A stretch of 64,000 nt of DNA, taken from assembly GCA_949283305.1 (NCBI GenBank), contig CASDRU010000006.1, positions 1-64,000 of the forward strand. The letters run 5' to 3'. This stretch comes from an uncultured Spirochaetales bacterium. GTDB taxonomy: Bacteria; Spirochaetota; Spirochaetia; Sphaerochaetales; Sphaerochaetaceae. Shown in pieces: positions 1-64,000 of this stretch (positions are counted from its first letter, which is position 1; each line of letters starts with the position of its first letter). Below the pieces are notes generated by a model, which ran no database searches, had not been told where the DNA came from, and saw nothing but the letters and a program-made list of their open reading frames with translations. The translations under genes and the position numbers were made by a program.

Positions 1-16
1 GTGAATTCATGAATAT

Positions 17-129
17 CCTGGTGACCATAGCAGAGTGGAAATACACGTTCCCATCCCGAACACGTAAGTAAAACGCTCTAACGCCGATGGTACTTGAGCT
101 TGCCTCAGGGAGAGTAGGTAGTTGCCAGG
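17..129 (+). rRNA. rrf: 5S ribosomal RNA, copy 1
   Basis: 5S rRNA, about 113 nt, recognised by the conserved CCATCCCGAAC loop region and the GAGAGTAGGTAG 3' segment. The two ends pair as helix I (CCTGGTGAC with GTTGCCAGG). A T-run follows directly at 130. It is probably the 3' end of an rRNA operon whose 16S/23S genes lie left of the window. The next 5S copy starts 76 bp further on with the same TCATGAATAT leader. Confidence 0.93.
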
Positions 130-205
130 TTTTTTTATTGTATTTTTTGTTACTTTATGTAACATATTGATGTTTTGTCTGATACTCAGGCAAAATCATG
201 AATAT

Positions 206-318
206 TCTGGTGGCCATAGCAGAGTGGAAATACACGTTCCCATCCCGAACACGTAAGTAAAACGCTCTAACGCCGATGGTACTTGAGCTTGCCTCAGGGA
301 GAGTAGGTAGCTGCCAGA
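206..318 (+). rRNA. rrf: 5S ribosomal RNA, copy 2
   Basis: Second tandem 5S rRNA. It differs from copy 1 at only four positions, all in helix I: the C-G end pair becomes T-A and an internal A-T pair becomes G-C. Both are compensatory, so the copy looks functional. The same TCATGAATAT leader precedes it, consistent with a segmental duplication. A T-run follows at 319. The stretch from 319 to 506 is AT-rich and shows no gene. Confidence 0.93.
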
Positions 319-506
319 TTTTTTATATCTAATGCTTTTAAAAAAATCATTTTAAATTTTATTATTTATATATAATAATTAATATATTTTATATTAAAAT
401 GAAGCTTAAATCCTATAATTATTATATGTAAAATATACAATATATTCTTGCTTTGTATTCTGACAATTGAAGGTACTTTTTCCTCTTTTTGTGGTATCAT
501 CAGAGC

Positions 507-1541
507 ATGGCGAATGTAAGATTCAATAAACCGACACTCACTAGAAAGGATATGGATGCTGTTTTGCAGACTCTTGTGGATGAGAAGATCGGACCGGGAG
601 AGAGAAAGAGAGAGTTTTTGAAACTCTTTGCTCAGTATGTGTCAAAAAAAGATGGCCTTATCCTGCGCTCTTTCTATGATGCTTTGATTTTTTCCCTAAA
701 GTCTCTTTCTCTTGAGAAGAAAAGCAAGGTCATGATAAGCATGCTTTCTCCTAAAATTTACCTTTCTGCATTGAAGGCTCTTGATCTTGTTCCATATTTT
801 GCAGATGTAGATGAGACATATAAAGTCATAAAAAGTGAAGAGTTTGACGAGGCTTTGAAAGAAGATGTGAAGGCATGCATATTCTATCTTCCGTTAGGCT
901 CCGTTTATGAAGAGACTGAAAAATACCGTGAGAGCGGGATAAAGATCATTGAGGATATATCTGAGAGCATAGGAAGCCAGTACAGGGACATAAAGACAGG
1001 AATGCTCGGAGATATCGTGATTTCTTCTTTTGAAGAGGATGGGATAATTTCTACAGCAGGAGGCGCTGCTGTTCTTTCTGACAGTGAAGAGATAATAGAG
1101 AACCTAAAGAGTGAGCTTGAAAAGGGAAGGAGATACATTGAGCTCTCAGATATGAATGCATCTCTTGGAATTGTCCAGCTTTCAAAGATAGAGGCAACAC
1201 TTTCCCGCCGCAGTGAGATATATGAAGCATTCAAGCAGTCAGCTTTAAAAGGGGATGCAGAGCTTTTCATTGCCAACAAGCTTGACTACAAGCCAAATGG
1301 ATTCTGTTTTCCTGTACTGATTAAATCGGATATAAAAGAGATGATGGATTTTTCATCAAAGCATGACATAGAGACTAAAAAGAGCTTTTCCGGATGTGCT
1401 GGTATGAAAAACATGGATAAGTTTGAGCGTTATCCCGTTTCCATTAAGATAATAAACAGCTCTTTGTCATTTCCACTTTATCCACTTTTAAAGGGTACGG
1501 ATATTGATATAATAGAGAAGATATTGAGGCATCTGGGATGA
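507..1541 (+). CDS. DegT/DnrJ/EryC1-type aminotransferase fold protein lacking the PLP lysine
   Basis: A 344-residue protein with the overall pattern of the DegT/DnrJ/EryC1/StrS sugar-aminotransferase family: N-terminal FNKPTLTRKD, a central IIEDISESIGSQY corresponding to the PLP-aspartate segment, then SSFEEDGIISTAGG where the family has SF...K...GG. The lysine that forms the Schiff base is replaced by Gly (about residue 179), so normal PLP catalysis is not expected. The ATG at 507 is chosen because it begins the conserved N-terminus; the upstream codon at 489 adds six unlikely residues. Its stop overlaps nadK by 4 nt (ATGA), so the two are co-transcribed. Possible roles, by inference only, are a non-enzymatic or regulatory paralogue. 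Family confidence is moderate. Confidence 0.7.
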   Translation: MANVRFNKPTLTRKDMDAVLQTLVDEKIGPGERKREFLKLFAQYVSKKDGLILRSFYDALIFSLKSLSLEKKSKVMISMLSPKIYLSALKALDLVPYFADVDETYKVIKSEEFDEALKEDVKACIFYLPLGSVYEETEKYRESGIKIIEDISESIGSQYRDIKTGMLGDIVISSFEEDGIISTAGGAAVLSDSEEIIENLKSELEKGRRYIELSDMNASLGIVQLSKIEATLSRRSEIYEAFKQSALKGDAELFIANKLDYKPNGFCFPVLIKSDIKEMMDFSSKHDIETKKSFSGCAGMKNMDKFERYPVSIKIINSSLSFPLYPLLKGTDIDIIEKILRHLG

Positions 1542-2392
1542 GTGAAATAAAGAAAGTTCTTATCATTGCAAATGGTCTGAAAGAGGAAAGCAGAGCTGTT
1601 TCCAAAGAAATCTCTTCTTTTTTTGAAGAAAGGAACATCGCAGTATCGACTGTTTTCACTCTTTCTAATGATGAAGAGATAAGAATTGATGATGACATTT
1701 CATTAGTCTGCTCGCTTGGAGGGGACGGAACAGTGCTTTATGCTGCACGAATGGTGCATGAGAGAGGACTGCCCATTCTTCCTGTCAATTTAGGAACATT
1801 CGGCTATATTACTGAAGTATCGAAGGATGAATGGAAGGATGCTCTCCATCATTACCTTGAAAAAGGGGACAACCTTTCCCGACGTCTCATGCTTAAAGTC
1901 AGCGTGATGAGAAATTCAGAGAAAGTGCGTCAGTTCTATGCCCTAAATGAAGTGACCATCTCTGCCAGCGGGATCAGCAAGGTAGTGAAGCTGCAGCTGT
2001 TCCTTAATAACACTCTTGCCGGTTCCTTCAAGTCTGACGGACTTATAATTGCATCTCCAACCGGAAGCACCGGCTATTCTCTTGCAGCAGGTGGACCTAT
2101 ACTCTCCTCATCGCTTGCCGCATTTGTAATCACCCCCATTTGTCCGTTTACTCTCTCAAACAGACCGCTTGTTGTCTCAAGTGATACAAAATGCAAGGTG
2201 AAAATCAATGAGAATCAGAGGACGGATCTGATTCTTTCTGCAGATGGTCAGGAATCATTTGCCCTGGATGAGGATGATGAGATCATTGTTGAGAAATCCA
2301 TAAGCAGAGCTCTTCTGATAACATCTGCAAAGCGTAATTTCATTGATGTCATCAGAGAGAAACTTCATTGGTCAGGAGAATTCCATGCTTGA
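1538..2392 (+). CDS. nadK: NAD kinase
   Basis: ATP-dependent NAD kinase (284 aa, normal length), which makes NADP from NAD in the cytosol. The GGDGT phosphate-binding motif lies at residues 61-65 and the second family signature SPTGSTGYSLAAGGP in the middle of the protein. The start overlaps the preceding stop (ATGA), and its 3' end overlaps the recN start by 8 nt. The set aminotransferase-like/nadK/recN therefore reads as one operon. The nadK-recN pairing is common across bacteria, which supports the call. No oddities in length or key residues. Confidence 0.95.
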   Translation: MSEIKKVLIIANGLKEESRAVSKEISSFFEERNIAVSTVFTLSNDEEIRIDDDISLVCSLGGDGTVLYAARMVHERGLPILPVNLGTFGYITEVSKDEWKDALHHYLEKGDNLSRRLMLKVSVMRNSEKVRQFYALNEVTISASGISKVVKLQLFLNNTLAGSFKSDGLIIASPTGSTGYSLAAGGPILSSSLAAFVITPICPFTLSNRPLVVSSDTKCKVKINENQRTDLILSADGQESFALDEDDEIIVEKSISRALLITSAKRNFIDVIREKLHWSGEFHA

Positions 2393-4022
2393 AAGGCTCT
2401 GTATAAAGAACTACGTGCTTATTCCTGAGCTTGATATTTCCTTCCCCGAAGGTTTTTCTGTTCTGACAGGAGAAACGGGAAGCGGTAAGACAATAATCCT
2501 TTCCGCTCTTTCTCTGCTCCTTGGAGCAAAGGCTGACAAGGAGGCTATAAGGAAGGGTGAATCCTATGCGGAAATAAGCGGAGTTTTTTCCTCAAAACAG
2601 GAAAAGATCCTTTCATTCTTAGACAGCCGGGATATCTTTTCTGATGATGGAAAGATAATAATAAGAAGAGTCATCAGAGAAAACGGAAGATCATCAGCAA
2701 GCATCAACGGCGCGCTTGTCACACTTGCAGATCTTTCCACTCTTTCTTCTCTTTTAATCGATATTACAAGCCAGTTCTCAAACCAGAGCCTGCTTTCAAA
2801 GGAAAACCAGATGGCGCTTTTGGACCAGAGTGCAGGGTTAGCCGATGAGCTGAAGAAAATGAGCGATCTCTTTTCATCATATACATTAAGCAGGGCAGAG
2901 CTTGAGAGGACTGCAAAGGAGATTTCTGAGGCAGAGAGGGAAAGGGAATATAATGAGTTCTCTCTTGAAGAGCTGAAGAGCGCATGTCTTACTGAGGGAG
3001 AAGATGAAGAGGTGAAGAACACTCTTTCTGTGATTGAGAATTCTGAGGTCATCCTTGAGAATATGGAAAGTGCAAAGGAAAGACTTCAAAAGTCATCAGA
3101 GGAAATTTCTGCTGCACTCAAAGCTCTTGATAAAGCGCTCAAAAAGGATGAGAGCGTAGGGGAAATAAGACAGAATCTTGAAAATCTCTCGATAGATCTT
3201 GATGAAATGATCCTCACTGTCAGGGAAAAGTGCAGCTCATATTCATTTGACGAATATCTTCTTTCCCAGCTTAATGACAGAAACCAGATTCTTTCAAGGA
3301 TAAAGAAGAAATACGGTCCAACAATATCAGATGCATTAAAAAGGCAGCAAGAGCTTGAAGAGAAAATCGAGAAAGCAGAAAAGCAGGATGAGATAATTGA
3401 TGCACTTGAAAGAAGATGCGATGAAATGAAGAAGCTATGCGAATCACAGGCTCTTTTAATCCGAAGCATAAGAATCAAGGAAAAAGAAAGACTTGAAAAG
3501 AAGATAACGGATGCACTTGTCCGTCTTGATATGAAGAATGCTGAATTTTATATAAAGCTTGAGGAAAAAGAACTTTCAGCACTCGGTTCTGATCGCGTAT
3601 CGTTTTTGATAAAGGTCAACAAGGGTGAAAAGATTTCGGAGCTTGAGAATTCTGCAAGCGGAGGAGAGCTCAGCAGGATCATGCTTGCAATCAAGAGCAG
3701 TTTTTCCTCTAGTGAAGATGTCGAGACTCTCATATTTGATGAAATCGATACAGGCCTTGGCGGAGAGACAGCATACAATGTCGCATCTGAGCTTTCAAGC
3801 CTTTCATCAAGTCATCAGATTATTGCGATAACGCATCTTGCGCAGATTGCTGTCAAAGCCGCATCCCATTTCCTTGTAAGCAAAAAAGCAGAGGATGGAA
3901 GAACAGTTTCCCATATCCGCATGCTTGACAATTCTGAGAGGGTGGAGGAGACGGCACGCCTTCTTTCAGGAAAGGTGAATGACATCTCGCTTGCACATGC
4001 TAAAAGCTTACTCAAAATTTAA
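2385..4022 (+). CDS. recN: DNA repair protein RecN
   Basis: RecN, an SMC-like ATPase acting in double-strand-break repair (545 aa). Walker A GETGSGKT is near the N-terminus, then a long charged coiled-coil with a central turn, then SGGELSRIMLA (ABC signature) and LIFDEIDTGLGG (Walker B) in the C-terminal half. The ATG at 2385 is preferred because AGGAGA sits 5 nt upstream and translation then begins MLERLCIKNYVL, the usual RecN start. A longer reading from 2343 has no such support. Its 3' end overlaps the convergent GH57 gene by 15 nt. Confidence 0.95.
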   Translation: MLERLCIKNYVLIPELDISFPEGFSVLTGETGSGKTIILSALSLLLGAKADKEAIRKGESYAEISGVFSSKQEKILSFLDSRDIFSDDGKIIIRRVIRENGRSSASINGALVTLADLSTLSSLLIDITSQFSNQSLLSKENQMALLDQSAGLADELKKMSDLFSSYTLSRAELERTAKEISEAEREREYNEFSLEELKSACLTEGEDEEVKNTLSVIENSEVILENMESAKERLQKSSEEISAALKALDKALKKDESVGEIRQNLENLSIDLDEMILTVREKCSSYSFDEYLLSQLNDRNQILSRIKKKYGPTISDALKRQQELEEKIEKAEKQDEIIDALERRCDEMKKLCESQALLIRSIRIKEKERLEKKITDALVRLDMKNAEFYIKLEEKELSALGSDRVSFLIKVNKGEKISELENSASGGELSRIMLAIKSSFSSSEDVETLIFDEIDTGLGGETAYNVASELSSLSSSHQIIAITHLAQIAVKAASHFLVSKKAEDGRTVSHIRMLDNSERVEETARLLSGKVNDISLAHAKSLLKI

Positions 4023-6305
4023 ATACTTCAGCAGTCTGTCCAGAAGGTGTGAGTCTATCCCCGCTTTTTTCTCCCCTGTGTAATACGGATAAAGCACATT
4101 CTGTATATTGAAAAGCTCAGGCTCAAAGCTGTGAGAGCGGGAGAGCCTCAAGCATGAGAGGATTTTCAGCGCATAGTCCTCTCTGAGGTTTGCTTCTATT
4201 TTCTTTGCAATGCTGTCAATGAAGATGTTGAAGAGCCTCTTGATACAGTCCCTTTCATATTCCCTTCCGCTTCTGAATACAAAGGCAAGGACAAGATTGA
4301 TTCTTGCACATGTTCTTTCATCAAGAATGTCATCTCGCTCAGGGTTGAGCATGGACTTGACAATCTTGATTGCAAGGCCAAGGTTCTCAATCGTCTGCGG
4401 GCTTTTCTCAAGCCCTTCACGGAACAATAGGCTGTAGTGATACATGCTCTGGCTCATTGTCTCAATCTGGCTGTAATAGCTTGTATTCATCATGTTGTCT
4501 ATCCATGCAAAGCACTGTTCTGCCAGACGCTGCGGTATGTCCCTGTTCTCGATATGCAGTTTTCTCATCACATTCTCATCATCTGATTTTTTTCCGATGA
4601 AGAGATTGAGGCCTCTCTCGATGTTGCTGGAGGAATATATTGAAAAGTGATAGAGCCTGAGGTTTGTCTCATCTTTTATATCAAGGTAGAAAACCTCACC
4701 TTCCTTCCAGTTTTTCATCAGATGATATTTCCCGTACCTGTCTATCCTGTCGCTTTCTGCGGAAAGAAGAATGTTCAGGTAAAAGGCAAGGCTTGCCTCG
4801 CTTTCCCCGCTTAATCCGATAAGCTCTTCCTGCGCAATCTCCATTGCAGATTTTCCATCCTGCCCAATTGCCCTCCTGAGGTCGGAAAGGAATGGAAGCA
4901 TTATATCCCCGATATAGAACTTCTGGGAAAGCCTCATCGCATAGAGGGCAAATCTGATGGCGTGCCGTGATTCGATTGAAGAGACATCAGAATAGTTGAA
5001 TGTGCAGCTTGTGAAGCTGTACATTATGTTTCTCTTTGCATTGAATAGCTGTGCCATTTCAGAGTCATTCTTCCTGTCAAAATCATAGCGCTGGTGCAGG
5101 GAATGGAGAAAATCCTCCATGTTTGTAAAGCCCATGAAAGCAGTTCCTGCAAGACGCATCAGCGATTCTGTATCAACATCCTTGTTGAGTATCCTTGAAA
5201 CTTCTTTCTTGAATATGTCGTCAATCTGCTTGTTCAGCCTGTTGAGACTGTCTCTTAAATAGTGTCTCCATGTAAGGATAATCTCGTCTTTATCCTCACT
5301 CTGGTTTTCCTTCCTCCAGCGTTCTGTATTGTTTGATATGCTTGACCAGGAGATATCTCCTTCATTCTCTGTGATTTTCAGCTTTGCCTTATAGGAGGGC
5401 TTGTATTTTTCGTAAAGCACTCCGTAGTTTGTAAGAGCAAAATCATTTCTCTGCTTTATTTTCTCGCTGAGGGCGGAGAGGGCCATGTCAGCAAAGCTTT
5501 CATGATAACCGTAGATCTCCCCGTCGGTTGCTGTACTGATGTACATCGGGTTATCTCTTCCTTTTATCTCAAGAAGCTTGCTGTAAACAGCATCAGCATT
5601 CCTCAGGATGTGATTGAAGCTTATCTGATGAGCCATCTCATCTGATGAGAGGAATGCTGTGATCTTCTTTCCTCCCATGCCTTCAAGAACAAACGGCCTG
5701 TCATAGATGAATGGAAGATTTGCACTCTCTCCGGACAGTGTCATTATCTTTTCAATCTGAGCAGCAGAAAGAATGACGAATTTTATTCCTTCATCTGCAA
5801 GATCCTCGATTACAGATTCATTGATGGCGCATTCTGCAAGCCACATCCCTTCAGGCTTTCTTCCAAAGAAATGCTCAAATGCCTCAATTCCCCATGCAAT
5901 CTGGACACGTGAATCCGGCTTGCTGTCAAGGGGAAGTATCGTATGGTTGAACGCATGTGCAATTGCATTCCCGTGCCCCAGACGCTCAAGGGCTTCTTTG
6001 TCAGCATCTATGATCTTGTTGAATGTGTTCTTATGATTGTCCTCAAGCCAGGAAAGCAGAGTGGGGCCAAAGTCAAAAGAAATGTTATTGTAGTTGTTTA
6101 TTATCTTCTGGATTCTTCCGTACTGGTTCAAAAATCTGCTCTCGCTGTTAGATGCATAGCAGCAGTGATATATCTTCTCGTTCCAGTTTGAGTACGGAGC
6201 GGCAGATTTCTCGAATGCTATTATGCCGTTAACCGGATCCTGACGCGGCGGCTGATAGAAATGAGCGTGAATAACTAGATCCAGTTTGTCATTGTTTCTG
6301 TCCAT
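4008..6305 (-). CDS. Glycoside hydrolase family 57 protein with DUF3536-like C-terminus
   Basis: A 765-residue GH57-type alpha-glucan-active enzyme. The N-terminus carries HAHFYQPPR, the GH57 conserved region 1. MWLAECA holds the expected nucleophile Glu, and TDGEIYGYHES contains the expected acid/base Asp. The long helical C-terminal half resembles the DUF3536 extension known from GH57 proteins. No signal peptide is seen, so it is likely cytosolic. It is divergent from the DUF4912/branching-enzyme pair at 6425 and convergent with recN. With its neighbours it probably acts on storage polysaccharide or maltodextrin; whether it is an amylase or a glucanotransferase cannot be told from sequence reading. 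Confidence 0.85.
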   Translation of the reverse strand: MDRNNDKLDLVIHAHFYQPPRQDPVNGIIAFEKSAAPYSNWNEKIYHCCYASNSESRFLNQYGRIQKIINNYNNISFDFGPTLLSWLEDNHKNTFNKIIDADKEALERLGHGNAIAHAFNHTILPLDSKPDSRVQIAWGIEAFEHFFGRKPEGMWLAECAINESVIEDLADEGIKFVILSAAQIEKIMTLSGESANLPFIYDRPFVLEGMGGKKITAFLSSDEMAHQISFNHILRNADAVYSKLLEIKGRDNPMYISTATDGEIYGYHESFADMALSALSEKIKQRNDFALTNYGVLYEKYKPSYKAKLKITENEGDISWSSISNNTERWRKENQSEDKDEIILTWRHYLRDSLNRLNKQIDDIFKKEVSRILNKDVDTESLMRLAGTAFMGFTNMEDFLHSLHQRYDFDRKNDSEMAQLFNAKRNIMYSFTSCTFNYSDVSSIESRHAIRFALYAMRLSQKFYIGDIMLPFLSDLRRAIGQDGKSAMEIAQEELIGLSGESEASLAFYLNILLSAESDRIDRYGKYHLMKNWKEGEVFYLDIKDETNLRLYHFSIYSSSNIERGLNLFIGKKSDDENVMRKLHIENRDIPQRLAEQCFAWIDNMMNTSYYSQIETMSQSMYHYSLLFREGLEKSPQTIENLGLAIKIVKSMLNPERDDILDERTCARINLVLAFVFRSGREYERDCIKRLFNIFIDSIAKKIEANLREDYALKILSCLRLSRSHSFEPELFNIQNVLYPYYTGEKKAGIDSHLLDRLLKYLNFE

Positions 6306-6424
6306 AAAGTCATGATAACAGAAAAAAATCTATTTTTCATCTTTGTTGCTTCTTTCCCCATATTTTTGTCTTGCTTGACTAAAAGAGATAAATCTGTTTA
6401 CTCTGAAATTGGCAAAGGGAAGTT

Positions 6425-7132
6425 ATGATATTGATTAAAATTGATTCCCTCTCTACTCAGGAGCTTATCAACATAGCTCTTGATGAAGGCATAATGAATG
6501 CGGAGAAGATGGAGAGGGAGGATCTGATAAACGAACTCAAGGAAATCTACGAAGTTGATGAGGATACTCAGGAAGATCCTTCTGTAAACAGAAGATTTCT
6601 TTTTGGAATCACAGACTACCGTGATATTGACAAGGCTTTATCCATGCTTCCTGGGGTGGAGGCGCTGCCTCAGATTTATCCGGTCACGGGAATCCATCTT
6701 ATGTACAAGAATCCCTTCTGGGGATATGTCTACTGGTCTGTAAGCCCCTCAGATATGGAGAGACTTGAGATAAACAAAGTAAGCGAGTACAAGCTTTCCC
6801 TGATTGTCAGCCATGAGAAAGCAGATGATGAGGTTTTCGAGTTTGCTGTAAACCTTAACGATTATGAATGGAATGTAGGACTGCCTGCACATGGAGGAAA
6901 GGCTATATGCAAGCTCATGTGCATAGAAAACGGCAAGGAAAAAGAAATCTGCAGGAGCAACAGCATCGATTTGATTGATTCTTACTGGCTTGAGCATGAG
7001 GATGAGATTAAATATAACGACTCTCTTTTCCGCTTATATCTTTCAATGGATATTTCCAAGGACGGGGACCTGGCTGAAGGACCTGTGTTAAAGGAAATTG
7101 TAGAAAAATACAGACAGGAGGATGCTAAATGA
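6425..7132 (+). CDS. DUF4912 domain protein
   Basis: A 235-residue protein with a DUF4912-like segment (HLMYKNPFWGYVYWSV around residues 95-110), a domain family often found beside GH57 enzymes. The N-terminal 50 residues are acidic and helical, with a DLINELKEIY stretch resembling a Rho-N/SAP-type helix. A GGGA-containing purine run lies just before the ATG. It overlaps the downstream GH57 gene by 4 nt (ATGA), so translational coupling is likely. TTGACT at 6375 with TTTACT at 6397 is a weak possible promoter. Molecular function is unknown; context suggests a partner of alpha-glucan enzymes. Confidence 0.75.
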   Translation: MILIKIDSLSTQELINIALDEGIMNAEKMEREDLINELKEIYEVDEDTQEDPSVNRRFLFGITDYRDIDKALSMLPGVEALPQIYPVTGIHLMYKNPFWGYVYWSVSPSDMERLEINKVSEYKLSLIVSHEKADDEVFEFAVNLNDYEWNVGLPAHGGKAICKLMCIENGKEKEICRSNSIDLIDSYWLEHEDEIKYNDSLFRLYLSMDISKDGDLAEGPVLKEIVEKYRQEDAK

Positions 7133-8712
7133 GCAGATATCATGTCAATTTCATTCTGCATGCACACCTGCCTTATGTAAGACATATAGATTATCCGAGG
7201 TTCCTTGAAGAAGACTGGCTCTATGAGTCTTTGAATGAATCTTACATTCCTCTTTTCAGAAGACTGGACAGGCTGGAGAAAGAGAATGTCGATTTCCATC
7301 TTACAATATGCTTTTCTCCGACACTGCTAACAATGCTTGAGGATGAGAAACTTAAAGAAAGGTTCAAGAACTACATGGACCTTCATATAGATCTTGGCCG
7401 AAAGGAAGTTGAAAGGCTCTCAGCAGATGAAGAGAAGCTTGTTCTTTCAAGAAAATATCTGAAGGATCTTGAGGAGAACTGGGCTTTTTATGCAGCTAAC
7501 AACCTTTCTCTGATTCCTCTTATTAAAAGGATGCGGGAGAATGGGCATATTGAGCTCATGACAACAGCTGCAACTCACGCATATCTTCCGCTTTACAGGG
7601 AGTATGAGACAGCAGTGAGGGCGCAGATTGAGCTCGGCATTTCTACTTTCCGCCGCATCTTCGGCTTTGATGCTGATGGTTTCTGGCTTCCTGAATGCGG
7701 CTACTATCCTGGTCTTGACAGCATATTGAGCCAGTATGGCATTAAATACTGCCAGCTTCCAAGTCACAGCGTTATCAGCAGCCGTGACAAGAGCATCGGT
7801 GCGGGCTACATGCCTGTCACAATGCCATCGGGCCTTAACGGCTTTGTCCGGGACTGGCAGATATCGAGTCTCATCTGGTCTGACAAATCCGGTTATCCTG
7901 CAGATGAGGACTACAGGGAGTTCTACCGCGATATCGGATATGACCTTCCTCTCTCATACATTGCTCCTTATATCCATGAACCTGAGGTCAGAGTCTTCAC
8001 TGGCTTCAAGTACTACGCAATTACAGGAAAGAGTTCCGAGAAGAGGGTATATGATCTTGATAAGGCAAGAAGCAAAGTCATCCTTCATGTGAACAATTAT
8101 ATTTATCACATAAAGAGAAAGGCTCTTGCCATAAATGCTCTTGGAATTGATGAGCCCGTTTTCAATCTCTGCTATGATGCTGAGCTCTTCGGGCACAGAT
8201 GGTATGAGGGCCTTGATTTCCTAGAAGAGTTCCTTCGCCGGATTTCACAGGAAGAGCAGGCTGACCTCACGCTTCCTTCATCAGTTCTTTCTGATAACAC
8301 AATCAGGAAGGAAAGCCTCTTCATAAACGACTGCTCATGGGGGCTTGGCGGATATTCTGATGTCTGGCTGGACGGATCAAACAGATGGATTTACCGCCAT
8401 ATTCATGAGGCAATTGAAAGGATGGAGGAGCTTACAAGGAGATTCCCTGATCAGGGAACACTGAAAAAGAGATTTTTAAACCAGGCATCACGTGAAGTGC
8501 TGCTTGCCATGAGCTCGGACTGGGCATACATAATGCATGACAACACAAGCGTCACATATGCTGAAAAGAGGCTGAGAAATCATCTGGGATCGTTTAATGT
8601 CGTCTATTCTTCCATGTGCAAGAACTCAGTCAACACCGAGTGGCTGATAAAAGCAGAAAAAAGAAATCTCATTTTCCCGGAAATAGATTACCGGGTCTTC
8701 AAGAAGAACTGA
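7129..8712 (+). CDS. GH57 1,4-alpha-glucan branching enzyme (DUF1957 type)
   Basis: A 527-residue GH57 protein of the branching-enzyme subfamily, which makes alpha-1,6 branches in glycogen-like glucan. It starts FILHAHLPYVRH, carries FWLPECGYYPGLD with the presumed nucleophile Glu, and CYDAELFGHRWYEG with the presumed acid/base Asp. The C-terminal helical region includes CSWGLGGYSDVW and a WAYIMH segment typical of DUF1957 enzymes. Length matches the family. It is coupled to the DUF4912 gene by a 4-nt overlap, and a clear terminator follows at 8720. Confidence in the family is high, in the exact reaction moderate. Confidence 0.87.
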   Translation: MSRYHVNFILHAHLPYVRHIDYPRFLEEDWLYESLNESYIPLFRRLDRLEKENVDFHLTICFSPTLLTMLEDEKLKERFKNYMDLHIDLGRKEVERLSADEEKLVLSRKYLKDLEENWAFYAANNLSLIPLIKRMRENGHIELMTTAATHAYLPLYREYETAVRAQIELGISTFRRIFGFDADGFWLPECGYYPGLDSILSQYGIKYCQLPSHSVISSRDKSIGAGYMPVTMPSGLNGFVRDWQISSLIWSDKSGYPADEDYREFYRDIGYDLPLSYIAPYIHEPEVRVFTGFKYYAITGKSSEKRVYDLDKARSKVILHVNNYIYHIKRKALAINALGIDEPVFNLCYDAELFGHRWYEGLDFLEEFLRRISQEEQADLTLPSSVLSDNTIRKESLFINDCSWGLGGYSDVWLDGSNRWIYRHIHEAIERMEELTRRFPDQGTLKKRFLNQASREVLLAMSSDWAYIMHDNTSVTYAEKRLRNHLGSFNVVYSSMCKNSVNTEWLIKAEKRNLIFPEIDYRVFKKN

Positions 8713-8719
8713 ATTTTTC

Positions 8720-8749
8720 TAGGCCGCATTCTGATGCGGTCTTTTTTTC
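8720..8749 (+). terminator. Rho-independent terminator after the GH57 operon
   Basis: Hairpin GGCCGCAT/ATGCGGTC with a short loop followed by a run of seven T. It closes the DUF4912-branching-enzyme operon. Confidence 0.85.
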
Positions 8750-8833
8750 TCATCAATTCCTTTCAATCAAGCATTTATATCAAAATGATATTGTAATCCA
8801 CAGCAATATATTTTCTTCCCTATAAATTTGATA

Positions 8834-8841
8834 AAAATAAA
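8834..8841. repeat. Left target-site duplication of the ISL3 element
   Basis: AAAATAAA immediately outside the left inverted repeat. It is identical to the eight bases outside the right end. Eight-bp duplications are typical of the ISL3 family. Confidence 0.85.
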
Positions 8842-8868
8842 GGTTATTCGTTGTTTGTAGTGGGTAAA
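8842..8868 (+). repeat. Left terminal inverted repeat
   Basis: Pairs with 10168-10194 in inverted orientation, with about 21-22 matches in 27 positions, including the shared TAGTGGGTA core. Confidence 0.85.
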
Positions 8869-8869
8869 G

Positions 8870-10130
8870 CTACATAATCGGAAGGAACGGGAACTCAAAA
8901 CCTCCCATGCAGAAATAGATCATATTCTTGAAGTTCTCCATATTCCTGAATCCTCTAGCCCTGTTCTTGATGATGCTTATCTTCGAGTTGAATCCCTCTA
9001 AGATGGCATTCGTCTTCCTGGACACGAAATAGTTGAGGATTTCCACGGCATTCCTGGTAAGGCTCTTGGCAACAGCCCACATCTCACGGACTGTGCTGTT
9101 TGCCATGTCCAAGGTAAGATCTTCAAGAAAGGCGCAGGCACTCCCATAATCCATGCATTCCTCATACATTGCCTGAAGTCTCAGCCTGTACCTGTATGCA
9201 ATTATCGTATCAAGATCCTCAGATGATGAAAAAAGCTCATCAAGCGTTGCTGCCTGCCTAGCGGTAAGGTTCTCCCTGTTCTTCAGCCAGATGTATCTTG
9301 TCCCATCCAGGAGATCCCGTTTACGCTTATCGCGGCATCTCCTTTCCCTCTTGCGGACATTGTCAACCGCATCGCCCATGAGCCTCATCACATGGAAGCG
9401 GTCAATCGTGAGCATTGCCTCAGGGAATTCATCCTGCATAGCGCTGCGGTATCCATGACACATATCGCTCCACATTATCCTTCCTGCCATGGAATGCGGT
9501 AAATGATTCTGCGAAAGCACTTACGGTATCATTGCCTTTCCCGTCCTCTATATCGAGAACCCGTGCCTTGGGATTCTTCTCCGTGGGATGCGAGAGGAAT
9601 ACCGTTATGTATTCATGCCCTTTATGGCTATACTCATCCACCCCTATGGCCTCCACGTCAGAGAAGCTCCTCCCTTTCTTCGCATCCTCCACATAGAAGG
9701 AGAGCATCCTCCACAGCTTCGTGTCATGCTCCCCAATCTCCCTCGCTGCCGCCGCTACAGAAAGATGCTTCAGCAGCGTAAGGATCACTCCTTCCATCAT
9801 GAGCGTGAAACCCGATCCTTCGCATCCCCATGGCACATCCACTGTCCTCACGCCATGCCCCTCGCATTTTGTCCTTGGTACCCTGGCGTGGATGTAGCAC
9901 CGGTACTGGAAGAAGTTCAGATGCCTCCAGACCCTTTCCCTCGTATCATGAACCATGCATTCCTCTCCGCATACAGGGCAGGGAATTCTCGTGCCTTCGT
10001 CAAAGTCCACATATATATGCATCTCAAGCCTTCCTGGATTCTTCTCCGATGGTATGAGCTGTGTATCTGTTATCTTCCAGGGCTTCTGGATCCCCAACGC
10101 TATCTCGAATGGATTGATGCTTGTATTCAT
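8870..10130 (-). pseudogene. ISL3-family transposase, frameshifted
   Basis: Two overlapping leftward frames together make one ISL3 transposase of about 420 residues. The upstream frame (10130 to 9429) has the N-terminal zinc finger CPVCGEEC...C, the PRTKCEGHGVRTVDVPW signature and the first catalytic Asp in IGVDEYSHKG. The downstream frame (to 8870) has SDMCHGYRSAM, the second catalytic Asp in TIDRFHV and the Glu in LEGFNSKISIIK. Switching between them needs a +1 shift near 9480-9495; there is no obvious slippery run. This looks like a one-base insertion or two-base deletion, though a programmed shift cannot be excluded. All three DDE residues are present across the two frames. Confidence 0.85.
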
Positions 10131-10167
10131 ATCCTTGAGTATAGCAGGCTATATTGTTTCACTTCTA

Positions 10168-10194
10168 TCTACCCACTATAAATAGCGAATGGCC
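10168..10194 (-). repeat. Right terminal inverted repeat
   Basis: Mate of the left repeat. The transposase start lies about 40 bp inside this end. Confidence 0.85.
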
Positions 10195-10202
10195 AAAATA
10201 AA
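10195..10202. repeat. Right target-site duplication of the ISL3 element
   Basis: AAAATAAA, identical to 8834-8841. Confidence 0.85.
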
Positions 10203-10242
10203 TTTCAAAATATGTTGCATACATTCCCGTTATGGTGTACTC

Positions 10243-10278
10243 TTGTGGTAAGAAGTGGGTGAATTTCCCATAAAGTGG
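10243..10278 (+). promoter_or_regulatory. Candidate MraZ operator (phased GTGG boxes)
   Basis: Four 10-bp-phased hexamers directly before mraZ: TTGTGG, AAGTGG, a non-matching unit, then AAGTGG. MraZ proteins are known to autoregulate by binding direct TGGG/AAGTGG-type repeats at about 10-bp spacing in front of the division cluster. TTGCAT at 10215 with TACTCT at 10238 is a weak candidate promoter. The assignment is inference from position and periodicity. Confidence 0.4.
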
Positions 10279-10289
10279 CGCTTATGAAG

Positions 10290-10736
10290 ATGATAACCGG
10301 AATATACAACACGAGTGTGGACGAGAAAGGAAGGATACTTCTTCCTTCAAGAATGCGCTCTGCTCTTATGTCCCAGGAGCTTGTTGCCCTTCCGGGTCTT
10401 GATGAGAACCATCTGATGCTTATGACTCCTTCCTACTTCGAAGATCGGTTTTCTCAGGCTGTGCTTTCCTCTGACACGGCAATGTTTGATAAAGGAAAGC
10501 GCAGCCTCATTAGAAAGCTCATTGCACCGGCTGTATACATTGAGCTGGATGCATCAGGACGTGTGAATATTCCTCTTTCATTAAGGGAGAAATATTCTAT
10601 TTTGAATAAAACAGATGTCGCTCTTGTTGGAACAGGCTTTTCCATTGAAGTCTGGAACAAGGAGATTTTCGATAGGGCAGAAGAAGAGGATACTACAAGT
10701 CTTTCAGACCTTGCTGAAAAGCTTAAGGAGGACTGA
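10290..10736 (+). CDS. mraZ: Transcriptional regulator MraZ
   Basis: MraZ (148 aa), the AbrB-fold DNA-binding protein that opens division and cell wall clusters. Two SpoVT/AbrB-like halves are visible: the first with TSVDEKGRILLPSRMR, the second with ELDASGRVNIPLSLRE. The ATG at 10290 is chosen because it gives the same 15-residue spacing from Met to KGR as known MraZ proteins; in-frame GTG 10275 and ATG 10284 are alternatives. No strong ribosome site is visible for any of them. The stop overlaps rsmH by 1 nt (TGATG). Candidate operator repeats lie just upstream. Confidence 0.93.
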   Translation: MITGIYNTSVDEKGRILLPSRMRSALMSQELVALPGLDENHLMLMTPSYFEDRFSQAVLSSDTAMFDKGKRSLIRKLIAPAVYIELDASGRVNIPLSLREKYSILNKTDVALVGTGFSIEVWNKEIFDRAEEEDTTSLSDLAEKLKED

Positions 10737-11623
10737 TGGAAATAGTACATTATCCTGTTCTTCATAAAGAGGTTCTTGAATATCTTGATTTGAGCAGCCT
10801 GAGTGGTCCTGTCTTGATTGATGCGACTACCGGAGAAGGCGGTCACAGTGCGCTCTTTCTGGAAAAGTATCCATCTCTTACTGTTTACGGTCTTGACCGT
10901 GACAGCGAGATACAGAAAAAAGCCATAAAGCGCTTTGAGTGCTATGGAAATAGATTCAGACCTGTAAATACATGGTTTGATGAGTTTTTAAGGAATGCAG
11001 AAAGCAGCTTTGCAGATGCAATCCTTTTTGATTTGGGAATCTCGATGTTCCATTATGTCGAAAGCCAGCGCGGCTTCAGCTTCTCCCGAGATGAAAAGCT
11101 GGATATGCGCCTTGATCTAAATCAGAAGCTGAGTGCATATGACATCGTGAATTATTACAGTGAGGAAGACCTTGCTGACGTGATTTACCGCTATGGAGAA
11201 GAGCGGTATTCAAGAAGGATAAGCAGTGCTATCTGCCTTGAAAGAAAAAGAGGAAAGATAGAAAGCTGTGCAGAACTCGCATCCTTGATTGCTCGCTCGG
11301 TACCGAAGGAATACCGCTACGGAAAGATAAATCCTGCAACGCGCACATTCCAGGCACTGAGGATAGAGACAAACAAGGAGCTTGACAGGATTTCACCTTC
11401 ACTTGAAGAGGGCATCAGGGTTCTCAAAAGCGGAGGAAGAATTGCAGTAATCACTTTCCACAGTCTTGAGGACAGGATAGTGAAATGGTTCTTCAAGAAC
11501 CGGGAAAAGGAAGTTGGAGACATCAGGATACTCACCAAGAAGCCTGTTGTACCGACAAAGGAAGAAGATGATGAGAATGCTGCAAGCAGAAGCAGCAAAC
11601 TGAGGGTTATAGAAAAATGCTAG
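10736..11623 (+). CDS. rsmH: 16S rRNA (cytosine(1402)-N4)-methyltransferase RsmH
   Basis: RsmH/MraW (295 aa), SAM-dependent methylation of C1402 in 16S rRNA. It begins with the HYPVLHKEVLEYL element, has the SAM-binding ATTGEGGHS, the family block SQRGFSFSRDEKLDMRLD, and the C-terminal ITFHSLEDRIVKWFF. Normal length. It is translationally coupled to mraZ upstream (1-nt overlap), and its 3' end overlaps the small ftsL-like gene by 7 nt, the usual mraZ-rsmH-ftsL order. Confidence 0.96.
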   Translation: MEIVHYPVLHKEVLEYLDLSSLSGPVLIDATTGEGGHSALFLEKYPSLTVYGLDRDSEIQKKAIKRFECYGNRFRPVNTWFDEFLRNAESSFADAILFDLGISMFHYVESQRGFSFSRDEKLDMRLDLNQKLSAYDIVNYYSEEDLADVIYRYGEERYSRRISSAICLERKRGKIESCAELASLIARSVPKEYRYGKINPATRTFQALRIETNKELDRISPSLEEGIRVLKSGGRIAVITFHSLEDRIVKWFFKNREKEVGDIRILTKKPVVPTKEEDDENAASRSSKLRVIEKC

Positions 11624-11898
11624 TTAAGGAAAAACAGATTAATTTGACACTGAATCAGAAGGCTCTGGTCATTCTTGCCTTTGTCTTTATTTTCTTGATG
11701 CTTTTCCTGCCGCTCTGGCAGATTGGAAGAAACCGCAGCCTTGATATGGAAATCGAGAGCCAGAGAAAGAAAATGCTGGCTCTTGAGGAGGAAGAAAGAG
11801 TCATAAAGGCCAATATCGCCACACTTTCCAATGAAAGTCTAGCCTACCTCCTTGAAAGCGATATTGACTATGATACTTTATTGTTATCATCACTATGA
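11617..11898 (+). CDS. FtsL/DivIC-like small division protein
   Basis: A 93-residue bitopic membrane protein: a short basic N-terminus, one transmembrane helix at about residues 14-35, then a heptad-like coiled coil (SLDMEIESQRKKMLALEEEERVIK begins near residue 39, given here only in part by position). Size, topology and location right after rsmH match FtsL, which links FtsB, FtsQ and the FtsWI synthase. FtsL sequences are poorly conserved, so the call rests on topology and position. It overlaps rsmH by 7 nt and is followed by a terminator hairpin. Confidence 0.65.
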   Translation: MLVKEKQINLTLNQKALVILAFVFIFLMLFLPLWQIGRNRSLDMEIESQRKKMLALEEEERVIKANIATLSNESLAYLLESDIDYDTLLLSSL

Positions 11899-11922
11899 CA
11901 ATCTTTCTTTTTCTAATATAAT
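11895..11922 (+). promoter_or_regulatory. Candidate sigma-70 promoter for ftsW
   Basis: ATGACA (11895-11900), 16-bp spacer, TATAAT (11917-11922). The predicted start at about 11929 lies inside the terminator hairpin that follows, so new transcripts would carry only its 3' half. Confidence 0.55.
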
Positions 11923-11924
11923 TA

Positions 11925-11948
11925 TGCCCAAGAAATTGGGCATTTTTT
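11925..11948 (+). terminator. Intrinsic terminator between ftsL-like gene and ftsW
   Basis: Perfect hairpin TGCCCA-AGAAAT-TGGGCA followed by six T. It would end transcripts from mraZ-rsmH-ftsL while the overlapping promoter restarts transcription for ftsW. Confidence 0.7.
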
Positions 11949-11960
11949 GACTGAGGGTGT

Positions 11961-13103
11961 ATGAGAGCAGAACAGGATTATGACGATTTCACATTGAGGG
12001 ATTACAATGAAAAGGAATTAAGCGGTTCCCTTTCTCCTTTTACATTCCTCTGCCTTGTCATCCTTCTTATGATGATTGGCCTGATCAATGCCTACAGCGC
12101 AAGCTATGACACTGCGCTTAAAAGCGGTCTCAGCCATTACTATTATTTTGTCGAAGTTATTCTTTTCGAGGCCTTTGCAATCCTTGCAGGAATCTTTCTT
12201 TTCTTTGTTCCAGAAAAGAGATGTGAGAAAATATATATTTTCACAAGTCTTCTTGCATTTCTGTTTCTTTTCTTCAATTACTTTGTGTCATTTACTGGAA
12301 AGAATATCGTGTTCTTTTCTGATGTTAGAAGCGGAGATGTGATCATATTCTCATCTGTGCTTTTCGTGGCATCGGTATTTCCTAAAATAAAGAACAGGGA
12401 CAGAAGGGGATGGATCTACATCTTGTATTTCACTCTGAGCATTGCTCTTGAGTTTTCTTTGATATATCTTGGGCAGTCCTCATATGCGCTGCTGTTTGTT
12501 CTGATCAGCATCGCCTCAATATTCAAATCCGGAATAGAGAAAAGATATACAGTGACATTCGCACTCTTTTCCCTTTCATTCTTTGTTTTCTTCATCTTCA
12601 TTCTCCCAAGCCTTGACAATGTGTTTTTCCGCCTGATGCCATACAGTTCTCTCAATGAGATAACAGAGAGGGCAAGCAACTGCATCTCTGCAATAACAGA
12701 AGGAGGCATTTTCGGAAAGGGAATCGGAAAAGGATATTACAAGCTTGGAATAATTGAGAATGTCCACACGGACTATATCTTCTCATCCTTTGTAGAGGAG
12801 ATGGGGCTTGTAGGAGTCAGTATATTTTTTATTATCCTCCTTCTTTTCCTTTATCTTGGAATCAGGAGCTCGCGCCGTGCTGATATGATTTCAGATGAGT
12901 TTGCTTCTGTGATAATCTACTCATTTTCTTTCCTAATTTTCCTCAAGGCAGCTCTTTCTGCCCTGATATGTACAAATGTTATCCCCCTGGACGGGCTTTC
13001 TTTCCCGTTTTTATCAACAGACGGGATTGAGGAATTCATACTCATAATAGAGTGTGCTTTCCTGTATAAATTTATTCACCTTTCGGGAAGGGGAAGGCTT
13101 TGA
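11961..13103 (+). CDS. ftsW: FtsW/RodA-type SEDS protein, divergent
   Basis: A 380-residue polytopic membrane protein with about ten hydrophobic segments, of the SEDS family (septal peptidoglycan glycosyltransferase FtsW). The loop motif ENVHTDYIFSSFVEEMG matches the HTDFIF...EE signature. The second signature is altered: IPLDGLSFPFLSTDGIEEF stands where most members have the GGSS-type motif. TGAGGG lies 3 nt before the ATG. Position between ftsL-like and ftsQ genes supports FtsW over RodA. A 4-nt overlap (TTGA) leads into ftsQ. The altered motif fits with unusual wall chemistry. Confidence 0.85.
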   Translation: MRAEQDYDDFTLRDYNEKELSGSLSPFTFLCLVILLMMIGLINAYSASYDTALKSGLSHYYYFVEVILFEAFAILAGIFLFFVPEKRCEKIYIFTSLLAFLFLFFNYFVSFTGKNIVFFSDVRSGDVIIFSSVLFVASVFPKIKNRDRRGWIYILYFTLSIALEFSLIYLGQSSYALLFVLISIASIFKSGIEKRYTVTFALFSLSFFVFFIFILPSLDNVFFRLMPYSSLNEITERASNCISAITEGGIFGKGIGKGYYKLGIIENVHTDYIFSSFVEEMGLVGVSIFFIILLLFLYLGIRSSRRADMISDEFASVIIYSFSFLIFLKAALSALICTNVIPLDGLSFPFLSTDGIEEFILIIECAFLYKFIHLSGRGRL

Positions 13104-13786
13104 GAAGCAGGATAGTGCTGACCCTTTGCGCTTTATGTGCTCTTATAGTGCTTGTGTCAGTATCTTTATACAGGTTTTTTTACATTGACAGCGTGGATGC
13201 TTCCTCCATGATCTTCACACTCAGTGAAGAGCGTCTTGTTCTGGAAGCAGAAAGGAATAGAAGCTTCTTCAAAACGGAGGGAAAGCTTGAGAGCCTTCCT
13301 TATGTCAGCAATGTTGATTTTTCTCGCTCTGGTGATATCCTCATCATCCAGCCATCCTATAGAAATGGCATTCTCATTGCAGATGATATAAGCCTTGCCT
13401 TTTATGACGGAGAAGATGTTTCTATGCTTGAGAAAGGGGATTATGGAAGATTAAGGAGATATTATGTATCTGTCTTTGTCCCTTCTTCTGTTTTCGCTCT
13501 CATTTCTTCTTTTCAAGCTGATGAGCATGCTGCTTATCTGTTGGATTTATTGCTGGAAACAGTATATAATCATGATTTGATAACCTCTGTTGAATTATCG
13601 TTCATATCAGGTTATGAAACCCTGGTTATAAACATGGAAGACTATGGTTACGTCCTCTATGCATATTTACCGCTTGATGAAGGCGATTTATCCTCATCGC
13701 TTGACTATATTCAATCTCTTGGCTTGAATATAGCAGAGGATGAGATATATATTCTCAGGGACAAGAGACTGACAAGGGCAGGTTAG
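13100..13786 (+). CDS. ftsQ: FtsQ/DivIB-like division protein
   Basis: A 228-residue bitopic protein with one N-terminal transmembrane segment (about residues 5-25) and an extracytoplasmic domain, lying between ftsW and ftsA where ftsQ is expected. Overall similarity to FtsQ is weak: a POTRA-like N-terminal region (ESLPYVSNVDFSRSGDILII) can be made out. It starts with TTG at 13100, overlapping the ftsW stop as TTGA. Its role would be to connect FtsL/FtsB with the divisome. The call rests mainly on topology and gene order. Confidence 0.7.
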   Translation: MRSRIVLTLCALCALIVLVSVSLYRFFYIDSVDASSMIFTLSEERLVLEAERNRSFFKTEGKLESLPYVSNVDFSRSGDILIIQPSYRNGILIADDISLAFYDGEDVSMLEKGDYGRLRRYYVSVFVPSSVFALISSFQADEHAAYLLDLLLETVYNHDLITSVELSFISGYETLVINMEDYGYVLYAYLPLDEGDLSSSLDYIQSLGLNIAEDEIYILRDKRLTRAG

Positions 13787-13789
13787 ATT

Positions 13790-15022
13790 GTGGCTACAGA
13801 TAAAACATTATTAGGACTGGATATAGGCACATCCTCAATTAGAGCCGTGATCGGTAGCGTCTCCCGTGACGGGCAGCTGATGATAGAAGCGGTTGCCGAG
13901 CGTCAGAGCGAAGGCGTGAAAAATGGTGCCATTGTCAATATTGAACAGACATTGAAGGCTATCAACAGCGTTATAAATGATGCAGAGCTTCAGAGCGGTA
14001 ACGAGGTCCAGTCCGTGATCCTCTCTGTCGGTGGAGAGCATATATATGGAATCAAGAGCAACGGAGCTGTTGGAATAACGAACAAGAATCAGGAAATCAC
14101 AAGCGAGGACATAAGGAAATCGATTGAGATTGCCCGTGCCCATGATCTGCCGCAGGATACAGAGATAATCCATACCCTTGTCCAGGATTTCCAGGTTGAC
14201 AGCCGTTATGGGATAAAGGACCCGATTGACATGCTCGGACACCGTCTGGATACAAGAGTTCTGCTTGTAACAGGATCATCGAGCATAATCCAGAATGAGA
14301 GAAAATGCGTCCAGAAAGCAGGACTGCAGGTCCAGAGAATGATATTGAACACCCTTGCAGACAGCGAGGTTGCCCTTTCCCAGGAAGAAAAGGAAATGGG
14401 TGCGATTATAATAAACATCGGAAGCGGCACTACAAATATGATCTGTTACAGCCAGGGCTCTCCTGTCTTTGTAGGCGGAGTTGCATTTGGTGGAGACAAT
14501 GTGACTGCAGATATTGCATATATACTCCAGCTTCCGCGTGTTGCCGCAGAGTCCATAAAGATCCAGTATGGTTCATGCCATACCCCAAGCATTTCATCTG
14601 ATGAGATGGTGATCACCCCGGCAGTGGGAGGAAAGCCTTCTTTCAGAATGCCGAGAAAGGAGCTTGGAAAGATAATTGAGCCGAGAATGGCTGAGATTTT
14701 CTCTCTTCTGCAAGGCAAGCTGGATAAGGAGAACATCCAGGGCTCATTCGGATCAGGAATAATCTTAGTCGGAGGGGGAGCGATGCTATCAGGAGCATCA
14801 GAGCTTGCTGCCGAGATTTTCCACCTGCCTGCGAAGGTAGGCTTTCCTGTTGCCATCGGAGGTCTTGACAGGCAGTACATTGATCCTGCATACACAACAG
14901 TTCTCGGTCTTGTGAAGATGGAGGCCAAGAAATACAGGGAAATAAGTTCTCATATATCCACAAGGGCAGAAAAAGAGAGACTGTCAAGAAAGATGAAAGG
15001 ATTCTTTTCAAAACTGTTTTAA
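13790..15022 (+). CDS. ftsA: Cell division protein FtsA
   Basis: Actin-like membrane tether for FtsZ (410 aa, normal). Phosphate-1 motif GLDIGTSSIRAVIG is near the N-terminus, then the SHS2 region (VQSVILSVGGEHIYGI), phosphate-2 INIGSGTTNM and the adenosine motif ILVGGGAMLSG. The C-terminus ends SRKMKGFFSKLF, an amphipathic membrane-targeting helix. The start is GTG at 13790, 3 bp after ftsQ. ftsZ follows after 12 bp with its own strong ribosome site. Confidence 0.96.
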   Translation: MATDKTLLGLDIGTSSIRAVIGSVSRDGQLMIEAVAERQSEGVKNGAIVNIEQTLKAINSVINDAELQSGNEVQSVILSVGGEHIYGIKSNGAVGITNKNQEITSEDIRKSIEIARAHDLPQDTEIIHTLVQDFQVDSRYGIKDPIDMLGHRLDTRVLLVTGSSSIIQNERKCVQKAGLQVQRMILNTLADSEVALSQEEKEMGAIIINIGSGTTNMICYSQGSPVFVGGVAFGGDNVTADIAYILQLPRVAAESIKIQYGSCHTPSISSDEMVITPAVGGKPSFRMPRKELGKIIEPRMAEIFSLLQGKLDKENIQGSFGSGIILVGGGAMLSGASELAAEIFHLPAKVGFPVAIGGLDRQYIDPAYTTVLGLVKMEAKKYREISSHISTRAEKERLSRKMKGFFSKLF

Positions 15023-15034
15023 AGGGAGAAAGCT

Positions 15035-16300
15035 ATGAATTTTGATATATTCGACATCGAGGATACTACAACTGGAGAGCAGGCCGCTCCTACAATAATC
15101 AAGGTTGTCGGAGTCGGAGGAGGCGGAGGAAATGCTGTAAACCGCATGATTGCAGCAGGTCTCAAGAAGGTCTCTTTTATTGCTCTCAACACAGACGTGC
15201 AGGCTCTTCAGCGTTCGAATGCCCAGACAAGGATTGCAATAGGAAAGGAGCTTACCGGAGGGCTTGGAGCCGGAGGACAGCCGGAAATCGGAGAAAAGGC
15301 CGCAATCGAGTCGAAAGAAGAGATCAGAGAGGCTTTAGATAATGCTGACATGGTTTTCATCACTGCAGGAATGGGCGGTGGAACCGGAACAGGAGCTGTT
15401 TCTGTTGTTGCAGAAATCGCAAAGTCAATCGGAGCTCTCACCGTTGCTGTAGTCACAACTCCCTTTGCCTTTGAAGGCAAGAAAAAGCTCATGCTTGCTC
15501 AGGCAGGAATAGAGAAGCTCAAGAAACAGGTTGACACTCTCATCCTTATTCCTAATCAGCACCTTCTGAATATTGTTGACAACAATACTCCAATAAAGCA
15601 GGCTTTCATAATCGCGGACAGCGCGCTCCTGCAGTCAGTACAGGGAATAAGCGATCTTATTACAGAACCTGGAGAGATAAACATCGACTTTGCTGATGTC
15701 AAGACTGTTATGAAAGGAAAAGGAGATGCTCTTATCGGACTTGGGTTTGGAGAAGGGGCTAACAGGGCAGTTGAGGCTGCAAAGCTTGCAATAAGCAATC
15801 CTCTTCTTGAGAATGCTTCCATTGATGGAGCAAAGAGCGTTCTTGTCAATCTTGCAGGAGGAGACAGCCTTACTATCCAGGAATACCAGGATGTTGTCGA
15901 AATCATCACTCAGAGCTGTGCAGAAGATGTTCTAGTAATTGCCGGTCAGAGCTATAATCCTTCTCTTGGAGACAGAATAAAGGTCACTGTGGTTGCAACT
16001 GGATTTGAAAAGAAGCCTGATGTTTCCACAGGGGATTCTGAGGCTGATGTGTTCAAGAAGAATCTTCTCAGCAGAGAAGAGCGCTTTGCCTCCTTCCAGG
16101 ATGAGAAGAAGGAAGAAAAGAAAGAGGAGCAGAGAAAAGATTCCTTCACTTCTTCTCAGGGCCAGAACTCTGATCCTGCAAGCATTACTGTAAACAGATG
16201 GCAGGATCTGCAGCAGCAGCTTGGAAAGAGAAGCGGGGGAGGAAATGACTATTCGATTCCTGCCGTGCTCAGATATTCCCGTGAGGACGATGAGCGATAA
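15035..16300 (+). CDS. ftsZ: Cell division protein FtsZ
   Basis: Tubulin-like GTPase forming the division ring (421 aa). It shows [14 protein letters not shown], the tubulin signature GGGTGTG and the T7 loop with [10 protein letters not shown] charged linker (about residues 340-400) leads to the C-terminal tail [10 protein letters not shown], the peptide that binds FtsA. The ribosome site AAGGGAGA is ideally placed before ATG 15035, suggesting high expression. The 3' end overlaps the downstream xer gene by 11 nt. Confidence 0.97.
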
Positions 16301-17195
16301 TCTTCTGCTGACCCTCTTTTCGGACTACATCACATTCGAAGAGCGTCTTTCATCAAAGACAAAGGATGCCTATGTTCATGAGGCATCCCTTTTTTTCTCA
16401 TATCTTGAAACCAGGAGAATAAAGGTCGAGGATGCGTCTTTTTCCGATATCGAGGATTTTATCGTCCTCAGGAGAAAGAACTACAGCCTAGATGAGCGTA
16501 CTGTTTCGAAAATACTTTCAGCTCTACGTCTTCTCTTCAAGTTTCTTGTAAAGGAGAAAATCAGATCAGACAATCCTGTAGTGCTGATGGATCACCCCAG
16601 AAGCGAAGTCTCACTTCCTCGCACATTGAGCGAGGAGGAGGTGAATGAGATTCTTCTCTATTTCCGTGACGAGTCAGATGATCTGATGATCCGTGATTAT
16701 GCGATGTTTGAGCTTATATATTCATCTGGAATGAGAATAAGCGAACTTGTAAGTCTGGATCTTTCTTCATTTGACAGAAAGGAAAGCTCGATAAGGGTGA
16801 TTGGAAAGAGAAACAAGGAAAGGATTGTCTTCATCGGAGAGAGAGCAAGAGATGCTGTTTCCTTCTATATAGACAACATCAGGCCCCATCTTCTTTCTGC
16901 AAGAAGAGAAGAGGCGCTTTTTATCGGAAGGCGCGGTGAGCGTCTTACCAGGCAGGCAGTTCATAAACGCTTTCATGAATGCACAAGGAATCTTTGCTTA
17001 GATGCCACGGTGCATACGCTCAGACACAGCTTTGCTTCCCACATGATCAATAACGGAGCAGACATACGCTCAGTTCAGGAAATGCTCGGGCATTCAGATA
17101 TAAAGACAACACAGATATACACTCACCTGGATACAGCAGGACTGAAGGAAAGCTATGATGTGTTTTCAGAAAATCTTCTTGAAAATGATGACTGA
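16290..17195 (+). CDS. xerC: Tyrosine recombinase, XerC/XerD type (first of two)
   Basis: Tyrosine recombinase of 301 residues resolving chromosome dimers. An N-terminal SAM-like core-binding domain is followed by the catalytic domain with GMRISEL (Arg I), [11 protein letters not shown] (His/Arg II), MLGHSD (His III) and QIYTHL (Tyr). The start at ATG 16290, with TGAGGA just upstream, gives the usual 300-residue length; a longer reading from 16221 would lie mostly inside ftsZ. It overlaps ftsZ by 11 nt. XerC versus XerD cannot be settled; this copy is labelled XerC only because it comes first. Confidence 0.88.
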
Positions 17196-17222
17196 AGCTG
17201 AGAGCGGGCTTTCTATATTTTC

Positions 17223-17843
17223 ATGGAGATGAACAGCTTTTTCATAAATGGAATAAAGGCAGAATATGCGGGCAATCTTTCATATCTGGACAAAAGTGTG
17301 TATTTCTGTTTCTCCGGCCCGGTTTCAGAGGATGTGAGGAAGAAGGCCAGACTTTCTTTGATTGAGGCTGCAGAAAATGGATATTCAGTGGTTTTGTCAG
17401 GATTCTCGAAAATATTTTATGACGCTCTTGAGCTTGTTTTTAAATGCAGGCTGTCTGTTTATGCTGTGCTTCCAGAGAAAAGAAGTCTTTTCTCTATCCA
17501 TGGAAGATACAGGAATGTGATATTATCTGGCGGAGCATACATATTTCCTCAGATTGCAGAAAATGATTATGGAAAAAGAAAGAGGATGTGTTCCTTTTTC
17601 TCATCTTTCATTTCTTCTGCAATCCTGTTTCTGAACTATGCAGACTACGCACTTGCAAGTGATGCACTTGATGAGGGAAGACCCGTTGCTGTAATGAGGG
17701 AAAGTCTGGTCAAAGCTTCTGCAAGAAGCCTCGTTTATCAAGGATGTCCAGTGGTTGAAAGCTTCTCATCCTTTCTCTCCCTTCCTTCCTGCTATGCTGT
17801 CGCACTGGAAAACGGAAGGGACTTTAAGGTATACTGCTTTTAA
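17223..17843 (+). CDS. DprA/Smf-like Rossmann protein, reduced
   Basis: A 206-residue protein that resembles a short, divergent DprA/Smf (the RecA-loading factor of transformation): SGPVSEDVRKKARLSLIEAA, then SVVLSGFSK in place of the VVSGLA element, and a late DALDEGRPVAVM matching the A..GR.V.AVPG strand. The usual GSR and ARGID motifs are missing, and the protein lacks the flanking SAM and winged-helix domains. It may start at ATG 17223 or 17229. It abuts xerD with a TAATG overlap. Function in DNA processing is a guess from fold and neighbours. Confidence 0.5.
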   Translation: MEMNSFFINGIKAEYAGNLSYLDKSVYFCFSGPVSEDVRKKARLSLIEAAENGYSVVLSGFSKIFYDALELVFKCRLSVYAVLPEKRSLFSIHGRYRNVILSGGAYIFPQIAENDYGKRKRMCSFFSSFISSAILFLNYADYALASDALDEGRPVAVMRESLVKASARSLVYQGCPVVESFSSFLSLPSCYAVALENGRDFKVYCF

Positions 17844-18745
17844 TGGTTGAGTCTCTCATTTCATCCTTTCTTGAGTATATAAGGACTTTGAAGAAAGAAA
17901 GCGACAATACAATAATCAGCTATGAAAACGATCTTGAAGAATTTTCCTCCTACATCAGAAAAAGAGATATCGATTTAGGGGATTTTGAGATGCATGATGC
18001 GAGGGAATATACAAGATACCTGATGAAAAAGGACATGGAGGCAAGCGTGCTGAGAAAGCTCTCTGCTCTCCGCTCTTTCTATAATTACCTGATAAAAAGA
18101 GACATTGCTGAAGACAATCCGTTCAACTATGTGTCGCTGAAGAGAAATGAGACGAGACTGCCTGTTGTTCTTTCAAAAGAAGAGGTTTCTGCTCTCCTTC
18201 ATCTTCCCGTGACAGATTTTCTTTCTCTTCGTGACCACATACTCTTCCTCTTTCTTTACACAACAGGAGCAAGAATCAGCGAGGCACTGAGTGTGAATGT
18301 CTCCGACATAGATTTTTCCCAGCGGAGGATTTTAATCAGAGGAAAGGGAAGCAAGGAGCGCTTTCTGTTTTTGAACAAGAAAGCCGCAGAAGAGATAAAA
18401 GGCTATATAGAAAGAAGAAATGAATATATAAATTCAATTAATGGAGAGAATACAGATGCACTTTTCATCGGAAAAAGCGGTAAAAGGTTGCCATTCAGCT
18501 CTTCTCATAGTATTTTTAACAAAGCAAGGAAAAGTCTCAATCTGAAAAAGGAGTTCACTCCCCATACTTTGAGGCATACATTTGCAACCATGCTGATGGA
18601 CAGCGGTGCAGATATCCGCCTTGTACAGGAATTACTCGGGCATGAGAGCATTAGCACGACCCAGATATATACTCACGTTAGCCGTGCACGTCTGAAGAAA
18701 GTGTATGACAGCTCTCATCCCCATGCAAAGAAGGAAAAGAAATGA
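17843..18745 (+). CDS. xerD: Tyrosine recombinase, XerD type (second of two)
   Basis: A 300-residue tyrosine recombinase with all active-site elements: [20 protein letters not shown] (the beta-hairpin Lys), [17 protein letters not shown] and QIYTHV. The start codon overlaps the previous stop (TAATG), and its own stop overlaps hslV (ATGA). Two Xer paralogues 650 bp apart in one operon suggest the XerC/XerD heterodimer is made from a single transcript with the division proteins. Confidence 0.9.
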
Positions 18746-19278
18746 GAGGTACTACAATAGTATGTGTCCGCAAGGACAAGATGGTCGCAATTGCCGGAGA
18801 CGGTCAGGTCACACAGGGTGATGCTGTTGTTAAAGGAAATGCAAGAAAGGTTAGAAGGCTATATGATGACAAGGTCATTATAGGCTTTGCAGGAAGCACT
18901 GCTGACGCATTCACGCTCTTTGAGCTTTTTGAATCCAAGCTCAAGCAGTATAACGGCGATCTGACAAGATCGGCTGTAGAACTGGCCAAGCAGTGGAGAA
19001 TGGACAAGCAGCTTAGAAATCTTGAGGCAATGATGATTGCAAGCGATGGAGATAAGATGTTCCTGATTTCCGGTGTAGGTGATGTCCTTGAACCGGAGGG
19101 GGATGCGATTGCAATCGGAAGCGGAGGAAACTATGCACTCTCTGCTGCGCGTGCATATCTGGATTCAAAGGCAGATCTAAACGCAGAGGAGATTGCAAAA
19201 AAGAGCGTTCAGATAGCAGCTGACATATGCATATATACAAATCATAATATCATTACTGAGGTAATCAACAATGGATAA
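18742..19278 (+). CDS. hslV: ATP-dependent protease subunit HslV
   Basis: Peptidase subunit of HslUV (178 aa). The N-terminus reads [11 protein letters not shown], so Thr4 is the expected catalytic Thr after removal of MRG; E. coli HslV has only Met before it. Other family blocks are [30 protein letters not shown] and DICIYTNHN. It overlaps xerD by 4 nt and hslU by 8 nt. The xer-hslV-hslU order recalls the Firmicute codV-clpQ-clpY run. Confidence 0.95.
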
Positions 19279-20614
19279 GAAATTAGATGAAATGATGCCG
19301 CGCGAGATAGTCGAGGCTCTTGATAAATACATCATCTCACAGTCAGATGCAAAGCGCCTTATTGCTGTTGCAATCAGGAACCGTGTAAGAAGAAAGAGCC
19401 TGGCGGCAGAGATGAGGGATGAGGTCACTCCCAAAAACATCATAATGATCGGACCGACAGGAGTGGGAAAGACAGAGATTGCAAGAAGGATTGCAAAGCT
19501 TGCAAACGCTCCTTTTATAAAGGTTGAGGCGACAAAGTACACAGAGGTCGGATATGTCGGCCGTGATGTCGAGTCAATGGTAAAGGATCTTATGGCTGCA
19601 AGTCTCAATCTTGTGCGTGAAGAGCAGTTTGCAAAACGGGAGAAGGAAGTTGAAGAGCGTGTCAATGAGAGAATCCTCGATCTGCTCCTTCCGACTCTTG
19701 AGAAAGAAGAGAATGCAAGCCTTGAAACAGATGCAACAAGAGCTCAGCTTAAGGAGCTTCTTGCAAAGGGCTTCTTTGAGGACCGTTTTGTTGAATACCA
19801 GAGCAAGCCGACATTCAAGCTTTCAGGAGTAAGCGTTCTCACTCCTGCAAACCAGCAGGAGGAACTTGAATCACTTCTCGGTGATTTCAACAACATGTTT
19901 GCAAACAACAGGCCGAAGACCAAAAAGATAACAGTCCGCCGTGCACGTGAGATTCTGAAGCAGGAGGAGCTTGATAAGATCGTAGATAATGACAAGGTCG
20001 TCGAGGAGGCACGTATGAGAGCCCAGGACATGGGCATCATCTTTATAGATGAGATTGACAAGATTTGTGCCAAGGGAAACACGAATTCCCAGGATGTATC
20101 ACGAGAGGGCGTCCAGCGCGATATCCTTCCGATTGTTGAGGGAACCAAGGTTGCTACGAAATGGGGAGTGATCGATACGACAAATATCCTTTTCATCGCA
20201 GCAGGCGCATTCAGCATGAGCAAGCCAAGTGACCTTATTCCAGAGCTTCAGGGAAGATTCCCGCTCAGAGTCGAGCTTAAAGACCTGACAAGCGATGATT
20301 TCTTCCGTATCCTCACAGAGCCAGACAACGCGATTGTAAAACAGTACAAGGCACTTATGAAGACAGAGGATGTCGAGCTTGATTTCACAGAGGATGCGCT
20401 CAGGAAAATCAGCATCATTGCGGAAAAGGCAAACAACAGTACGGACAACATCGGAGCAAGAAGGCTTCACACTGTCATGGAAAAGCTTCTTGAGGACCTC
20501 TCTTTTGATGCGGACAAGCATAAGGGAGAGAAGGTTGAGATTACAAGTGAGTATGTTGATGAGAAGCTTGGAAACATTATAGAGAACCAGGATCTCACAA
20601 GGTATATACTATAG
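19271..20614 (+). CDS. hslU: ATP-dependent protease ATPase HslU
   Basis: AAA+ unfoldase partner of HslV (447 aa). It begins with [16 protein letters not shown], has Walker [10 protein letters not shown], the pore loop [13 protein letters not shown], the I-domain insertion, Walker [12 protein letters not shown] and the C-terminal tail TRYIL that inserts into HslV. Length is normal. It starts within the end of hslV, so the two are coupled. flhF follows 2 bp later. Confidence 0.96.
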
Positions 20615-20616
20615 TC

Positions 20617-21705
20617 ATGCAGTACTATTCCATCACTTCCTCAACATTCGAGGATGCGCTTAAAAAAGCTAAAGAGCAGTATGGTGAATCAGTAAGGATC
20701 ATCTCCCGTCGTGACTTTACGACAGGAGGTGGCATTTTCACCAAGAAGAAGGATAAATGCGAGATAACCTTCTACCTGTCTGAGAAGGCAGAAAAGAGGG
20801 ATGACGGGAAAAGCGATGAGGAGAGCCTTAAAGAGTTTGAAAAAGAAGCTCAGACCCCGGATCCTGCAAAGCTGAGCAGGACTGAGCGTCTTGATACTGA
20901 AATCCATCGCGGCGCCTTTTCTCATTCATTTTCAAGCGTGAACCAGATAATGGACAAAAACTATATCACTGAGCCTTTAAGGAGCGCTCTTCTTGAAAAC
21001 CTCTCAGAGCAGGATATTATGCTTTCCTTTGCGGACAACATAATAAAGAGTGTCAATATAGACACGGAGCGTATTCTCCATCCCAAACATTTCCTTGCTC
21101 TTATTGGCCCTACAGGAAATGGAAAGAGCACGACTACTTTCAAGATTGCATCGATTTACAAGAAACAGGGCAAGAAGGTTGCAATCATCACACTTGACTC
21201 ATATAAGGCAGGAGCTTATGAGCAGGCAAAGGCTTTTTCCGATCTGTTTTCAATTCCTGTCAGGATAGTGAAGGAAGAGGATGAGTTTTTAGCTGCCATT
21301 GAAGAGTTTCATTATCATGAGCTGATTTTAATCGATACAATGGGCATAAGTCCGAATGACAAGAATCTGAATCTCAAGCTCCGCGGAATGCTCAAGAGGC
21401 TTGAAAGGGAGAACATCGAGTTTTCTCTTGTTGTCTCAGCATCCACGAAGGAAGAGGATATAATAAACCAGTATAAAAGATATTCAAACTACAATATCGA
21501 GAGCGTCATTGCCACTAAGGTGGATGAGACAGAAAGCATCGGAAGCGTTATTTCCTTCTGCTTCAAATATAAGATTCCGCTTTCTTTTGTCACAAACGGG
21601 CAGAGAATTCCTGAGGATATCGAGAAAGCAACGAGCACTGTGATTCTCTCTCACATAAAGGATCTTAATCTCGATATAAAGAGAAGCAGACAGCTTGGAT
21701 ATTAA
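20617..21705 (+). CDS. flhF: FlhF-like SRP-family GTPase
   Basis: A 362-residue SRP-type GTPase resembling FlhF, which positions flagella in motile bacteria. The N-terminal FlhF block is seen (MQYYSITSSTFEDALKKAK, then IISRRDFTTGGG), followed by an acidic linker and the NG domain: GPTGNGKSTTTF (G1), TLDSYKAGAYEQ, IDTMGI (G3), TKVDETES (G4). No flagellar genes are in the window and the neighbours are hslU and a PBP-like gene, unlike the flhA-flhF-flhG setting of motile spirochaetes. It may have another polar or secretory role here. Confidence 0.82.
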   Translation: MQYYSITSSTFEDALKKAKEQYGESVRIISRRDFTTGGGIFTKKKDKCEITFYLSEKAEKRDDGKSDEESLKEFEKEAQTPDPAKLSRTERLDTEIHRGAFSHSFSSVNQIMDKNYITEPLRSALLENLSEQDIMLSFADNIIKSVNIDTERILHPKHFLALIGPTGNGKSTTTFKIASIYKKQGKKVAIITLDSYKAGAYEQAKAFSDLFSIPVRIVKEEDEFLAAIEEFHYHELILIDTMGISPNDKNLNLKLRGMLKRLERENIEFSLVVSASTKEEDIINQYKRYSNYNIESVIATKVDETESIGSVISFCFKYKIPLSFVTNGQRIPEDIEKATSTVILSHIKDLNLDIKRSRQLGY

Positions 21706-22679
21706 ATCTGACTGAGGATGGCTTTTGTGTCTGAGGCAAGAGCGCTTACGATGCTCCTGTCCTGAGAATATGCTACTATAGTGTAATCCTTGTCATACAG
21801 GTAGCATGCATCTCCGTTTTCAAGGTTCAGAATACGGGAGGTGTTGTTCTGGATCTCATATCTGTTTCTGCCTTTCTCATAATCAAGCTCAAATGAAGGG
21901 CTGATTGCATTTTCTATTATCTCTTCATCATAGCTTGTGCTTGTAGAAGGAGAGAGGGAGAGACTCAGCATGTCATTGTCAGAAGAGGAAAGGACTGCAA
22001 GCATGATGTAGCTGCTGCTGATGCTTGAGTAGCTCTCGACAATCAGATCAGTAAGGTATGAAACATTTAGGTCGACTGAAAGTGTGATATCCTCTCCGTG
22101 CACTGCCTCATCAGAGAGAATTAAAGGGGCAGATAGTCTTTCATCAAATATTTTCTCGACTCCGTACAGTCCGTTTCTCTTTTCATCAATTCTGCCGATC
22201 ACAGCCATCAGATGTGTCTTTGAAGGATAGTTCCTCTTTATCTGTTTTTCCAGGGACACAACAGAGGAAAGCCTGTTTTCATCAATCATCCTCTGTGCAT
22301 CCTCAACATTGTTTTCTGTAATTGATGTGCTTATGACTATCTCATCGCTTTCTGCTTTTCTGATCATATTCTCAACTTCCAGTGCATCCATATTCAGAAA
22401 AGGGGAGATGAGAGAAGAAAAGCTGCTTATTCCGTTTATGCTTCTTTTATCTATTGTCATTTCATAGCTTGATGTATCCAGTGCAAGAATCTGATTGTTC
22501 CTGTCATAGATTGTACCCCGGTAATATGCCGTTGCTATATCAATGTCCTTGTAATTCGTGTTGAGCATTCCTGAAGAGTAGAAGAGGTATATCAGTCTCA
22601 GGATGATCAGAACAAACAGAAGAAAAGAGACGAGCAATATAAAGAATCCGCTTTCCTTTATTTTCTTTTTTTTCATCAA
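21702..22679 (-). CDS. PBP-like protein with dimerisation domain but no transpeptidase
   Basis: A 325-residue bitopic protein. One transmembrane helix (about residues 11-33) is followed by a class B PBP dimerisation domain: YRGTIYDRNNQILA, a YPSKTHLMAVIGRID segment and GLYGVEKIFDERLSAPL. After the VHGEDITLSVDLN element, which normally leads into the catalytic domain, the protein continues for only about 120 residues and shows no SxxK, SxN or KTG motif. It therefore cannot cross-link peptidoglycan. It could be the FtsI-position scaffold for FtsW. No Shine-Dalgarno is evident. It is divergent from the LysM/LytM gene and convergent with flhF (4-nt overlap). Confidence 0.72.
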   Translation of the reverse strand: MMKKKKIKESGFFILLVSFLLFVLIILRLIYLFYSSGMLNTNYKDIDIATAYYRGTIYDRNNQILALDTSSYEMTIDKRSINGISSFSSLISPFLNMDALEVENMIRKAESDEIVISTSITENNVEDAQRMIDENRLSSVVSLEKQIKRNYPSKTHLMAVIGRIDEKRNGLYGVEKIFDERLSAPLILSDEAVHGEDITLSVDLNVSYLTDLIVESYSSISSSYIMLAVLSSSDNDMLSLSLSPSTSTSYDEEIIENAISPSFELDYEKGRNRYEIQNNTSRILNLENGDACYLYDKDYTIVAYSQDRSIVSALASDTKAILSQI

Positions 22680-22716
22680 AGACTATATTATAATTAAAAA
22701 ACGGGATTTTCAACTT

Positions 22717-23625
22717 ATGCCTAGAGATGACTATGATGACATGAACTATAGCCGGGCGCGGGATGAGAAAAAGGGAAGAAAGACCCTTTTTGTATCCGTC
22801 TTTCTCACGCTTCTTGTTCTTATTGCCGTGATTCTCGTCATATTATTCGGTCCATCTGAGAATCAAGAAAGCGCGAATGAAGAGGAACCAGCAATATCTC
22901 AGGCTGTTCCAGAGTCCTCTGAAGAAAAACAGGAATCAGGATTCTTTCGTGAATATACAGTCAGAAACGGCGACAGCGTTATTTCAATTTCAGATGAGTT
23001 TTCTCTTTCTGCAGAGACAATTGCCAGTCTTAATGCCATTAAGAGCAACAGCGATCTTCGTCCCGGCCAGATTCTCCTGATTCCAGAGCTTGATGGAGTA
23101 AGATACACCCTGTCAGAGGATGAGAGTGTAGAGGAAGTTTATTCACGTTTTTCAAGTTCTGTGAGCCTGGAAAGATTTATAGAGATAAACCAGATAGATG
23201 ATGCTCTCAAAAAGGGAGATGATGTATTCATTCCTCTCCCAATTGATTCTTCATTCACTTTCTCAAGACCGGTTGAGGACGGCCAGATGAAATATTCATA
23301 CCGTGAGAGTGTAAATGGAAAGACAATATCTTCTCTCGGAATTGCGGCAGAAGCAGGAAGTGCTGTTCTTGCAAGTCAGGATGGAGTGGTGACCCAGGCT
23401 GCATATGACAGCACATCAGGGCGCTATGTTGAGATTGCACACAGCTTGGGCTATGTGACAAGATACGAGAACCTTGAGATAATCAATGTCAGAAAAGATG
23501 ATGAAGTATCAAAGGGAGATGTGATCGGCACGATCGGCACAAGCTCCTCAGTCAACGGGTCGCCTGTGCTGTTCTTCTCTATAAAGCAGGGAGCGCTCAC
23601 ACTCGATCCTGAGCTATATATATAA
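22717..23625 (+). CDS. LysM and degenerate LytM (M23) domain protein
   Basis: A 302-residue envelope protein: acidic N-terminus, one transmembrane segment (about residues 22-44), a low-complexity linker, a LysM repeat (YTVRNGDSVISISDEF...LRPGQILLIP), then an M23/LytM fold. The metal ligands are missing: the HxGxD position reads SSLGIAA and the terminal HxH position reads VLFFS. It therefore resembles the non-catalytic activators NlpD/EnvC, which switch on amidases. The start at ATG 22717 is chosen because the upstream extension reads into the divergent promoter region. It is convergent with secA (13-bp gap). Confidence 0.8.
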   Translation: MPRDDYDDMNYSRARDEKKGRKTLFVSVFLTLLVLIAVILVILFGPSENQESANEEEPAISQAVPESSEEKQESGFFREYTVRNGDSVISISDEFSLSAETIASLNAIKSNSDLRPGQILLIPELDGVRYTLSEDESVEEVYSRFSSSVSLERFIEINQIDDALKKGDDVFIPLPIDSSFTFSRPVEDGQMKYSYRESVNGKTISSLGIAAEAGSAVLASQDGVVTQAAYDSTSGRYVEIAHSLGYVTRYENLEIINVRKDDEVSKGDVIGTIGTSSSVNGSPVLFFSIKQGALTLDPELYI

Positions 23626-23638
23626 TCCCCCGCTTATT

Positions 23639-26362
23639 TCATGCATTTTTTCCGCAGCAGTTCTTGTATTTCTTTCCGCTTCCGCACGGGCACGGATCGT
23701 TTCTGCCGATTTTAGGACTTGTTCTCCTTATTGTCGTATTCTCGCTTTCGGCTCTTCTTGTTGCCTGTGTGTCAGCTGAGCGGAAACTCTTATGCTGGGC
23801 ATTAAGAGTCCTTTCCCTTCTTTCTCTTTCGCTCATGATCTTCACGGATACGACAGTCTTCACAACACTGTCTGAAATAAGGGTTATCATCTCATCAAAG
23901 GCATCGCTTGCGGTATTCTTGTATTCCACAAGAGGATTCTTCTGCGCATAGCTCATAAGCCCTGCACTTTCCTTAAGCTCCTCAAGGTTGTCAAGATGAT
24001 CAATCCAGCGCTTGTCGATATTTCTTAGATATACATAGCGGATGAATGCATTGAACTGCTCCTTTCCTGCCTTTGCTTCCTTGTCCCTGATGTTCTTTTC
24101 AAGGTATGGGTAAAGCTCTTCTTCTTTAAGCACATCCTGGATATTGAAGAAAGTTGTGACAGATGATACGAATTTTTCCCTGTCCTTTCCGCATTCGTCG
24201 CTGTAGTAGGTGATGATGTCCTTTATATTTGACAGTATTCTTTCTGAGAGATTTTCGTCACTGAGAATCTTGTCACGCTCGGCATAGATGTAGTTTCTCT
24301 GCTCATTGAGAACATTATCGTATTCAAGAAGATGCTTTCTTATATCGAAGTTTCTTGCCTCGACTTTCTCCTGAGCTTTCTCGATTGCGCTGTCAAGCAT
24401 CCTGTGCTCGATTGCCTCTCCGTCCTTAAGACCAAGGCGTCCGATCATCTCCCTCAGTCCATCACGTGCAAAGAGGCGCATCAGTGGATCGGAAAGAGAG
24501 ACATAGAACCTGCTGCTTCCCGGGTCTCCCTGTCTGCCGGACCTTCCGCGGAGCTGGTTGTCGATTCTTCTTGATTCATGGCGCTCTGAGCCGATTATAT
24601 ACAATCCTCCAAGCGCTTTCACTTCCTCATAGCGCTCTTTGTATTCATGTTCAACATCCTTCATGGCCTGGTTGAACTCCTCAAGGGTGCATTCAGTTCC
24701 GACCTTTTTGTATGCGAGATGCTCCGGAGATCCTCCGAGCTTTATGTCAGTTCCTCGTCCGGCCATGTTCGTTGCAATTGTGACAGCTCCTTTTGCTCCA
24801 GCTTCTCCGATTATATATGCTTCTCTTGCATGGTTCTTTGCATTGAGGACCTCATGACGGATGCCAGCTCTTGTAAGCATTTTTGAAAGAGTTTCGGATT
24901 TCTCAATTGAGACAGTTCCGATCAGAATCGGCTGTCCAGTTTTGTGAATCTCCTTGACATCGTTCACAATCGCATTGAACTTCGCCTGCTCATCGTAGTA
25001 GATCTTGTCTTTGTAATCCTTTCTTATAACAGGTCTGTTTGTCGGAATCACGACAACATCAAGGCCATAGATCTCGTTGAACTCTGCTGCCTCAGTATCT
25101 GCCGTTCCTGTCATTCCAGAAAGCTTTTCATACATCCTGAAGAAATTCTGGAACGTGATTGTCGCATATGTCTTGCTCTGTCCAAGGACCTTCACATGCT
25201 CCTTTGCCTCTATTGCCTGATGAAGTCCGTCTGAGTATCTTCTTCCCGGAAGCACACGTCCTGTGAACTCATCTACAATCTGCACCTCTCCATCCTTTAC
25301 AATGTAGTCCACATCTTTCTGGTACATCACATGCGCAGTAAGTGCCTGTGTGACATAATGGACCATCTCGAAGTTCTCACCATCATAAAGAGAGTATACA
25401 GTCTCTCCTTTCTCATCCTGGGAAGGAAGGAGTGCTCCGGCTTTTTTGAGGAGCTCTTCCATATGTGTCATTCCCTGCTTTGTGAATGTGATCTTCTTGC
25501 TCTTCTCGTCCTTGCGGTAATCTCCTCTTTCATCGAAGTTCAATGCGATTGTCCTGTCAAGCTTCTCCATCTGGGTCAGTTCATAGTAGTCCCCGGTTTC
25601 AGGATTCTTCTCGCATTCCTTTAAAAAGAAAGTGATGCTGTCTGCTTTTCTGACTTTTTCTGTATCATCATCGCCGGGACCGGAGATGATCAAAGGAGTT
25701 CGCGCCTCATCGATAAGAATGCTGTCTATCTCGTCAACGATGCAGAACGCATGGTTCTTCTGCACCTTGTCCTCAAGACGTCCTTTCATATTGTCCCTGA
25801 GGTAATCAAAGCCGAATTCATTATTTGTTCCGTATGTTATGTCAGCCTCATAGTTCTTTTTCTTGGCTTCGTTATCCATGCCGCTTTTGATGCATCCGAC
25901 AGTCAGTCCGAGATATGAGTAGACCGGCTCCATCCAGTTCTTATCCCTTTCTGCAAGATATTCATTGACTGTGACAATATGGACACCTTTGCCGCTTAAT
26001 GCATTTAAATAGGCCGCAGGAGTACAGGCAAGGGTTTTTCCTTCTCCTGTCTTCAGCTCCATTATCTTGCCCTGATGGAGAACAACAGCTCCCATCATCT
26101 GCACATCATAATGCCTCTGGTTGAGGGTGCGCTTTGCCGCCTCTCTTGTCATCGCATATGCTTTTGCGAGAATCTGGTCAAGCGATGTTGACCCGTCCTG
26201 TATTTCTTTTTTCCATCTAGCTGTCTGGGCTTTCATATCAGATTCGCTTAATCCCTCAGCCCAGCTTTCATAGCTGTTTATTTCCTTGACAACGGGATAC
26301 AGTTTCTTCATATCCCTTTCGTGCTTGCTTCCTCCGAAGAGTGCTGTGATAAAATTCGCCAT
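23639..26362 (-). CDS. secA: Preprotein translocase ATPase SecA
   Basis: The 907-residue motor of the Sec pathway at the inner membrane. It has Walker A MELKTGEGKTLA, the DEAD-type VDEIDSILIDEARTPL, the second nucleotide domain with TNMAGRGTDIKLGG and GSERHESRRIDNQLRGRSGRQGD, and a C-terminal zinc-binding tail NDPCPCGSGKKYKNCC for SecB/lipid contact. Length is normal. The start MANFITALFGG is at 26362. It is a monocistronic leftward gene between convergent and divergent neighbours. Confidence 0.97.
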   Translation of the reverse strand: MANFITALFGGSKHERDMKKLYPVVKEINSYESWAEGLSESDMKAQTARWKKEIQDGSTSLDQILAKAYAMTREAAKRTLNQRHYDVQMMGAVVLHQGKIMELKTGEGKTLACTPAAYLNALSGKGVHIVTVNEYLAERDKNWMEPVYSYLGLTVGCIKSGMDNEAKKKNYEADITYGTNNEFGFDYLRDNMKGRLEDKVQKNHAFCIVDEIDSILIDEARTPLIISGPGDDDTEKVRKADSITFFLKECEKNPETGDYYELTQMEKLDRTIALNFDERGDYRKDEKSKKITFTKQGMTHMEELLKKAGALLPSQDEKGETVYSLYDGENFEMVHYVTQALTAHVMYQKDVDYIVKDGEVQIVDEFTGRVLPGRRYSDGLHQAIEAKEHVKVLGQSKTYATITFQNFFRMYEKLSGMTGTADTEAAEFNEIYGLDVVVIPTNRPVIRKDYKDKIYYDEQAKFNAIVNDVKEIHKTGQPILIGTVSIEKSETLSKMLTRAGIRHEVLNAKNHAREAYIIGEAGAKGAVTIATNMAGRGTDIKLGGSPEHLAYKKVGTECTLEEFNQAMKDVEHEYKERYEEVKALGGLYIIGSERHESRRIDNQLRGRSGRQGDPGSSRFYVSLSDPLMRLFARDGLREMIGRLGLKDGEAIEHRMLDSAIEKAQEKVEARNFDIRKHLLEYDNVLNEQRNYIYAERDKILSDENLSERILSNIKDIITYYSDECGKDREKFVSSVTTFFNIQDVLKEEELYPYLEKNIRDKEAKAGKEQFNAFIRYVYLRNIDKRWIDHLDNLEELKESAGLMSYAQKNPLVEYKNTASDAFDEMITLISDSVVKTVVSVKIMSERERRERTLNAQHKSFRSADTQATRRAESENTTIRRTSPKIGRNDPCPCGSGKKYKNCCGKNA

Positions 26363-26430
26363 ATCTTGATAATAATAAAAAGAAATGAAAAAAGGTAGGA
26401 ATATTCGTCAAATTTTTTTATCATAGAAGT

Positions 26431-26919
26431 ATGACATTCAATTATCTTGACATTGCGCTTCTTATAATACTGCTTCTCTCTCTGATCGGAGGCCTGGTGA
26501 GGGGAATACTCAAGAGTGTTTCCTGGCTTCCCGGAATTGCTCTAGGTCTTCTTGCCGCTGTGCTGTTCAATAAGGCTCTGACAGGAATAATCTTAGAATA
26601 CAGTGTTCTTTCACCGATGATAGCTTCTGCAATATCAGTCGTATCCTTAGTCTGTGTCACATATTTCATCGTGCGCCTCATATTCGTGTTCTTCTCCTCA
26701 GCTCTTGAGAGCATAGGGCTGGGAGCAATAGACAAAGTGCTTGGAGGAATATTCTCACTTCTATTATCGATAATGGTCCTCGGTATGATATACACAGTAA
26801 TATGCACTGTAAGTGTTGCCAGCAGTGTCGCTCAATACATGAACGGATCGTTCATAATAAAGAACATAATAAATCCTGTTTTCAGCCAAACAGTGGAGAT
26901 AATCAATTCCAGCCTATGA
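26431..26919 (+). CDS. CvpA family membrane protein
   Basis: A 162-residue protein with four hydrophobic segments and the CvpA/colicin V production family pattern: NYLDIALLIILLLSLIGGLVRG at the start (positions 3-25), then IGLGAIDKVLGGIFSLL in the third segment. It probably sits in the inner membrane; biochemical role in the family is poorly known. It opens the operon cvpA-holB-kinase-regulator-dinG, with the stop overlapping the holB start (ATGA). Confidence 0.8.
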   Translation: MTFNYLDIALLIILLLSLIGGLVRGILKSVSWLPGIALGLLAAVLFNKALTGIILEYSVLSPMIASAISVVSLVCVTYFIVRLIFVFFSSALESIGLGAIDKVLGGIFSLLLSIMVLGMIYTVICTVSVASSVAQYMNGSFIIKNIINPVFSQTVEIINSSL

Positions 26920-28043
26920 TAAATCCAGCATTAGTCAAAAGCCTTCTTGATAGCGCTGAAAGCCTCCCGCAGAGTCTTCTTTTTTCAGGAGAGCGGTACT
27001 CGGGAAGGCTCTCTGCTGCATTTTCCCTCATTTCCAGGCTTGAGAAAAATGAAGAAACTGAGCGTTACTGGAGATCAAGCGATATTGCATTCATCCCTGA
27101 GAGAGATCTTTCTCTTGAACTTGATTGTGCATACAATCTTCTTCTTGAGAGAACATGCACAAGGACAAAGGATTATTTTGTAAAGAGAGTGATGAGCATT
27201 CTTCTGCAGTATCACAGGGCGTTTTTAAAAAGCGGAGATAAAAAGAAAGAGAAGCTTTTCTCAGATGCTGCCGACATAGACCAGATGCTTTATTCCTTCA
27301 TAGAGACAAGCAGCGATGACAAAGAGGCCATCACTGCACTTGCTTCTGATATATATACCCTTGCCCGCAGGGATGAATTTATAAAATGCATGAAGAAGAA
27401 AAGCATTTTAAGCGCAGATGAGGTCAGGGCATTCAATGAATATGCTGAAAGCGGAGGAGCAAACAAATACATAATCATCGAGAATATCGAGAATGCAAGC
27501 GAGCAGAGCAAGAACGCAATGCTGAAGATTCTTGAGGAGCCTCCGCGCGGAGTGTATTTCATCCTGATAAGCAGCAGCCCCTCAAGGATAATGAGCACGA
27601 TTTTATCGCGTGTGAGGAAGATAGACTTTCCTCAGATGAGAAAAGAGGATCTCGGGCCTTTCCTCTTATCCGAGTTTTTGGAAAGCGGAAGCTATTCTAG
27701 TCTTTCTGATTTCTTCTACTCAAAGAGCGTTGATGAGGAGGAGAGAAAGAAAATCGAGGAGCATGCATCTTATTTCTATTCTCTTTTTGACGGCAGGAAG
27801 AGAATTGACAACAGCAGAATAAACGAGATTTTCACTCTGCTTGAGAAGGTCAGGGGCTTCTCTCTCTTTTACTCTCTTATAGTCAAGAAGCTTGAAAATG
27901 ATTATTCTCATAAAAGGATTTCTGCTTTGAAAGCAAAGACTGTGCTGAATATCCTGACAGTCTCAGACCAGAACAGTTCTGTATACTCTCAGAGCAGGAA
28001 GGCCTCGCTTGAAGGAGCACTCAGGAAAATAAGATGTCTGTAA
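26916..28043 (+). CDS. holB: DNA polymerase III delta' subunit-like protein
   Basis: Clamp-loader delta'-type AAA+ protein of 375 residues. The core shows NKYIIIENIENASEQSKNAML, then KILEEPPRG and the SRC-like ILSRVRKIDF. The Walker A is degenerate (SGERYSGR), and the zinc-binding Cys residues are absent, as in some delta' subunits that do not bind ATP. The start at ATG 26916 is chosen for the 4-nt overlap with cvpA and the LLFSGE beginning; a longer reading from 26802 overlaps cvpA. The end overlaps the kinase gene by 10 nt. Confidence 0.8.
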   Translation: MINPALVKSLLDSAESLPQSLLFSGERYSGRLSAAFSLISRLEKNEETERYWRSSDIAFIPERDLSLELDCAYNLLLERTCTRTKDYFVKRVMSILLQYHRAFLKSGDKKKEKLFSDAADIDQMLYSFIETSSDDKEAITALASDIYTLARRDEFIKCMKKKSILSADEVRAFNEYAESGGANKYIIIENIENASEQSKNAMLKILEEPPRGVYFILISSSPSRIMSTILSRVRKIDFPQMRKEDLGPFLLSEFLESGSYSSLSDFFYSKSVDEEERKKIEEHASYFYSLFDGRKRIDNSRINEIFTLLEKVRGFSLFYSLIVKKLENDYSHKRISALKAKTVLNILTVSDQNSSVYSQSRKASLEGALRKIRCL

Positions 28044-29209
28044 AGCTGCTGAAGAAGATAATATCGGATGACAAGGCTGTCTCCTATGACAGAGTCAAGG
28101 GGATAATTGAAAACGCCATAGATGATTATGACATTCTCATTTCCATGCTTGATGCTCAGGATGACGGGCATATCCTGATTCAGAAATCCAACAAATCGAT
28201 TATTTTCATCAACCGTGCTGTGACAAAGCTCATAATGCTTAAGAAAATTGACGGGAAGGTGAAGATTGAAGATGATTCTCTCATGCTTGACAGGGATGTG
28301 AAGAAATACCTTATTTCCCTCATCGACGGAGATGTCTCTGACTCGAGGGATTTTTCCTTCGGGGATGGGAGTGTGAGAATCATAAGATTCATGAAGAGGG
28401 AATTCTCATTCAAGGATAAAGTCTATCTGGACATAATAATCCGGGACATGACAAGTCAGCTCAAGGCGGAAGCCAGAATGAGAAATATTGAAAGCCTTGC
28501 AAGCATGACAACAATGGCAGCAGGGGTTGCTCATGAGATCAAGAATCCTCTTGCTGCAATGAAGATCTATACGAGCCTGCTCAGAAAGAGTCTGGCAAAA
28601 ACTGAGGATGAAGATCTGAAGAAGAAAGCATCATCATTTATTGATGTGATAGAAGAGGAGACTGAGCGCCTGAATGGCATAGCCGTGGATTTCCTCTTTG
28701 CTGTAAAGCCCCTGGACCTTTCTTTGATGCTTGATGATCTCAATCAGATAATTTCTGATATAATCACATTCATAAAGCCGGAGGCGGATGAGAAGAATAT
28801 AAATATTGTCTTTCATCAGGACCGCTTCATCCCTTCATTGATGCTTGACAGGAAGCTGATCAGAAGTGCCGTGCTGAATCTTGTCAACAACAGCTTTTAT
28901 GCAATGGAGGAAAGCATGGAAAAGGTCCTTGAGATAAGAACACGGCTGGACGGGGATTTCGTGCTTCTTTCTGTACGCGATACGGGAAGCGGTATGAGCG
29001 ATGAGACCCAGCAGAGGATCTTTGAGCCGTATTTCACTACAAAGGCAAAGATAGGAACCGGACTTGGCCTTACTGCTGTGCTCAAGATAATGAATTCCCA
29101 TGAGGGAGACATAAGCCTTTCATCAAGAGAAGGATGCGGAACGACATTCACTTTGCGCTTTCCTGTTCCCGTAAGTGAGAGGAAGGCTCTTTCCAAAAAG
29201 GAGAACTGA
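28034..29209 (+). CDS. NtrB-type sensor histidine kinase
   Basis: Cytosolic histidine kinase of 391 residues without membrane segments. An N-terminal PAS-like sensing region covers about residues 1-140. The dimerisation/phosphoacceptor helix carries His167 in AAGVAHEIKNPLAAM, and the ATPase domain has NLVNNSFYAM (N box), DTGSGMSDE (G1), FEPYFTTK (F) and GTGLGLT (G2). It overlaps the response regulator gene by 1 nt (TGATG), so the two are cognate partners. It is similar in layout to Borrelia HK2, the kinase for Rrp2. The signal sensed is unknown. Confidence 0.92.
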   Translation: MSVKLLKKIISDDKAVSYDRVKGIIENAIDDYDILISMLDAQDDGHILIQKSNKSIIFINRAVTKLIMLKKIDGKVKIEDDSLMLDRDVKKYLISLIDGDVSDSRDFSFGDGSVRIIRFMKREFSFKDKVYLDIIIRDMTSQLKAEARMRNIESLASMTTMAAGVAHEIKNPLAAMKIYTSLLRKSLAKTEDEDLKKKASSFIDVIEEETERLNGIAVDFLFAVKPLDLSLMLDDLNQIISDIITFIKPEADEKNINIVFHQDRFIPSLMLDRKLIRSAVLNLVNNSFYAMEESMEKVLEIRTRLDGDFVLLSVRDTGSGMSDETQQRIFEPYFTTKAKIGTGLGLTAVLKIMNSHEGDISLSSREGCGTTFTLRFPVPVSERKALSKKEN

Positions 29210-30567
29210 TGGCAACGATACTTATTGCAGATGATGAAGTTAATATCCTTTCAGGTCTTGAGATCGCATTTACAGAGGAAGGCTGGAATGTGCTTTGCGC
29301 CTCGGACGGGCTTGATGCATGGGAAAAGATAAACAAGAATGATGTCGATCTTGTGATAACGGACCTGAAGATGCCCAAGATGGACGGTTATGAGCTTTTG
29401 AAGAAGATATCTTCAAGCTATCCGCGCCTTCCTGTGATTGTCCTGACAGGGCACGGCACAATCGAGACAGCCGTTGAGACGATGAGGGACGGAGCTGTTG
29501 ATTTCTTCACAAAGCCTGTTGACCTTGACAAGCTTCTCCTTGTCGTGAAAAAGACGATATTGAACAGTGAGCTCAAAGAGCAGAACAGAAAGCTGACTGA
29601 AGAGATAGACAAGCTGAAAAAAAGGCAGCAGTATTCTTCAATAATAGGAAAGAGCAGCAAGGTCAGCCAGCTCATGGAAATCATAAATCAGGTTGCCCCG
29701 ACCAAGGCAAGCGTGCTGATCACAGGAGAAAGCGGGACTGGTAAGGAGCTTGTCAGCGATGCAATATATTCTCTTTCATCCAGAGTCGGCAAGCCTTTTG
29801 TCAAGGTTCACTGTGCAGCTCTTTCTGAAAGCCTGCTCGAATCAGAGCTTTTTGGGCACGAAAAGGGTGCTTTCACAGGGGCTGCAAAAGAGAAGAAGGG
29901 CCGCTTTGAGCTTGCTGACGGGGGAACGATTTTTTTAGATGAGATTGGCGAGATAAACGCGCAGACACAGATAAAGCTTCTTCGTGTGCTCCAGGAAAAA
30001 GAATTTGAGAGAGTGGGCGGGGAAAAGACAATAAAGGTCGATGTTCGTGTGATATGCGCGACAAACAGGAATCTTGAAGATGAAGTCAAAAAGGGAAATT
30101 TCCGTGAGGACCTTTATTACCGCTTGAATGTCGTTCATATTTCTGTCCCTCCCTTGAGGGAGAGGAAAGAGGATATAGACATGCTTGCTCTTTCTTTTTT
30201 AAAGGAATTCAATGAAGAGGACGGAAAGAAGATAGAAGGTTTTACAAAAGCCGCGAGAAAGGCTTTATTCTCTTATTCATGGCCCGGAAATGTCAGGGAG
30301 CTTAAGAACACAATAGAATCTGCTGTTGTTCTTGCAAAGGGCAATATGATAGACACAGATGATCTACCTTCCTCAATTCTTGATGAGGGAAAGAAAGAAG
30401 ATCTTGTGATAACGCTTCCAGTTACAATGGAGGAAGTGGAGAAGAAAGTCATATATTCCACAATCGACTATTTTGAAGGCAATAAGTCTAAAGCAGCTGA
30501 TGAGCTCAAAATAGGCAGGAAGACCCTTTACAGAAAACTCGAGGAGTTTGAAAAAGACAATGCCTGA
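29209..30567 (+). CDS. NtrC-family sigma-54-dependent response regulator
   Basis: A 452-residue enhancer-binding protein. The receiver domain has phospho-Asp52 (VITDLKMPKMDG), the AAA+ domain has Walker A GESGTGKE at 173-180, the sigma-54 contact loop GAFTGA at 220-225 and Walker B GGTIFLDEIGE, and the C-terminus has a Fis-type helix-turn-helix (KAADELKIGRKTLYRKL). All elements needed to activate RpoN-dependent promoters are intact. It is coupled to the kinase gene upstream and overlaps dinG downstream by 8 nt. A likely target is the sigma-factor gene at 33556, which has a sigma-54 promoter. Confidence 0.95.
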   Translation: MATILIADDEVNILSGLEIAFTEEGWNVLCASDGLDAWEKINKNDVDLVITDLKMPKMDGYELLKKISSSYPRLPVIVLTGHGTIETAVETMRDGAVDFFTKPVDLDKLLLVVKKTILNSELKEQNRKLTEEIDKLKKRQQYSSIIGKSSKVSQLMEIINQVAPTKASVLITGESGTGKELVSDAIYSLSSRVGKPFVKVHCAALSESLLESELFGHEKGAFTGAAKEKKGRFELADGGTIFLDEIGEINAQTQIKLLRVLQEKEFERVGGEKTIKVDVRVICATNRNLEDEVKKGNFREDLYYRLNVVHISVPPLRERKEDIDMLALSFLKEFNEEDGKKIEGFTKAARKALFSYSWPGNVRELKNTIESAVVLAKGNMIDTDDLPSSILDEGKKEDLVITLPVTMEEVEKKVIYSTIDYFEGNKSKAADELKIGRKTLYRKLEEFEKDNA

Positions 30568-32608
30568 TCTTTTTGATGTCTTTTCAAAAAACGGGATACT
30601 TTCATCTTGTCTCGAGGACTACAAGGTAAGAGATGACCAGATAACAGCCAGCGAGAAAATAGAGGAGGCTCTTTCAACCTCGTCAATGGCTTTCATTGAG
30701 GCTGGCACCGGAATAGGCAAGACATATGCATATCTTGTTCCTATAATCCTTGCTCTTGTAAGGGACAGGAAAAAGAAGGCTGTGATAGCATCCAGCACAA
30801 TTGTTCTTGAAAAGCAGATATTCCTTTCAGATCTTCCATGCCTTATTGATGCCCTCTGTGCAGATTTAAGATATTCTCTCCTCCTTGGACGCTCAAATTA
30901 CCTTTGTGCACGCAAGTTCAGGGATGCAGAGAACAGTCTGTTTAAGAACGAGAGTCAGATTGAGAGCATATATTCATGGCTTGAAGAGACGGAAAGCGGA
31001 ATCGTTGATGACTTTACAGGCGATTTGAAAACAAAGAAAGAGCTTTTCATGTATACAGCTGATGATACATGCCCAATGCGCTCCTGCCCGTATTACACTG
31101 AATGCTTTTACAAGAAGGCCCGCGAGGAGGCAATGCGCTCAGAGATTGTAGTGACAAGCCACAAGATGGTTTTAATTGATGCAAAACACAGAAGCGAGAC
31201 AAATGCAGATTTCTCAGCTGACTCGATTCTTCCGCATTATGACTATCTTGTTCTTGATGAGGCCCATCATATTGAGGAAGAGGCAACCACTGCATTCTCT
31301 TCCTCTTATTCATATGCCGATGTAAAGAGAATAATACTGAATCTTTATTATAAGAATGAGGACATGGGGAAAAAGAACATACTCATGTTCCTGCAAAAGT
31401 GTGAGAAGGAAAAAGGGGCAACTGCAAAGCTCGTAAAGAATCTTGAGGATTTAGAAAAAAACTGTGCTTCATTTGACAGAACACTTCAGACTGTTACAGC
31501 AAATGGACAGGCAATTTTCAATTTAGATGTGATAAAAGATGACAATATAAAAAAAGAAGCGGAGGAGATAATAAAGCTTTCAAATGACATTTATGCCGAT
31601 GCATCCATCTTATATGATCCTGACAAGCTGGATCTGAATGATGCATCAAGCTATGCAGATGTAGTCTTGAAAGCCTGTTTGAAGATAAAGCTTTCTTCTG
31701 ATACCCTTTCTCTCTTCTTCAGCGGGGAAAAAGATGATTCTCTCATACTCTATACAGAGAAGACAAAGGACTCTGTATTTCTTTCAGTTTCTCCTCTAAG
31801 CGTTTCAGATCTGCTGAATTCCATGCTGTTCTCAAAAATCGGGAGCACGGTATTCATCTCTGCAACGCTTTCATACAAAAACAGCTTTTCAGAGCTTAAG
31901 GAAAAACTTGGAGTTGGAAAAGAGACGATCGACTTTATCGCAAAGAGTCCTTTTGACTATAAGAGCAATCTGCGCCTTATCTGTCCCTCAGACGGCATCT
32001 GTTTCAATTTCAAGGAAAAAGCTGAATACAACAGATACCTGTCTGAGTACGTGACAAAGGCCATCCTTTCATCATCCGGGGGTGCACTTGTTCTTTTTAC
32101 AAGCATTGAAAGCATGGAAAGCGTGTATAAAAGCGTTCATCCCTTCCTTGAGCAAAACAATATAAAGTCTTTTATGCAGGAGAGGAAAACAGACAGGAAT
32201 GCAATACTCAGGAAATTCAAGAAGGATGTGAACTCAGTTCTTTTTGCAACATCCTCTTTCTGGGAGGGAATTGATGCTGTTGGAGATACTCTGCGCCTCC
32301 TGATCATTACAAAGCTTCCGTTTACCAATCCTGATGAGCCTGTCAAAAAAGCCCGTTTTGATTATCTTGAAAGCCTGGAGCGCGGCCAGGGCTGGAAGAA
32401 GATCGTGATCTATGATGCGATTCAGAAGCTCAAGCAGGGAATAGGAAGGCTGATCAGAAGCGAGACAGACCGAGGGGTTGTTCTCATTCTCGACAGCAGA
32501 TTCAAAAAATACAGCGGCATTGATGAAAATTTCAGGGAATACAATTTTGATGAGGATGCAAGGCTGGAGAATCTTGAAAGGAGGATTGAGGATTTCCTCT
32601 TTTCATGA
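30560..32608 (+). CDS. dinG: DinG/XPD-family ATP-dependent helicase
   Basis: Superfamily 2 helicase of 682 residues. It has Walker A IEAGTGIGKTYAYLVP, a four-Cys iron-sulphur cluster region (CARKF, then TCPMRSCPYYTEC), the DEAH box VLDEAHHIEEEA and the C-terminal QGIGRLIRSETDRG. ATG 30560 is preferred over TTG 30548: GAGGAG at 30541 is almost abutting the TTG. It is the last gene of the cvpA operon, overlapping the regulator gene by 8 nt and followed by a hairpin shared with groES. Confidence 0.88.
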   Translation: MPDLFDVFSKNGILSSCLEDYKVRDDQITASEKIEEALSTSSMAFIEAGTGIGKTYAYLVPIILALVRDRKKKAVIASSTIVLEKQIFLSDLPCLIDALCADLRYSLLLGRSNYLCARKFRDAENSLFKNESQIESIYSWLEETESGIVDDFTGDLKTKKELFMYTADDTCPMRSCPYYTECFYKKAREEAMRSEIVVTSHKMVLIDAKHRSETNADFSADSILPHYDYLVLDEAHHIEEEATTAFSSSYSYADVKRIILNLYYKNEDMGKKNILMFLQKCEKEKGATAKLVKNLEDLEKNCASFDRTLQTVTANGQAIFNLDVIKDDNIKKEAEEIIKLSNDIYADASILYDPDKLDLNDASSYADVVLKACLKIKLSSDTLSLFFSGEKDDSLILYTEKTKDSVFLSVSPLSVSDLLNSMLFSKIGSTVFISATLSYKNSFSELKEKLGVGKETIDFIAKSPFDYKSNLRLICPSDGICFNFKEKAEYNRYLSEYVTKAILSSSGGALVLFTSIESMESVYKSVHPFLEQNNIKSFMQERKTDRNAILRKFKKDVNSVLFATSSFWEGIDAVGDTLRLLIITKLPFTNPDEPVKKARFDYLESLERGQGWKKIVIYDAIQKLKQGIGRLIRSETDRGVVLILDSRFKKYSGIDENFREYNFDEDARLENLERRIEDFLFS

Positions 32609-32637
32609 AAAAATCCCGGTTGCCCGGGATCTCTTTA
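32607..32637 (-). terminator. Shared hairpin terminator between dinG and groES
   Basis: Stem ATCCCGG/CCGGGAT with a TTGC loop. On the minus strand it is followed by six T, making it a good terminator for groES; on the plus strand the tail CTCTTTATT is weaker. Confidence 0.75.
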
Positions 32638-32898
32638 TTCGATTACTGCAAGGATGTCCTTGTAGCTGATGAGCAGGTATTCATCCCCGCCGTCCTTCAC
32701 GCTTGTTCCTGCATATTTGTCATGAAGAACACGCTGGCCGGCCTTTACCGGAATGTCCTTTGAAGAACCGACTGCCTCAACAGTTGCAATCTGAGTCTTC
32801 TCCTGAGCTGCCTGCGGGATATAGATTCCTGCTGCAGTTCTCTCTTCCTGCTTCTCAACCTTCAGAAGAACTCTTTCACCAAGTGGTACGATTTTCAT
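32635..32898 (-). CDS. groES: Co-chaperonin GroES
   Basis: Lid of the GroEL chaperonin (87 aa). It reads MKIVPLGERVLLKVEK, with the mobile loop EERTAAGIYIPQ and the C-terminal ISYKDILAVIE. ATG 32898 is chosen because AGAGGTGA lies 4-5 nt upstream; a longer reading from 32922 spans that site. groEL is not adjacent: the gene stands alone between a terminator and its own promoter, as in some other spirochaetes. No CIRCE element is seen upstream. Confidence 0.93.
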   Translation of the reverse strand: MKIVPLGERVLLKVEKQEERTAAGIYIPQAAQEKTQIATVEAVGSSKDIPVKAGQRVLHDKYAGTSVKDGGDEYLLISYKDILAVIE

Positions 32899-32927
32899 TT
32901 CATCACCTCTTTTAAATTTCATTAGTT

Positions 32928-32956
32928 AATATAGTAATAGAAGAGAATAGTGACAA
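32928..32956 (-). promoter_or_regulatory. Sigma-70-type promoter of groES
   Basis: On the minus strand: TTGTCA, 17-bp spacer, TATATT. It is well placed about 30 bp before the groES start codon. No CIRCE inverted repeat overlaps it. Confidence 0.7.
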
Positions 32957-33039
32957 GATGAACAGAAAAAAATTATTTTTTTGTTTTTCCTGTTAACTTT
33001 TCTGTATTTTTTATTATTTTCATACTGAAGGAGTTGAAA

Positions 33040-33393
33040 ATGCAGAAAATCATCATGATTGAAAGCGCTGAGATGATCAGGGAAAGAATGCTGAGAAGCT
33101 ACATCAGTTTCTTTCTTACAAGACTTTCCTCAGCAATTGATGATGATTTTCTAAAATTCTATGAATGTCAGATAAGAAAGTATTTCACTAACAAGAAGAA
33201 CAATTACATGAGTCTTGTTGAAGGGGACATGATTACTGATCTTATCTTTTCAGTCTATTCAGACATCGTCTCATCTCCTTTTATCAAAAGCCAGAGCGGT
33301 AAGAAAAGAATACTCAGCCATACAAGGATCATCTTTCCTTTGGGCCAGAGTGACACATATGATGAGGAAGAGGATAAGAGTGTGTCATTTTGA
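33040..33393 (+). CDS. Hypothetical protein, 117 aa, upstream of the sigma factor gene
   Basis: Not recognised. A 117-residue protein, helical and lysine/acid-rich, with an MIRERMLRSYISFFLTRLSS helix near the N-terminus and an acidic, serine-ended tail (DTYDEEEDKSVSF). No membrane segment, cysteine pair or signal peptide. AAGGAG with a 6-nt spacer supports ATG 33040 over TTG 33034. It is divergent from groES and ends within the first palindrome upstream of the sigma-54 promoter at 33515. Possible link to the regulatory region, but none is shown by sequence. Confidence 0.7.
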   Translation: MQKIIMIESAEMIRERMLRSYISFFLTRLSSAIDDDFLKFYECQIRKYFTNKKNNYMSLVEGDMITDLIFSVYSDIVSSPFIKSQSGKKRILSHTRIIFPLGQSDTYDEEEDKSVSF

Positions 33394-33396
33394 CTG
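33381..33396 (+). promoter_or_regulatory. Candidate enhancer site 1 for NtrC-type activator
   Basis: TGTGTCATTTTGACTG, a GTCA-TTT-TGAC palindrome, about 153 bp upstream of the predicted sigma-54 start. It overlaps the stop codon of the preceding gene. A second copy lies exactly 40 bp downstream. An isolated TTTTGACTG direct repeat also runs through 388-406. Confidence 0.5.
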
Positions 33397-33420
33397 CTTT
33401 TGACTGTCTGAAAAATATTT

Positions 33421-33436
33421 TGTGTCAAATTGACAT
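33421..33436 (+). promoter_or_regulatory. Candidate enhancer site 2 for NtrC-type activator
   Basis: TGTGTCAAATTGACAT, containing the perfect palindrome TGTCAA-A-TTGACA (33423-33435), about 114 bp upstream of the predicted start. It shares the TGTGTCA-N3-TGAC pattern with site 1 at a helically phased 40-bp distance. Confidence 0.55.
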
Positions 33437-33514
33437 TTTCTTCATACTGTCTACATATTCATAAAATTCATATAATTTGTTTTTATAAAAAGAATTATAT
33501 TGTTTGTTAAAGTC

Positions 33515-33531
33515 TTGGCACGCTCCTTGCA
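33515..33531 (+). promoter_or_regulatory. Sigma-54 (RpoN) promoter of the sigma factor gene
   Basis: TTGGCACG-CTCC-TTGCA: GG (33517-33518) and GC (33529-33530) are separated by exactly 10 nt, matching the -24/-12 consensus YTGGCACG-N4-TTGCW at every key base. The predicted start is near 33542, giving a very short leader with AGGAGA just before ATG 33556. Confidence 0.9.
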
Positions 33532-33555
33532 AAGTAGTTTCTGTAGGAGATTTAA

Positions 33556-34419
33556 ATGACAAACAACAGCTTAATAAATGAAAACGAAAGCCATGTTCTC
33601 TCACTTTATCTTGAGGAAATCAACAGGATTCCGATGCTTACAAATGAAGAGGAGAGCATTCTTGCCAGAAAAGCAAAAATGGGCGATAAGAAGGCTTTTG
33701 ACAGAATCATCAATGCCAATCTCCGTTTTGTTGTATCAGTTGCAAAGAAATTCCGTGGACAGGGGCTTGCTCTTGAAGACCTTATAAACGAAGGAAACAT
33801 AGGACTTATCACTGCACTTGAGAAATTTGAGCCGGAAAAAGGCTATCACTTCATTTCCTATGCAGTATGGTGGATCAGACAGTCAATCATGAAAGCCATA
33901 AGCGAGAAGGGAAGGGCAGTGCGTCTTCCGCTCAACAGGGCAAATGAGCTTGTGCAGATCCAGAAGGCCAGGGCTGAGCTTGTTCATGAGACGGACTCCG
34001 ATGAGGTGGATGCTTCTCTGATAAGCCAGAAAACAGGACTGGATGAAACTCTCGTAAAGGATCTGATTTCGATCTCGCAGGATCTTGTAAATCTTGATGC
34101 ATCCGTAAAGAGCAAGGATGAAAGCAGTGCAACTTTTTCTGATTTCATCTCATCCCAGGATAAGGGTCCAGAGGAGGAGACAGTTGATGAAAGCCTCAGG
34201 CTTGAGATAATGGACATGCTCTCATCCCTTTCTCCCCGTGAAAGACAGATCCTTGAGATGCGCTACGGGCTGAATGGAAAGAAGCCGATGAGCCTCAAGG
34301 AGATCGGAGAACTCTATGGACTTACAAAAGAAAGAATCAGGCAGATTGAGAAGAGAAGTCTTGAGAAGCTCAGAATGCTTTCTGAAAAGAAAGAACTTTC
34401 ATGCTACACGGTAGCATAA
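33556..34419 (+). CDS. Alternative sigma-70-family factor (RpoS-like)
   Basis: A 287-residue group 2/3 sigma factor. Region 1.2/2.1 is HVLSLYLEEINRIPMLT, region 2 has DLINEGNIGLITALEKFEPEKGYHFISYAVWWIRQ, shown here only as landmarks at about residues 75-112, and region 4.2 has SLKEIGELYGLTKERIRQIEKRSLEKL. Region 1.1 is missing, unlike the housekeeping RpoD at 54758. It would redirect RNA polymerase to a subset of promoters. A near-perfect sigma-54 promoter plus upstream palindromes implies control by RpoN and an NtrC-type activator, as Borrelia rpoS is controlled. RpoS-like is used loosely: orthology is not proven. Confidence 0.88.
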   Translation: MTNNSLINENESHVLSLYLEEINRIPMLTNEEESILARKAKMGDKKAFDRIINANLRFVVSVAKKFRGQGLALEDLINEGNIGLITALEKFEPEKGYHFISYAVWWIRQSIMKAISEKGRAVRLPLNRANELVQIQKARAELVHETDSDEVDASLISQKTGLDETLVKDLISISQDLVNLDASVKSKDESSATFSDFISSQDKGPEEETVDESLRLEIMDMLSSLSPRERQILEMRYGLNGKKPMSLKEIGELYGLTKERIRQIEKRSLEKLRMLSEKKELSCYTVA

Positions 34420-34444
34420 AATAAAGTAATCATCCCTCCATTTT

Positions 34445-34477
34445 AGCGGTACCTAATCAGTACCGCTTTTATTATTT
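34445..34477 (+). terminator. Terminator of the sigma factor gene
   Basis: Perfect 8-bp stem AGCGGTAC/GTACCGCT with a 7-nt loop and a T-rich tail. Confidence 0.85.
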
Positions 34478-34534
34478 ATTTCAAGAGAAAATACAAATTA
34501 TTGCCCCTGTTGGCCATTTTAACCTCATTTTTCC

Positions 34535-34563
34535 TTGCCGTCATGTTGCTCTCATGGTAAAAT
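34535..34563 (+). promoter_or_regulatory. Sigma-70-type promoter of ppdK
   Basis: TTGCCG, 17-bp spacer, TAAAAT; 42 bp from the -10 box to the ppdK start codon. Confidence 0.55.
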
Positions 34564-34605
34564 CTTTCTGTTTAAAAAGAATAACTGAACAAAAGAGGTT
34601 TTCAA

Positions 34606-37314
34606 ATGGCAAAAGAAGAAAAGAAGAAATATGTATACTTCTTCGGTAACGGTAAGGCAGAGGGAAGAGCGGACATGAAGGCTCTTCTTGGAGGAAAGGG
34701 TGCAAACCTTGCAGACATGACAAGCATCGGTCTTCCAGTTCCTCCTGGATTTACAATCACAACAGAAGCATGTGCATATTTTGATCAGCATGATAAAGCA
34801 TATCCAGAGGGTATGAGGGACGAGGTCCTTGCTAATTTAAAGAAACTTGAGACACTGATGGGAGCAAAGCTTGGAGACAAGAAGAATCCTCTCCTTGTTT
34901 CTGTAAGAAGCGGTGCCGCCCAGAGCATGCCAGGAATGATGGATACAGTTCTCAATCTCGGACTTAATCCGGACAGTCTTCAGGCTTTGATTGATAAGAC
35001 CGGAAACGAGCGTTTTGCATGGGACAGCTACAGAAGGTTCATCCAGATGTTCGGTGATGTTGTAATGGGTGTTCCTCATTCAAAGTTTGAATATGCCCTT
35101 CAGTCAGTCAAGGATGAGAACGGAAAGCATTTTGACACTGAGCTTGATGTCGATAATCTCAAGGAAGTAATCAAGCGCTATAAGATAATCTACAAGAAAG
35201 CAACAGGAGAGGACTTCCCGACAGATCCTGAGTACCAGCTCTTCAAGGCAATAGATGCGGTTTTCAATTCTTGGAACAATGAAAGAGCAATCAAATACCG
35301 CCAGATGAATGACATCAGAGGACTTCTGGGAACAGCTGTTAACGTTCAGTCAATGGTCTTTGGAAACATGGGGCCGACAAGCGGAACCGGTGTTGCATTC
35401 ACTCGAGATCCTTCAACTGGAGAAAACAAGTTCTACGGCGAGTATCTGATGAACGCACAGGGAGAAGATGTTGTTGCAGGAATAAGGACACCTCAGAAGA
35501 TAGATACCCTGAATGAAGTCAATCCGGATGCATACAAGCAGCTTGTGGAAATAAGGAACATTCTCGAAAAGCACTATCGCGACATGCAGGATCTTGAATT
35601 CACAATCCAGGAAGGCAAGCTCTACATGCTTCAGACAAGAAGCGGAAAGAGAACAATCTTCAGCTGGCTCAGAAGCCAGGTCGAGATGGTCGATGAAGGC
35701 CTTATTGACAAAGAGACAGCTGTCAGCAGGATTCCTGCAAGTGAATTCAACAAGCTATTTGCTCCGATTCTCGATACGAAGGTAATCAGGGATCTTTCTG
35801 TAAAAGAAGTGACACATGGTCTTAATGCATCACCGGGAGGAGCCTGCGGTCAGATTTATTTCACTGCCGCTGAGGCAGAAGAGGCTGCCAGCCAGGGTAA
35901 GGATGTCCTTCTTGTCAGAGTCGAGACAAGTCCTGAGGATATTGGAGGAATGGCTGTAAGCCGCGGTATCGTAACATGCAGAGGAGGTATGACAAGCCAT
36001 GCTGCAGTTGTAGCCCGCGGAATGGGTTGTCCTTGTGTATCAGGATGTGGAGAAATCCATGTTGATGAGATCAAGAAGACCCTTGAAGTCAATGGTGTAC
36101 ATCTTTCTGAGGGTGACTACATGGCAATTGACGGCTTCACAGGTGCAGTCTATGCCCAGAAGATTCCAGTAAAGCCAAGTGAAATCATGCAGGTTCTTGA
36201 AGGAAGCATGAGGGAAAGCGAATCCCTTCTTTTCCAGAACTACAAGAAGTTCATGAGCTATGTGAACGAAATCAAGACAATGGGAGTCAGGACAAATGCT
36301 GATACACCTAAGGATGCTCACCATGCAGTAGTTCTTGGAGCTGAAGGCGTTGGACTATGCCGTACAGAGCACATGTTCTTCGGCGGAAGCAGAATCATGA
36401 GCATGAGAAAGATGATTCTTGCAACAAACACTAAGGACCGTCAGAAAGCGCTTGCTGAGCTTCTTCCGATGCAGAGAGAGGACTTTGTTGGAATTTTCAA
36501 AGAACTCAATGGTCTTCCTGTCACAGTACGCCTTCTTGATCCGCCTCTGCATGAGTTCCTTCCAAATGACCATACGTCAAGGCATGAGATGGCTCTTCAG
36601 ATGGGAATCTCTCTTGAGGAGATAAGCCAGAAGATCAATCAGCTTCATGAGTTCAATCCGATGCTTGGTTTCCGTGGTTGCCGCCTTGCAATTGTATATC
36701 CTGAAATCCTTGAGATGCAGGTTAGAGCTATAATCGAGGCTGCAATCGATGTCAAGAGAAGCGGAATTGAAGTTCATCCTGAAATCATGATTCCTCTTGT
36801 AGGCATCTATAAAGAGCTCAAGTTCTGCAAAGAGAAGGCAGTTGATGTAATCGAGAAGGTCTTTGAGGAGCAGAGCATGAGAGTGGACTACAAGATTGGT
36901 ACAATGATTGAGGTCCCGCGTGCTGCAGTAACAGCAGATGAGATTGCTGAGTATGCAGAGTTCTTCAGCTTCGGAACAAATGACCTTACGCAGATGACAT
37001 GCGGATTCTCTCGTGATGATGCAGCCTCATTTCTTGGTCACTATGTCAATGACACTGACAAGCAGTTCTACGACTATGATCCGTTTGCCACAATTGACAG
37101 GGACGGAGTCGGAAAGCTTGTGAAGATGGCAAGCAAGCTCGGTCGTTCTGTGAGAGAGAACATCAAGCTAGGAATCTGCGGTGAACATGGAGGAGATCCG
37201 AAGAGCATCGAGTTCTTCCAGGAAGTAGGTCTTAACTATGTTTCCTGTTCCCCGTTCAGAGTTCCTGTTGCCCGCCTTGCCGCCGCACAGGCTGCTCTAA
37301 AGCAGAAAAAATAA
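34606..37314 (+). CDS. ppdK: Pyruvate, phosphate dikinase
   Basis: PPDK (902 aa, normal), interconverting pyruvate + ATP + Pi with PEP + AMP + PPi in central carbon metabolism. The N-terminal nucleotide domain has LLGGKGANLADM, the swivelling domain carries the phospho-His465 in GGMTSHAAVVARGMG, and the C-terminal TIM barrel ends with Cys858 in GICGEHGG as acid/base. The protein is complete with its own promoter and terminator, so it is monocistronic. PPDK often gives anaerobes extra ATP from glycolysis, in line with a fermentative life style. Confidence 0.97.
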   Translation: MAKEEKKKYVYFFGNGKAEGRADMKALLGGKGANLADMTSIGLPVPPGFTITTEACAYFDQHDKAYPEGMRDEVLANLKKLETLMGAKLGDKKNPLLVSVRSGAAQSMPGMMDTVLNLGLNPDSLQALIDKTGNERFAWDSYRRFIQMFGDVVMGVPHSKFEYALQSVKDENGKHFDTELDVDNLKEVIKRYKIIYKKATGEDFPTDPEYQLFKAIDAVFNSWNNERAIKYRQMNDIRGLLGTAVNVQSMVFGNMGPTSGTGVAFTRDPSTGENKFYGEYLMNAQGEDVVAGIRTPQKIDTLNEVNPDAYKQLVEIRNILEKHYRDMQDLEFTIQEGKLYMLQTRSGKRTIFSWLRSQVEMVDEGLIDKETAVSRIPASEFNKLFAPILDTKVIRDLSVKEVTHGLNASPGGACGQIYFTAAEAEEAASQGKDVLLVRVETSPEDIGGMAVSRGIVTCRGGMTSHAAVVARGMGCPCVSGCGEIHVDEIKKTLEVNGVHLSEGDYMAIDGFTGAVYAQKIPVKPSEIMQVLEGSMRESESLLFQNYKKFMSYVNEIKTMGVRTNADTPKDAHHAVVLGAEGVGLCRTEHMFFGGSRIMSMRKMILATNTKDRQKALAELLPMQREDFVGIFKELNGLPVTVRLLDPPLHEFLPNDHTSRHEMALQMGISLEEISQKINQLHEFNPMLGFRGCRLAIVYPEILEMQVRAIIEAAIDVKRSGIEVHPEIMIPLVGIYKELKFCKEKAVDVIEKVFEEQSMRVDYKIGTMIEVPRAAVTADEIAEYAEFFSFGTNDLTQMTCGFSRDDAASFLGHYVNDTDKQFYDYDPFATIDRDGVGKLVKMASKLGRSVRENIKLGICGEHGGDPKSIEFFQEVGLNYVSCSPFRVPVARLAAAQAALKQKK

Positions 37315-37324
37315 TAAAGACATC

Positions 37325-37356
37325 AGCCGGAGAGTATTTCAGCTCTCCGGTTTTTT
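37325..37356 (+). terminator. Terminator of ppdK
   Basis: Stem CCGGAGAG/CTCTCCGG with an 8-nt loop, followed by TTTTTT. Confidence 0.88.
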
Positions 37357-37388
37357 CTTCCTCTTCTTTCTGCTATATTATTCCTGTT

Positions 37389-38222
37389 ATGCTTAAAACG
37401 ATAATTAAAAGCTTTGTTATTGGATCATCCATGATGATTCCCGGTGTTTCCGGGGGTTCGATGGCGATGATTCTCGGTGAGTACGATCATCTTATCTCTG
37501 CAGTTGCAAACCTGTTTTCAAAAAAGACTTTTTTTACTAATTTCATCTATCTGCTTGTATTCCTTGTCTTTGCTCTTCTTGGAATAGTTCTGGTTGCATC
37601 TCCTCTTGAAATGCTTCTTGATAGATATTCAACAGTGATCATGTATCTTTTTATCGGAGCTGTTGCAGGCACTGTTCCGATGATGCTTAAGAAAGCAAAG
37701 ACTGAAAAGCTGGATTTCATCTCGTTAATCTATATAGCAATAGGAATACTTCTGGTTCTTTCAATAAGGTTCATTCCACCTGGAATATTCAACCCGACAC
37801 TCGATAACGGCATTTTTTCAATTCTACTGCAGATTCTCGGAGGAATCATAATATCAGTAGGGCTTATACTTCCCGGAATCTCAACTAGTTATCTTCTTCT
37901 TGTTTTCGGGCTTTATGAGAGCATACTCAGTGCGATAAACAATCATGAGTTTTTGTCCCTTCTTCCAATCATGATAGGACTTGTTGGAGGTATCCTCGGT
38001 CTTTCAAAGGCTCTTGACGAGGCTATGAAGAAGGCACCAAAAGTCACATACACCCTTATACTCGGTTTTCTTCTTGGATCGATAAAGGAAATTTATCCTG
38101 GCCTTCCTTCATCCTATATGATAATCCTTGCACTTCTTCTCTTTGTATCCGGCTTCCTCCTTGTTTATTTCCTTTCTCTTGCAGAGGAAAAGAGGGAAAT
38201 TGAGGAGAGTACTTCAAATTAA
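37389..38222 (+). CDS. DUF368 family membrane protein
   Basis: A 277-residue polytopic protein with about eight hydrophobic segments and the DUF368 signature MIPGVSGGSMAMILGEYD at the N-terminus, repeated in weaker form as ILPGISTSYLLLVFGLYE in the second half. This internal repeat suggests an inverted two-fold transporter-like fold. Members of this family have been linked to polyprenyl-phosphate recycling in the envelope; whether this protein does that is inference. It stands alone between the ppdK terminator and tRNA-Thr. Confidence 0.85.
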   Translation: MLKTIIKSFVIGSSMMIPGVSGGSMAMILGEYDHLISAVANLFSKKTFFTNFIYLLVFLVFALLGIVLVASPLEMLLDRYSTVIMYLFIGAVAGTVPMMLKKAKTEKLDFISLIYIAIGILLVLSIRFIPPGIFNPTLDNGIFSILLQILGGIIISVGLILPGISTSYLLLVFGLYESILSAINNHEFLSLLPIMIGLVGGILGLSKALDEAMKKAPKVTYTLILGFLLGSIKEIYPGLPSSYMIILALLLFVSGFLLVYFLSLAEEKREIEESTSN

Positions 38223-38241
38223 GATGAATTCCTGCTATAAG
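38213..38241 (+). promoter_or_regulatory. Candidate promoter for tRNA-Thr
   Basis: TTCAAA, 17-bp spacer, TATAAG, overlapping the 3' end of the DUF368 gene and ending 10 bp before the tRNA. Confidence 0.4.
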
Positions 38242-38251
38242 TATAGCTGAC

Positions 38252-38323
38252 GCCAAAGTGGCTCAGTGGTAGAGCAGCTCCCTCGTAATGAGCAGGTCGT
38301 GGGTCCGATTCCCACCTTTGGCT
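38252..38323 (+). tRNA. tRNA-Thr (CGT)
   Basis: Full cloverleaf: acceptor GCCAAAG/CTTTGGC, D-arm GCTC...GAGC, anticodon loop CTCGTAA (anticodon CGT at 38284-38286), T-arm GTGGGTCCGATTCCCAC. One mismatch closes the anticodon stem. No CCA is encoded. Confidence 0.93.
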
Positions 38324-38325
38324 TA

Positions 38326-38352
38326 GCACCTGGAATCCAGGTGTTTTTTTTT
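38326..38352 (+). terminator. Terminator after tRNA-Thr
   Basis: CACCTGG-AAT-CCAGGTG followed by nine T. Confidence 0.9.
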
Positions 38353-38408
38353 ATTGACTTGTTTTATTTTCGTGATTAGATTCAAAAAAAGCATATTTCA
38401 TGATGTGC

Positions 38409-38437
38409 TTGTCTAAACTCGCATTATTCATGATAAT
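38409..38437 (+). promoter_or_regulatory. Promoter for the small gene and tsaD
   Basis: TTGTCT, 17-bp spacer, GATAAT, 12 bp upstream of the ATG at 38449. The leader would be only a few bases long. Confidence 0.55.
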
Positions 38438-38448
38438 TATATTGGACT

Positions 38449-38655
38449 ATGGAGAAAGTTATATTTTTTGACACGCAGGTGAATTTTGCAAGTCCACTTC
38501 TTGCAGATTCACTTGTAAGTAAGGATAAAAAGAAGAAAGACAAAGCCGCACTTGTCGGAGAGACGTGGGCTCCTGTTGTCTACGACTATATATTCCAGAG
38601 AGAATTCTCAGATTTTGAAGTAGAGAAAATGATTGAGGAGCTTAATAATTACTGA
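38449..38655 (+). CDS. Small hypothetical protein coupled to tsaD
   Basis: A 68-residue protein, not recognised. It begins MEKVIFFDTQVNFASPLLAD, has a lysine run (KDKKKKDK) in the middle and an acidic helical C-terminus (FEVEKMIEELNNY). No membrane segment or metal motif. Its stop overlaps tsaD by 1 nt (TGATG) and it is preceded by a good promoter, which argues that it is translated. It could be a small partner or merely a leader gene. Confidence 0.6.
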   Translation: MEKVIFFDTQVNFASPLLADSLVSKDKKKKDKAALVGETWAPVVYDYIFQREFSDFEVEKMIEELNNY

Positions 38656-39668
38656 TGATCATACTCGGAATTGAAACTAGCTGCGATGAATGCTCTGCGG
38701 CTGTAGTAGAGGATGGACGAAATATCTTGAGCAATGTCATTGCAACTCAGATCGAGCTGCATAAGCCATATATGGGAGTCGTTCCTGAGCTTGCTTCCCG
38801 TCTTCATACAGAGTGGATTGAGCAGGTTGTGGAGAATGCAGTAAAAAAAGCCGGGATTACAATGAAGGATCTTGATGCAGTTGCCTTCACAAACAGGCCG
38901 GGACTTCTCGGCTCGCTTCTTGTAGGAGTAAATTACAGCAAGGCACTTGCTGAGACACTTGAGATTCCCTATATAGGGATAGACCATATCAGGGCGCATT
39001 TATATGCCTCCCAGGTAGAGCATCCGCTTGAGTATCCTTATCTTGGAATCCTTGTCAGCGGAGGTCATACTGTCATCTGCCGTGTGGAGAGCTATAAAAA
39101 CGTCACAGTGCTGGGAACAACAATCGATGATGCCATCGGTGAGGCTTTTGACAAGGTTGCCAAGTTCTATGACTTCGGATACCCAGGAGGAGTCGTCATA
39201 GACAGGATGAGCAAGGAAGGAGATGCTAATGCCTTTGCTTTCCCGGGTCCTACAATGGACAGAGAAAAATATCCTTATGACATGAGTTACTCCGGTCTCA
39301 AGACAGCAGTCATCAACCAGAGAGAGAAATTCCTTCTTCCAGGAAAAGCCGACAATGCTCAGAACATCGCAGCATCCTTCCAGCGTCAGGCTGTAGGAAT
39401 ACTGATCAAAAGAGTCAGAAAGGCTCTTGAGGATACGGGGCTTAAAAGGCTTTCTGCAGGAGGAGGAGTTGCTGCAAATTCACTGTTGCGTTCTGAGCTG
39501 AAGGAGTTTGAGAAAGCAGGCTATGAGGTTACATTCCCTTCTTTAAAGCTCTGCACAGACAACGGTGCGATGGTAGCAGCTCTTGCTTATCCGTATCTCC
39601 TTGACGGGGAGAGAAGCGACGAGAGAACAAGTGCCAGCGCACGTGTTTCCGCGTTCAAAAAATTTTGA
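38655..39668 (+). CDS. tsaD: tRNA threonylcarbamoyladenosine synthase subunit TsaD
   Basis: TsaD/Kae1 (337 aa), which with TsaB/TsaE transfers the threonylcarbamoyl group to A37 of ANN-decoding tRNAs. It begins IILGIETSCDECSAAVVEDG, has the metal-binding DHIRAHLYAS, the SGGHT nucleotide motif and GGGVAANSLLR near the end. Normal length and complete. It is followed directly by a tRNA promoter and two tRNA genes. Confidence 0.96.
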   Translation: MIILGIETSCDECSAAVVEDGRNILSNVIATQIELHKPYMGVVPELASRLHTEWIEQVVENAVKKAGITMKDLDAVAFTNRPGLLGSLLVGVNYSKALAETLEIPYIGIDHIRAHLYASQVEHPLEYPYLGILVSGGHTVICRVESYKNVTVLGTTIDDAIGEAFDKVAKFYDFGYPGGVVIDRMSKEGDANAFAFPGPTMDREKYPYDMSYSGLKTAVINQREKFLLPGKADNAQNIAASFQRQAVGILIKRVRKALEDTGLKRLSAGGGVAANSLLRSELKEFEKAGYEVTFPSLKLCTDNGAMVAALAYPYLLDGERSDERTSASARVSAFKKF

Positions 39669-39676
39669 AAAAACTA

Positions 39677-39705
39677 TTGACAGTTTTTTTTCTTTCCTTT
39701 AGCAT
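39677..39705 (+). promoter_or_regulatory. tRNA promoter (tRNA-Gln/Glu)
   Basis: Consensus TTGACA, 17-bp T-rich spacer, TAGCAT within TAGCATACAT. The same -10 decamer and spacing recur before tRNA-Gly at 43861. Confidence 0.8.
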
Positions 39706-39720
39706 ACATCAGGTACGTGA

Positions 39721-39791
39721 TGGGATGTAGTGTAATGGTAACACTGCAGATTCTGGTTCTGCCTTTGGGGGTTCGAATCCCTCCATCCCAG
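39721..39791 (+). tRNA. tRNA-Gln (CTG)
   Basis: Acceptor TGGGATG/CATCCCA, anticodon loop TTCTGGT giving CTG, T-arm with GGTTCGAATCC. No encoded CCA. Confidence 0.93.
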
Positions 39792-39801
39792 CTTTGATCG
39801 C

Positions 39802-39873
39802 GGTTCCTTCGTCTAACGGTTAGGACGGGAGATTCTCAGTCTCTAAATAGGGGTTCGATTCCCCTAGGAACTA
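39802..39873 (+). tRNA. tRNA-Glu (CTC)
   Basis: Acceptor GGTTCCT/AGGAACT (first pair G-T), anticodon loop TTCTCAG giving CTC, T-arm GGGGTTCGATTCCCC. It lies 10 bp after tRNA-Gln in the same transcript. Confidence 0.92.
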
Positions 39874-39881
39874 AAAATAGA

Positions 39882-39912
39882 CCTAACTTCAGCAGAAGTT
39901 AGGTTTTTTTTT
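39882..39912 (+). terminator. Terminator of the tRNA-Gln/Glu unit
   Basis: Perfect 8-bp stem CCTAACTT/AAGTTAGG with loop CAGCAG and nine T. Confidence 0.9.
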
Positions 39913-39974
39913 AAGTTTAATATTTCCTTGTTTATTAGTCTTTCTGCTGATAAACTATTATACGGACGGATTTT

Positions 39975-41612
39975 ATGATTACAGCGAGCAATATTTCATT
40001 ATCTTACGGCACACAGGTTCTCTTCAAGGATGTCAACATCAAGTTCACTCCAGGAAACTGCTATGGAATAATAGGAGCAAACGGGGCAGGAAAGAGTACT
40101 TTCTTGAAGATTCTTTCAGGTGAGATCGAGCCAGATACAGGGGAGATCATAATCACTCCCGGAGAGAGAATGACAACACTGCGTCAGGATCACTTTGCAT
40201 TCAATCCATACCGTGTCCTTGATGTTGTGATAATGGGTTACAAGAGACTTTATGATGTCATGAAGGAAAGGGATGAAATCTACTCAAAGGCGGATTTCAC
40301 AGAAGAGGATGGAATAAAGGCTGCTGAACTTGAAGGTGAGTTTGCAGAACTCGGAGGCTGGGAGGCTGAGGCAAATGCCGCTCAGATGCTTGACGGCCTT
40401 GGAATCCCTGTTGCCCTTCATGAGAAGAAGATGGAGGAAATTGAAGATAATCTCAAGGTCCGTGTCCTTCTTGCACAGGCCCTTTTCGGAAATCCTGATA
40501 TCCTCCTTCTCGATGAGCCAACAAACCATCTTGATCTTGAGTCGATTCACTGGCTCGAGGATTATCTTGAAGATTTCAATAATACAGTCATCGTTGTCTC
40601 TCATGACAGACATTTTTTAAATACTGTATGTACTCATATCTGTGATATCGACTATGGAAAGATCCAGCTCTATGTCGGTAACTATGACTTCTGGTTCATG
40701 TCAAGCCAGCTGGCTCTCAAGCAGATGAAGGATGAGAAGAAGAGAAGGGATGAAAAGATTGCTGAGCTCAAGGAGTTTATCCAGCGCTTCAGTTCAAATG
40801 TTGCAAAGGCAAAGCAGGCAACAAGCAGAAAAAAGCTTATTGACAAGCTGACAATCGATGACATCAAACCTTCAAGCAGAAGATTTCCCTATGTTGCTTT
40901 CAAGCCTTTGAGGGAAATTGGCAAGAACTGTCTTGAGATTAAGAATCTTACTAAGACAATTGACGGCGAGAAAGTTATCGATAATCTTTCTCTGACTATA
41001 AACCCAGCAGACAAGGTTGCATTTGTCGGACCTAACCACTATGCAAAGACTGTTCTTTTCCAGATTCTTTCAGGAGAGATGGAAGCAGATAGCGGAGAAT
41101 TTACATGGGGAGTCACAACAAGCCTCTCATATTTTCCAAAGGACAATACTTATCTTTTCAAGGATGATGAGAGCATAGCAGAGTATCTGCAGCAGTTCTC
41201 AACAGAAGATGATGACACATATGTCCGCTCTTTCTTGGGCAGGATGCTTTTTTCAGGAGATGAGGCATTAAAGAACTGCAAAGTGCTATCTGGAGGAGAG
41301 AGAGTCAGGGTTGTCCTTGCAAAGATGATGCTTGAAAGTTCAAACTGCCTTATTTTCGATGAGCCAACAAGCCATCTTGATCTTGAAGCCATCCAGGCTC
41401 TGAACAACGGCCTTATAGATTTTAAGGGCATGATCATGTTCAACAGCCATGACCATCAGTTCGTTGACTCCATTGCCAACAGGATTATAGAGTTCATTCC
41501 CGGCGGTGTTATTGACAGGATGACTACATTTGAAAGCTATATTAACGATGAGAGCGTGAAGGCAATCAGAGATAAGGCATATGAAGGAAAGAAAGGAGTT
41601 GTTCTTCTTTAA
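39975..41612 (+). CDS. ABC-F family ATPase (YbiT-like)
   Basis: A soluble double-ATPase of 545 residues without membrane segments, of the ABC-F family acting on ribosomes. The first cassette has Walker A GANGAGKS, a degenerate signature (EDNLKVRVLLAQAL instead of LSGGQ) and Walker B LLLDEPTNHLD. The second has an unusual P-loop GPNHYAKT, an intact LSGGERVRV and LIFDEPTSHLD. A charged linker joins them. The lost first signature is typical of YbiT-like members. The stop overlaps coaX by 1 nt (TAATG). Confidence 0.88.
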   Translation: MITASNISLSYGTQVLFKDVNIKFTPGNCYGIIGANGAGKSTFLKILSGEIEPDTGEIIITPGERMTTLRQDHFAFNPYRVLDVVIMGYKRLYDVMKERDEIYSKADFTEEDGIKAAELEGEFAELGGWEAEANAAQMLDGLGIPVALHEKKMEEIEDNLKVRVLLAQALFGNPDILLLDEPTNHLDLESIHWLEDYLEDFNNTVIVVSHDRHFLNTVCTHICDIDYGKIQLYVGNYDFWFMSSQLALKQMKDEKKRRDEKIAELKEFIQRFSSNVAKAKQATSRKKLIDKLTIDDIKPSSRRFPYVAFKPLREIGKNCLEIKNLTKTIDGEKVIDNLSLTINPADKVAFVGPNHYAKTVLFQILSGEMEADSGEFTWGVTTSLSYFPKDNTYLFKDDESIAEYLQQFSTEDDDTYVRSFLGRMLFSGDEALKNCKVLSGGERVRVVLAKMMLESSNCLIFDEPTSHLDLEAIQALNNGLIDFKGMIMFNSHDHQFVDSIANRIIEFIPGGVIDRMTTFESYINDESVKAIRDKAYEGKKGVVLL

Positions 41613-42376
41613 TGGTACTGCTTGTTGATATTGGAAACACGAATATTGTTGTTGCGGTTGCGGAAAAAAATGAGTTTATAACCAAATTCCGCCTCTTTAC
41701 TGATGATAAGAAAACCAGTGATGAGTATTCTGTTATTCTCAAGTCTCTTATAAAAGAGAAGATAAGGGATTTTTCAGAAATAAAGAATGCAGTCATCTCA
41801 TCCGTCGTGCCCAATCTGACACTGAGTTTTCAGAAAGTAGTGTATTCACTTTTCTCCATTGAGCCTCTGATGGTGAGCCATGATGTCAGGACAGGTCTTG
41901 TAAGATCAACAATTCCCTCAGAACTCGGGTATGACCTTTTATGCAATCTCGCATATGCTCATCATACACACCCTGAAGAGAATGTCATGGTTGTTGACTT
42001 CGGCACGGCACTCACATTCAGCACTGTAGACAAAGAAGGAAAAGTGCTTGGAGTCTCAATCGCGCCAGGACTGATTACAGCAGTCAATTCTCTTTTTGGC
42101 GCAACTGCGCAGCTTCCACAGGTAGAGCTCAAGATACCATCATCTGTACTTGGCCGCGACAGCCAGTGCTCAATCAGAAGCGGAATCATGATAGGCTATT
42201 CAGGCCTGGTTGAGAAGATAATAAGCGAGACTGAAAAGGAAATTTCCCAGCCATTGTTTGTAATTGCCACAGGCGGGCTTTCAAAGACGATGAAAGGATC
42301 AATAAGCCGTATAGACAGCCTTGATCCTGAACATACTCTCAGGGGATTGAAGCTTATTGCAGATCTTAACTGCTAA
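41612..42376 (+). CDS. coaX: Type III pantothenate kinase
   Basis: CoaX (254 aa), first step of coenzyme A synthesis, in the ASKHA fold. It shows LLVDIGNTNIV (phosphate 1), the pantothenate-site block VDFGTALTFSTVDKEG, SIAPGLITAVNSLF and ATGGLSKTM. Complete and of normal length. It is translationally coupled to the ABC-F gene and convergent with the M29-like gene (4-nt overlap). coaD, the fourth CoA step, also lies in this window (51834). Confidence 0.93.
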   Translation: MVLLVDIGNTNIVVAVAEKNEFITKFRLFTDDKKTSDEYSVILKSLIKEKIRDFSEIKNAVISSVVPNLTLSFQKVVYSLFSIEPLMVSHDVRTGLVRSTIPSELGYDLLCNLAYAHHTHPEENVMVVDFGTALTFSTVDKEGKVLGVSIAPGLITAVNSLFGATAQLPQVELKIPSSVLGRDSQCSIRSGIMIGYSGLVEKIISETEKEISQPLFVIATGGLSKTMKGSISRIDSLDPEHTLRGLKLIADLNC

Positions 42377-43569
42377 TTGTTTTCAATCATGCCGTCAGAG
42401 AATATGAGATGGCTTTCATTATCATCATCAAATACTTCTATAAACAGATCTGATGAGGATATGGGCAGTGAAAGGGTAATTATAGATGAGGGGCTTTTGA
42501 TTTTATCCTCATCATCTTCAGCCAAATTGTAGGATTCGCATCTTGCACTTCCCAGCGTGATATGGACAGATCTGTTTTTATCCCATTCAGGATAAGCAAA
42601 ATAGGGAATTGAAGAGAATCTGTTGTTCTCTTCTGCGATTATCAGCTCCGAGGGAAGCGAGGCATCTTCATCCTGAGAGATATAGAAAGAAAAATATCTT
42701 TCAAGATTCTCTGAAGAGGAAAATGAAACAAGCTTTCCGTTTTCAAAATACAAATCAATATTTTCAAATTCCTTTCCGAAAAGCATGAAGGATCCTGTGC
42801 TGTGTATTCTTCCGTTTGCGCTGTTTTTCTCGATTGCGCGGAAATAGCTCTGAGCAGCAAGGGATGGTATGAAAGTCCTTCCGTCTCTTGTAGAAAGCAT
42901 CTGAGAAGAAAAAGATGTGTTCTCATCAAATGAGAAATAAAAATCTGTCAGACCGTCATCTGAATACATGTGGCATCTTCTGTTTTTGTTCCTATTAAGC
43001 ATTTCAAGATCATAGCGTAAAAGCTCTTTTATCTCATTGTTTGCCTTAACAGGATTCTCTTCTCCAAGGGAAAGAAGGTCAGAAATGATGACTGAAGAGA
43101 GATTCTCATCCTCTCCAAGAAGAACTGACCATTTCTTTGATGGAAGAGGAACGGTTGCAAAAGGCAGAAGAGGAAGGCTGAGATTCACAGGATTCGATAA
43201 ATGCCTGTATTCCATTATCTTTCTTGCACTGAGAGAAGAAGAAAAATCCTCAAGCTCCTCATACTCCTCATAGTCCATGAGATAGACAAAGAGAGTTGGG
43301 CTTTTCTCGATAATGTGATCTGAGTAGATCTCAGTTACCTCACTTGCTTTCCTCTCATCGGTTATTATCATGAGATAGCTGCCGTTATCTGTTGCTTCTT
43401 TTGCCTTTCTTGCAAGAATCCTTGCAAAGTCAAGATTCCTCTCGCTTGTATTTATGGCAAGAACATCATCCTTTGTGATACCAAGTGACGAATAAAGTAT
43501 GACAGTTGCATAGAGCTCATAAAATGCGTTCATGACTCTAAAATACATTTGCTTTGCTCTTTTGTCCAT
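42373..43569 (-). CDS. M29 aminopeptidase-like protein without metal ligands
   Basis: A 398-residue protein that resembles, weakly, the M29 aminopeptidase family (AmpS/PepS): an N-terminal domain with DDVLAINTSERNLDFARILARKAKE, then TRDGRTFIPSLAAQSYF at the place of the NIPTEEVFTAP motif, and VHITLGSA near the place of the late HIALG motif. The key Glu of EEVFT and other ligand residues are not conserved, so peptidase activity is unlikely. No signal peptide. No clear ribosome site before ATG 43569. The family link is tentative; it may be simply unknown. Confidence 0.5.
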   Translation of the reverse strand: MDKRAKQMYFRVMNAFYELYATVILYSSLGITKDDVLAINTSERNLDFARILARKAKEATDNGSYLMIITDERKASEVTEIYSDHIIEKSPTLFVYLMDYEEYEELEDFSSSLSARKIMEYRHLSNPVNLSLPLLPFATVPLPSKKWSVLLGEDENLSSVIISDLLSLGEENPVKANNEIKELLRYDLEMLNRNKNRRCHMYSDDGLTDFYFSFDENTSFSSQMLSTRDGRTFIPSLAAQSYFRAIEKNSANGRIHSTGSFMLFGKEFENIDLYFENGKLVSFSSSENLERYFSFYISQDEDASLPSELIIAEENNRFSSIPYFAYPEWDKNRSVHITLGSARCESYNLAEDDEDKIKSPSSIITLSLPISSSDLFIEVFDDDNESHLIFSDGMIENN

Positions 43570-43673
43570 AAAGCAGTGTGCTCTGCTTGTTTTCCTGAAA
43601 CAAGAAAATAATTAATTTTGAAAATCATCAGAAATTTACGCAAAAAACATCTTTTTGCTGTAAAAGGAAATAT

Positions 43674-43687
43674 ATGAATATATTCAT
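43674..43687. promoter_or_regulatory. 14-bp palindrome upstream of the sRNA promoter
   Basis: ATGAATATATTCAT, a perfect palindrome centred 32 bp before the -35 box at 43713. It could be an operator; AT-richness makes chance possible. Nothing else is recognised in 43570-43712. Confidence 0.3.
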
Positions 43688-43712
43688 TGCGTGAACAAAA
43701 AATAAAATTTTC

Positions 43713-43740
43713 TTGACATCCTGAATATGTAGTGTAGTAT
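43713..43740 (+). promoter_or_regulatory. Strong sigma-70-type promoter of the candidate sRNA
   Basis: TTGACA (perfect -35), 16-bp spacer, TAGTAT. Predicted start about 43747. Confidence 0.7.
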
Positions 43741-43746
43741 ATAAGT

Positions 43747-43836
43747 GTCTAAGAAAGTGAATACTTTCAATTTTCTGATTGAATACCTCCCAAGTCCTTT
43801 GGGCTGGATGTAGATTTCATCCAGCCCCTATTTTTC
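43747..43836 (+). ncRNA. Candidate small RNA with C-rich anti-Shine-Dalgarno stretch
   Basis: A free-standing transcription unit of about 90 nt: strong promoter upstream, then two alternative hairpins (GAAAGT/ACTTTC and TTCAAT/ATTGAA, sharing three bases), an unpaired TACCTCCC (43784-43791), and a terminator with a perfect 10-bp stem GGGCTGGATG/CATCCAGCCC and a T-run. CCCAA/TTGGG could compete with the terminator stem. A GTG-started frame of 22 codons (43745 to TAG at 43811-43813) spans the unit, so a leader peptide is an alternative. No family is recognised. Confidence 0.6.
43801..43836 (+). terminator. Terminator of the candidate sRNA
   Basis: Perfect 10-bp stem GGGCTGGATG/CATCCAGCCC, 7-nt loop, then CTATTTTTCTTT. 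Confidence 0.88.
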
Positions 43837-43860
43837 TTTGCAATTTTTTCAAAATGGTAG

Positions 43861-43889
43861 TTGACCAACTCTTTTTTTTAAGCTAGCAT
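43861..43889 (+). promoter_or_regulatory. tRNA-Gly promoter
   Basis: TTGACC, 17-bp T-rich spacer, TAGCAT within TAGCATACAT, the same -10 decamer as the tRNA-Gln promoter. Confidence 0.8.
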
Positions 43890-43901
43890 ACATTTCGTTG
43901 C

Positions 43902-43973
<72 letters not shown>

Positions 43974-43974
43974 T

Positions 43975-43999
43975 ACTCCTTAGAAATAAGGAGTTTTTT
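43975..43999 (+). terminator. Terminator after tRNA-Gly
   Basis: Perfect 8-bp stem ACTCCTTA/TAAGGAGT with GAAA loop and a T-run. It lies before the PUR-domain gene, so that gene depends on read-through or an unseen promoter. Confidence 0.88.
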
Positions 44000-44036
44000 C
44001 TTTAATAAATCAAGGCAATTGAAGCGGAGGGCCATT

Positions 44037-44294
44037 ATGGGAGAGCGCGGAGAAGTATTTTCATCAAGAGTAACACGTGATGACAGGACTTATTTCTTCA
44101 ATGTCAAGGAGAATGTCTACGGAGATTTGTATCTCAACATCGTCGAGAGCAGGCCGACTGACACAGAAGGAAGATATATAAGACAGTCTGTTCTTGTTTA
44201 TCAGGAAGATCTTGCGCCTTTTGTAAAAGAGCTGCAGAAGTGCCTGGATTACATAAAGATAAATGCGAAGAAGAAAGGACCTAGAAGAGGCTGA
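44037..44294 (+). CDS. PUR-alpha-like nucleic-acid-binding protein (DUF3276)
   Basis: A compact 85-residue single PUR-repeat protein: GERGEVFSSRVTRDDRTYFFNVKE, given here as position 2-25, then LYLNIVESRPTDTEGRYIRQSVLVYQEDL (45-70) with the beta-beta-beta-beta-alpha pattern. The family includes Borrelia BpuR, which binds DNA and RNA and acts as a regulator. GGAGG 6 nt before ATG 44037 fixes the start; a longer reading from 43947 runs through tRNA-Gly. Its end overlaps the convergent rnhB by 14 nt. Confidence 0.85.
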   Translation: MGERGEVFSSRVTRDDRTYFFNVKENVYGDLYLNIVESRPTDTEGRYIRQSVLVYQEDLAPFVKELQKCLDYIKINAKKKGPRRG

Positions 44295-44898
44295 GTTCTT
44301 CACTTTCATATTCCTTTAAATGAAAGCTTTTTCTCCTTATAGGGCTGTCCCCGTAGAGAGCAATTTTCTCAATATGCTCCTTTGTCGGATAGCCCTTATG
44401 TTTTTTATATTCATACTCCGGCCATTTCTCATCGCAGAGCTCCATTATCCTGTCCCGCTCTGTCTTTGCCAGAATGCTTGCAGCCATTATTTCAGGAATC
44501 TTTGCATCCCCCTTGATTACTGCTGTGCAGGGAATGCTCACATCCGGTTTCCTGTTTCCGTCAACCAGAAAGAGATCCACATCTGTTTTCTCCTGGATTT
44601 TCTCAAGACAACGCTTCATTGCCAGAAGGGAGGCATTCAAGATGTTTATCTCGTCAATCACCTTATGAGAAAACCTTGTTACAGAATAGAAAAGAGCTTT
44701 TTCCTTTATGATTCTTTCTGCCTCAAGCCGTTTTCTTTCACTTAATTTCTTGCTGTCTGCAAGGATTTCAACGGGAAAATCTGGGGGCAGTATTACTGCT
44801 GCGGCAACAACAGGACCTGCAAGGGGACCGCGGCCGGCTTCATCTGCACCGCATATCGTTTTCTTCTCTTCCGGCATTGAAAAAAGCAGTTCTTCCAT
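44281..44898 (-). CDS. rnhB: Ribonuclease HII
   Basis: RNase HII (205 aa), which removes RNA from RNA-DNA hybrids and single ribonucleotides. Catalytic residues lie in ICGADEAGRGPLAGPV (Asp-Glu), LVDGNRK (Asp) and AASILAKTERDRIM. The substrate-sensing GRG is present. ATG 44898 is used; a TTG at 44940 would add 14 basic residues and lies close to the divergent smc start. It is convergent with the PUR gene. Confidence 0.94.
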   Translation of the reverse strand: MEELLFSMPEEKKTICGADEAGRGPLAGPVVAAAVILPPDFPVEILADSKKLSERKRLEAERIIKEKALFYSVTRFSHKVIDEINILNASLLAMKRCLEKIQEKTDVDLFLVDGNRKPDVSIPCTAVIKGDAKIPEIMAASILAKTERDRIMELCDEKWPEYEYKKHKGYPTKEHIEKIALYGDSPIRRKSFHLKEYESEELSLF

Positions 44899-44952
44899 CT
44901 TTCTATGAAATAATCTATAATTTAGCCGTTTATTTTTCAAGGAGACGCACTT

Positions 44953-47766
44953 TTGTTTTTAAAATCTCTTGATCTCTATGGCTTCAAGTCCTTTGCAGAT
45001 AAGACACATATTGAATTTTCCCCTGGAATAACGACACTGCTTGGTCCAAATGGATGTGGAAAAAGCAATATTGTAGATGCAATAAAATGGGTACTTGGAG
45101 AACAGGGCACAAAAACACTGAGGGCAAGCAAGATGGAGGATGTCATTTTCAATGGAAATGACAGGAGAAAGCCCATGCCCTTTGCTGAGGTTGCCCTTAC
45201 TATCGACAATTCATCAGGAATGCTCAATCATCCTGCAGAGGAAATAGAGATAAAGAGAAGAATATTCCGTGCGGAGAATGCAGAGACGGAATACTATCTG
45301 AACAAGGAAAGATGCAAGCTCAAGGACATTAAGGATCTTTTAATCGATACAGGAGTAGGAAAGAGTGCATACAGTGTTCTCGAACAGGGCAGGATTGACC
45401 AGATAATCTCAATGCGTCCTGAAGAAAGAAGATACATTTTCGAAGAGGCTGCCGGGATATCGAAATTCAAGCAGCAGTGCACTGAGGCCGCAAACAAGAT
45501 CCAGAGAACTGAAGAGAACATTGCCAATGTCGAGATAACTGTAAGCCAGGTAAGGCGAACATATAACCGTACGAAGGATCAGGCGGAGAAGGCGGCAAAA
45601 TACAAAGAGCTCAGGGCCAAGGCGGTTGAGCTTGAAGTCAGACAGAATATCCTCAAGATCCGCACATTCGAGAACGTCCAGATTGAGAGACACAAACGCA
45701 TAGATGATATGCAGAGCCAGATTGAAAAGATTACAGAAAGCCTCTCAACATATGATGATGATCTGAAGGAGCTTACTGAGACATACAGGAACAAGAGCGA
45801 TTATCTGAACAGCATGAGGGCAAGCACAAACACATACACTGAGCGTATAAACAGCATTGCCCAGATTCTTTCCCTGCTTTCCCAGAGAATGGATGAGGCG
45901 AGAAGCAACATCAGGAATGCTGAAGACAGGATGGCAAGCTACAAGAATTCGCTTGATCAGATTACAGAGACTCTTGATGAGGCTGAATCAAAGAATGCTG
46001 ATGAGACTGACAGGAAGGAAGAAATCGAGTCCCAGCTTGTTTATCTGAGAGAACAGCTGAAGCAAACAGATAACAATATTTCCTCAGCAGAAGAAGAGAT
46101 CAGAAAAAGGCAGGAAGAGAACAATAAGATAGATGATGAGCTTTTAAAGCTTTCTGAGGATCTGAAGCTTGTAATTGAAAGCCTTATTGAGGAATTTGAT
46201 GAGAATACTTCAACAAATTATTCAAAGGAGCGCTATGAGCGCGCAGATGAGAATGTGAGGAAGAAACTCTTTGACCTCAAGGCTCTTGTACAGAGCAAGA
46301 TAGACACACTTTCTCTCATAAAGGCTGATGAGGTTGAAAAGAGCAGAGTGGCCTCTGATTACTCCAATTTTTATCAGAGCCTTGATGAGATAATCTCTTC
46401 ATTTGAGGATTTCAAGAATGCCATTCCTCCTGTAATCGACATAATCCTTTCTCCTGAAGGTCTTATAAGCAGAAAACGTGAAATTGAAGAAAGGGAAAGG
46501 ATAATCCGGGAAAAGAGCGAGAGCAACAAGAGAATAATCCAGATCAAAAGAGATAGTCTTGAAAAGCTTATATCAGACAGGGAGGAGATAAAGAACACTC
46601 TCAGCGACCTTTCTATTGCCAGAGTAAGGTGCGAGACAAATATTGAGAGCAATTTAAAGCTCATCCAGCAGCTGAGACTCCGCCTTGAGGAAGTCAGATA
46701 CAATATAGAGGACCTTGAGAACCAGAAGGAAACCGCAGAGAGGAATCTTTCACGCTATGAAAGCGAGATAAAAGACAGAGAGGATGAGAGATCTGAGGCA
46801 TCACGGGCACTGAGCAATGTGAACTCACTTATTGAGACACTTTCTGCTGAGGTTCGCCAGATGGGAGAAAACCTTTCGTCAAAGAGGAACGAGAAGCAGA
46901 GCATGGACATCAAGCTCACGGGACTGAGAAGCAGCATCGAGAGCGAGAACATGATGATTGCAGAAAACCAGAGACTCATAGCATCAATATTCGAGGATTA
47001 CTACAACAAGACAGGGCACAGCCTGAACGAGTACCAGAGTCTTTTTGAAGAAGAGATGGAACAGGTTCTTGTCGAGAATGAATACAAGAGCGTGATGATG
47101 GAAATCGAGAGGGCCGGAAATATCAACTATCTTGCAGAGGAAGAGTTCAATGATGCCAAGAACAATCTTGAATTCTATACAAAGCAGCTCTCTGATCTGG
47201 AAAAAGCAAAGTCGGATCTTGTAAGGGTCCTTGATGAGATCGAGACAAAGAGCAGGGAGATGTTCTTGAGGACCTATAACGAGATAAACCGTAATTTCCA
47301 AGAAATGTTCACAAGGCTTTTTGGAGGAGGAAAGGCTGAAGTCAGCCTTCAGGATCCAGAGGAAGTTCTCACCAGCGGCATAGATATATTTGCTCAGCCG
47401 CCTGGAAAGAAGCTTACCAATATGTCCTTGCTTTCAGGAGGGGAGAGGAGCATGACAGCTGTTGCTCTTCTCTTTGCTACATATAAGGTAAAACCGAGCC
47501 CGTTCTGTATCCTTGATGAGATTGACGCAGCCCTTGATGACAAGAATATCGGGTATTTCATTTCTGTGCTTGAGGATTTTGGAAAGACGAGCCAGTTCAT
47601 AATCATCACACACAACAAGCATACGGTTACAGCCGGAGAATCTTTACTGGGAGTCACCCAGAACGAGGCAGGAGTTTCCATAACAGCAAGCTACCGCCTG
47701 AAGAGCATCAAGGGTGAGCCTGTTATTCTTGATGAAAATGAAAAAGAGGTTGAAATAAAAGACTGA
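44953..47766 (+). CDS. smc: Chromosome segregation protein SMC, short form
   Basis: SMC ATPase (937 aa), clearly shorter than the usual 1150-1200. The N-terminal head has FGKSF-like DLYGFKSFADKT, Walker A GPNGCGKSN and the SKMEDVIFNG block; the C-terminal head has LSGGERSMTAVALLF and PFCILDEIDAALDD. The middle is long coiled coil, but the canonical globular hinge (about 150 aa with conserved glycines) is not visible; around residues 400-510 there is only a short helical, glycine-poor segment. The start is TTG 44953, supported by GGAGACG upstream and the MFLKSLDLYGFKSF beginning. rnhB diverges, ffh follows. Confidence 0.9.
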   Translation: MFLKSLDLYGFKSFADKTHIEFSPGITTLLGPNGCGKSNIVDAIKWVLGEQGTKTLRASKMEDVIFNGNDRRKPMPFAEVALTIDNSSGMLNHPAEEIEIKRRIFRAENAETEYYLNKERCKLKDIKDLLIDTGVGKSAYSVLEQGRIDQIISMRPEERRYIFEEAAGISKFKQQCTEAANKIQRTEENIANVEITVSQVRRTYNRTKDQAEKAAKYKELRAKAVELEVRQNILKIRTFENVQIERHKRIDDMQSQIEKITESLSTYDDDLKELTETYRNKSDYLNSMRASTNTYTERINSIAQILSLLSQRMDEARSNIRNAEDRMASYKNSLDQITETLDEAESKNADETDRKEEIESQLVYLREQLKQTDNNISSAEEEIRKRQEENNKIDDELLKLSEDLKLVIESLIEEFDENTSTNYSKERYERADENVRKKLFDLKALVQSKIDTLSLIKADEVEKSRVASDYSNFYQSLDEIISSFEDFKNAIPPVIDIILSPEGLISRKREIEERERIIREKSESNKRIIQIKRDSLEKLISDREEIKNTLSDLSIARVRCETNIESNLKLIQQLRLRLEEVRYNIEDLENQKETAERNLSRYESEIKDREDERSEASRALSNVNSLIETLSAEVRQMGENLSSKRNEKQSMDIKLTGLRSSIESENMMIAENQRLIASIFEDYYNKTGHSLNEYQSLFEEEMEQVLVENEYKSVMMEIERAGNINYLAEEEFNDAKNNLEFYTKQLSDLEKAKSDLVRVLDEIETKSREMFLRTYNEINRNFQEMFTRLFGGGKAEVSLQDPEEVLTSGIDIFAQPPGKKLTNMSLLSGGERSMTAVALLFATYKVKPSPFCILDEIDAALDDKNIGYFISVLEDFGKTSQFIIITHNKHTVTAGESLLGVTQNEAGVSITASYRLKSIKGEPVILDENEKEVEIKD

Positions 47767-47772
47767 CTAACA

Positions 47773-47802
47773 TTGACTAAGAGGCTTTGTTTATCTTATA
47801 AA
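47773..47802 (+). promoter_or_regulatory. Candidate promoter of the ffh-rpsP operon
   Basis: TTGACT, 18-bp spacer, TATAAA, starting 7 bp after the smc stop. Confidence 0.5.
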
Positions 47803-47834
47803 TTAATATTGTTGTCTGAAGGAATTTGTTTTAG

Positions 47835-49166
47835 ATGTTTGACAGTATAAGCAGTAAGTTTTCCGACATTTTCAGAAATATATCCGGAAAGGGAAAAATC
47901 AGCGAGAAAAACATCCAGGAGGCTGTTGAGTCAATCAAGGAAGCCCTTCTTGATGCTGATGTCAATCTCCGTGTTGTAAGACGTTTTGTCAATTCGACAA
48001 TCGAGGAAGCACAGGGAGAGAAGGTTCTCAAGGCTGTCAATCCTGGACAGATGTTTACTAAAATCGTCTATGACAAGATGGTCGCACTTCTTGGAGATGA
48101 TGACAACAAGCTTGCTCTGAAGGGAAAAGACACCACGAGCGTGATACTCATGATGGGTCTTCAGGGAAGCGGAAAGACAACAGCCAGCCACAAGCTTGCA
48201 TATAAGCTCAAGAAGGAAGGAAGAAAGGTAATGCTTGCAGCATGTGACCTTGTCCGTCCGGCAGCTATAACACAGCTTGAAATCCTTGGAGAGAAAGTAG
48301 GGGTTCCTGTTTTCACTATTCCGGGAGAAAAGGATCCTGTAAAGGTGGCTCAGGCCGCTCTCAGCAGGGCAAAGCATGATTTAATTGACACTCTCATCAT
48401 AGACACATCCGGTAGAATGCATCTGGACGAGGCCCTTATGGCTGAGATAACCAGCATCGCTAAGGCTGTAAACCCTGACGAAACCCTCTTCGTTGCCGAT
48501 GCGATGACAGGACAGAGCGCAGTCGAGATTGCAAAGGAATTTGAAGAGAAGGTCGGAATAAGCGGTGTTATTCTGACAAAGTTCGATTCCGATACCAGAG
48601 GTGGTGCTGCACTTAGCCTTAAGAGTGTTGTCGGCAAACCCATAAAGTTCATAGGAACGGGAGAAAAAGCTGAGGATCTTGAGGTTTTCCACCCCGAGAG
48701 AATCGCAAGCCGTATCCTTGGCATGGGAGATGTTGTTTCACTTGTAGAGAAGGCACAGGAGCAGTACGAGAAAGATGAGGCTGAGAAGCTCCAGAAGAAA
48801 ATCCAGAAGGATACATTCGATCTTCAGGATTATCTTGACCAGCTTGAGAAGATGAACAAGATGGGAGGGGCAGAGAAACTCATCGATATGATTCCCGGAG
48901 CAAAGGGAAACATAAAGGAAGAGGATCTTGATTTCAAGGAACTTGAGGTTGAGAAAGCCATCATCAAGAGCATGACGAAGTTCGAGAAGAGCAATTACAG
49001 AATCATCGGACCGTCTAGAAGAAAGAGAATTGCAAGAGGAAGCGGTACCAGCGTTGCTGATGTCAACCGCCTTCTCAAGAAATTCGAGAAAAGCAAGCTT
49101 ATGATGAGAAAGCTTGCTACAAACAAGAAATTTCAGGCAAGCATGCTCAAACAGCTTGGCATGTGA
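47835..49166 (+). CDS. ffh: Signal recognition particle protein Ffh
   Basis: SRP54-type GTPase (443 aa) that targets nascent membrane proteins with 4.5S RNA. N domain, then G domain with GLQGSGKTTASHK (G1), DLVRPAAITQL, IIDTSGRMHLD (G3), TKFDSDTRGGAALS (G4), then the Met-rich M domain with GPSRRKRIARGSGTS and a basic C-terminus. Complete. It is followed by rpsP 33 bp downstream, a conserved gene order. Confidence 0.96.
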   Translation: MFDSISSKFSDIFRNISGKGKISEKNIQEAVESIKEALLDADVNLRVVRRFVNSTIEEAQGEKVLKAVNPGQMFTKIVYDKMVALLGDDDNKLALKGKDTTSVILMMGLQGSGKTTASHKLAYKLKKEGRKVMLAACDLVRPAAITQLEILGEKVGVPVFTIPGEKDPVKVAQAALSRAKHDLIDTLIIDTSGRMHLDEALMAEITSIAKAVNPDETLFVADAMTGQSAVEIAKEFEEKVGISGVILTKFDSDTRGGAALSLKSVVGKPIKFIGTGEKAEDLEVFHPERIASRILGMGDVVSLVEKAQEQYEKDEAEKLQKKIQKDTFDLQDYLDQLEKMNKMGGAEKLIDMIPGAKGNIKEEDLDFKELEVEKAIIKSMTKFEKSNYRIIGPSRRKRIARGSGTSVADVNRLLKKFEKSKLMMRKLATNKKFQASMLKQLGM

Positions 49167-49199
49167 GCCTGCCATGCAGTTATAAGGAGATAACCAGAA

Positions 49200-49454
49200 A
49201 TGACAACAATGAGACTCAAGAGATTTGGTTCAAAGAAGAGACCATATTACAGAGTAGTGATTCAGGACAACAGAAAGGCAACAAGCAGTGTCACAATCGA
49301 TGAGGTCGGATATTATCATCCGATTGCTGAGAAGGATCAGCAGGTAAAGCTTGATGCAGAAAAAGTCAAGATGTGGATCAGTAAGGGTGTACAGGTTTCA
49401 CCTACAGTAAAGAATCTTATCAACTCTCAGGGAATTTCTCTCGAGCGAAAGTAA
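49200..49454 (+). CDS. rpsP: 30S ribosomal protein S16
   Basis: S16 (84 aa): MRLKRFGSKKRPYYRVV at the N-terminus and the EVGYYHP block are diagnostic. AAGGAG lies upstream of the ATG at 49200. First gene of the conserved rpsP-khpA-rimM-trmD-rplS operon. Confidence 0.96.
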   Translation: MTTMRLKRFGSKKRPYYRVVIQDNRKATSSVTIDEVGYYHPIAEKDQQVKLDAEKVKMWISKGVQVSPTVKNLINSQGISLERK

Positions 49455-49466
49455 TAGCGGGGGCCT

Positions 49467-49700
49467 ATGGAAAAAGAATTAGTTGAATTCTTAGCCAGAA
49501 GCCTTGTAGATCATCCTGAATGTGTTACTGTAAATCAGGTTGAAGGAGAGAAGACAATAGTTCTCGAACTTTCAGTTGCGCCTGAAGATACAGGAAAGAT
49601 AATCGGAAAGCAGGGCAGGATTGCCAAGGCTTTGCGAACTGTCCTTTCTGCTACAGCAACAAAGGGTGGCAAGAAAGCTACACTGGAGATTCTCGGCTGA
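49467..49700 (+). CDS. khpA: KH-domain RNA-binding protein KhpA
   Basis: A 77-residue single-KH protein with the [15 protein letters not shown] GxxG loop. Found between rpsP and rimM in many bacteria and known as a KhpB partner in post-transcriptional regulation. It abuts rimM with a 1-nt overlap (TGATG). Confidence 0.92.
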
Positions 49701-50209
49701 TGTCTGATAATCTCATAGCCAGTGCAAGGCTTGGAAGAACACATGGAGTCAGGGGCTATATGCGCCTTGACTCCTTTTCTGGTCTATATGAGCATTTTGA
49801 AAAACTAGATGAGTGTGTAATTCAGACCAAGGAAAACAAAAGAATTAAGCTTGAAATAGAGGATATTGCATATCATGCTGACTCTGTTCTTATAAAGTTT
49901 AAGGGAGTGGACACACCTGAAAAAGCCAGGCTTCTTTCTCAGTCTGTCCTTTATGTCGATAGAAGCAAAGCCGCTCCTCTTGAAGAGGGCGAATACTATA
50001 TTGCTGATCTTTTTGGTCTTGATGTGGTATTTGAGGGACGGATTGTAGGAAAGGTAGAAAGCGTATCTGAAGGCTCTCAGGCACTTTTGCTGAATGTCAG
50101 GACAGAGGATGGAAAAATCCATCTTGTTCCAAATCTTGAGGTATTTGTCAGACGACCTGATTTTGAAAAGAAGGAAATAGAGCTTTTGAACAAGGAGCTG
50201 CTGTCTTGA
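49700..50209 (+). CDS. rimM: Ribosome maturation factor RimM
   Basis: RimM (169 aa), a 30S head assembly factor. N-terminal barrel with ARLGRTHGVRGYMRLDSF and PRC-barrel with EEGEYYIADLFGLDV; the C-terminus has HLVPNLEVFV. It overlaps trmD by 4 nt (TTGA). No unusual features. Confidence 0.94.
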   Translation: MSDNLIASARLGRTHGVRGYMRLDSFSGLYEHFEKLDECVIQTKENKRIKLEIEDIAYHADSVLIKFKGVDTPEKARLLSQSVLYVDRSKAAPLEEGEYYIADLFGLDVVFEGRIVGKVESVSEGSQALLLNVRTEDGKIHLVPNLEVFVRRPDFEKKEIELLNKELLS

Positions 50210-50943
50210 AAATCAGAGTCCTTACCCTCTTTCCTGAGATGATTGAGCCTTTCTTCTCCTCTTCGATAATGAAGAGAGCTGTGAAGAAGGGCATTGTCGA
50301 ATATGAGATAATCAATTTCCGTGATTTTGCCAGCAATGCATATAACAAGGTCGATGATCTTCCCTACGGAGGAGGAGCTGGCATGGTCATCATGCCCGAT
50401 GCTCTCTCCCTTGCTCTTGAAAGCATTGGAGCAAAAGGCAAGAGAGTCATTTTCCCGACACCTTCTGGACGACTCTTTTCACAGCAGGATGCCCAGAAGC
50501 TAAAAGAAGAAGATGAGCTTGTTTTCATCTGCGGGCATTATGAGGGTATTGACCAGAGAGTGATCGATGAATATGTAACAGATGAATTCTCAATAGGGGA
50601 CTATGTGCTTACAAGCGGCGAGACAGCTAGCATTGTCATAATCGATGCTGTTTTCCGCCTTATCGATGGGGTTATAAACAAGGAGAGTCTCTCTTGCGAG
50701 AGTTTTGATGACAAACTTCTTGAATATCCGCAATATACAAGGAGCTTGAGGTATTGCTCAAATTCCGTTCCTGATGTATTATTGTCTGGTAACCATGCCG
50801 GCATAACCAACTGGCGTGATGAAATGAGGCTGAAAAAAACGATGCAGTTTCGGCCTGACATGCTATCTGATGCCTCTCTCAGCATTAAGATGCGAAGAAA
50901 ATTGATTAATATTACTGATAAAGAATTTTTAGAGGATTTGTAA
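50206..50943 (+). CDS. trmD: tRNA (guanine37-N1)-methyltransferase TrmD
   Basis: SPOUT methyltransferase (245 aa) making m1G37. It begins [16 protein letters not shown], has the [11 protein letters not shown] loop, the trefoil-knot segment [15 protein letters not shown] and the [10 protein letters not shown] motif. The start is TTG at 50206 overlapping the rimM stop. The C-terminal domain carries [11 protein letters not shown]. rplS follows after 1 bp. Confidence 0.95.
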
Positions 50944-50944
50944 A

Positions 50945-51298
50945 ATGGATATTATCAAAGCTATTGAAGCTAAGCAGATTAAGGAAAACGCACAGAACTT
51001 CAGCGTTGGAGACACAGTTAAGGTTTACTTCAGAATCGTTGAAGGTGCTACAGAAAGAGTTCAGGTATATGAAGGCATTGTCATTGCAATCAACAACTAC
51101 GGTGTAAGAAAGACATTTGTCGTAAGAAAGATCAGCTACGGTGTCGGTGTCGAGAGAATCTTCCCTCTACACAGCCCGAGAATCGACAATATCGAGGTTG
51201 TACGCCGCGGTAAGGTCAGAAGAGCAAAGCTTTATTACCTCAGAGACCGTGTTGGAAAGAGCGCAAAGGTCAAAGAGCTTATCCAGAAGAAGAACTAA
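50945..51298 (+). CDS. rplS: 50S ribosomal protein L19
   Basis: L19 (117 aa): [38 protein letters not shown] and KAKLYYLR-type ending are family landmarks. Last gene of the operon; a strong terminator follows at 51319. Confidence 0.96.
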
Positions 51299-51317
51299 GC
51301 TTCTTTTCTATCTACTT

Positions 51318-51346
51318 AAGGCCGCTTTCATGCGGTCTTTTTTGTT
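51318..51346 (+). terminator. Terminator of the rpsP-rplS operon
   Basis: GGCCGC-TTTCAT-GCGGTC followed by TTTTTT. Confidence 0.88.
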
Positions 51347-51374
51347 TGCATTGCTTTTGAAAAAAAGCTAGAAT
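51346..51374 (+). promoter_or_regulatory. Promoter of the zinc-protein/coaD unit
   Basis: TTGCAT, 17-bp spacer, TAGAAT. Predicted start within a few bases of ATG 51382, so the leader is nearly absent. Confidence 0.55.
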
Positions 51375-51381
51375 CAGGATA

Positions 51382-51837
51382 ATGAAAAACATCAAAGACA
51401 GGAAATACTTCAAGAAGAAGGAAAAGAATAGCAAGAACAAACAGAACAAGGACAAGAATCTTCAGGGCTTCACGACGCTCAATCAGGTTACCGGAGTTCC
51501 TAAAAGCCATGATTTTCATTCGCAGATTCCGGCTGACAGGGTAAAAAGTGTCAAAGAACCGCTTGTAGAATGCATCTATTGCAATGAAAAAATAACGCAG
51601 ATAACCGATGCTTTTTCTCTTGATGACGGCTTTGCTCATTTTGAATGCGTTCTTGATAAGCTCAAGAGGGAGGAAAAGCTTTCTGATAATCAGAAGCTAA
51701 GCTATTCAGGACGCGGAAATTTCTCTGTATTCGAACTTGATGAAGAGGGAAAGTATCATATAGTCAAGACAATAAGTGTCGAGAGCCAGAAGTCAAATCA
51801 GGAATTCAAGGATTATATCCAGGGGCTTAAAGAATGA
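51382..51837 (+). CDS. Hypothetical protein with CxxC...HxxC zinc site
   Basis: A 151-residue protein of unknown function. The first 30 residues are extremely basic (KDRKYFKKKEKNSKNKQNK), pointing to nucleic acid or ribosome contact. A putative zinc knuckle follows at about residues 64-90: ECIYCNEKITQ, then AHFECVLDKL, giving Cys-x2-Cys...His-x2-Cys. The C-terminal part is acidic and helical. It overlaps coaD by 4 nt (ATGA) and has its own promoter. Position next to the ribosomal operon hints at translation, but this is inference. Confidence 0.75.
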   Translation: MKNIKDRKYFKKKEKNSKNKQNKDKNLQGFTTLNQVTGVPKSHDFHSQIPADRVKSVKEPLVECIYCNEKITQITDAFSLDDGFAHFECVLDKLKREEKLSDNQKLSYSGRGNFSVFELDEEGKYHIVKTISVESQKSNQEFKDYIQGLKE

Positions 51838-52319
51838 ATAAAACAGCTATGCTTCCCGGGACATTCGATCCTCCGACACTGGGCCACATAAACATAATAA
51901 GGCGAAGTGCAGCTCTTTTTGACAGACTTTATGTTGTCGTTGCCCATAATGTGAACAAGAAATGTCTTTTTACTCCACAGGAAAGAGTGGATATGCTCAA
52001 GGAGACTTTAAAAGACCTTGATAATGTCTCTGTTTTCTCTGATACTGGCCTATCTGTTGATTTTGCGAAGAAACACAATGTGAGTGTGATGATAAGGGGA
52101 GTCAGGAGCGAGCAGGATTTTGCATATGAGTTTGAGCTTGCAATGACCAACAAGATGCTCTATAGCGCTCTTGAGACTCTTTTTATCCCCACAGATCAGA
52201 GCTATATCATACTCAGGAGCAGCCAGATTAAAGAAATGATTCAGTTCGGTGCGGATATTTCCAAGATGGTGCCGGAAGAGGTTTTGAAGAAACTGGTAGA
52301 AAAATACAAAAAAATTTGA
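51834..52319 (+). CDS. coaD: Phosphopantetheine adenylyltransferase
   Basis: CoaD (161 aa), fourth step of CoA synthesis. Nucleotidyltransferase motif LPGTFDPPTLGH, the substrate block MIRGVRSEQDFAYEFELAMTN, and SSQIKEM near the C-terminus in place of the SSSxIKE motif. Complete and normal length. It is coupled to the zinc protein gene upstream; a long inverted repeat and tRNA-Tyr follow. Confidence 0.94.
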   Translation: MNKTAMLPGTFDPPTLGHINIIRRSAALFDRLYVVVAHNVNKKCLFTPQERVDMLKETLKDLDNVSVFSDTGLSVDFAKKHNVSVMIRGVRSEQDFAYEFELAMTNKMLYSALETLFIPTDQSYIILRSSQIKEMIQFGADISKMVPEEVLKKLVEKYKKI

Positions 52320-52326
52320 CAAAGCG

Positions 52327-52354
52327 CTTGCATAAATCATCTCATTTATGCAAG
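52327..52354. repeat. Perfect 11-bp inverted repeat between coaD and tRNA-Tyr
   Basis: CTTGCATAAAT-CATCTC-ATTTATGCAAG, with no mismatch. It begins 8 nt after the coaD stop and is not followed by a T-run, so it is a poor intrinsic terminator. A TTGACA box (52316-52321) sits just before it, so it may overlap the tRNA-Tyr promoter as an operator. Confidence 0.8.
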
Positions 52355-52369
52355 AATGCTCTAGTGAAC

Positions 52370-52451
52370 GGAGAGGTTCCCGAGCGGCCAAAGGGAGCAG
52401 ACTGTAAATCTGCCGGCTATGCCTTCGAAGGTTCGAATCCTTCTCTCTCCA
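52370..52451 (+). tRNA. tRNA-Tyr (GTA)
   Basis: Class II tRNA of 82 nt with a long variable arm. Acceptor GGAGAGG/TCTCTCC, anticodon loop ACTGTAAAT region giving GTA, T-arm AAGGTTCGAATCCTT. No encoded CCA. Confidence 0.94.
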
Positions 52452-52456
52452 ATACA

Positions 52457-52479
52457 GCCTTCCAATGGAAGGCTTTTTT
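52457..52479 (+). terminator. Terminator after tRNA-Tyr
   Basis: GCCTTCC-AAT-GGAAGGC followed by six T. Confidence 0.9.
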
Positions 52480-52487
52480 AGTTTTCT

Positions 52488-52922
52488 ATGATGGATTTCA
52501 AGTTTACATGCCAGCGTTGTCTGCACTGCTGCTCTGGTGAGCCTGGATATGTTTTTTTAAGCAAGAGGGATATTGAGTGCCTTTCCTCATTCCTTGGTCT
52601 TAGTGAGGATGAGTTTCTTCAGATATATGCACGGAAAGTTGACTATGGCCTTTATTACATGTTCTCTTTGAAGGAAAGGGACAATTACGACTGCATATTC
52701 CTGACTAAGGAAGGCTGTTCCGTCTATGAAGCAAGGCCAGTGCAGTGTTCTACATATCCTTTCTGGGAGGGAATCTGTGATTCTTCATCCTCATTCTTGA
52801 AGGAAGGAGATTCCTGTCCCGGTATCGGAAAGGGAAAAGTATGGAAAAAAGAAGAAATTGATGCTCTTCTTGAAAAAAATAAGGCTAATTGTGCATACAT
52901 ACTTTGGAAAAACAAGAAATAA
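52488..52922 (+). CDS. YkgJ-family cysteine-cluster protein
   Basis: A 144-residue protein of the YkgJ (CxxxCxxCC-type zinc/iron cluster) family: FTCQRCLHCCSGEPGYVFLS at the N-terminus, a middle CSVYEARPVQCSTYPFW, and a late DSCPGIGKG. The eight-Cys pattern suggests a bound metal, possibly Fe-S or Zn. Function in the family is not well known. It may start at ATG 52488 or 52491. It precedes dnaG by 17 bp. Confidence 0.82.
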   Translation: MMDFKFTCQRCLHCCSGEPGYVFLSKRDIECLSSFLGLSEDEFLQIYARKVDYGLYYMFSLKERDNYDCIFLTKEGCSVYEARPVQCSTYPFWEGICDSSSSFLKEGDSCPGIGKGKVWKKEEIDALLEKNKANCAYILWKNKK

Positions 52923-52939
52923 GTATTATATTATTACTA

Positions 52940-54739
52940 ATGGCCCGCTTTTCAGAAAAGACAATTAATGAAATCTCCACTAGACTCAGACTTTCTGATG
53001 TTGTTTCAGAATACAGCCGCCTTGTAAGGAAAGGATCAACGCTGTGGGCAAAATGTCCGTTCCATTCAAATGGAAACGAGAGGACACCAAGCTTCAAAAT
53101 CGATGATGATAAAGGCCTTTATTACTGCTTCGGCTGCCATGAGTCTGGGGATATGTTCACATTCCTTGAGAAAATCGAGCATATGACTTTCTATGAGGCA
53201 GTGGAAAGCCTCGCAAAGAAGGCTGGGGTGGAAATTGAATACACGTCTAATGAAAACCCTGGAGAAAGCAGAAGAAAAAATGAAAGCGCGGCTCTTCTTG
53301 ATCTTTATGAGAGGATAAACAACACATTCACATTCCTTCTGAAGCAGAAGAATGCAGCTCATGCAAGAGAGTATCTTGAAAGGAGGGGAATAAGTGAGGA
53401 GATTGCTGATAAATTCTCTTTGGGCTTTGCTCCTTCTTCCCCTGATTTTCTTTATGATTTTCTTAAGAAGAAAGGATATTCTGACGAAATTCTGAAAATG
53501 AGCGGACTTTTCAGCCAGAACAAGTTTCCATATCCTCTATTTGTAAACCGCCTGATGTTTCCAATCCGTAATTTCCGTGGCCAGGTCGTTGCATTCTCGG
53601 CAAGAGATCTTTCTGGCCGGGAAGGATCTCCTAAATATATAAACAGCCCGGAAACTGCAATCTACTCAAAAAGAAACAATCTTTATGGCCTTTATGAGTC
53701 AATTCCATCTCTTAAGGAAAAGGATTCAAGTGCAATCTTATGTGAAGGAAACTTTGACGTAATAAGCATGCACCAGGCAGGATATACGACTGCCATGGCA
53801 AGTCTTGGGACCTCCTTTACTCAGGAGCAGGCAAAGCTTATAAGCCGCTATACAAACAAGGTCGATCTTCTTTTTGACAGCGACGATGCGGGGCAGAACA
53901 GCACCGACAAGGCGATAATCATTCTTAACGGCTTTGATTTTGATATCAGGATACATCATCTTGAGCATTATAAGGATGCATCTGAAGCTCTTGAGAAAGA
54001 AGGGAAGAAAGGCGTTGAAAATGAGTTTGAATCAAGCCTCTCAGCCTTTGAATATCTTGTTCAAAAGAACATTAAACGTTATAATATTCAAACACCAAGG
54101 GGAAAGAGTGACTTTTTGTCCTCATTTTCTCCTTTTATGGACTCTCTTAACAGCAATGTCGAGAAAGAAAGCTATATGAACGATCTGGCTCTCAGAATCA
54201 ATGTTTCTCTTTCGACTGTTGAGAAGGACCTGAGAAAAGGCAATGGGAGGGAAAAGGAAAAAGGCAATATAGAGGAAGTGCCGTTAAAGGAATTCAATCC
54301 CGCAAATTGCTCTCTTGATTTATATGCCATGCTGATACTTGTAAATCACAGGCAACTATTTAATATTTACAGAAGAGAAATCAGTTTTGGCGATTTGAAG
54401 GACAAAGATGCACAATCCCTTTATCTTGCTCTTGAGGATGCACTCAGAGACGGAGTCTCTTCGAATGAGGTTTTTCTGAGCCTGATTAACGATGACAGAC
54501 TCAGAAATTATGTATCAACCAGTTTCATGCTGGATGAGTTTTCTCGCTCAGCAGAGAATGTGCTGGATGAAGCTGTGGATAAAATAAGGCTGAGAAGCCT
54601 TGAAGAGAAGCGGGAAGTCGTTAACAAACAAATCCGGCTTCTTTCATCTTCTCTGGATGCAGATGATATTTCCCATCTGATGGAGAAGAAGAAAGATATG
54701 GATGATGAGATTAACGCGATAAAGAGCCGCATATACTAA
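52940..54739 (+). CDS. dnaG: DNA primase DnaG
   Basis: Primase (599 aa). CHC2 zinc-binding domain (CPFH...YYCFGC at about residues 38-65), RNA polymerase core with LMFPIRNFRGQVVAFSAR, Toprim domain with ILCEGNFDVISMHQAG and LLFDSDDAGQ, and a divergent C-terminal helicase-binding domain rich in charged helices. The start is ATG 52940 (MARFSEKTINEI); an upstream TTG reading overlaps the YkgJ gene. rpoD follows 18 bp later, the classical dnaG-rpoD pairing. Confidence 0.95.
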   Translation: MARFSEKTINEISTRLRLSDVVSEYSRLVRKGSTLWAKCPFHSNGNERTPSFKIDDDKGLYYCFGCHESGDMFTFLEKIEHMTFYEAVESLAKKAGVEIEYTSNENPGESRRKNESAALLDLYERINNTFTFLLKQKNAAHAREYLERRGISEEIADKFSLGFAPSSPDFLYDFLKKKGYSDEILKMSGLFSQNKFPYPLFVNRLMFPIRNFRGQVVAFSARDLSGREGSPKYINSPETAIYSKRNNLYGLYESIPSLKEKDSSAILCEGNFDVISMHQAGYTTAMASLGTSFTQEQAKLISRYTNKVDLLFDSDDAGQNSTDKAIIILNGFDFDIRIHHLEHYKDASEALEKEGKKGVENEFESSLSAFEYLVQKNIKRYNIQTPRGKSDFLSSFSPFMDSLNSNVEKESYMNDLALRINVSLSTVEKDLRKGNGREKEKGNIEEVPLKEFNPANCSLDLYAMLILVNHRQLFNIYRREISFGDLKDKDAQSLYLALEDALRDGVSSNEVFLSLINDDRLRNYVSTSFMLDEFSRSAENVLDEAVDKIRLRSLEEKREVVNKQIRLLSSSLDADDISHLMEKKKDMDDEINAIKSRIY

Positions 54740-54757
54740 TGAGGTATATTCAAAGGA

Positions 54758-57190
54758 ATGGGACAGGAAGATTTTAAAAATCAGTCATTTTATGAAGAAC
54801 TTGTCAGAACAGGAAAAGAAAACGGTCTTGTTACACTTGATGATATTGTACAGGCAACAAAGTCACTAAAGCTATCTCTACCTGAGATTGCTGATATATC
54901 ACAGATGCTTAAAAATGACGGAATTCATGTTGAGGATGATTCTGAAGAGGAAAATTTCTCACCAACTGAGTCAGATCTTTCAGAGGATTTCGATGATGAT
55001 GAGCTTCCCCCAAGCGAAGACGAGCTTTCTGAAGATGAATTCCTTTCTTCTGAAGAGGAAGAAGAGCACAGTGAAGATGATGATGAGCCTATGGATATAG
55101 ATGAGGCTCTTTCTCAGGATGAAGACAGCCAGAAAGAAGAATCTGATGATGAGGATGATGATATAGACGATCTTTCTGCCGAGAATGAGGATGAGAATGA
55201 TGCTCTTTCTGATTTCAAAGGTCCGGATGATGAGTCTTTTGCATCCACTGAGAGGTTTATTGATATCTCAAATTTCTCAGACAGCAGCATGGAACATACC
55301 AAGGCAAGCACCAAAATCGATGCAGGAGTCGATGATCCTATCAGGCTGTATCTTAAGGAGATAGGTAACGAAAGTCTTCTTACAGGCGAGCAGGAAGTTG
55401 AGCTTGCAATGCAGATGGAAAGAGGAGCAGATATTGTCAAATCTGTGATCCGTGAATCCGGAATACTCATTTCTTTCTTTTCCAAGGTCCTTGAGAAAAT
55501 GCAGACTAAAATCGATGATGACACTGAGGAGACGCTTTCAACAGAAGAGCTCAAGGAATTCCTTTCTGTGCAGAAGAGATACAATGCAAACTACAAGGAT
55601 GCGCTCAACAGGGAAATGGCTCAGAACTTCAAGACATATAACGAGATGAAGAGCCGCATGAGTCTTGCAGGCGAGGATATAACAAAGAATGAGGAGATTC
55701 TTGCTTTGAGAGAGAATATCCTCAACCGTCTGGGAGGTTATCCTGATGAGTCTTCTAAAGTGTTCAAGGGCAAGAAAAGAAAGGATTTTGCAACTCGTGA
55801 AGCCTGGATTGAATATGCTCGGGAGAAAACAAGAGCAAAGTATATAAAAGAGCTTAAGGACAATATTGCAAATGCCAAGGCTGAAGAGAAAAAGGCCAAC
55901 AGCGAAATCCAGAGCCAGCTTTATGCTCTTCTTGATGAATATAAGGCAAACAATCCTTCAAAGAGTGAGATGGATATCGAGAAGGAGAAGAAGAAGATCG
56001 AGGACAAGCTTCTTGCGGAGCACAAAGCAAGAATGCTTCAGCTTTCCAAGAAATATACTGACTGGACAAAGGAACTTGAAGCCCTATCTTCTGGCCGCTA
56101 TATTCCTGTTTCCGACTGGGTCACTCCACTGGAGATGCAGCAGGAGGAAATAGATGATCTTACTCAGATTTTCATCAATGCAAAGAAGAAAATCAAAGAG
56201 TGTCAGGAAAAGAAGGACCGTTCATCCAGAAAGCTAAGAATCACAAGCATCAGAGAGCTCAGGCAGCTTGGCCGTGATCTGGCAACAAGAAGCAAGGCTA
56301 AAGAGATTGAGGAATCTCTGAATATGACAAGCGATCAGATCAAGGAGGAGATCAAGGATCTTCAGCTTACAGAGAAAGAGCTGAGAAACATAGAATATGA
56401 TTTTGAGTGCTCAACTGACGATATTCTTGAGAATGTAAAGAATATTGAATATGGTCAGAAGATTCTCAAGGCTGCGAAAGACAGGCTTATTAAAGCAAAC
56501 CTTCGTCTTGTTGTCTCCATCGCAAAGAAGTACAACAACAGAGGGCTCATGTTCTTTGATCTTGTTCAGGAAGGAAATATCGGACTGATAAAGGCAGTTG
56601 AGAAATTTGAGTACAAGAAGGGATATAAATTCTCAACATATGCAACTTGGTGGATTCGTCAGGCAATAACAAGAAGCATTTCTGATCAGGCAAGGACAAT
56701 AAGAGTCCCAGTTCATATGATCGAGCAGATAAACAAGGTTGTAAGGGAATCCAGAATCCTCATGCAGCTTTATGGAAGAGAGCCGACTGACAAGGAGATT
56801 GCTGAGCGCCTTGATTGGCCTGAGTCCAAGGTCAAGAACGTCAAGAGTGTAGCACGTGAGCCTATAAGTCTTGAAACTCCGGTAGGAGAGGAAGAGGACA
56901 GCGTGCTTTCTGACTTCATTGAAGACAAGGATGCTGAAAATCCTGCAAACAGGACAACTTATGTTCTTCTTCAGGACAAGATTAGGGAACTGCTTTCAGA
57001 GCTTCCGGAGCGTGAGCAGGAAGTGCTGAGGATGCGCTTTGGTCTTGATGACGGCTATTCTCTTACCCTTGAGGAAGTTGGACTTTATTTTGATGTAACA
57101 AGAGAGAGAATAAGGCAGATTGAGGCAAAGGCATTGAGACGTCTTCGCTTCCCTTCACGAAGTAAGAAACTAAAAGACTGGAATGAGTAG
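54758..57190 (+). CDS. rpoD: Housekeeping RNA polymerase sigma factor RpoD
   Basis: Primary sigma-70 (810 aa), longer than usual. Region 1.1-like N-terminus, then a very acidic Asp/Glu/Ser segment at about residues 58-150, region 1.2 ([22 protein letters not shown]), a large non-conserved insertion between 1.2 and 2.1 (about residues 225-555) rich in charged helices, region 2 ([29 protein letters not shown] in part), region 3, and region 4.2 [23 protein letters not shown] lies directly before the ATG, an awkward spacing. It serves the many TTGACA/TATAAT promoters seen here. Confidence 0.95.
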
Positions 57191-57245
57191 AAAAAAAACT
57201 TGAAAGTCGTTAATATCATATAGTCTTAAGGAGAAATGCTAAATT

Positions 57246-58112
57246 ATGGCAAACGAGAAACTAGAGTGTTTGAAGAAACTGCAGGTAGTCTTACAGAAGA
57301 AATTTGTTCTGGAAGATGAGGTTCATAACATTCCATGTAATCTTATAAAGAAAAGCGAAGAACTTGATGTGGCAAAGACTAAGCTTGATAATCTCACTCA
57401 GGCTAGGGACGCTGTTGAAGCTGAGCTTAAAAGTCTTTCTATCAGATACGATGATGCATTCAATAAGAGAGTAGAGTATGAGAAGCAGATGGAATTCATC
57501 TCAACTCAGAGAGAGTATGAGGCTCTTTCAAAGCAGCTGGATGAAGCCAATGTCACAGAAAATTCTCTTTTAAAGCTCAAGGAAGCAAAGAATACAGAGC
57601 TGGGAAAGCTCAATGCAGAGATTGAGACGCAGTCTGCTGTTGTAGATGCTCTTCAGACAGAGCATGATGATGAGAAGAAGGATGTTGATGCACTTCTTGA
57701 GTCAAAGAACGCTGAGATTTCAGCTCTTGACGCTGAGTGCGCTTCAATAAGGGGAAACATCATTTCTGATGAGCTTTTTGACAAGTTCTCCAATATTGTG
57801 AGAAAGAAGGACGGCTATGGCATAGTTCCAGTCTATGGTCAGGTATGTACAGGCTGTGATTTGATTCTTCCTGTTCAGTTTGTTATTGACCTTGAACTGA
57901 AGAACCAGAGGGATGAGATTGACTATTGTCCGTACTGCTCAAGAATCATATATAAAGAGCATCTTGATGAAGAGACAGAGAAGAACTATACATTCGAGAA
58001 GCTTGAGAATAAGATTGAAGGCAGGAATACTCATGCTGAGGACCTTGGCTCTAAGGATGATAATGACACATTCGATGAGTCAATGGAGATGGACGACAGT
58101 TTCGATTTCTAA
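57246..58112 (+). CDS. Coiled-coil protein with C4-type zinc ribbon
   Basis: A 288-residue protein: an antiparallel coiled coil (about residues 5-180) followed by a four-Cys zinc ribbon (VCTGCDLILP...DYCPYCSRIIY at about 203-238) and an acidic tail ending SMEMDDSFDF. This is the zf-RING_7/CT398-like architecture, thought to act in nucleic acid or secretion contexts. AAGGAG at 57228 is 12 nt from ATG 57246, longer than usual. It lies between rpoD and the RNase P RNA gene. Confidence 0.8.
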   Translation: MANEKLECLKKLQVVLQKKFVLEDEVHNIPCNLIKKSEELDVAKTKLDNLTQARDAVEAELKSLSIRYDDAFNKRVEYEKQMEFISTQREYEALSKQLDEANVTENSLLKLKEAKNTELGKLNAEIETQSAVVDALQTEHDDEKKDVDALLESKNAEISALDAECASIRGNIISDELFDKFSNIVRKKDGYGIVPVYGQVCTGCDLILPVQFVIDLELKNQRDEIDYCPYCSRIIYKEHLDEETEKNYTFEKLENKIEGRNTHAEDLGSKDDNDTFDESMEMDDSFDF

Positions 58113-58119
58113 GCATATT

Positions 58120-58440
58120 TCAGGTATCTGAAGTAATCGCTGCATGCAGAGGAAAGTCCGGGCACCACAGGACAGAGACGCTGGATAACGTCCAGGAGCA
58201 GTAATGCTACAGATAGTGCAACAGAAAGTATACCGCCGCAAGGTAAGGGTGAAATGGTGGAGTAAGAGCCCACCGCGCAGGTAGTGATACCTGCGGCATG
58301 GTAAACCTCGTCTGGTGCAAGGCCAAGAAGTGACTGGGTTTGTCCGCCCGAAAGTCACGGGTAGGCTGCTTGAGGCTATGAGTAATCATAGTCCGAGATA
58401 GATGATTACATAAACAGAACTCGGCTTATCAGATGCCTGA
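58120..58440 (+). ncRNA. rnpB: RNase P RNA (bacterial type A)
   Basis: Catalytic RNA of RNase P, about 320 nt. Conserved blocks are the GAGGAAAGTCCGGGC 5' region (P4/CR-I), ACAGAAA, the GGTAAGGGTGAAA block (CR-II/III region) and the 3' ACAGAACTCGGCTTA (P4 strand). The ends pair as P1 (CAGGTATCTGA with TCAGATGCCTG, one G-T). It begins 7 bp after the zinc-ribbon gene stop. TTTTAT follows the 3' end. Confidence 0.93.
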
Positions 58441-58462
58441 TTTTATATTATAGGAGGCTGTA

Positions 58463-59242
58463 ATGAGAAAACTTTTGATTTTTCTTTTACTGCCTCTTTT
58501 TTTATTCATATCATGCAATGATGATTCTGATTATGAAGATCTTTTTTCTGAGAAAAAATATCAAGATGTAATCAGTAAAGCTGATGAAACGCTTGAAAAT
58601 GCACTTGATGAGAAAGCTCTTTATTACAAAGCAAGAAGCCATTATTATCTAAATGAAAATGAAGAGGCTTCAACCTCAGCTCTTTTGTTTTCACTTGTAT
58701 TTGACGAAGACTCTGAATACTACCATCATGCACTGCGGATCATCTTGAACACACGCGATGATGAATATGCGATAAAAGCTGCCAGAAAACTTATTGAGGA
58801 TGATAAGATTACAAAGAACAACAGGGTTAGGTATTATCAGATTCTGATCAAAAACGGAATGGATGAAGAGGCAGATAGAGTATATACAACACTCCTTGGT
58901 CTTTTAAATGAGAAGGAAATGCTTTATCTTATGCTTTCATGCATGCCTGACAGTACCAAGATCATAACAGCTCTTGAAAGCTATTATGCAGAATATGGGC
59001 TTGATGATTATATGATTTCATCTCTTGAAACTCTGATTCCTGTTTTCATCAAGCGTTCTGATATAAGCATCGCTTATGCGTTTATTTCAAATCTCAGCTT
59101 GAAAATCGATACGCCTGAGCTCCTGCTTGCTCTTGGTGATTTCTTCTATGCAGCAAAAGAAAGGGACAAGGCCTTTTATTTCTGGAGCCTAGCAGAAGCA
59201 GATTATCCGCTTCAGGCCGGACTCAGAATGCGCGATTACTGA
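58463..59242 (+). CDS. TPR-like lipoprotein
   Basis: A 259-residue lipoprotein: signal peptide MRKLLIFLLLPLFLFISC with lipobox LFISC, then acidic residues and a series of helical pairs (about five degenerate TPR/SEL-like units, such as EKALYYKARSHYYLNENEEA). AGGAGG 5 nt before ATG 58463 shows strong translation. It likely sits in the outer or inner membrane as an assembly scaffold, similar to BamD-like or solute-binding TPR lipoproteins. Precise role unknown. It is convergent with mazG (7-nt overlap). Confidence 0.8.
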   Translation: MRKLLIFLLLPLFLFISCNDDSDYEDLFSEKKYQDVISKADETLENALDEKALYYKARSHYYLNENEEASTSALLFSLVFDEDSEYYHHALRIILNTRDDEYAIKAARKLIEDDKITKNNRVRYYQILIKNGMDEEADRVYTTLLGLLNEKEMLYLMLSCMPDSTKIITALESYYAEYGLDDYMISSLETLIPVFIKRSDISIAYAFISNLSLKIDTPELLLALGDFFYAAKERDKAFYFWSLAEADYPLQAGLRMRDY

Positions 59243-60057
59243 GCTCTTTCCTCAGACTTCACTTCATCCCAGATCTTATCCAGGGTATCTAAATCAGCAT
59301 TCATTATATCTATTCCTTTTTCTTCAGCTTTCTTGATAACTGAAAGAAATCTTTTCTCTACCTTTCTGTTGCATCTTTCGAGTGCTGCAGTTGCTCTCAC
59401 ATCAAGGAATCTTGAAAGGTTTACAACAGAACATAAAAGATCCCCGATTTCCTCTTCAATATGGTCTTTATTGTTTTCACTGACTGCATCCTCAACTTCT
59501 TTCAGTTCCTCTTTGACTTTTAAAAGAGCCCCGTTTGCATCAGGCCAGTCAAAACCGACTTTATGCATTTTCTTCTGAATTTCATAGCATCGCTCGAGTG
59601 GGGGCAGGGAAGAGGGGATATGGGAAAATATCTTATCGCCATCAAACTTCTTTCCCTCAATTTTTTCTTTCACACTGTTCCAGAGAGACAGAACCTGCTT
59701 CTCGTTTTCAGCTTTCTCGTTACCGAATACATGAGGATGTCTTCTGATCAACTTCTCGCAGACCTCATTTATAGCATCAGAGGGAGAAAAATCACCTTTT
59801 TCATCAGAAATATATAAGGCAAGAAAGAGGTTTATCATTATATCCCCGATTTCCTCTCTCATCATGCTTATATCTTTTTTATCACAGCCTTCAATATATT
59901 CATATGTCTCATCAATAAGGCTTATTGCGGCACTTTTCTCGCTTTGTTTTCTATCCCAGGGACAGCCTTCAGGAGATCTGAGTGCTGTAATTATCTCATA
60001 AAGATTCTTGCATGCATCTGCAATGTTGTCTGCTTTTTCAAGTTTGTAGTCAATCAT
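59236..60057 (-). CDS. mazG: Nucleoside triphosphate pyrophosphohydrolase MazG
   Basis: MazG (273 aa) with two tandem MazG domains. The first has LRSPEGCPWDRKQ, then DETYEYIEGCDKKD and REEIGDIMINL (EExxE...ExxD metal site); the second has GFDWPDANGALLKVKEELKEVEDA and EEEIGDLLCSVVNLSRFL. It hydrolyses (d)NTPs, and in stress responses may lower ppGpp. Complete. It is read away from the phosphatase gene and convergent with the TPR lipoprotein. Confidence 0.94.
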   Translation of the reverse strand: MIDYKLEKADNIADACKNLYEIITALRSPEGCPWDRKQSEKSAAISLIDETYEYIEGCDKKDISMMREEIGDIMINLFLALYISDEKGDFSPSDAINEVCEKLIRRHPHVFGNEKAENEKQVLSLWNSVKEKIEGKKFDGDKIFSHIPSSLPPLERCYEIQKKMHKVGFDWPDANGALLKVKEELKEVEDAVSENNKDHIEEEIGDLLCSVVNLSRFLDVRATAALERCNRKVEKRFLSVIKKAEEKGIDIMNADLDTLDKIWDEVKSEERAQ

Positions 60058-60144
60058 GATTTTAATTTAGTCATTTTTCATTTAAATTGATAGTATCGTA
60101 GAATGAGAAAATCTGATACTTTTTATCTAAAGTGGGATTAACAG

Positions 60145-60579
60145 ATGATTAGCGTGCTTTTTGTATGCCATGGGAACATATGCAGATCACAAATGGCTGA
60201 GTGCATGGCCAAAGACTATGCAGCAAAGAATAATATTTCATCTTCATTTTATTTTGACAGCGCAGCAACAAGCAGAGAGGAGATTGGAAATAAAATATAT
60301 CCTCCTGCGAGAAAAAAGCTTATAGACATGAATATTGAAGTTTATGATCATAAAGCACGGCAGATAACAGAGAAGGATATAAAAGATTTTGACTACATAT
60401 TTTATATGGATGAAAACAATAAGAGAAACATAATAAGACTCTTTGGTTTTTTGCCAGATAACGTAAAGCCTCTCCTTGAAAACAAGGACATTGCTGATCC
60501 ATGGTACACAGGAAATTTTGATCAGACATATTCTGATATTAAAAAAGGTTTAAAAAAGATGTTTGAAAATCTCAGATAA
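60145..60579 (+). CDS. Low-molecular-weight protein tyrosine phosphatase
   Basis: LMW-PTP (144 aa). The active-site P-loop is FVCHGNICRSQMAE (Cys-x5-Arg-Ser), with the general acid Asp in ADPWYTGNF near the C-terminus. Normal length. It could dephosphorylate protein tyrosine, or act on arsenate-like substrates; tyrosine phosphatase is more likely from the DPWYTG form. It is divergent from mazG and is the last recognisable gene before the AT-rich stretch. Confidence 0.92.
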   Translation: MISVLFVCHGNICRSQMAECMAKDYAAKNNISSSFYFDSAATSREEIGNKIYPPARKKLIDMNIEVYDHKARQITEKDIKDFDYIFYMDENNKRNIIRLFGFLPDNVKPLLENKDIADPWYTGNFDQTYSDIKKGLKKMFENLR

Positions 60580-61165
60580 TTCTGTTTCTATTAATAAGTA
60601 CAGATACATTTGAGATCAATAAAAATAATTCATCATTTGCTTAATAGAGAATAATACAAATAAAAAATCATATGAAATATTCTTTAGAGAGAATAGCTTT
60701 GCTGATTTGTGATATAATATAAGTAGAAATAATCTATAAAACAGAATTATCCCAAAACATTCTTATTTTTATAATACTGACGATAATCAGATGGATAATA
60801 ATGAAATTCTAGTTGACAGAATATATATTATATACATTTTTATAAATTTCAAATACACAATATATTTCATACTGTATTGTAATAAATTCTGAATTAAAGA
60901 TTAAAACAATTTAAAATATAATACGATTATAAAATTAAATTATATTAAAAATATATGCAAATAAAAATATAATACACATTAATTTATAATGCGTATAGGT
61001 CAGTCATTTAATTTTGATACTATATATAATATTAAAAGATAGATCTAAATTAGTTTTCTATTGTAATTACTATAATATGTAATTTTGTCCTGGAAATTTT
61101 CACCCTGAGCTAGCCTATTTTAAAAATATAAATTAATTAATTTGTTTCTGTATCTTTTAACAGTA
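60580..61165 (+). other. AT-rich stretch without recognised genes
   Basis: About 590 bp dominated by A/T, with no frame of convincing coding character on either strand and no RNA family, DnaA-box cluster or repeat that I can recognise. It may be non-coding filler, decayed DNA or an acquired segment at the boundary of the leftward gene block. Confidence 0.6.
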
Positions 61166-61327
61166 TCAATATTTTCTTATGTTCCAGCTCTTTTCGTATG
61201 AATCCAAGACCTTTAATCCTTTTCTGTAGAAAGCTCTGTCTTTGAGTATAAAGAAATTGATCTCTCTCGATAAGAATCTTTCAAAAGCGTTTTTTGCATT
61301 CAAATAAATGCGTATAGCTTTATTCAT
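61166..61327 (-). CDS. Possible small protein or gene remnant (53 aa)
   Basis: A short leftward frame starting MNKAIRIYLNAKNAFERFL and ending NIRKY, basic and helical. It follows the 91-aa gene by 37 bp on the same strand. No ribosome site is visible and the surrounding DNA is AT-rich, so it may be a remnant or chance frame. Confidence 0.3.
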   Translation of the reverse strand: MNKAIRIYLNAKNAFERFLSREINFFILKDRAFYRKGLKVLDSYEKSWNIRKY

Positions 61328-61364
61328 ATTTGTTTTTCTGTATAGTCTGATTCTGGATATATTC

Positions 61365-61640
61365 TCAGGGTTTATGGAAAAAAATCAAAGGTTCATTGTT
61401 TTCATTGAAAAATTGGGGGCAGTAAAAAGTAAACCATCCTTTTTGAATATTATCTTCATTCAATTCCCCTATTGCGTATTTTACAATATATTCCAGGACT
61501 TCAGCAGCATTGCTTCCTTCTGGACTGTTTTTTGTCCAGTAGAACTCAAGCGGAATATTATAATCATTAATGAAGCTCTGTATTACAAATATAATCTGTA
61601 CGTTTTTCTCTAAAGGACTTAAATTGCTGAAATCACTCAT
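61365..61640 (-). CDS. Hypothetical protein, 91 aa
   Basis: Not recognised. A 91-residue protein beginning MSDFSNLSPLEKNVQIIF, with aromatic/acidic composition and no membrane segment or signal peptide. It starts immediately after the stop of the lipoprotein gene (ATG at 61640, stop at 61641-61643), so it is likely co-transcribed. The C-terminus IFFHKP ends abruptly, and it may be the front of a once longer protein. The opposite-strand frame over the same DNA is judged a shadow. Confidence 0.5.
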   Translation of the reverse strand: MSDFSNLSPLEKNVQIIFVIQSFINDYNIPLEFYWTKNSPEGSNAAEVLEYIVKYAIGELNEDNIQKGWFTFYCPQFFNENNEPLIFFHKP

Positions 61641-62294
61641 TTAATTAACAAGTACCATATTTGATGGAAGATTGAGAACACTGTTTGAAAAATTTTCATT
61701 CTCAAAATAGATTACTGGTGTCACATATATGTGATTAATTGTGGTATCAAAGGGCTGACCATCATACCGAGAAAGAATAAATGATTTTTCTTCCTCATTA
61801 TTTTCATTTTTTATAGTGAAGCTGATATAAACCCCATCTATATTTTCAGCTTTAAATATTTCATAAGAAAAACTGTATGATGCAGATGGATCTTCGAATT
61901 TATATAAATAATCAGGTGCATAGTTTGTAGCACTGTTATCAACGACTTTAAACTGATAGAGATTCTGACCATCAACAGAAGATGAAAGCACGCCCTGCCC
62001 TCCCCTGTTTCCACATCCTATTGCGCTGTATTCATTTGGATTATACTGATTTCTGAATGCTGTATTTAGAGATGAGTATTTGGTTGTAGGTGAATCATCA
62101 TCTTCTGATATTGCATATAGAAGCATGATTCTTGCTTCTAAGTTTTTAAGAGCCGCTTCATCTGATGAATTTTTATTGATGCTGAAAGAATCATTGCTAA
62201 CATTTGAACTTATATTCATGAATGTAGGTATGCCGCATGAAGAGAAAAGAAAAAGGGAAAACAATATAACAAGATGGAATAATACCTTCTTCAT
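61641..62294 (-). CDS. Lipoprotein of unknown function
   Basis: A 217-residue protein with a signal peptide and lipobox (LFLFSSCG, Cys about residue 20), then a serine/asparagine-rich segment and a beta-rich domain with aromatic residues (YLYKFEDPSASYSFSYEIF). No domain recognised. It is AT-rich like the flanking DNA. AAGGGAAA lies a few bases upstream of ATG 62294. It sits 19 bp after the TPR protein gene on the same strand and is followed directly by the 91-aa gene. Possible surface or periplasmic protein. Confidence 0.7.
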   Translation of the reverse strand: MKKVLFHLVILFSLFLFSSCGIPTFMNISSNVSNDSFSINKNSSDEAALKNLEARIMLLYAISEDDDSPTTKYSSLNTAFRNQYNPNEYSAIGCGNRGGQGVLSSSVDGQNLYQFKVVDNSATNYAPDYLYKFEDPSASYSFSYEIFKAENIDGVYISFTIKNENNEEEKSFILSRYDGQPFDTTINHIYVTPVIYFENENFSNSVLNLPSNMVLVN

Positions 62295-62313
62295 ATGTTT
62301 TCCCTTAAATTAA

Positions 62314-63006
62314 TCAGTTGGCAGAGAGTACAAGAAGTTTGCTTTCTGCAAGTGCTGAATAATATGATGACTGATACTGGTCAATCAGCTGATTATAAAT
62401 TGTTGTTGCAAGATCAAGATTACCCTGGCTCTCCTCTATCCTTGCCTGATTGAAGAGTGCTTTAGGAGCCATAGGAGCATTGATTCCGTATGTGTCGAAT
62501 ACAAGATTGTAAAGTCTGAGAGCCTCAGCTGTATCTCCTGCATTCTCAACAGCTGCAGCAGCATTCATATAATTGAGCTGACCAAGGTAGTTGTCCTCGT
62601 TTGCCTCTGCAACAGCAAGATAGATTGCATATGCTTCTTCCCAGTTCTCTTCCAAAAAGAGCATGTCTGCAAGAATCATGTTTGCCTTTGCACCTTCATA
62701 GCTTGTGATCTTGTTGTCAGAAATGAAAGAATCAAGGCTGCTTTTAAGAGATGAAACATCACTGCTGTATTCATCAGATGTCTCATCAATCAAAAGCAGA
62801 GAGTTGTATTCTGACTCAAGAGTATAAAGAGTCTCATATCGCTCTTCTGTGCTGCTTGATGATGCAAAATAGATGATTCCGATTGCAACTACTGCAACAA
62901 TAACAACTGCAGCAATAATTGCAAACAGGCGGCTGTGAGTCCTTAAAAATCCCTCTGTATGTCCTGCAAGTATTTCAGTTTTTGATACTTTGTCTTTTTT
63001 GCTCAT
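62314..63006 (-). CDS. Membrane-anchored TPR protein
   Basis: A 230-residue protein with a basic cytoplasmic N-terminus, one transmembrane helix (about residues 28-50) and a C-terminal TPR-like domain (SYEGAKANMILADMLFLEENWEEA and later helical pairs). The architecture matches YfgM/YbgF-type single-span TPR proteins (DUF2133-like), which chaperone at the Sec translocon or envelope. ATG 63006 is chosen: GAAGGTGA lies just upstream, whereas a TTG at 63018 spans it. It lies 64 bp downstream of rpsA on the same strand, behind a hairpin. Confidence 0.78.
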   Translation of the reverse strand: MSKKDKVSKTEILAGHTEGFLRTHSRLFAIIAAVVIVAVVAIGIIYFASSSSTEERYETLYTLESEYNSLLLIDETSDEYSSDVSSLKSSLDSFISDNKITSYEGAKANMILADMLFLEENWEEAYAIYLAVAEANEDNYLGQLNYMNAAAAVENAGDTAEALRLYNLVFDTYGINAPMAPKALFNQARIEESQGNLDLATTIYNQLIDQYQSSYYSALAESKLLVLSAN

Positions 63007-63014
63007 TTTCACCT

Positions 63015-63047
63015 TCAAAAAGCAGGGAAAGATAAAATCCTTCCCTG
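63015..63047 (-). terminator. Terminator between rpsA and the TPR gene
   Basis: Minus-strand hairpin CAGGGAA/TTCCCTG with an 11-nt loop, followed by CTTTTT. It probably separates rpsA from the envelope genes, at least partly. Confidence 0.7.
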
Positions 63048-63069
63048 TCTTTTATATTCCATTAGATTT

Positions 63070-64000
63070 TCAGTCTTTCTTGAGCATATCAGCAAACGGA
63101 TTGTATGTGTCTTCCTCGACCTTCTCGTCTGCCATATACTTTGCCATCTCTGATTCCTGGTTCTTTTTGATAAGCTCCTTGACAGAGAGGTTGAGTTTCT
63201 GAGTCTGAGGATTGATGTCAACCACAACTGCACTGATTGGCTGTCCGACTTTCTCCTTGTATGACTCAAGAACATCATCTGTGTACTCTTCATCCGGACC
63301 TACAAGATTGTACTTGCTGATTAGTCCTTCAATGTCACCGATGACCTTTACGAACACTCCGAAGTCAGATACATCAGAAATCTCTCCTGTGATGGTGCTT
63401 CCCTTAGGATAGTCCTTTTTAAGTGTCTGCCATGGATTTCCATTGAGAGCCTTCACTGAAAGCCTGATTCTTCTGTTCTCTGGCTCAACACGTGAGACAA
63501 CGACTTCAATCACATCATCAACTTTACAGAACTGATCCATGTTCTTGATCTTCTTTGTCCAGGAAACATCGTCAATGTGGAGGAATCCGTCAATTCCATC
63601 CTCAAGTTCAAGGAATGCTCCAGAATTTGTAATCTTGACAACCTTTGCCTTCAAGACCTTTCCCTCTGGATAGCGCTCATTGATTGTATCCCATGGATTG
63701 TCCATAAGCTGCTTGAGTCCAAGAGAAACTCTCTTCTTATCGAGATCATAGCCGAGAATCTTTGCATTGACTACATCTCCGATGTTGAGAATGTCTTTCG
63801 GGTTTGTTATCTTCTTTGTCCAGGAAAGCTCTGAAACATGAGCAAGACCTTCAATTCCAGGTTCGATTTCAATGAATACACCGAATGTTGTGATTTTTGT
63901 AACAGGACGTGTAATCACATCACCTACCTGGTAGCGCTGCTCGAATGTTGTCCATGGATCTGCTTCCATGTGCTTGAGTGAGAGATTAATCTTCTGAGTC
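63070..64000 (-). CDS. rpsA: 30S ribosomal protein S1, 3' part (continues beyond window)
   Basis: C-terminal portion of S1, open to the right edge: the frame continues upstream of ATG 63969 through QKINLSLKH, so that Met is internal. At least three S1 (OB-fold) repeats are seen, each ending VSLGLKQLMDNPW, IRLSVKALNGNPW or LNLSVKEL, with the conserved GVFIEIEPGIEGLAHVSEL core in the first. S1 binds mRNA and unwinds it for initiation. The N-terminal domains lie outside the window. Confidence 0.93.
   Translation of the reverse strand, partial: TQKINLSLKHMEADPWTTFEQRYQVGDVITRPVTKITTFGVFIEIEPGIEGLAHVSELSWTKKITNPKDILNIGDVVNAKILGYDLDKKRVSLGLKQLMDNPWDTINERYPEGKVLKAKVVKITNSGAFLELEDGIDGFLHIDDVSWTKKIKNMDQFCKVDDVIEVVVSRVEPENRRIRLSVKALNGNPWQTLKKDYPKGSTITGEISDVSDFGVFVKVIGDIEGLISKYNLVGPDEEYTDDVLESYKEKVGQPISAVVVDINPQTQKLNLSVKELIKKNQESEMAKYMADEKVEEDTYNPFADMLKKD

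Follow-up and report, generated by a model that had tools for sequence, protein, structure and literature searches.

The DNA between a divergent M29-peptidase-like gene and tRNA-Gly(TCC) in this spirochaete raises the question of whether a small regulatory RNA is encoded there and, if so, how it might act. The window, i.e., the whole 64,000-nucleotide stretch that was analysed, belongs to contig 6 of a 22-contig, 1.49-Mb assembly of a bird-gut-type spirochaete related to Candidatus Ornithospirochaeta. An earlier note, made from the letters alone, had described a compact unit at this locus with a TTGACA-N16-TAGTAT promoter, an exposed C-rich stretch and a 10-bp terminator stem followed by a T-run, and we found all of these elements where it had placed them (Table 1). 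Past tRNA-Gly, the gene order continues with a DUF3276 gene, rnhB and an smc-like gene, the last label being read off the sequence only. At the start of the window, two 5S rRNA genes stand in tandem (17-130 and 206-319) with a gap of 75 bases.

Table 1. Positions of the features at the locus, numbered along the window
Feature	Position	Strand	Description
M29-peptidase-like gene	42373-43569	minus	divergent from the unit, on its 5' side
Promoter	43713-43718 (-35 TTGACA); 43735-43740 (-10 TAGTAT)	+	16-bp spacer; direct reading and scan
Predicted small RNA	43747-43835	+	about 88 nt; deduced from the promoter and terminator positions
5' hairpin SL1 (extended)	43752-43776	+	minimum-energy fold and pair probabilities
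Alternative hairpin SL2	43766-43783	+	weaker; 3' arm common with SL1
Exposed UACCUCCC	43784-43791	+	candidate pairing seed; identical in the sister species
Intrinsic terminator	43801-43835	+	perfect 10-bp stem (43801-43827), loop of 7, then T-run
tRNA-Gly own promoter, TTGACC-N17-TAGCAT	43861-43889	+	outside the unit
tRNA-Gly(TCC)	43902-43973	+	3' of the unit, outside the unit

The promoter matches the consensus at 10 of 12 positions and was the top site in a scan of 4 kb. The same 4 kb contains 10 promoter-like sites compared with 8.0 +/- 2.3 in shuffled sequences, a number so near the shuffle level that the promoter match alone is little proof. The tract 3' of the terminator stem reads CTATTTTTC, with CTATTTTT listed as the T-run among the parts of the unit. 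From the computed positions of these elements we infer transcription and the length of the product: RNA polymerase would start at about 43747, 7 nt past the -10 box of a sigma-70-type promoter of the unit's own, and would stop at about 43835, in the T-run of the intrinsic terminator. In our reading, the unit probably encodes a small RNA of about 88 nt that is transcribed on its own and has arisen recently.

We compared the locus with that of the sister species O. avicola (genome G020, DXHU01). Positions 43700-43836 are identical at 135 of 137 bases, whereas identity is 68.7% in the 5' flank (the 130 bases before 43700) and 87.7% in the spacer that leads to the tRNA; in the neighbouring genes, third codon positions are 77-91% identical. 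Both differences lie towards the 3' end, one in the terminator loop (43811, T to C in the sister) and one at the end of the T-run (43836), which is longer in O. avicola; the terminator stem is identical, and 43700-43740, including the AT-rich 43700-43712 just 5' of the -35 box, shows zero changes. When 124-nt windows were slid over the aligned contig 6 as a control, about 16% of the non-coding ones carried at most one difference, which means that the level of conservation is unexceptional and that the evidence lies in the edges of the block matching the promoter and terminator. The unit could accordingly be suspected of being a chance assembly or decaying remnant of promoter, terminator and C-run with no function, since its conservation level is not unique, promoter-like sites are common by chance and it is confined to two species. 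We consider this improbable, however, because the conserved block starts just before the -35 box and stops in the T-run, with diverged sequence on both sides. The proposal of the earlier note that this is an independent small-RNA unit gains support at the sequence level from the presence of promoter and terminator and from these conserved edges; the unit matches no Rfam family. The contig has further non-coding blocks, each 124 bases or longer, that differ from O. avicola at no more than one position (G000:C6 219712-219962, 241092-241245, 282562-282687, 301060-301186, 309407-309550 and 313199-313641); these may be tRNAs, leaders or more small RNAs.

Among 48 genomes of the genus, the covariance model R1 places the unit in two species as a single copy per genome, namely this genome and G020. 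It found no copy in 25 genomes from other genera of the family, and a rerun with laxer filters over 39 genomes added none. When the genus was searched with a looser descriptor (promoter, 35-65 bases, CCTCCC), the complete design was likewise recovered in these two copies only, and the phage and plasmid collections contained no match to the unit. Conservation of the unit in relatives, as the earlier note expected for a genuine RNA, therefore holds for one sister species and fails for the other 46 of the 48 genomes of the genus, suggesting that the RNA is either young or fast-evolving. Several further matches were rejected. Those of R1 at G000:C6:147298 (32.8 bits), where neither CCUCCC nor a promoter or terminator was seen, and at G075:C17:12880 (31.7 bits), which has no CCUCCC and overlaps a nucleotide-sugar dehydrogenase-like gene at its 3' end, are attributed to chance; two viral contigs carry exact 18-mer matches, but these have no promoter or terminator nearby and are about as numerous as chance predicts for a collection that large; and a BLAST match in genome G048 (L006) shares a similar hairpin and CCTCC, but without promoter or terminator. 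The promoter-CCTCCC pattern also brought up a conserved stretch, TTGACA...GGCACTGCTATAAACGGTAGGCGGTTGGCTTCCTCGTC, shared by two members of the genus at G006:C28:3582-3676 and G028:C19:27275-27369 (L157 and L159), which is unrelated to the small RNA.

The position of the unit, on the same strand as tRNA-Gly and 65 bp from it with the terminator in the gap, would also suit a transcription attenuator or leader, the tRNA being made by read-through. This is slightly more improbable still than a functionless remnant: the tRNA has a promoter of its own, the spacer is conserved less than the unit, and a TTGAC-type promoter before tRNA-Gly is kept in relatives that do not carry the unit (L053, L062, L064, L070, L191 and L203). 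Readable M29-peptidase/tRNA-Gly junctions in relatives (e.g., L062, L064, L070, L191 and L203) are shorter or are without the unit, which, together with the tRNA's own promoter, argues for a lineage-specific insertion rather than a tRNA leader.

A 22-codon GTG frame at 43745-43813, reading VSKKVNTFNFLIEYLPSPLGWM and ending with a TAG in the terminator loop, had been offered as a translated leader. It is open in both species, and its product could be a peptide involved in attenuation or a small hydrophobic one. No Shine-Dalgarno site precedes it, however, and its GTG either coincides with the predicted transcription start or precedes it, while the sole internal difference between the species, at 43811, turns the TAG into CAG, so that the frame in O. 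avicola loses its stop and runs on through the terminator. Furthermore, third positions show zero changes over the 22 codons, compared with 9-23% changed in neighbouring genes. A translated leader or tiny gene is thus highly improbable, and that part of the earlier interpretation finds no support.

The complete RNA folds with an energy of -25.6 kcal/mol (z = -3.43 vs shuffles), to which the terminator contributes most. The predicted transcript would consist of a 5' hairpin, a largely single-stranded middle of 25 nt (UGAUUGAAUACCUCCCAAGUCCUUU) and the terminator hairpin. Competing hairpins had been proposed for the upstream part and for the terminator, and SL1, SL2 and a CCCAA/UUGGG pairing do exist on paper; SL1 (-4.7 kcal/mol), however, beats SL2 (-2.5 kcal/mol), and the complete RNA strongly prefers the extended SL1 together with the terminator. 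The CCCAA/UUGGG helix, at -4.9 kcal/mol compared with -19.5 kcal/mol for the terminator, is formed only when the transcript stops short of the terminator 3' arm; in these models it is at most transient while the RNA is being made, and the energies do not support a lasting switch. The two known sequences are near-identical and lend the stems no covariation support; for SL1 and SL2 this follows from their being identical there. CCUCCC (43786-43791) is computed to be unpaired with a probability of 0.90-0.98, and no other unpaired feature of the RNA is as large or as target-like as the C-rich stretch.

Within the seed UACCUCCC lies ACCUCC, which in 16S rRNA forms the anti-Shine-Dalgarno core. We infer from this a mode of action in which the exposed ACCUCCCAAGUCC would pair in trans with the Shine-Dalgarno/start regions of some mRNAs and block translation initiation. 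Our preferred reading of the locus, held with moderate confidence, is that of a lineage-specific small-RNA gene whose product most likely blocks such regions through CCUCCC. Across 336 genes from a 349-kb portion of contig 6, 17.6% of leaders contain GGAGG compared with 2.3% of random 25-base windows, an enrichment that is somewhat inflated since the genes were called by a simple script that chose starts partly by GGAGG-type sites. Pairing of the RNA with numerous leaders is therefore conceivable in principle. Plain duplex energies with leaders are only marginally better than those of shuffled RNAs (mean -10.8 vs -10.6), and near-perfect antisense targets were found in neither genome. The earlier idea that CCTCCC pairs with purine-rich ribosome sites is therefore plausible in that the organism uses GGAGG-type sites, but the computed pairing is not clearly above that of shuffled RNAs.

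We then ranked targets with the cost of opening both target and RNA included, using 155 genes whose starts are aligned in both species, from stretches of one contig per species, with gene names taken from reading the translations. The leuA start region ranks first, with a predicted net pairing of -14.1 kcal/mol in one species and -15.4 kcal/mol in the other, followed among conserved genes by a glgC-like gene (-10.9 kcal/mol); leuC and ilvB, from the same ilv-leu operon as leuA, are among the top seven. The leuA score was equalled by 5 of 60 shuffled RNAs and is not significant, and leuA is thus, as a prediction only, the best candidate target in this sample. It is tempting to speculate that a young, Shine-Dalgarno-blocking small RNA controls branched-chain amino-acid synthesis in an Hfq-less spirochaete through leuA and other ilv-leu genes, although we regard this as a long shot. 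The top target before adjustment, C6:268795, was rejected, as it falls within the reading frame of an ABC-transporter ATPase and pairs more weakly in the sister.

The small RNA could also be real and act without Shine-Dalgarno pairing, by binding a protein, sponging another RNA or pairing with mRNAs through, e.g., the 5' hairpin. Such a role would agree with the whole unit, and not just the C-rich seed, being unchanged in the sister, and with seed-region pairing that does not exceed shuffles significantly. We nevertheless consider it rather unlikely, as no protein-binding motif was recognised, no Rfam family was matched, and the C-rich stretch is the part that most resembles a pairing site.

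If the RNA blocks Shine-Dalgarno regions as we prefer, it would probably do so without Hfq. A search for Hfq (PF17209) gave no match in this genome, which is about 96% complete, or in 39 relatives, although the positive controls were matched, suggesting that Hfq is likely absent. The KhpA/KhpB family is present, with a gene for a KhpA-type KH-domain RNA-binding protein at 49473-49691 of the window, and these proteins are candidate RNA chaperones that could assist the RNA.

C-rich, anti-Shine-Dalgarno-type devices are well known in alphaproteobacteria and Firmicutes. Of the features of this kind of small RNA, the unit has an unpaired C-rich seed and a putative promoter and terminator of its own. 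It most resembles MmgR/alpha-r8 (RF00519 'suhB', Rhizobiales) in its size (those RNAs are about 77-90 nt), in having its own promoter and a 5' hairpin, and in a CCUCCC of anti-Shine-Dalgarno character followed by an A..CUU..GGGC terminator. The RF00519 covariance model aligns to the unit over its full length in the order hairpin-CCUCCC-terminator, using the weaker SL2 rather than the favoured SL1. Its score of 18.8 bits (E 0.043 on 111 bases) is below the gathering score of 41, and in related genomes ordinary terminators reach 16-27 bits with this model, which also gives matches in 12 of 14 control genomes. We therefore rejected membership of the RF00519 family; the unit is MmgR-like in its proposed working, and kinship to MmgR is not established. 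MmgR is, moreover, Hfq-dependent (PMC7143759) and belongs to a different phylum, whereas no Hfq was found here.

The alpha-r14/NfeR1 RNAs of the 'cuckoo' group also expose a CCUCC-type anti-Shine-Dalgarno sequence in unpaired regions. The alpha-r14 RNAs have three hairpins with CCUCCUCCC in each (PMC10746234), whereas the unit has one CCUCCC, in a linker rather than a hairpin loop, and in a single copy; the two to three hairpins each exposing CCUCCUCCC by which cuckoo RNAs are recognised were not found in it. The CcsR RNAs of this group are transcribed together with the gene for a DUF1127 protein (PMC10253847), whereas the genes flanking the unit are from other families. IsrR of Staphylococcus and FsrA of Bacillus subtilis likewise have a single-stranded C-rich region for which pairing with Shine-Dalgarno sites has been proposed or shown, and IsrR works without Hfq (PMC9410917). 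IsrR, however, has three C-rich regions and is under iron control, whereas the unit has one CCUCCC; no Rfam match links the unit to IsrR or FsrA, which are from different phyla.

Altogether, the unit is probably a young small RNA specific to one species pair, new to Rfam and of a known functional kind, and the general surprise is modest given how well known the kind of device is elsewhere. Provided that it is transcribed, its appearance in a single species pair, at a gene junction that is otherwise tight, would make it a clean case of the birth of a small-RNA gene. It would also exemplify C-rich, anti-Shine-Dalgarno-like regulation in spirochaetes of an Hfq-less lineage.

A separate observation concerns the region 5' of the ilv-leu operon (G000:C6:265248-265524; L174:12270-12560, minus strand), which gave no Rfam match. 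It contains a GGAGGAG site and a short Ile/Leu-rich frame, MHRINIVSSLSSLIIISLLRS, followed by a terminator directly before the first ilv-leu gene, an arrangement that looks like a classical leader-peptide attenuator, here putatively in a spirochaete.
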